Below, one piece after another: positions 1-19,720 of a DNA stretch of 19,720 nucleotides. The notes beneath the pieces are model-generated. The model was not told the origin of the DNA. It was given only the letters and a program-made list of their open reading frames with translations, and ran no database searches. Origin of the DNA: Nitrospira sp. Its GTDB lineage: Bacteria > Nitrospirota > Nitrospiria > Nitrospirales > Nitrospiraceae. The DNA lies in NCBI GenBank assembly GCA_024998705.1, contig JACOEF010000151.1:1-19720 (forward strand), written 5' to 3'. Within the stretch, counting starts at the first letter, position 1. The number at the start of each line of letters is the position of its first letter. Made by a program: the position numbers and the translations under genes.

Positions 1-1
1 A

Positions 2-658
2 CAGGTCGTGGCTCAGGCCACGCGCGACACCGGATTGGCGGGGCTGGTCAACAATGCCGGCATCTCTGTGGCCGGTCCGTTGGAAGTCTTACCGCTGGAT
101 GCGGTGCGGATGCAATTCGAGGTCAATGTCATCGGTGCGCTTGCCGTGACCCAAGCGTTCATCCCCCTGCTGAGGCCGGCTCGCGGTCGCATCGTGAATA
201 TCAGTTCCATCGCCGGGCTGGCGGCCACTCCGTTTCTGGGGGCCTATTGCGGCTCAAAGTTCGCATTGGAAGCCATGAGCGACGCGTTACGGCTGGAGTT
301 GGTGCCCTGGGGTATTTCGGTCTCGTTGGTCGAGCCGGGTGCGATTCAATCTCAAATATGGCAACGTGCCACGATGTCGGCGACACGGACGCTTGGTGGC
401 GTTGCACCCGAGTCGCTCGCACGTTACGCGCACCTGTTGTCCCGTATGCAAGACGTCATGCAGAAAGCGGCGGCGCGCGCGATTCCTGCGGAGGCAGTGG
501 CCCGCGTGGTGGCCGATGCGTTGACCGCCTCACGACCGCGTGCGCGGTATCTCGTCGGCGCGGATGCGCGATTCAGGGCCATGTTGAAATGGATTCTGCC
601 TGACCGGGCACAAGACCGCCTCTTGGCGTGGTTTCTGGGATTGCCCCACCGGGCCTAG
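2..658 (+). CDS. Short-chain dehydrogenase/reductase (SDR), 5' end outside window
   Basis: NAD(P)-dependent oxidoreductase of the classical SDR family; substrate unknown. The reading frame is open to the left edge, so the N-terminal Rossmann TGxxxGxG motif lies outside the window. The visible part carries the NNAG motif (visible residues 17-20), the NISS strand with the catalytic Ser (about 66-69), and the YxxxK catalytic pair (Tyr82, Lys86 in the visible frame). A GTG at position 8 is only an internal codon. The C-terminal part, with hydrophobic FRAMLKW and LLAWFLGLP stretches, resembles the COG0300/COG4221 type of SDR that often acts on lipids or steroid-like ketones, but substrate cannot be read from this. 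The gene ends 50 nt before the Nudix gene and may be cotranscribed with it. The truncation is due to the window edge, not a mutation. Confidence 0.9.
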   Translation, partial: QVVAQATRDTGLAGLVNNAGISVAGPLEVLPLDAVRMQFEVNVIGALAVTQAFIPLLRPARGRIVNISSIAGLAATPFLGAYCGSKFALEAMSDALRLELVPWGISVSLVEPGAIQSQIWQRATMSATRTLGGVAPESLARYAHLLSRMQDVMQKAAARAIPAEAVARVVADALTASRPRARYLVGADARFRAMLKWILPDRAQDRLLAWFLGLPHRA

Positions 659-708
659 ATGGAGTATGTCAGAGCGAATCCTGGTCGTGGTGGGGAGAGG
701 GACGGGTC

Positions 709-1131
709 ATGCCTGAAGCGGGCCTCGTGCGGTCGGCTGGTGGAGTGGTGTTGCGGCAACAGACTGTGTTGCTGATCCGGGTGTCCGACATCAAAGGACG
801 TCCTGTCTGGTCGTTCCCTAAGGGACGGCTCGATGCCGGTGAAACGCCTGCCCAAGCTGCCGTGCGGGAAGTGTTGGAAGAAACCGGCTGGTGGTGCCGG
901 ATCGAGGCCGACCTCCCTACGACCGACTATTGGTTTCAACGGGCAGGGCGGCGGTTTCGCAAGACAGTGGTGTGGTTCCACATGTCGGCGCTCGAGGAGT
1001 CGGGAGTACCGGATGGAGAGGTTGACGAGGTGCAGTGGGTCAGTCGCGAGGATGCGCTGGAGCGCCTCACCTATCCCTCGGACGTGGCGTTGTTGTCTCA
1101 AGCGCTCTCTCAACGGGCTTCTTCCGGGTAA
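709..1131 (+). CDS. Nudix hydrolase
   Basis: A 140-aa Nudix (MutT-like) pyrophosphohydrolase that would cleave a nucleoside diphosphate linked to another moiety, using Mg2+ in the cytoplasm. The full Nudix box is visible: G39-x5-E45-x7-R53-E54-V-L-E57-E58-x-G60-W61, matching GX5EX7REUXEEXGU with Trp in the last position. The fold continues with VWFHMSAL and a C-terminal helix. I chose the ATG at 709 because a GGGGAGAGG purine stretch lies 9-17 nt upstream and the conserved domain starts within ten residues; a GTG at 628 in the same frame would overlap the SDR gene and add 27 residues with no family resemblance. Small stand-alone members with a VWSFPKGRLDAGE segment are close to diadenosine polyphosphate/MutT-type enzymes, but the substrate is uncertain. 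Confidence 0.88.
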   Translation: MPEAGLVRSAGGVVLRQQTVLLIRVSDIKGRPVWSFPKGRLDAGETPAQAAVREVLEETGWWCRIEADLPTTDYWFQRAGRRFRKTVVWFHMSALEESGVPDGEVDEVQWVSREDALERLTYPSDVALLSQALSQRASSG

Positions 1132-1213
1132 CCGCGGTCGTTGCCCGCACCATGGCCTCAGAAGATTCCATCCGGTCGTTCTTCCCGCTGCCTGGAGGCG
1201 CCCCGCGTGACTC

Positions 1214-1232
1214 CCCGCCTTGACAGGGCGGG
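1214..1232. repeat. GC-rich inverted repeat with the -35 box in its loop
   Basis: CCCGCC (1214-1219) and GGCGGG (1227-1232) form a perfect 6-bp inverted repeat with a 7-nt loop TTGACAG that contains the -35 hexamer TTGACA. It is followed by TCCCCTTT, so it could also be a weak terminator for the Nudix gene or an operator for the kinase promoter. Confidence 0.5.
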
Positions 1233-1248
1233 TCCCCTTTACTAGACT
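1220..1248 (+). promoter_or_regulatory. Sigma70-type promoter upstream of the histidine kinase
   Basis: TTGACA (1220-1225), 17-nt spacer, TAGACT (1243-1248). The -35 is perfect and the -10 matches 4 of 6. The predicted start is near 1255, giving a leader of about 135 nt before the kinase start at 1390. No start site has been measured; this rests on motif and spacing. Confidence 0.55.
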
Positions 1249-1389
1249 CGCCTCGAGAGTAACTCTGTGTCTCGCCGTGCAAGGCCGTGTTCTGCAGAGG
1301 CGCGCCCTTCCTCATGATTTGGCTTCTCCGGACGAACGTCCATCAGTGGCGCGTAATTCCGTATTCCCCCATCACCCGAGGGCCCGCCT

Positions 1390-4300
1390 GTGTATAGTCT
1401 GGCTCATTTTTCCCTGTTGGAAATGACCGAATGCTCAGCCGTGTTGCGTCAGCTGGGGGAGCAGTCACATTCTCTGCAGGAGGCGGCGTCGCGCGCGGTG
1501 GACTATCTCTTCAACACCCTGGGCAATGCTGACACAGGGGACCGTGACTGCGTCCTGGTCCGCTGCTTCAAGACGAGCTCCTACAGCCGGTTGGATCCAA
1601 CGACCCAGGAGATGGTGCGCGAAAAGCTGGGGGGGACCGCTCCATCTCCCGATCTCAAGTGTTTCACCCTCATCGCCACGGCGGGTGACGAGCCGGACTG
1701 GAATCGCGTGGAATGCTCTCATCGTTACCGAGTGATTCCGATGGTCAGCGCCGATTTCGTGAAGCAGTTTCCGATGTTTTCACAACTGCTGCACCAATTC
1801 GGTGCGGCGTCCAGTTTCGAGGTGACTCCCGAAGGGGAATGGCTGGTCGATCTGGAGGAGAAGACCTACAACGTTTTTTATGTTCCGGACGCGGTGGGAA
1901 GTACGCATGTGCCGATGCAGAAGGGGTTCGTTCTCAAGTATGGCGTCAAATCGGTCTTGTGTTTCGGCGGGATGTTACCCTCCCGTGATCTGTTCGCGGT
2001 GATCTTGTTTTCACGAACCCCGGTCCCCCGCGAGACGGCGACGCTGTGCAAATCTCTGGCCTTGAGTCTCAAGACGTCTTTGTTGGCCTTCGATGAGACC
2101 GCTCCCCTGGAAACGGGTGTCGAGCCTTCGTCGAGCACCGGGTCTGTGCCCGGCGCGACGGAGCGGCGGCCCCACCTCCGGCACGACTCCCGATTGGCCG
2201 TGGCAGAGCAATTATTGCAGGTATACGAGAACGCGGTCCGGACGCAGTCGGCGGGCATTGCGCAGGCCAAGCAGGCGGTCCGGGAACGGGCGGACGCGCT
2301 TGAGCGATCCGAGCAGGCATTGGATGCGCAGACGAGAATCGTGAACTCCGTGTTGCGCAGCATGGGGGACGGGGTGGTGGTGACGGATGCGGCGGGTGAG
2401 CTGGTCGTGGCCAATCCGGCCGTCGAAAGCATTCTCGGATTTTCTCCCGCGCAGACCCCTCCGATGGCCTGGGCTGAGCGGCATGAGTTTTTTCATGCCG
2501 ACACGGTGACGCCGTTCCAGCCGGCGGCCTGGCCGCTGGGGCGTGCGCTGCAAGGCGAGAATATCGGGTGGCTCGAAGTGTACCTGCGGGCTTCCCCGAG
2601 TTTGCCCGGCCGGTGGATCAGTATTAATGCCAGGCCGATCAAAGATGAGGCCGGTGCGCTGTCCGGAACCGTGCTGGTGTTTCATGACATTACGTGGCTG
2701 AAGCGGGCACAGGATGCATTGTTCGAATCCGAATATCGTTTCCGAAGTTTGGTCGAAGGGGCGCGGGATATCATCTTCACCCTCTCGGCCGACCTCACGA
2801 TCACCTCACTCAATCCGGCCTTTGAGACGGTCACGAACTGGTCCCGTTCACAATGGATGGGAGAACCGCTGGTTGCGCTGCTGCATCCCGATGACGCAGG
2901 GTTTTGTCAGGATGTATTGCAGGCCATTCTTGAGCGCGGTGCGCCGCTCACCTGTTCGATGCAGATCAGCACGAAGCAGGGCGGGTATGTGACGGGAGAG
3001 TTCGTCGGCACGCCGCAGATGCGCCAAGGCCGAGTCATCGGCGTCTTGGGGATCATCCGTGATGTCACCGAACGCCGCCGGATCGAAGATGCGCTGCGGG
3101 TCAGCGAAGAACGGTTGCGCTCCATCGTGCAGTCGACGAAGGACGCCATTGTCCTGGGGAATGCGCTCATGAAAGTGGCGTTCTGGAACAAAGGCGCTGA
3201 GGCGACCTTCGGGCATTCGGCGGAAGATATCATTGGACAGCCTGTCACGACCATCATTCCCGAGCGGTATCACGAAGAATTGGAACGGAACGTTCAGCGG
3301 GTGCGAGTGCTGGAACGGGTGCAATTGACCAGCAAGACGCTGGAAGTCTTTGGTCGACGAAAAGACGGAGGCGAATTTCCGCTTGAGTTGAGTGTGACCT
3401 CCTGGAAGGGGAAATCGGATCTCTTTTTTACGATTATCATGCGCGACATCAGCGAGCGGCGAGCGGCGGAGGAAGAACTGGACCGCCTGCATCACCACAA
3501 TCAAGTCGTGTTGAATTCTGCGGGAGAGGGCATCTACGGGATCGACCGCGACGGGCGACTGACGTTCGTCAATCCGGCGGCCGCGAAAATGTTCGGCTGG
3601 GAGGCACAGCACTTGATCGGACAGTCGTTTGCGATGCTGGTGCACTGCCCCGATGATGCTGAACCGTCCTTCGCTGGACAGGGGAGTCCGATCGCCGAGA
3701 CGATTCGGGCCGGTGAAATTCTGGAAGAGGCGGACAGCCGGTTCTGGCGAAGAGACGGAACCAGTTTTCCAGTGGAATATGTGAGTACCCCGATTCGTGA
3801 GCGAGGGGACATCGTCGGGGCGGTGGTCGTCTTTAAGGACACGACGGATCGGAAACGTGCCGAGGAACAATTGCAGGATTCTCTGCGACGCCTTCGTAAG
3901 CTTTCCGGGCGGATGGAAGGGATTCGTGAAGAGGAACGCGGGCGAATTGCGCGCGAATTGCACGATGAGTTGGGCGTGGGCCTGACGTGCCTGAAGATCG
4001 ATCTGTCCCGTCTGGGCGGGTTGCTGGGGGAACGGCTGGTTCCACGGGATCGTGCCAAGATCGACGACAAAATTCGAGGGATGAAGGAGCAGGTCGATAG
4101 TACCATCACCTCCGTGCAACGGATTGTGGCGGAGCTGCGACCGGGCGTGCTCGACGATCTTGGCCTGGTTGCGGCCATCGAATGGCAGTGCCGTGATTTT
4201 CAACGTCGCACCGGCATTCCCTGTCACTGCACGGTCAGCCATGAAGATTTGCGGGTGGCCCCTGAGCATGCCACCGCCGTGTTTCGAATTTGTCAGGAGG

Positions 4301-4545
4301 CGTTGACTAATGTGACCCGGCATGCCAAGGCGACGGAGGTGCAGGTGCGTTTGGAGGATCAAGGCGTGGGATTGTTGTTGCAGGTCAACGACAACGGGTG
4401 CGGAATTCCGCCTGATCGGCTTGCCGACGCCAGATCCTTTGGTTTGTTGGGGATGCGCGAGCGCGCCGGATTGCTTGGCGGAGACGTGCAGATCGAGACG
4501 AGGGAAGGTGCCGGCACGACGATCGTGCTGCAATTGCCTCGATAA
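1390..4545 (+). CDS. Soluble multi-PAS sensor histidine kinase, NarL-partner (HisKA_3) type
   Basis: A 1051-aa cytoplasmic sensor kinase with no transmembrane segment. Order: a GAF-like N-terminal domain (about 13-240; the YNVFYVPDAVGS, SVLCFGG and FAVILFSR stretches recur at the N-terminus of multi-PAS kinases), a coiled coil (about 265-315), four PAS/PAC units (about 315-440, 445-560, 575-690, 697-820), a HisKA_3 dimerisation domain with phospho-acceptor His858 in RELHDELG, and HATPase_c (N box near 970-980, G1 DNGCG from Asp1001, G2 GLLGMRERA from 1018). It should sense a cytoplasmic signal and phosphorylate the adjacent response regulator, 16 nt downstream. The GTG at 1390 has GAGGG 7 nt upstream; ATG 1423 is the alternative, removing 11 residues. 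Oddity: in HisKA_3 proteins the residue four after the HD Asp is usually Gln (DxxxQ, phosphatase role); here it is Val863. No PAS cofactor ligand was recognised, so the signal is unknown. Confidence 0.93.
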   Translation: MYSLAHFSLLEMTECSAVLRQLGEQSHSLQEAASRAVDYLFNTLGNADTGDRDCVLVRCFKTSSYSRLDPTTQEMVREKLGGTAPSPDLKCFTLIATAGDEPDWNRVECSHRYRVIPMVSADFVKQFPMFSQLLHQFGAASSFEVTPEGEWLVDLEEKTYNVFYVPDAVGSTHVPMQKGFVLKYGVKSVLCFGGMLPSRDLFAVILFSRTPVPRETATLCKSLALSLKTSLLAFDETAPLETGVEPSSSTGSVPGATERRPHLRHDSRLAVAEQLLQVYENAVRTQSAGIAQAKQAVRERADALERSEQALDAQTRIVNSVLRSMGDGVVVTDAAGELVVANPAVESILGFSPAQTPPMAWAERHEFFHADTVTPFQPAAWPLGRALQGENIGWLEVYLRASPSLPGRWISINARPIKDEAGALSGTVLVFHDITWLKRAQDALFESEYRFRSLVEGARDIIFTLSADLTITSLNPAFETVTNWSRSQWMGEPLVALLHPDDAGFCQDVLQAILERGAPLTCSMQISTKQGGYVTGEFVGTPQMRQGRVIGVLGIIRDVTERRRIEDALRVSEERLRSIVQSTKDAIVLGNALMKVAFWNKGAEATFGHSAEDIIGQPVTTIIPERYHEELERNVQRVRVLERVQLTSKTLEVFGRRKDGGEFPLELSVTSWKGKSDLFFTIIMRDISERRAAEEELDRLHHHNQVVLNSAGEGIYGIDRDGRLTFVNPAAAKMFGWEAQHLIGQSFAMLVHCPDDAEPSFAGQGSPIAETIRAGEILEEADSRFWRRDGTSFPVEYVSTPIRERGDIVGAVVVFKDTTDRKRAEEQLQDSLRRLRKLSGRMEGIREEERGRIARELHDELGVGLTCLKIDLSRLGGLLGERLVPRDRAKIDDKIRGMKEQVDSTITSVQRIVAELRPGVLDDLGLVAAIEWQCRDFQRRTGIPCHCTVSHEDLRVAPEHATAVFRICQEALTNVTRHAKATEVQVRLEDQGVGLLLQVNDNGCGIPPDRLADARSFGLLGMRERAGLLGGDVQIETREGAGTTIVLQLPR

Positions 4546-4561
4546 CAGAGAGGACCAGCAC

Positions 4562-5224
4562 ATGATGGAGGGTACTATGCGAACAACAGGAACCGTGCGA
4601 ATTCTCCTCGTGGATGACCATCCGTCCTTTCGCCGTGGTGTGAAGGATATTTTGGAAGAAGGCTTCGAAGGCGCCACGATGGCCGAGTGTGGAAACGCGC
4701 AGGAGATGCTCGACCACGTGCGTGAGCGGTCCTACGATCTTGTTGTCATGGACATCAGCATGCCGGGACGCAGTGGTCCCGAGGTGCTGAAGGAACTCAA
4801 GCAACTGGCGCCGACGTTGCCGGTCTTGATTCTGAGTATGCACCCGGAGGACCAATATGCGAGTCGTATGTTCAAGGCCGGCGCCGCAGGGTATCTCACC
4901 AAGGCCAGCGCGCCGGAAGAATTGGTGCACGCATCGAAAAAGGTGATGGCCGGTGGCCAATACGTCAGCGCTTCAGTGGGAGAAGCCCTGGCGCTGACAG
5001 TCAGGACGGGTATCGACAAGTTGGCGCATGAACGGCTGTCGGATCGGGAGTACGAAGTATTGTGCTTGATCGCATCCGGGAAAACGGTCAGCGATATTGC
5101 CGAAAGCATTCACCTGAGCGTCACGACCATCAGTACGTATCGGGCGAGAATTTTGGACAAAATGAATCTCAAGAACAATGCGGAGTTAACGCGATATGCC
5201 CTGCAACATGGATTGGTCGTCTGA
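4562..5224 (+). CDS. NarL/LuxR-family response regulator
   Basis: A 220-aa response regulator and DNA-binding transcription factor, expected partner of the upstream HisKA_3 kinase. The receiver domain (about 14-130) has the acidic pair in LLVDDH, the phospho-acceptor Asp64 in VVMDISMPG, and the Lys in YLTKAS. The C-terminal LuxR-type HTH (about 155-215) starts LSDREYEVL and includes the recognition-helix region SVTTISTYRARI. All residues for phosphorylation are present, unlike the two receiver-like proteins further downstream. Start choice: ATG 4562 has GAGAGGA 7 nt upstream; ATG 4577, five codons later, has GGAGG at 5-nt spacing and is equally good. The gene follows the kinase stop by 16 nt, so they form a two-gene operon. 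Target promoters are not known. Confidence 0.93.
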   Translation: MMEGTMRTTGTVRILLVDDHPSFRRGVKDILEEGFEGATMAECGNAQEMLDHVRERSYDLVVMDISMPGRSGPEVLKELKQLAPTLPVLILSMHPEDQYASRMFKAGAAGYLTKASAPEELVHASKKVMAGGQYVSASVGEALALTVRTGIDKLAHERLSDREYEVLCLIASGKTVSDIAESIHLSVTTISTYRARILDKMNLKNNAELTRYALQHGLVV

Positions 5225-5347
5225 TCGCATGCCGACAGACTGTTCGATGTAGTTGTAACTATGACGAATTGGTGCTGTCTATTTGTGACGCATAAATGGC
5301 ACCCCTACCTTTAGCGTCAGGTTCTCTCCGGGCCTATCCTCAGGCTC

Positions 5348-5590
5348 ATGCATAATCCCTGGATATCCCCGACGACGACATTGCTCGAGGTCTTTGAGGC
5401 AGTGCAAAGAAACGGGATGGCTGAGCGATCGTGTATCGATCGTCGCACCGGCTCGTTTCGGCCTGGTTGGCCCAGTATCTTGACCAAGTTGACTGCGGCG
5501 GAAATCGCCATGTTGCAGGACTTGAGCTGGTGGGGGCATCACATGGAGCATCGATTGACACAACTCACCGACGTTCGACGCACGAGTTAG
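5348..5590 (+). CDS. Small hypothetical protein (80 aa), uncertain
   Basis: An 80-aa open frame from ATG 5348 in the gap between the response regulator and the receiver-like gene. I do not recognise the family. Codon third positions are GC-rich like the neighbours, and the C-terminal half (TAAEIAMLQDLSWWGHHMEH) looks like an amphipathic helix with a Trp pair. Against it: no good ribosome binding site (only CAGG about 4 nt upstream) and no obvious promoter. The same frame is closed by a TAG at about 5312, so it is not an extension of the response regulator. It could be a real small signalling accessory protein or chance; the case is about even. Confidence 0.4.
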   Translation: MHNPWISPTTTLLEVFEAVQRNGMAERSCIDRRTGSFRPGWPSILTKLTAAEIAMLQDLSWWGHHMEHRLTQLTDVRRTS

Positions 5591-5614
5591 GCCGATGAAC
5601 GCGTGGAGGGAATG

Positions 5615-6004
5615 ATGGTGCGATCGGTTAGGGGCAACAGGCCGCGAATGCCGAGACGACCGACGGTCGCCGTGGTGTATGAAGACGTGACGAACGGGTA
5701 TAAATGCGCGGATTGGTTTGCGCTGCACGGGTATCAGGCCACCATGACCTCGGCCGTTCATCATTTGGAGCATAATCTGAAAGAGCTTCGGCCGGATGTA
5801 ATCGTAGTGAGATTGTCCTCTGCCTCGACCCCTCTTCAGAGTCCCCTGTCCAGTCTCAAAGAGACCTGCCCGCAAGTGCCCATCATCGCAATGGTAGATC
5901 GAACGGCGGACCGCTGGAGCGAGTCGTTTCCAGACTTGGCTAAGGCGTTCGGTACGGATGTGTTTCTGTGTGACTCCTTGGATCCTCCGGCGCCGCTCGC
6001 GTAG
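5615..6004 (+). CDS. Stand-alone degenerate receiver-like protein
   Basis: A 129-aa protein whose strand/helix pattern resembles a CheY-like receiver: strand 1 TVAVVYEDV with acidic residues Glu23/Asp24, strand 3 RPDVIVVRL, strand 4 PIIAMVD, strand 5 DVFLCD. The position where the phospho-acceptor Asp should be, at the end of strand 3, is Arg66, and the conserved Lys-Pro after strand 5 is absent, so it should not be phosphorylated in the normal way. It has no output domain. The start at ATG 5615 is chosen because GGAGG (5605-5609) lies 5 nt upstream; ATG 5612 and GTG 5603 are in frame but badly spaced. It lies 106 nt before the sigma54 activator gene, which also has a degenerate receiver. Possible roles are a phosphorylation-independent protein-interaction module; the receiver assignment itself is by pattern only. 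Confidence 0.7.
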   Translation: MVRSVRGNRPRMPRRPTVAVVYEDVTNGYKCADWFALHGYQATMTSAVHHLEHNLKELRPDVIVVRLSSASTPLQSPLSSLKETCPQVPIIAMVDRTADRWSESFPDLAKAFGTDVFLCDSLDPPAPLA

Positions 6005-6023
6005 TACGCCTCCACGCCTGATT

Positions 6024-6032
6024 TGCTAAGAC
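6024..6032 (+). promoter_or_regulatory. Possible extended -10 promoter before the sigma54 activator
   Basis: TGC-TAAGAC (6024-6032) resembles an extended -10 element and would start transcription near 6039, 72 nt before the GTG start at 6111. No -35 box is visible at the right spacing. The 11-mer ATTTGCTAAGA that contains it recurs at 7631 in another intergenic region. A 6-bp inverted repeat CGAGGG/CCCTCG (6056-6061/6071-6076) lies in the predicted leader. Confidence 0.3.
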
Positions 6033-6110
6033 ATCGCGTCGCGTAGACCGTGGGCCGAGGGGCTTTTGATCCCTCGCTCTCCGGCCTCACCAGCTGAAAG
6101 GAGCCGAATC

Positions 6111-7523
6111 GTGGCGAAACCCAAAGTATTCATTCTGGAAGATGATCCGTCAATCGCGGCTGCCGTGCGCTCATCGCTCGAGGACGAATTTGAACTGGTC
6201 GCCTCCGAGTGGAATCCGGCGGCGGTGTTACAGATTCACGAACAGATGCCGCTGGTGACTCTCCTGGCCTTGGAATCGTCGTCGAATTCCGTCGCCGAGG
6301 GTTATGTGCGAGTCTTGCAGGAATTGCGGCAGACCGGACATGGCGGAAAAGTGATCGCCTACACGGAGAGCACGGAGCGAAGTCTTGCGGTTCGCGCCAT
6401 TCAGCATGGCGCCTATGACGTGTTGTCCAAGCCGCTGGACATGAGCCTCCTGCGGCAGATTATTCGGCGGGCGGCGCGCGTCGCCGATTTGGAACGAGAT
6501 GGCTTGGGCGTCACGGAAGGGGCAGGTCATGATGAATTCAGCGGCATGCTCGGCACTAGTCCCAGCATCCATCGGATCTTTGATGCGATCCGCAAGGTTT
6601 CGACCAATGATGCGCCTATTTTGATCACCGGTGACAGCGGGACCGGCAAAGAGCTGACGGCGCGCGCGATCCATGGTCGGGGACTACGGCGGCAGGGGCC
6701 GTTTATTCCGATCAATTGCGGAGCGATTCCGGAAAGTCTGTTGGAGTCGGAGCTGTTCGGCTATGAGCGGGGAGCGTTCACGGGAGCCGTGGGGCAGAAG
6801 AAGGGCAAGGTTGAATTCGCTCAGGGAGGAACGCTCTTCCTCGACGAGGTCGGCGAACTGCCCAATGCCCTGCAAGTGAAGCTGCTGCGGTTTCTTCAAG
6901 ATCACACATTTGAACGGGTGGGCGGGCATCAAGCGATCGAAATGAATGTCCGCATCATTGCGGCCACGAACGTGAATCTCAAGGAAGCGATTGAAAAAGG
7001 CACGTTCCGCGAAGATCTCTATTATCGGCTCGGCGTCGTGCACATCAATCTGCCTCCTCTGCGAGAGCGCGGCGAAGATATTGCCTTGATGGCCATGGCC
7101 TTCCTCCGCCAGGCCGCGGCTCACTACAATAAGTCGCTCGAGGGATTCACTCGCGAAGCGCTGGAGGCGATGCGGGCCTATCCCTGGACCGGCAATGTGA
7201 GTGAGTTGTCCAACAGGATCGGGCGCGCGGTCGTCAGGGCGGAGGGAGCACACGTCACTCCGATGGATTTGGATATCGCGCACTCGACGGTGCCCGGAGA
7301 CGACGGTTCGATTTCCTTCAAAGTCAATCAACAGCGGATCGAAACCGATCTGATCATGAAGGCGTTTACCTTGTCGCAAGGGAACTTGAGCCGGGCCGCG
7401 CAGGAACTGGGTATCAGTCGATCGACCTTGTATCGACGGCTGCGCCAATATGGGATGGATCGAACGCTTGATGCGCGGCGCGTGCTCGGGCTATCCCCGC
7501 GAGCGTCGATGACCGAACATTAA
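6111..7523 (+). CDS. NtrC-type sigma54 activator with degenerate receiver domain
   Basis: A 470-aa bacterial enhancer-binding protein that would remodel sigma54-RNA polymerase using ATP. Receiver-like domain 1-125: the acidic pair Asp11/Asp12 and Lys107 (SKPLD) are kept, but the strand-3 segment PLVTLLALES (47-56) has no Asp at the phosphorylation site. AAA+ domain about 145-390: Walker A GDSGTGKE (174-181), sigma54-contact loop GAFTGA (221-226, intact), Walker B FLDEVG (Asp245/Glu246). C-terminal Fis-type HTH about 413-448 (NLSRAAQELGISRSTLYRRL). The receiver's EGYVRVLQEL and AIQHGAYDVLSKPLD segments recall PEP-CTERM-associated PrsR regulators, a weak resemblance. GTG 6111 is chosen because AAAGGAG sits 7 nt upstream; earlier in-frame codons lack family similarity. 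Activity is probably set by protein partners, ligand or expression level rather than by phosphorylation. Confidence 0.93.
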   Translation: MAKPKVFILEDDPSIAAAVRSSLEDEFELVASEWNPAAVLQIHEQMPLVTLLALESSSNSVAEGYVRVLQELRQTGHGGKVIAYTESTERSLAVRAIQHGAYDVLSKPLDMSLLRQIIRRAARVADLERDGLGVTEGAGHDEFSGMLGTSPSIHRIFDAIRKVSTNDAPILITGDSGTGKELTARAIHGRGLRRQGPFIPINCGAIPESLLESELFGYERGAFTGAVGQKKGKVEFAQGGTLFLDEVGELPNALQVKLLRFLQDHTFERVGGHQAIEMNVRIIAATNVNLKEAIEKGTFREDLYYRLGVVHINLPPLRERGEDIALMAMAFLRQAAAHYNKSLEGFTREALEAMRAYPWTGNVSELSNRIGRAVVRAEGAHVTPMDLDIAHSTVPGDDGSISFKVNQQRIETDLIMKAFTLSQGNLSRAAQELGISRSTLYRRLRQYGMDRTLDARRVLGLSPRASMTEH

Positions 7524-7823
7524 TCTCGCTGCCGGTGGGTGGTGCATGCCGTAAACATGTTGAGCGATCCGTGCGCGCCTGAAGGCGGAGCCGGCATTCA
7601 TCTGGGGAATTGGTTGACCGTTCTTCGGTAATTTGCTAAGAGTAACAGCCTGCATTCACCCGCTGAGCATCGTGTCTTCTTCCTCGTGGTTTATTCTGTA
7701 TCCCGGCGAGGTCGACGTGTCGCTTCCGGATGTGGCGACGATCAACCTCCGGTTTTGCGCTTCACAGTAGACAGCCGCAGAGAGCGATTGATTGCGGATC
7801 CATGATTGAGTGGGAGTAACGTG
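7524..7823. other. Intergenic region between the activator and the murein endopeptidase gene
   Basis: No gene is supported in these 300 nt. It holds a small CGCC-TGAA-GGCG hairpin (7576-7587) without a T run, and the promoter-like element at 7614-7642. TGCCGG/CCGGCA arms flank the hairpin at a distance, which could form a larger fold after the activator gene, but this is not a clear terminator. Confidence 0.5.
7614..7642 (+). promoter_or_regulatory. Sigma70-type promoter upstream of the MepK-like gene
   Basis: TTGACC (7614-7619), 17-nt spacer, TAAGAG (7637-7642), with TGC directly before the -10 (extended -10). The predicted start near 7649 leaves a leader of about 175 nt before ATG 7824. 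Based on motif and spacing only. Confidence 0.45.
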
Positions 7824-8390
7824 ATGATATCTGAAGCACCGTCTCTTTTGACCAGACGGGGATTATTGCGTACGGCCACGGCCGGGCTTGCATTGGCATT
7901 CGCGCGGATGGCTCTTCCGTCCAAGGCATGGGCGTCGCGGTTGCCTGACGGCCGGTTGAATTTATACAACCTGCAGACTGATGAACGGCTGTCGGTCACG
8001 TACCGGGACGGAGCCGGCGAGTACGATCAGGATGCGCTCAATGCGCTCAACCATTTTCTGCGCTGCCACCACACGAACGAAACCGCGATGATGGATGTGC
8101 AGCTGATTGAATTCATCAACCTCGGGCAGAAGCGAATCGGCGGTCGTCGTACGGTGCATATTGTATCCGGGTATCGTTCGCCTGAGTATAACGAGCAGCT
8201 CATCAGAATGGGCACACGCGCGGCGCGCCATAGTTACCATATGTCGGGAAAAGCGGTCGATGTGCAGGTTCCCGGTGTGTCGTTGCGGACACTGCGTGAG
8301 GTCGCATTGCGACTCGGTTGTGGCGGGGTGGGGTATTATCCGCGTGGAAAGTTTGTGCATCTCGATTCAGGTCCTTACCGGCATTGGTAA
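7824..8390 (+). CDS. Tat-exported murein endopeptidase of the MepK/YcbK (DUF882, M15-like) family
   Basis: A 188-aa periplasmic zinc peptidase; characterised family members cut peptide cross-links in peptidoglycan (E. coli MepK acts on 3-3 links). The N-terminus has a twin-arginine signal, LTRRGLLRT, then a hydrophobic stretch and a likely cleavage after KAWA (about residue 37), as is typical for this family. Zinc-ligand motifs are intact: His139 and Asp146 in HMSGKAVDV, and His179 in FVHLDSG; GYRSP (116-120) is the usual upstream family motif. The length matches the family. ATG 7824 is chosen because GGGAG lies 7 nt upstream. It has a promoter-like element about 180 nt upstream, and no close operon partner: slyD-like starts 285 nt downstream. 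Confidence 0.9.
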   Translation: MISEAPSLLTRRGLLRTATAGLALAFARMALPSKAWASRLPDGRLNLYNLQTDERLSVTYRDGAGEYDQDALNALNHFLRCHHTNETAMMDVQLIEFINLGQKRIGGRRTVHIVSGYRSPEYNEQLIRMGTRAARHSYHMSGKAVDVQVPGVSLRTLREVALRLGCGGVGYYPRGKFVHLDSGPYRHW

Positions 8391-8675
8391 CGATTGATTC
8401 CTGCCTGTTCTTACGTCATGCCCCGATTTGTAGCGCACCGGGTGATGCCCTTCCTCGTTGGTCTTACAGTCCAGATGGGTCGATGCCGGACCCTGTTTCC
8501 TGCTATTCGCGTGACCGCCGCACCTCCCCGTGATAGGGTAGACGTGGAGGTCGCCCCTGGAGTATCGCTGTCCGCCGCTTGATCAACGAGCGAGATTAGC
8601 CGGTTGGGCGCAGTCGGCCCTGCAGCTGTGAACTATGGCCGGAGTCCGTGGGACGGCCGAGAAGGAGTGTGAGAG

Positions 8676-9152
8676 ATGTTCGTATCCAAGGGCGATATCG
8701 TATCCGTCGAATATACCATTCAGCTCGAAGACGGCTGTGTCATCGAGACCACTGTCGGGGAAACCCCACTGATCTACACCCATGGACAAGAGGAGATTCT
8801 GCAGGGCCTGGAAGCGGCGCTTGACGGTATGGAACTCGGGACAGCCAAGCTGGTGTCAGTCGCGCCCGTGGATGCCTATGGCGAGATTCATCCTGAGGGG
8901 TTTTTCGAAGTCAGTCGAGATCGAGTTCCGGAGGAGGCTCAGCGGATCGGAATGAAGTTGGAAACCACCGCTCCGGACGGTCGGGTGGTGTTTCCTTATG
9001 TCGCCGACATCAGGCCGGAGGTGATTGTGCTCGACCTCAACCATCCGCTTGCAGGGAAGACGTTGGTGTTCGATGTCAGGGTCGTCGATATCCGGCGTGG
9101 TGAACGCCAGCTGATGACGGAAGCTGTGTCCGGGGAAAAAGCAGCGCGTTAA
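8676..9152 (+). CDS. FKBP-type peptidyl-prolyl isomerase, SlyD-like
   Basis: A 158-aa cytoplasmic peptidyl-prolyl cis-trans isomerase/chaperone. The split FKBP domain is visible: residues 5-67 (GDIVSVEYTIQLEDG, GQEEILQGLEAALDGMELG) and about 126-140 (LAGKTLVFDVRV), with the inserted IF (insert-in-flap) chaperone domain between them (about 70-122, from DAYGE to VLDLNHP). The His/Cys-rich nickel-binding tail of E. coli SlyD is absent; the protein ends shortly after the FKBP domain. ATG 8676 has AAGGAG 8 nt upstream. No gene is supported in the 285 nt before it and no clear promoter was found there. Its TAA stop shares bases with the stop of the convergent OB-fold gene (TTAA, 9149-9152). Confidence 0.9.
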   Translation: MFVSKGDIVSVEYTIQLEDGCVIETTVGETPLIYTHGQEEILQGLEAALDGMELGTAKLVSVAPVDAYGEIHPEGFFEVSRDRVPEEAQRIGMKLETTAPDGRVVFPYVADIRPEVIVLDLNHPLAGKTLVFDVRVVDIRRGERQLMTEAVSGEKAAR

Positions 9153-9589
9153 CCGACCAGGTCTGGATTCATCCTGGCCATCGACTGGACCGATGTGGCC
9201 TTGATCTCGTTATACACAATAGCGCGGCCGGCCTGACGAAGACGGCTGAAGATCCCTTCGACCACCACGTAGTCACCCTCCCGCACATCCGACTTTCCCA
9301 GCCCCACGACCTTCACAGTTCCTGCGGTGTCTTGCAGGAGAAAGCCGAATGCCGGGTGGCCGTCGCGGTTGGTGGCGAGCTGAAAGCTGGTCACGCGCCC
9401 GCTGACGGTGACGACTTGATGGTCGTAGTGATCGGGATGGGCCAGGAGTTCTGTCACTTCGACCAAGGCCGTAGCCGAAAGTAAGCTGATGGGGAGGGCG
9501 CAGGCCAAAACCGTCAAGATCCCGAGCCGGACGACCGTTTTGCTCAACGTGCGCCGGAGTGAATGCTCGCCCGTAGGTTGCAGCCTCAT
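9149..9589 (-). CDS. Exported or membrane-anchored OB-fold protein
   Basis: A 146-aa protein with a basic N-terminus, one hydrophobic segment (about 22-41, VRLGILTVLACALPISLLSATA) serving as signal peptide or anchor, and a periplasmic domain whose pattern (VVTVSGRVTSF, FGFLLQDTAGTVKVVGLG, GDYVVVEGIF) looks like an OB fold of the tRNA-anti/nucleic-acid-binding type also found in BOF and CcmE-like proteins. The ligand is unknown. Two starts compete: ATG 9589 has no Shine-Dalgarno but sits exactly 6 nt after a perfect TATAAT; TTG 9604 in the same frame has GGAG 6 nt upstream. I report the ATG; the TTG would add five residues. The gene converges on slyD and lies 107 nt beyond the end of the 389-aa gene. 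Confidence 0.8.
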   Translation of the reverse strand: MRLQPTGEHSLRRTLSKTVVRLGILTVLACALPISLLSATALVEVTELLAHPDHYDHQVVTVSGRVTSFQLATNRDGHPAFGFLLQDTAGTVKVVGLGKSDVREGDYVVVEGIFSRLRQAGRAIVYNEIKATSVQSMARMNPDLVG

Positions 9590-9595
9590 GGTTGG

Positions 9596-9624
9596 ATTAT
9601 ACAAAATTCACTCCAGGCTGAGAA
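9596..9624 (-). promoter_or_regulatory. Promoter with perfect -10, leaderless geometry, before the OB-fold gene
   Basis: On the minus strand: TTCTCA (9619-9624), 17-nt spacer, TATAAT (9596-9601), then six bases CCAACC and ATG 9589. The predicted +1 is the A of the ATG. The -35 matches 4 of 6. Confidence 0.5.
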
Positions 9625-9711
9625 GGAGGTACTGAAAAAAGTTTCAGAAATCCGGGCGTGCAATACGCCTTCTGTTGGCGGGGGCTGCCGCCATATGGTC
9701 GCCCCAAGCCG

Positions 9712-10881
9712 CTATCGTCGAAGATCGTCGTGTAACTCGCCTATGAAACTCGTCAAAACATGCTGCTTCATTTGCCCGACTTCTTCCACCGTCTGTCGGG
9801 CGGCTTCATCCGCCAGCGCCAGGGCTTCCTTTGTCACCGGTGCCGTGCGAGCCAACATCTCCTGTTCGAGCGCATCGGGACTGGTATCTATTTCCGACAG
9901 CACGGCCATCAAGCGTTGCAGCCCAAACAACGAACGGGTGTTTTCGGAGTGGACGGCGTTGGAGCTGGCGCCATGGACGAGAGAGAGCCAGAATTTTCCT
10001 TCGAGGTCTTCTCCCAGGGTACCCCAGGCGAAGGTCCGAAGTTTCTCCACGAGCGCGTCTTCGGTGCGTTCCAACCCGTCATAGTGTGCAACCGATCGCT
10101 CCACCGGCCGTTCTCCCAAGACCGCGAGGGTTTCTTTCCAGAGATCGAGCGGTGCGGTTGCAGGAAGATCCTTCGCCGACGACCGTTGGAGAGAGGTTTG
10201 AAGGGCCTGCAGGTACTGGTGGAGATGTTTGACCTTCCGCGCCGCGAGACTCCCGGCCGGAATACCCCAGATATGCCCGATCTCGTGATCCTGCAACGGG
10301 GCTGCATTAATCGATTTCCATTCCCGCGCTGAGAGTTCATACCGCTTTCGGTACTTGTCCAGCAGGCGCAGTTGCGTTTGAAGTTCCAGGCCGAGTCGGG
10401 CTTCCTGATACGCTTCGGCAGAAATGTCATCTTCATCCCACCGACGGTTCAATAGCCGGATGGCCGGCTTGGGAACCGCCGCACGAGCGTCCTGCTTGAG
10501 CGTCGTCACCGCGGCCTCGTCTAGCTTATATTGTGTGAGCAGGATGTCGGAGGCGGCACGCACCAACCCCTCGGCGAGGGCGATCATCCCTTTCATGCTT
10601 TCCATCTGAAGCCACAGGCGTTCTCGGCGCAATCGGACCCGGCGGCGATACTCGTCACGGCGGCTGGTCACATCGCGTAACGCATCTTGTTTCACAACCT
10701 GGTGGAGGGGTTTCGAGCCGGCGACGCAACGCGGATCGGGCCGATCAGCCGCGATATGGGTGATTTCTTCTTCCGTGATATCGAAGTGCTGCAACAGCAG
10801 CAGCTTGAGCATGATCCGACCCTGAATCGGAGTCTGTTCGATCGTCGAAGTAATGAGATCTGAGGTGAACAAAGCGGTCAT
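9712..10881 (-). CDS. Unrecognised soluble helical protein (389 aa)
   Basis: I do not recognise this protein. It is 389 aa, has no signal peptide or membrane segment, is rich in Leu, Arg, Glu and Ala, and appears almost entirely helical. There are charged, possibly coiled-coil stretches at about 62-100 (SRRDEYRRRVRLRRERLWLQ) and 190-215 (QTQLRLLDKYRKRYELS). The middle contains HEIGHIWGIPAGSL, which superficially recalls an HExxH-like pattern but is HEIGH followed by no glutamate ligand I can identify. It has one Cys, so a metal or disulfide role is unlikely. ATG 10881 has GAGGGG 7 nt upstream. It starts 33 nt after the 70-aa gene, so the two are probably cotranscribed. A regulatory or structural partner role is possible, but no function is claimed. 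Confidence 0.8.
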   Translation of the reverse strand: MTALFTSDLITSTIEQTPIQGRIMLKLLLLQHFDITEEEITHIAADRPDPRCVAGSKPLHQVVKQDALRDVTSRRDEYRRRVRLRRERLWLQMESMKGMIALAEGLVRAASDILLTQYKLDEAAVTTLKQDARAAVPKPAIRLLNRRWDEDDISAEAYQEARLGLELQTQLRLLDKYRKRYELSAREWKSINAAPLQDHEIGHIWGIPAGSLAARKVKHLHQYLQALQTSLQRSSAKDLPATAPLDLWKETLAVLGERPVERSVAHYDGLERTEDALVEKLRTFAWGTLGEDLEGKFWLSLVHGASSNAVHSENTRSLFGLQRLMAVLSEIDTSPDALEQEMLARTAPVTKEALALADEAARQTVEEVGQMKQHVLTSFIGELHDDLRR

Positions 10882-10914
10882 GGTGTGGCCCCTCGTGCGA
10901 CGTAAAAGGTTCGC

Positions 10915-11127
10915 TCAAGCCGTGCCCTGATGGCTGGTTTCAAGGTAGACCGCGACATATTCACGGATTTGCTGGATGCTGCCGCTGACAAACAGTTCCC
11001 GGGGGATTTCGACCCGCACTAACTTGGCGGGATCGACGCCCCGGTCAATGGCGTATTCTTCGTCGATATACAAGGTCACCGAACCGTCGGGAAATCGAAT
11101 GGCGTAGACCGCGTTGTTTTCAGCCAT
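10915..11127 (-). CDS. Small unrecognised protein (70 aa), upstream partner of the 389-aa protein
   Basis: A 70-aa protein, not recognised. It has a compact, beta-rich first half (AVYAIRFPDGSVTLYIDEEYA, residues 5-25) and a C-terminal helix (QQIREYVAVYLET), with no signal or membrane segment. ATG 11127 has GGAG 8 nt upstream; a GTG two codons earlier (11133) is too close to that site. It precedes the 389-aa gene by 33 nt on the same strand, and the close spacing suggests cotranscription. Upstream on the minus strand there are TTGAGC and TATACC boxes about 19 nt apart, too weak to call a promoter. Confidence 0.75.
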   Translation of the reverse strand: MAENNAVYAIRFPDGSVTLYIDEEYAIDRGVDPAKLVRVEIPRELFVSGSIQQIREYVAVYLETSHQGTA

Positions 11128-11228
11128 GGACACTGCTCCGTCTGAAGGTGTGGAACGGTATAGCTATTAGAGGTAACACAGGCTCAACCCGAGTGTCAAA
11201 ATACGGAAAACGGGACTGACGGTGGCGG

Positions 11229-11891
11229 TCAGGGCCTGAAAATTCGCCATCGCCCGATCACATAGCCGGTGAAAAGGACGAGTGCGACGAGGAGTGTGTT
11301 TCGAATCCGTCCCGGGCCAAAACAGGCCAAATTGACGAGGGCGTTGGTGGTGCCGTAGGCGGCATATAGCAGGTAGATCAGCAACGACCATTTCTTGACC
11401 CGCAAAAACCCATACCCGACCAGGGTATGGAGAATCGGCGACAAGCCCTTGGTGATAAAGCCGGCGACGCCATCCAACTTGGTGCAAAAGAAGGGGAGCA
11501 GGTAGTCGGGATTGCTGACGATGAGCAGGGTATCGTTTGCCGCACTCACGAGAAAGAGGAGTCCGAGAAACCGGATGTCGTGTCCCTGTGACCAAGCGGT
11601 GCGGGTTGTTCTGACGATGTCGGAACCGTTCTCGGCCGGCCCGAGAGCCGCATCGTAGCTTTGCAGGGCCCACCAGGGAAGGGCCAGCAACATGAAGAAG
11701 AAGACTTCGGCAGCGCGGCCGGAGACCCGCCCGAGTGCCAGGCTCAGGAGGATCAGGAGAATGGTGACCAGCCCGTAGGAGAGTCCTGCTCCATATCGCC
11801 CCCGAATGAGTTGCTCCAGTCCTGGCAGGAGGGCTGAGTAGATCGCCGCACCGCGATCGGATCTGAAGGGGGGAGGGGGTGCAGTGGGCAT
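11229..11891 (-). CDS. Polytopic membrane protein of unknown function
   Basis: A 220-aa integral membrane protein with about six hydrophobic segments (approximately 36-54, 61-79, 105-125, 150-165, 168-190 and 197-215). The N-terminus AAIYSALLPGLEQLIRGRYG resembles the short amphipathic segment seen in TM2/DUF5683-type membrane proteins, where a PGLGQ motif is usual. No catalytic or transport motif is seen. ATG 11891 is the only reasonable start, though no Shine-Dalgarno is visible before it. The gene lies downstream of the hairpin terminator of the ChdC-like gene and about 100 nt upstream of the 70-aa gene, all on the minus strand. Confidence 0.75.
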   Translation of the reverse strand: MPTAPPPPFRSDRGAAIYSALLPGLEQLIRGRYGAGLSYGLVTILLILLSLALGRVSGRAAEVFFFMLLALPWWALQSYDAALGPAENGSDIVRTTRTAWSQGHDIRFLGLLFLVSAANDTLLIVSNPDYLLPFFCTKLDGVAGFITKGLSPILHTLVGYGFLRVKKWSLLIYLLYAAYGTTNALVNLACFGPGRIRNTLLVALVLFTGYVIGRWRIFRP

Positions 11892-11936
11892 GGATCGCGA
11901 GCGTGTTAGATCAGACGGCGTGTCGGGATAGAAACA

Positions 11937-11970
11937 ACACGGCCTTCGATCTTAAGATCGAAGGCCGTGT
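11937..11970 (-). terminator. Long perfect palindrome, terminator of the ChdC-like gene
   Basis: Two 17-nt arms (11937-11953 and 11954-11970) are perfect inverted copies with no spacer. On the minus strand the hairpin lies 24 nt past the stop of the ChdC-like gene and is followed by TGTTTCTAT, a moderately T-rich tract, as in an intrinsic terminator. On the plus strand the following bases are not T-rich. Confidence 0.75.
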
Positions 11971-11994
11971 CCACAAACTGCTGCGTACTAGCGG

Positions 11995-12702
11995 TTAACC
12001 GCCCAGGGTATCCAAGGTTTCTTTCAGTCTTTTACGGATGCAGGTGAAAATCGGGGTGTCGCGTAAGGTGTACCGGCTGCCCTCGGTTTCCCGGAGCGCC
12101 ATGACCAAGTCCAAGAAGTCTTCCGGCTTGTCGCTCTCGAAGGCCACAACCCATTCCTGGTCATCGAGACCGAACGAATAGGTGGTGTTGAGCTTAACCG
12201 AGGGGAAGCGATGGCCGACTTCAATGTGTTCGTCCATCATGCCCTGCCGCGCGGCCTTGGTGAGCAGGAACCACTCGCGAGTTTTCACAAACGGGTAGAC
12301 GAAGATGTACTTGGCCTTGCCGGGAACCACGGTGAGCCGCTTGCTCTCCTGGTTCTCATGAGTATGGTGGTCGACATAAATCGAGCGTTTGGTGATCGCG
12401 AGGTACGAATAGGGATTGTAGAGATACTTGCCCAATCCGGAGGCCATGATCTTCGTGCTCATTTCCTGGAACAGCTCAAGCTCATAGCTGATGCGCCAGA
12501 GCATCAGGTCACAATCCCCGCGAATACCGACGGTCGTGTAGGCGATGACGAGCACTTTTCCCTGATACTCTTCGACGGCTCGGAGAAATTCCTGCTTTCC
12601 GCGTGTGCGTTCATCTTCGGGAAGCCGACGCCAGGCGGGATCGATCTTATAGAAGGTAAAATTGACGTATTGACGGCGGGGAGCTTGTTCGGGGCTGGAC
12701 AT
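11995..12702 (-). CDS. Chlorite dismutase/ChdC (HemQ) superfamily heme protein, probable coproheme decarboxylase
   Basis: A 235-aa protein of the Cld/ChdC superfamily without signal peptide, so cytoplasmic. ChdC oxidatively decarboxylates coproheme III to heme b. The two ferredoxin-like halves are visible; markers are FYKIDPAWRRLP (17-28), NPYSYLAITKRSIYV (96-110), KYIFVYPFVKTREW (131-144) and MMDEHIEVGHRF (155-166). His159 matches the proximal heme ligand and Tyr136 in VYPF matches the Tyr used by Firmicutes ChdC; true chlorite dismutases lack that Tyr. At the distal site (Arg in Cld, Gln in Firmicutes ChdC) the alignment before FGLDD places Leu171, or Asn172 if shifted by one. ATG 12702 is chosen for GGAGGG 6 nt upstream. 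A promoter (12753-12782) precedes it and a hairpin terminator follows, so it may be a single-gene unit. The substrate assignment is an inference. Confidence 0.85.
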   Translation of the reverse strand: MSSPEQAPRRQYVNFTFYKIDPAWRRLPEDERTRGKQEFLRAVEEYQGKVLVIAYTTVGIRGDCDLMLWRISYELELFQEMSTKIMASGLGKYLYNPYSYLAITKRSIYVDHHTHENQESKRLTVVPGKAKYIFVYPFVKTREWFLLTKAARQGMMDEHIEVGHRFPSVKLNTTYSFGLDDQEWVVAFESDKPEDFLDLVMALRETEGSRYTLRDTPIFTCIRKRLKETLDTLGG

Positions 12703-12752
12703 GACGAACCCTCCAGACAACTTCTTGATAATGTAAAAGAATAAGAGTTAGC

Positions 12753-12782
12753 TCTTTAGCATTTCGTCTCTGGAGCTGTCAA
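12753..12782 (-). promoter_or_regulatory. Promoter of the ChdC-like gene
   Basis: On the minus strand TTGACA (12777-12782), 18-nt spacer, TAAAGA (12753-12758), with TGC directly upstream of the -10. The predicted start near 12746 gives a leader of about 44 nt. A 5-bp inverted repeat AAGAG/CTCTT (12744-12757) overlaps the -10 and could be an operator. Confidence 0.5.
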
Positions 12783-12809
12783 CAGAGTCCGGGGCCCGCG
12801 AGGCTCGAA

Positions 12810-12838
12810 TTGACAGGCCTATATCGATCTGATACTGC
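12810..12838 (+). promoter_or_regulatory. Possible promoter of the exported hypothetical protein
   Basis: TTGACA (12810-12815) starts exactly 35 nt before ATG 12845. The -10 is unclear: TACTGC (12833-12838, 17-nt spacer, poor match) or GATACT (12831-12836, 15-nt spacer, 4 of 6). Either would give almost no leader. Confidence 0.35.
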
Positions 12839-12844
12839 CTGCAC

Positions 12845-13459
12845 ATGATGCGCAGCGCTTCAAAATTGCCGATCGGATTCTGCCTCGCAGGAAGCCTCTT
12901 GGTAGTTCTGTGGTGGGGCATCGATTCATCGTATGCCATCGAAGTGCAGCCGACCGCCGACCAGATTCAGGCGACGGTGGAACGGGGGAAGCAGGCCGCC
13001 GCTGAAGGTCTCTCCCCGGAGCAACTCCATAGCTGGTTCGGCGCCGGCGAAGACCTTGCCCCGCGCGGCTTCATCATGACAAAGCTGGGAAGTCTGCTGG
13101 TGATGGCCAATCATCTTTCCTTACGGGCCTTGTCGCCGACCGAGCAGGATATCGCCCAGGTCATGGCGAACGAGAATCTGCTGGTCAACGTTCAGTTGTA
13201 CGGCGATCGGGTGAAATTTGCCGCCGACAGTTACGTGGTGCTGGAGCAAGCCGGTCGGACGGTGAAGCCGGCTACGGTTCGATTTGATGCCAGAGGCGAC
13301 CGTACGGCGGTGTGGCCGCAACAGCCTGCCTACCGCGCGAAGGTCATTGCGCAGTTCGCCTACGCGGAACTCGATCCACGGGCGAGGACTATGCTTACGG
13401 TCTTTCCTTCCAGCAGAGGCCAGGTCAGCTTCGAGCTGGACTTTGCGCGGATCGAATAG
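12845..13459 (+). CDS. Exported hypothetical protein (204 aa)
   Basis: A 204-aa protein that I do not recognise. It has a typical Sec signal peptide: basic MMRSASK, hydrophobic LPIGFCLAGSLLVVLWWGI, and a likely cleavage after SSYA (about residue 31). The mature part contains a helical start (PTADQIQATVERGKQAAAEG), then alternating beta-rich stretches (LLVNVQLYGDRVKFAADSYVV, VIAQFAYAELD, RGQVSFELDFARI), consistent with a small beta-sandwich periplasmic domain. ATG 12845 or ATG 12848 could be used; neither has a Shine-Dalgarno. It is divergent from the ChdC-like gene and 46 nt upstream of cinA, with which it may share a transcript. Confidence 0.8.
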   Translation: MMRSASKLPIGFCLAGSLLVVLWWGIDSSYAIEVQPTADQIQATVERGKQAAAEGLSPEQLHSWFGAGEDLAPRGFIMTKLGSLLVMANHLSLRALSPTEQDIAQVMANENLLVNVQLYGDRVKFAADSYVVLEQAGRTVKPATVRFDARGDRTAVWPQQPAYRAKVIAQFAYAELDPRARTMLTVFPSSRGQVSFELDFARIE

Positions 13460-13505
13460 GATCCGCCCCCTCTCGTGTTCTTCCGATCACACAGGGGTAT
13501 TCCTC

Positions 13506-14789
13506 ATGAGCAAGATGAAATCCTGGACGGCTGAAACCATCGCAATCGGATCCGAGCTGCTGCTGGGCGGCCGCCTCGACACGAACTCGCTGTTCATTGC
13601 CGACCAGCTGGCCGCCTGCGGGGTTGAGCTTCGGTATAAGACGACGGTCGGTGATGACCTTTCCGACATGGTGTCGGTGGTGAAGGCTGCGTTACGGCGT
13701 GTTCGGGTGGTGATTCTCACCGGTGGGTTGGGACCGACGATCGACGACGTCACACGTGAGGCCGTGGCGCGAGCGACTGGGCGTCGGTTGAGCCGGCGAA
13801 AGGCCGCGCTGGATGGCATGACCGCTCGGTTGGCCGAATGGGGAAGAACCCCGACTACGTCGCAGTTTCGGCAGGCCATGATTCCCGCCGGCGCCGATAT
13901 CCTTGCCAATCCGGTTGGAACGGCGCCGGGTTTCTCTCTCGTGTGGAAGGGCGCGTATCTCGCGGCCTTGCCCGGGGTACCGCGTGAGATGGAACCGATG
14001 GTACGTGACGGCCTGCTGCCGCAATTGCAGGCGTGGATGCGCACCCAGAAACGACTCAGCGCATCCCCCATGATTCGGCGAGTGCTCCACACGTCCGGGG
14101 TGCCGGAATCAATCGTGGACCAGGCCCTGGTCGGGCTTGTTCCCGCAGGGAGCACGATTCAGCTCGGCATCTTTGCGTCCCCAATGGAAGTCATGGTGTC
14201 GCTGACGGGACCGGCCGGAGCGGAGGGCGCGGTCACCATCGAGCAGATGTTGCGCGATGCCAAGGCGCGGCTCGGCGATATTGTTTATGGAGAGGAAGAG
14301 GAAACCATGGAGTCGGTGGTCGGGCGGTTGCTCAATGAGCAGAAGCTGACGCTCGCTGTCGCCGAATCCTGCACCGGCGGACTGATCGGCCATCGGCTGA
14401 CGCAGGTGCCAGGCTCATCGACATACGTCGATCGCGTGGCTGTCACCTATAGCAATCGCGCCAAGTTCGAGATGTTGGGCGTGCCGGTCGTTGTGCTCGA
14501 TCGTCATGGCGCCGTCAGTGCGGAAGTGGCCGCGGCGATGGCGCGGGGTATTCGTGAACGGAGCAGCGCCTCCGTCGGCTTGAGCGTGACGGGCATTGCC
14601 GGGCCCGGTGGCGCGACTGAGCGGAAGCCGGTGGGCCTGGTCTATGTGGGGCTCGACGGAGGCCCGGGCGAAGCGATGACACGAGAGTTTCGTTTTCATG
14701 GCGGTGACCGGACGGTGATCAAGCAACGGTCCTCGCAGGCGGCACTCGATCTGCTACGCCGCTGGCTGATCAAGAAGGGTCAGGAATGA
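13506..14789 (+). CDS. cinA: CinA: MoaB-like domain plus NMN amidohydrolase domain
   Basis: A 427-aa cytoplasmic CinA-family protein of full length. The N-terminal MoaB/MogA-like (COG1058) domain, which in characterised members hydrolyses ADP-ribose or NAD-related pyrophosphates, starts at AETIAIGSELLLGG (9-22) and carries TGGLGPTIDD (72-81) and the ALPGVPREM segment. The C-terminal CinA domain (COG1546; PncC-type nicotinamide mononucleotide deamidase) has AESCTGG (286-292) and VTGIAGPGG. Together they fit recycling of NAD breakdown products. ATG 13506 is selected because CAGGGG lies 8 nt upstream and the family starts here; the longer in-frame reading from 13284 overlaps the preceding gene. 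The stop overlaps the thpR start by 4 nt, indicating translational coupling. cinA-thpR pairs are common, often with recA nearby, but recA is not in this window. Confidence 0.95.
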   Translation: MSKMKSWTAETIAIGSELLLGGRLDTNSLFIADQLAACGVELRYKTTVGDDLSDMVSVVKAALRRVRVVILTGGLGPTIDDVTREAVARATGRRLSRRKAALDGMTARLAEWGRTPTTSQFRQAMIPAGADILANPVGTAPGFSLVWKGAYLAALPGVPREMEPMVRDGLLPQLQAWMRTQKRLSASPMIRRVLHTSGVPESIVDQALVGLVPAGSTIQLGIFASPMEVMVSLTGPAGAEGAVTIEQMLRDAKARLGDIVYGEEEETMESVVGRLLNEQKLTLAVAESCTGGLIGHRLTQVPGSSTYVDRVAVTYSNRAKFEMLGVPVVVLDRHGAVSAEVAAAMARGIRERSSASVGLSVTGIAGPGGATERKPVGLVYVGLDGGPGEAMTREFRFHGGDRTVIKQRSSQAALDLLRRWLIKKGQE

Positions 14790-15397
14790 TCAGGACGTTC
14801 CTCGCCATCGAGGTGCCTCCGGATATACGTACGGTCCTCGCCACCCTTCAACAGACTTTGAAACGACAACTGGAACGAACGTGCGATCGCCATGCGAGGA
14901 TCAGTTGGGTGCGACCGGTCTCGATGCACCTCACCCTCAAATTTCTTGGTGATGCCACGGACGAATCGATTGAACCGCTCCGGGTGGCCGTCGAACAGGC
15001 CGTGTCAGCGCATCAGGCGATTCCTATTCCTCTTGAGCGACTGGGTACGTTCCCGGGCCCGCAGTCACCACGGGTGCTTTGGGTGGGACCATCAGGGAGT
15101 TGGGAGCAGGGCCGGGAGGCGCTGCGGCTTGCGGCGCTCCATCGTGAGGTGGAAGCCTGTTGCCGGGCAGCGAACTTTGCACCGGAAGAGCGGCCATTCA
15201 GTCCACATTTGACTCTTGCGCGGATCAAAGGCGGGGAGCGGGAGGTGGGGCGGGCGTTGGCCCAGAACGGTGTGATGGAGCGACCTCTAGAGATAGGGGC
15301 GCTTCCCGTTGAGGCGGTGGTCCTCATGAGGAGCGACCTGCGCCCCACCGGCTCAGTCTATACGAAACTGTGGCACGTGAGGATCGGGGAGAGGTAA
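14786..15397 (+). CDS. thpR: RNA 2',3'-cyclic phosphodiesterase (ThpR/LigT)
   Basis: A 203-aa 2H-phosphoesterase that opens 2',3'-cyclic phosphate ends of RNA. Both catalytic HxT motifs are present: His48-Leu-Thr50 in HLTLKFLG and His141-Leu-Thr143 in HLTLARIK, about 90 residues apart as usual. The start MIRTFLAIEVP is the standard family N-terminus. Its ATG (14786) overlaps the cinA stop (ATGA), so it is cotranscribed and probably coupled. The C-terminal strand VVLMRSDLRPTGSVYTKLWHV is also typical. No clear terminator follows. Confidence 0.93.
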   Translation: MIRTFLAIEVPPDIRTVLATLQQTLKRQLERTCDRHARISWVRPVSMHLTLKFLGDATDESIEPLRVAVEQAVSAHQAIPIPLERLGTFPGPQSPRVLWVGPSGSWEQGREALRLAALHREVEACCRAANFAPEERPFSPHLTLARIKGGEREVGRALAQNGVMERPLEIGALPVEAVVLMRSDLRPTGSVYTKLWHVRIGER

Positions 15398-15831
15398 GGC
15401 CTGCGCCCTAAAAAGCTTCGAGGCTCGTTCGGGAGGCTCATTAGGATAGTGTCGTCGAAACTGTTGATCGTGAAGCTTGATCTAGAGGCGATGCCGTAGG
15501 CAACGTGCAGGATTTTCACCCTCTGTGTTTGACAGGTGAGACCGACCGACCCTCTCATTCAGCTGTTATTCTCAGTATCCTCATCCCTCAGCGAAAAGTG
15601 GCGACCCCTCACGCGCCTGGTTTTGTCGAGTGTCTTGGTGGGGGCGTCAACGGACGCGATGGTGGCCTGGAGGCACGGCTTCAAACAGGTATTGTCGGCA
15701 GGGACCTTTGACTCGAGGTTTTTCTGATTCTTGCCGCCTGCGTTCTTGTGTCATGTTTCGACAATCCGCGCCGTACGACCCGATCTCCAGGCCGAGAGTG
15801 CAGGCACACACATGGTGCAGGGTGTGAGTTC
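15398..15831. other. Gene-poor region between thpR and the 83-aa gene
   Basis: No gene is supported in these 434 nt. Short open frames on the plus strand (for instance 15536-15727) have no ribosome binding site or recognisable product. Small structures seen are a GCGTC-AACG-GACGC hairpin (15644-15657, no T run) and a GAGGCTC direct repeat near 15421-15440. A TTGACA box at 15529-15534 lacks a partner -10. It may hold an undetected small RNA or decayed coding sequence. Confidence 0.4.
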
Positions 15832-16083
15832 TTACCGGGTGAGGCATTCCTCCGTGACTTCGGTCTTGGTCAGTGCGGCGACCTGTAGGCGGCACATGGC
15901 GGCCACGATGCCTTCATACACGATGGCGGCGGCTGCCGACCAAGCGGGATTAAATGGCTCGCCTTGAAACGCCGCTTCGGCGGCTTTTTTCTGATCGTAC
16001 GTGAGGTCGCGGAGCGCGCGTGCACTACGTTCGTTCGATTCTGCGATGCCTTCGTCTGAATAATGGTCTGCCCGATCTGTCAT
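15832..16083 (-). CDS. Small unrecognised protein (83 aa) behind a sigma54 promoter
   Basis: An 83-aa protein that I do not recognise. The first half is charged and hydrophilic (MTDRADHYSDEGIAESNERS, then RALRDLTYDQKKAAEAAF), the second half contains a helix with small residues (AWSAAAAIVYEGIVAAM) and two Cys residues (64 and 80). The central segment could be a weakly hydrophobic or packing helix; there is no signal peptide. ATG 16083 is strongly supported by AGGAGGA 4-5 nt upstream; a longer in-frame reading to 16185 would run through the promoter. A consensus -24/-12 sigma54 promoter lies about 62 nt upstream of the start, which suggests expression under specific conditions rather than constant expression. 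The gene stands alone in a 1.1-kb gene-poor stretch. Confidence 0.75.
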   Translation of the reverse strand: MTDRADHYSDEGIAESNERSARALRDLTYDQKKAAEAAFQGEPFNPAWSAAAAIVYEGIVAAMCRLQVAALTKTEVTEECLTR

Positions 16084-16099
16084 GGGGTCCTCCTGTGTG

Positions 16100-16118
16100 A
16101 ATCGACTATGAAATCGAC
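16100..16118. repeat. AATCGAC direct repeat in the leader of the 83-aa gene
   Basis: Two copies of AATCGAC (16100-16106 and 16112-16118) are 12 nt apart, between the predicted sigma54 start site and the Shine-Dalgarno. An 8-bp palindrome CGCTAGCG (16129-16136) lies at the predicted transcription start. Either might be a binding site. Confidence 0.35.
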
Positions 16119-16144
16119 ATCCAAGGCCCGCTAGCGAGAAAAAG

Positions 16145-16160
16145 AGCAAGCTTGGTGCCA
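16145..16160 (-). promoter_or_regulatory. Sigma54 (-24/-12) promoter of the 83-aa gene
   Basis: On the minus strand the sequence TGGCACCAAGCTTGCT matches the sigma54 consensus TGGCAC-N5-TTGC(A/T) in every defined position, with the invariant GG and GC separated by 10 nt. The predicted start is near 16135, giving a leader of about 52 nt before ATG 16083, with a strong ribosome binding site. The activator encoded at 6111-7523 has an intact GAFTGA loop and is a candidate regulator, but no link is shown. Confidence 0.7.
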
Positions 16161-16446
16161 GGTCACACTCCTTGATTTGATGCACGAACGCATGTGGGTC
16201 AATGTCGTCAGGTCAGCGGCACGATGGAGGCTGCTGCTTTATCTCCAGCACATTTTCATATACTTAAGGATGGCGGGCCGCCTCCCATTCGCGACGGCAG
16301 GGTGAGAGCGGCAGTTGGGACGATTGGCGGTCCTGTGGCGGATATGACAGACCTCTGCCCGTTTGACACTCGTGAGTTCCCGTGGCGACATCGGTTCTCC
16401 AGCTGAGGGGGTGAGTGTGCCGCAGAGGGGAGCCCTATCATCAGGC
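16161..16446. other. Non-coding region upstream of the sigma54 promoter and uvrB
   Basis: No gene is supported here. Open frames on both strands lack ribosome binding sites and recognisable products. This is where activator sites for the sigma54 promoter would be expected (about 80-200 nt upstream, 16215-16340), but no convincing repeated or palindromic site was found; a weak ATGC-N6-GCAT repeat (16180-16193) is too close to the promoter. Confidence 0.4.
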
Positions 16447-16491
16447 ATGGTTGAGTGTTAACTTGGTGATGCATGAACCATCTAGCAAGTT
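16447..16491. repeat. Interleaved inverted repeats in front of uvrB
   Basis: ATGGTT (16447-16452) pairs with AACCAT (16476-16481), and AACTTG (16460-16465) pairs with CAAGTT (16486-16491). The pairs interleave and end 12 nt before the uvrB ATG. They may be operator sites. No E. coli-type CTGT-N8-ACAG LexA box is present. Confidence 0.35.
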
Positions 16492-16503
16492 GATCGATTA
16501 GGT

Positions 16504-18501
16504 ATGCCTCCGTTTAAACTCGAAGCGCCATTCCAGCCCTGTGGAGACCAGGGGCAAGCCATTGAGAAGTTGACGTCCGGAGTCCTGGCCGGGAAGCAAC
16601 ATCAGGCGTTGCTCGGCGTCACCGGTTCCGGCAAGACGTTCACCATGGCGAATGTTGTCGAGCAGGTGCAGAAGCCGACGCTCGTGCTCGTGCACAATAA
16701 GACCCTGGCCGGCCAGCTCTATCAGGAATTTAAGCAGTTCTTTCCGCATAATGCCGTCGAGTATTTCATCAGCTATTACGATTATTACCAGCCGGAAGCC
16801 TATATCCCGCAGAGCGATACCTATATTGCCAAGGATGCCTCGATTAACGATGCGATCGACCAGATGCGCCACGCCGCGACGACGTCGTTGTTGCAACGCA
16901 ATGACGTGCTGATCGTGTCGTCGGTTTCCTGCATCTACGGCCTCGGATCGCCGGAGGTGTACCACGACATGTTGGTGTACTTGGAAGAGGGGATGGAGAC
17001 GCGGCGTGAAAAGATACTCGCGAAGCTGGTGGACATTCAGTATGCGCGGAATGATGTGGATTTTCACCGCGGCACGTTTCGCGCGCGCGGCGATGTCATC
17101 GAAATTTTTCCGGCCTCGTCGGAAGCGAAATCGGTGCGGATTGAATTGTTCGGCGATGTGGTGGACGCCATCCATGAGATCGACCCATTGACCGGGAAGT
17201 CGTTGGGCGAGTTGCCGAAGATTGCCATCTATCCGAATACGCACTATCTCATTGCACCGGACCGGTACGAACGAGCGATTACGGGAATTGAGGAAGAGTT
17301 GGATCTCCGAGTCGCGGCATTCAAGAAGAACGGTCAGTTGCTGGAAGCGCAACGGATCGAGCAGCGCACCAAGTTCGATCTCGAAATGATTCGTGCCATG
17401 GGCTACTGCCACGGGATCGAGAACTATTCGCGCCATTTGAGTGGGCGCGCGCCGGGCGATCCGCCCCCGACGCTGTTGGATTATTTTCCGAAGGATTTTC
17501 TGCTGATCATCGACGAGTCGCACGCGACGGTGCCGCAGGTCGGCGGCATGTACGAAGGCGACTTTTCGCACAAACGGACGCTGGTGGATTACGGATTCCG
17601 GCTGCCATCCGCTGTCGATAATCGCCCGCTGAGGTTTGCTGAATTCGAGCGGATGCTGAAGCAAGTGATCTACGTGTCGGCGACACCCGGTCCCTATGAG
17701 CTGGAGCACGCCAAAGGCGAAGTCATCGAGCAGATCATCCGCCCGACCGGGCTGATGGATCCCCTTATTGATGTGCGGTCGGCGAAGGGGCAGGTCGACA
17801 ATCTGCTGGCCGAGGTGCGGACGGAGGCGGCGAAGGGAAATCGTGTGTTGGTGACCACCTTGACCAAGCGCATGGCCGAAGACCTCACTGAGTATTATCA
17901 CGACCTGGGCGTGAAGGTGCGGTATCTGCACTCGGACATCAAGACGCTGGAGCGGGCGGAAATCATCCGCGACCTCCGGCGTGGCGTATTTGATGTGCTG
18001 GTCGGGATCAATTTGCTGCGAGAAGGGCTCGATCTCCCGGAGGTGAGTTTGGTGGCGATTCTGGACGCGGACAAGGAAGGGTATCTCCGCTCCCATCGGT
18101 CGTTGATTCAAACGGCGGGCCGCGCAGCGCGAAATCTGGACGGGCGCGTGATTTTTTATGGGGATACGGTTACAGATTCTATGCGGCGCGCCATGGACGA
18201 AACGGCGCGTCGACGTCATATCCAGGAAGCCTATAATGCGGCCCATGGCATTACGCCCGAGAGTATCAAGAAGCAGATTCCCGTACTGGACTATGCAACC
18301 AGTAGCGGGAATGAGGGGCAGCTTGAACTGGCGGCGGAGTCGGCGGGCGAGTATGCAACGACAGGCAACGCGGAGCAGGTGATTCGCCGGCTTGAGGTTG
18401 AGATGACGGCGGCAGCCAAGAAATTGGAGTTCGAGCGGGCGGCCGAATTACGGAATCGGATCAGAGCGTTGAAATTGAAGGCGTTGGAGTTGGCGGAGTA
18501 G
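16504..18501 (+). CDS. uvrB: Excinuclease ABC subunit B
   Basis: UvrB, 665 aa, the damage-verifying helicase-like subunit of UvrABC nucleotide excision repair. It receives DNA from UvrA and recruits UvrC. Visible motifs: Walker A GVTGSGKT (38-45), the beta-hairpin [12 protein letters not shown] (from 91) that inserts between DNA strands, Walker B/motif II DESHAT (337-342), motif [11 protein letters not shown] (536-544), and the C-terminal UVR motif for UvrC contact (about 625-660, [21 protein letters not shown]). The length is normal. ATG 16504 matches the family N-terminus, although only AGG lies just before it. Interleaved inverted repeats precede it. It is convergent with the DUF4321-like gene. 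Confidence 0.97.
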
Positions 18502-18538
18502 CGGCGGTCAACCGGGGGTGCAGGGGCTCGGATTTCTG

Positions 18539-18799
18539 TTACATCTGTTTGTAGAGATAGGCGCCGAGGAACATCCCCAATACACTGAGCAGGCTCACCT
18601 TGATGCTGAATCCGAATGTCAATTTGAGGAGGACCAGGTCGATGGTGAGAGGCGGGCTGATGCCGGGGGAGAAATTGCTGGCAAAGATGTTCTGGATTGC
18701 GCCATTCGGGGCCATCACGCGAAGAATTTCCCCGAAAATCCCGCCCAGCATTCCGCCGATCAGGATAAAGATCAGCAGCACGCCGATCGATTTTCTCAT
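18539..18799 (-). CDS. Small DUF4321-like membrane protein
   Basis: An 86-aa membrane protein resembling the DUF4321 family: an N-terminal transmembrane segment (about 5-27, IGVLLIFILIGGMLGGIFGEI), a loop with a conserved-looking NFSPGISPPLTIDL segment, and a second transmembrane segment (about 62-82, ending FLGAYLYKQM). Function of the family is unknown. ATG 18799 has GAGGAG about 9 nt upstream and a strong promoter with a leader of about 46 nt. It converges with uvrB, with 37 nt between the stops and no visible terminator hairpin. Confidence 0.85.
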   Translation of the reverse strand: MRKSIGVLLIFILIGGMLGGIFGEILRVMAPNGAIQNIFASNFSPGISPPLTIDLVLLKLTFGFSIKVSLLSVLGMFLGAYLYKQM

Positions 18800-18836
18800 C
18801 CGATAACTCTCCTCGTTCCCACCGGTCGGCGTTTAT

Positions 18837-18853
18837 GTGCCGACTTGAGGCAC
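18837..18853. repeat. Inverted repeat overlapping the DUF4321 promoter start
   Basis: GTGCC (18837-18841) and GGCAC (18849-18853) form a perfect 5-bp inverted repeat with a 7-nt centre, overlapping the -10 edge and predicted start of the promoter of the small membrane protein gene. It is a possible repressor site. Confidence 0.35.
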
Positions 18854-18880
18854 CATATCGGAAGCGGAAAATGATGTCAA
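18852..18880 (-). promoter_or_regulatory. Promoter of the DUF4321-like gene
   Basis: On the minus strand TTGACA (18875-18880), 17-nt spacer, TATGGT (18852-18857): perfect -35 and 4 of 6 at -10. The predicted start near 18845 gives a leader of about 46 nt. Two copies of ATGCATG (18885-18891 and 18908-18914), 23 nt apart, lie directly upstream of the -35. Confidence 0.6.
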
Positions 18881-19089
18881 CAAAATGCATGCCAGGCGCT
18901 GCTGTGGATGCATGTGACTGATCGCGAAGGTTCTTCCAGAACGAGCCTCGCGTGGCTCCGGCTTCATGCCACGGTCGGGTAGGAATGGCCGCACATGTTT
19001 GATGAGGTTGCCGGGGCGAGCTGAGTGCCTTGTCGACAAGGTGAATTGGAACGGCCTGAGGGGATGGGTCGGAATCGCTCCCGAATATC
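18881..19089. other. Divergent intergenic region between the DUF4321-like gene and ffh
   Basis: No gene is supported. Structures seen: the ATGCATG direct repeats; two overlapping, mutually exclusive inverted repeats GAGCC/GGCTC (18943-18947/18954-18958) and CGTGGC/GCCACG (18951-18956/18968-18973); and the 14-bp palindrome at 19028-19041. Confidence 0.45.
19028..19041. repeat. 14-bp perfect palindrome upstream of the ffh promoter
   Basis: CCTTGTCGACAAGG is a perfect palindrome without spacer, 48 nt upstream of the ffh -35 box. This is a plausible dimeric regulator site. Confidence 0.4.
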
Positions 19090-19119
19090 TTGACTTCACT
19101 CTGCCCCCTTCTATAGACT
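19090..19119 (+). promoter_or_regulatory. Sigma70-type promoter of ffh
   Basis: TTGACT (19090-19095) with TATAGA (19112-19117, 16-nt spacer) or TAGACT (19114-19119, 18-nt spacer). The predicted start is near 19124, giving a leader of about 80 nt that contains a run of seven T (19131-19137). Confidence 0.6.
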
Positions 19120-19205
19120 GCCCGATGCTATTTTTTTGATGTTTTTCGAGGCGATCGGAGCTCTGGCTCGAACCCGGCTTCGATGGCCTTTTTGTTTGGT
19201 GACTC

Positions 19206-19720
19206 GTGCTTGACGCGCTCAGCGAAAAATTCGAACGAATCCTCAAGAAGCTTCGTGGGCAGGGTGTGCTCACGGAAGACAATATTGCTGAGGCTTTGAA
19301 GGAAGTTCGTCTCGCGTTGCTTGAAGCGGACGTCAACTTCAAAGTCGTCAAGGATTTCCTGGACCGCGTTCGTGAGAAGGCGGTCGGGCAAGAGGTCCTG
19401 AAAAGCCTGACCCCCGGGCATCAGGTCGTCAAAGTGGTCTGGGACGAACTCCGCGGGATGATGGGTGGGGAGCGGTCCGGCATCAGCCTGGCCTCCCGGC
19501 CGCCGACCATTCTGATGATGGTGGGGTTGCAGGGGGCCGGGAAAACAACGACCTCCGGCAAGCTCGCTCGGTTGTTTAAGAGCCAGGGGAAGCGCGTGTT
19601 ACTCGTGGCGGCCGACCCCCGTCGCCCTGCCGCGGGTGATCAGTTGGCGAGCCTCGGGCGCGATCTTGAAATCGATGTGCATCGATTCGATCAAGTCGAT
19701 GCGTCACGTGCCGATGTCGT
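19206..19720 (+). CDS. ffh: Signal recognition particle protein Ffh (SRP54), 3' end outside window
   Basis: The SRP GTPase that binds signal sequences with 4.5S RNA and delivers ribosomes to FtsY. The first 171 codons are present; the frame is open to the right edge, so the rest of the G domain and the M domain are missing. The N domain (1-85) reads LDALSEKFERILKKLRGQG, then LTEDNIAEALKEVRLALLEADVNFKVV, and VGQEVLKSLTPG. The P-loop GLQGAGKT is at 107-114, followed by ADPRRPAAGDQL, the D-x-x-RPAA motif. The GTG start is chosen because Val/Met-Leu-Asp aligns with the standard family start MFDNL; no in-frame ATG upstream is usable and no strong Shine-Dalgarno is visible. A good promoter lies about 85-115 nt upstream. 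Confidence 0.95.
   Translation, partial: MLDALSEKFERILKKLRGQGVLTEDNIAEALKEVRLALLEADVNFKVVKDFLDRVREKAVGQEVLKSLTPGHQVVKVVWDELRGMMGGERSGISLASRPPTILMMVGLQGAGKTTTSGKLARLFKSQGKRVLLVAADPRRPAAGDQLASLGRDLEIDVHRFDQVDASRADV

Follow-up and report, generated by a model that had tools for sequence, protein, structure and literature searches.

The window analysed here, a stretch of 19,720 nucleotides of Nitrospira sp. DNA, poses the question of whether a short sequence resembling a sigma-54 promoter is a promoter in fact, and if so which gene it serves and which activator opens it. The box in question, TGGCACCAAGCTTGCT on the minus strand at 16145-16160, is the sole exact match in the window to TGGCACN5TTGCW. 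Its GG-N10-GC spacing is intact, and the TGGCAC-N5-TTGC context is present around the GG and GC pairs (10 nt between them), confirming the -24/-12 match proposed in the original prediction. The box precedes a start codon (ATG at 16083-16081) equipped with the ribosome binding site AGGAGGA at 16088-16094, minus strand, again as predicted, with 61 nt between box and ATG. The gene that follows occupies 15832-16083 on the minus strand, comprising an open reading frame of 83 codons (15835-16083) and its stop codon (15832-15834). With thpR ending at 15397 and uvrB starting at 16504, it does indeed stand alone in a gene-poor gap of 1.1 kb. On the plus strand, inside the gene and antisense to it, a GC-rich stem followed by a T run is found at 15970-15984, perhaps the thpR terminator or a consequence of codon conservation at KKAAEAAF.

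A single consensus match is by itself weak evidence for a sigma-54 promoter. When up to three mismatches to the box consensus are allowed, the window contains 76 matches versus 77.3 expected from shuffles, and the exact consensus occurs six times in the same genome versus three times for the reversed-pattern control. Apart from the box at 16145-16160 and one further locus (L002, described below), three of the four remaining exact matches lie inside mechanically called open reading frames of at least 131 aa. The genome contains one match to rpoN (PF04552, 189.3 bits), a gene that has already been cloned from Nitrospira (PMC8553950). What makes the evidence for the box strong is its conservation in comparison with other genomes and not the consensus match itself.

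Relatives of the 83-aa protein are present in 160 of the 175 family genomes searched. The genus group comprises 29 genomes, the source genome included, and has Candidatus Nitrospira defluvii among its members; the box TGGCA[CT][CT]AA[GC]NTTGCT stands before the 83-aa orthologue in 27 of these. Of the 28 genus genomes with an orthologue or its sister copy, 27 thus keep the GG and GC pairs, whose loss upstream of orthologues had been named in advance as evidence against the promoter. Genus member G020 has a sister copy with no box, and G018, a genome that is 66% complete, gave paralogue-like matches only and no close 83-aa orthologue. Two other genera contribute three boxes, two in G011 (L033 and L055) and one in G131 (L053), for 30 box-bearing copies overall; the L033 copy may be contamination, because its upstream region is identical to that of L034 (G026) over the compared stretch. 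The copy in G006 is preceded by a 9-of-11 site, TGGTATGAACCTTGCT, so that absence of the box there is a matter of degree, and L052 (G165) has no box.

Counts for the box and for the regions upstream of it refer to a set of 29 box-bearing loci (L006, L025-L051 and L053); loci L009-L024, which come from another collection with largely the same genomes, were excluded from these counts and used for synteny and protein alignment. Over 180164 positions in the 29 loci, read on both strands, 29 sites score at least 10 of 11, to be set against 29 boxes, and in every case (29 of 29) the site is the box itself. Across the family the pattern TGGCAYYAAGNTTGCT is found in 43 of 175 genomes, the reversed control giving one match, and it stands ahead of other genes in addition to the 83-aa gene. 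Because the box is conserved before orthologues across the genus, TGGCACCAAGCTTGCT is with high probability a genuine sigma-54 promoter.

Boxes before other genes were observed as follows. In seven genomes a box of the same type (TGGCACYAAGCTTGCT) lies 77-79 nt before the ATG of a CBS-domain protein of ~145 aa (L084, L085, L088, L092, L094, L096 and L002 of the source genome, the Pfam assignment being that of L084 only). The L002 box is a 16-mer identical to TGGCACCAAGCTTGCT, and it precedes a protein judged by eye to be a relative of the L084 CBS-domain protein. Eight genomes have a TGGCATTAAGNTTGCT box with a gene for a Tle1-like hydrolase (L083, L086, L087, L089, L091, L093, L095 and L077; PF09994 was found in L083, the sole one scanned). 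The exact palindrome GGATACGAATCCGTATCC occurs in four of these eight upstream regions and variants of it in the remaining four, making it a likely candidate for the site of another activator. Finally, at L090 of the source genome (G000:C798:8883-8898) a TGGCATTAAGCTTGCT box is located 52 nt before an open reading frame of 251 aa whose start looks by eye like a signal peptide.

Upstream of the box at the 83-aa gene two further blocks are conserved. The more distant consists of two GTCA half-sites on the minus strand, a distal copy at 16364-16367 and a proximal copy at 16345-16348, spaced 19 nt apart in the window. Among the 29 loci, 26 have GTCA units 18-23 nt apart, the pair starting 198-234 nt before the box. 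When the 28 longer upstream regions were shuffled 1000 times, the pair was recovered in a mean of 0.33 and a maximum of 4 loci, counts that overstate significance because the regions are related sequences; the next best 4-mer reaches 10 loci versus 26 for GTCA. The pair is missing from L029, whose upstream region is 40 nt only, and from L050 and L053, which lack the second block also; L055, outside the 29-locus count, has no GTCA pair, and L040 has an additional one at -256. The second block, TTAAGTATATGAAAAT at 16252-16267 on the minus strand, is A-rich and recurs in the form GTAASTRTWTGAAAAW with 0-4 mismatches in 26 of 29 loci, 106-109 nt before the start of the box. Comparison by eye with the IHF consensus suggests that this middle block is possibly an IHF-like bend site.

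Both upstream blocks are kept despite differing neighbours. In a comparison of 16 named relatives and the window, with gene names checked by Pfam or NCBIfam for the window and L011, ten have cinA and thpR to one side of the 83-aa gene, eight have recA-recX-alaS to the other, and the N. defluvii lineage has different genes there. In the window uvrB (16504-18501) occupies the place of the recA-recX-alaS group of those eight relatives. A compound pattern of GTCA, GTCA and box, fitted to the known set of loci, gives 26 matches, 24 of them at the 83-aa gene, in 24 of the 29 genus genomes, and none with the reversed control. The two remaining matches (L159 and L176) are inside mechanically called reading frames and look like chance. 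The combination of GTCA pair and box therefore marks essentially one gene.

This arrangement bears on whether the box might be conserved as the site of some other DNA-binding protein, the gene being driven by an ordinary promoter. Conserved spacer letters are not a requirement of sigma-54 alone, and the spacer of the box (YAAG) is conserved here along with the rest. However, the letters that are invariant include the GG and GC pairs at the correct spacing, the UAS-like blocks lie at enhancer distance from the box, and a consensus scan of 15380-16510 finds one weak sigma-70-like site, located after the gene. We regard an ordinary promoter beneath another protein's site as very unlikely. To our knowledge the GTCA direct repeats match no known activator site; their position and conservation are consistent with the sigma-54 reading, and the pair is probably an enhancer, a candidate activator site at least 100 nt ahead of the box. 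Sigma-54 promoters have such upstream activating sequences at 100 bp or more (PMC4641369). The layout seen here, a -24/-12 box separated from a distant candidate activator site by DNA long enough to bend, matches what a sigma-54 promoter needs. Promoters served by NtrC-type activators have in common with this one the consensus box, the distant tandem sites and a putative IHF site between them; they differ in that here the target gene and the activator are uncharacterised.

The original prediction offered the NtrC-type activator encoded at 6111-7523 on the plus strand as candidate regulator, in which case the promoter would be the same and the signal would enter through the receiver domain of that protein. 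The protein is of response-regulator type with Sigma54_activat and HTH_8 domains, and resembles PrsR. All 29 genus genomes contain a match of at least 41% identity to its receiver domain, its helix-turn-helix is almost unchanged among orthologues, and in 16 of the 29 genomes, the window's included, the orthologue lies ~8-9 kb from the 83-aa gene. G020, which has no box, also has no GAFTGA motif in its activator copy. The ~8-9 kb spacing, however, seems to reflect a conserved order of blocks and not adjacency: in the other 13 genomes the orthologue is far off or on another contig, with the promoter equally conserved in most, and in G017 and G039 orthologue and 83-aa gene share a contig but stand far from each other.

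The GAFTGA loop is needed for contact with sigma-54. It is gone in the orthologues of G036 (RGSAGG), G037 (HGSAGG), G020 and G011 and altered in those of G021, G022, G025 and G031, the G025 copy having an in-frame stop as well as GALTDA. Nevertheless G036, G037, G021, G022 and G025 all keep the box and the GTCA pair, and G036 and G037 retain the middle block too. With the loop missing from several orthologues, the activator family appears as if it were decaying, and G131 has a box with no orthologue of the 6111-7523 protein. In the receiver domain of the window's own copy, Ala is found (LLALES) where most orthologues carry the phospho-acceptor Asp (LLDLxS).

The likeness to PrsR can be examined on its own. 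The PEP-CTERM regulatory boxes associated with PrsK/PrsR, as described in PMC1569441, resemble the present case in being single-gene units with long intergenic regions and a sigma-54 box. Their motif 1 ends in TTTACA, ~63 nt upstream, and the remainder of the motif is given in a figure of that paper; the hexamer was the part used for comparison. TTTACA is found in none of the 29 upstream regions up to 300 nt (one of which is 40 nt), the 6111-7523 protein scores 471.6 bits against TIGR02915, below the cut-off of 502.6, and the 83-aa product, which terminates in EECLTR, has no PEP-CTERM signal visible by eye. The reading of the protein as PrsR was rejected on the score of 471.6 versus 502.6 bits and the count of 0 of 29. 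Because the orthologues of G036 and G037 have lost GAFTGA although the whole promoter is kept, and because the PrsR hexamer is absent, the 6111-7523 protein is disfavoured and appears unlikely to be the regulator. The original prediction is supported as regards a sigma-54 promoter ahead of a gene for an 83-aa protein that carries no other annotation, and is not supported as regards the activator proposed with it.

The sigma-54 promoter would then answer to another activator of the genome. Five genomes examined have 30-37 matches to PF00158 each, weak ones included; PF00158 also matched all 14 control genomes, which indicates that the weak matches are not all activators. As the set to be compared we took 26 PF00158 proteins of G037 (29 loci from 31 matches), and set against them 24 such proteins from the 31 matches in G017 and 27 from the 33 matches in G020; for G000, 12 loci of 30 matches were covered. 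All 19 of the G037 proteins with a reciprocal best hit in G017 have one in G020 as well. The phylogenetic profile over G037, G017 and G020 singled out no candidate, and none is named here because all 19 are present in a genome that lacks the box.

The protein behind the promoter belongs to a family that we did not find described. No family was assigned to it by NCBIfam, Pfam, PHROGs, PADLOC, plasmid and PDB sequence searches; the sole Pfam row, DUF7691, scores 13.2 bits versus a cut-off of 27. Among viral contigs 47 stretches fitted the pattern and none was confirmed, no signal peptide is visible by eye, and no literature on the gene was found among the titles and abstracts of the matches listed. 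A pattern scan of 84,980 species, one genome each, returned 16 close relatives, 15 of them filed as Nitrospira or Nitrospiraceae and one as Nitrosospira that is apparently G040:C64 of the genus. A profile of 18 sequences matches 131 of 395 genomes of the phylum, 130 of them within the order and one outside it at E 6.7e-4. The distribution suggests that this small helical module belongs to the order Nitrospirales and constitutes an undescribed family.

Over residues 27-59 the alignment of 17 sequences has 26 of 33 positions invariant, as are E79 and C80. The AlphaFold model has block mean pLDDT values of 95-96 over residues 31-60 and is poor at both ends (overall pLDDT 72.3, pTM 0.52), and predicts that the conserved core is a pair of helices. 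None of the 25 Foldseek matches in the PDB reached an E-value of 0.001; the best has E 1.7, and the matches are not interpretable. The strict conservation of residues also bears on the possibility that the gene works through a small RNA, its reading frame being incidental. The shortness of the gene and its long intergenic leader would suit a small RNA, but synonymous differences are visible among the genes (e.g., L044 versus L045) and a Shine-Dalgarno-like site stands ahead of the ATG in all 29 loci examined. No Rfam match was found in the window. We give this explanation hardly any credence and take the product to be the protein, which most likely binds other proteins as an adaptor or regulator and is not an enzyme.

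The history of the module is consistent with a protein product of this kind. Other genera carry the module at the N-terminus of proteins of ~230 aa with a DUF6573-like C-terminal part; among three such fusion proteins scanned, two were over the Pfam cut-off and one below. These Nitrospirales proteins with C-terminal DUF6573 (PF20213) have an N-terminal module of ~40 aa in common with the 83-aa protein, whereas the latter has no PF20213 row in the Pfam scan and ends in an EEC tail of its own. No mention of DUF6573 was found in the literature searched. Within the genus, DUF6573 was detected in one of 28 genomes searched, as a separate frame of 146 aa, and gave no match in 27, an absence that is not certain because the model is weak on Nitrospirales fusions.

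Five genus genomes have, in addition, a shorter paralogue of 66 aa that adjoins a carboxyltransferase gene, with a PolyA_pol/CBS/DHH gene also nearby where the stretch reaches that far; the fusion genes of other genera (L103, L105, L107 and L136) have a DnaJ or PolyA_pol neighbour in common (Pfam calls for these neighbours are those of L142, L105 and L107). No box was found before the five short paralogue loci (best 8 of 11). A midpoint-rooted FastTree phylogeny of 50 module sequences and 62 columns, from which L134 and L136 were excluded, places all 30 box-bearing copies in one group, next to the copies of G020 and G006, their nearest relatives. Support for the group of 30 is not above 0.8, and is 0.85 for 29 of them and 0.96 for 27, so that the box-bearing copies may be taken as one group with modest support. 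In the simplest history the module would have been duplicated, DUF6573 lost in the genus, and a sigma-54 promoter acquired by one of the copies, in an order that is inferred.

Taken together, we consider it likely that the 83-aa gene is a single-gene unit with a helical module as its product, controlled as an all-or-none sigma-54 switch by a predicted NtrC-type activator. Sigma-54 RNA polymerase would bind the box at 16145-16160 and wait. An NtrC-type activator would bind the two GTCA half-sites, which lie in tandem at 16345-16367 with about two turns of the helix between them, a step to which their conservation points, and a protein of the IHF/HU type might bend the DNA at 16252-16267 and bring activator and polymerase together, a weaker suggestion. 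Transcription would start near 16134, some 12 nt past the GC pair, and yield one mRNA for the small protein with its predicted helix-pair core. From the tree, the gene would derive from duplication of a module that elsewhere in the order forms the N-terminus of DUF6573 proteins, with the promoter gained by the duplicate; and size, model and fusion history suggest that its product is a conditional protein-binding adaptor or regulator, not an enzyme.

The promoter is thus an ordinary kind of switch, and the protein family behind it is undescribed. Gene regulation is poorly understood in Nitrospira, nitrite-oxidising bacteria that are hard to grow and manipulate. More tentatively, and at odds that we would put well short of even, the locus may be a genus-wide circuit with essentially one target, in which an activator at the tandem GTCA sites turns on a helical adaptor confined to Nitrospirales, itself a duplicate of the module encoded beside a PolyA_pol/DHH/CBS protein, and so lets these nitrifiers adjust some housekeeping process when a single, defined condition arises. 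Strict conservation of a promoter before one small gene suggests that the condition is important to the whole genus, and the promoter would provide a concrete reporter for finding it.
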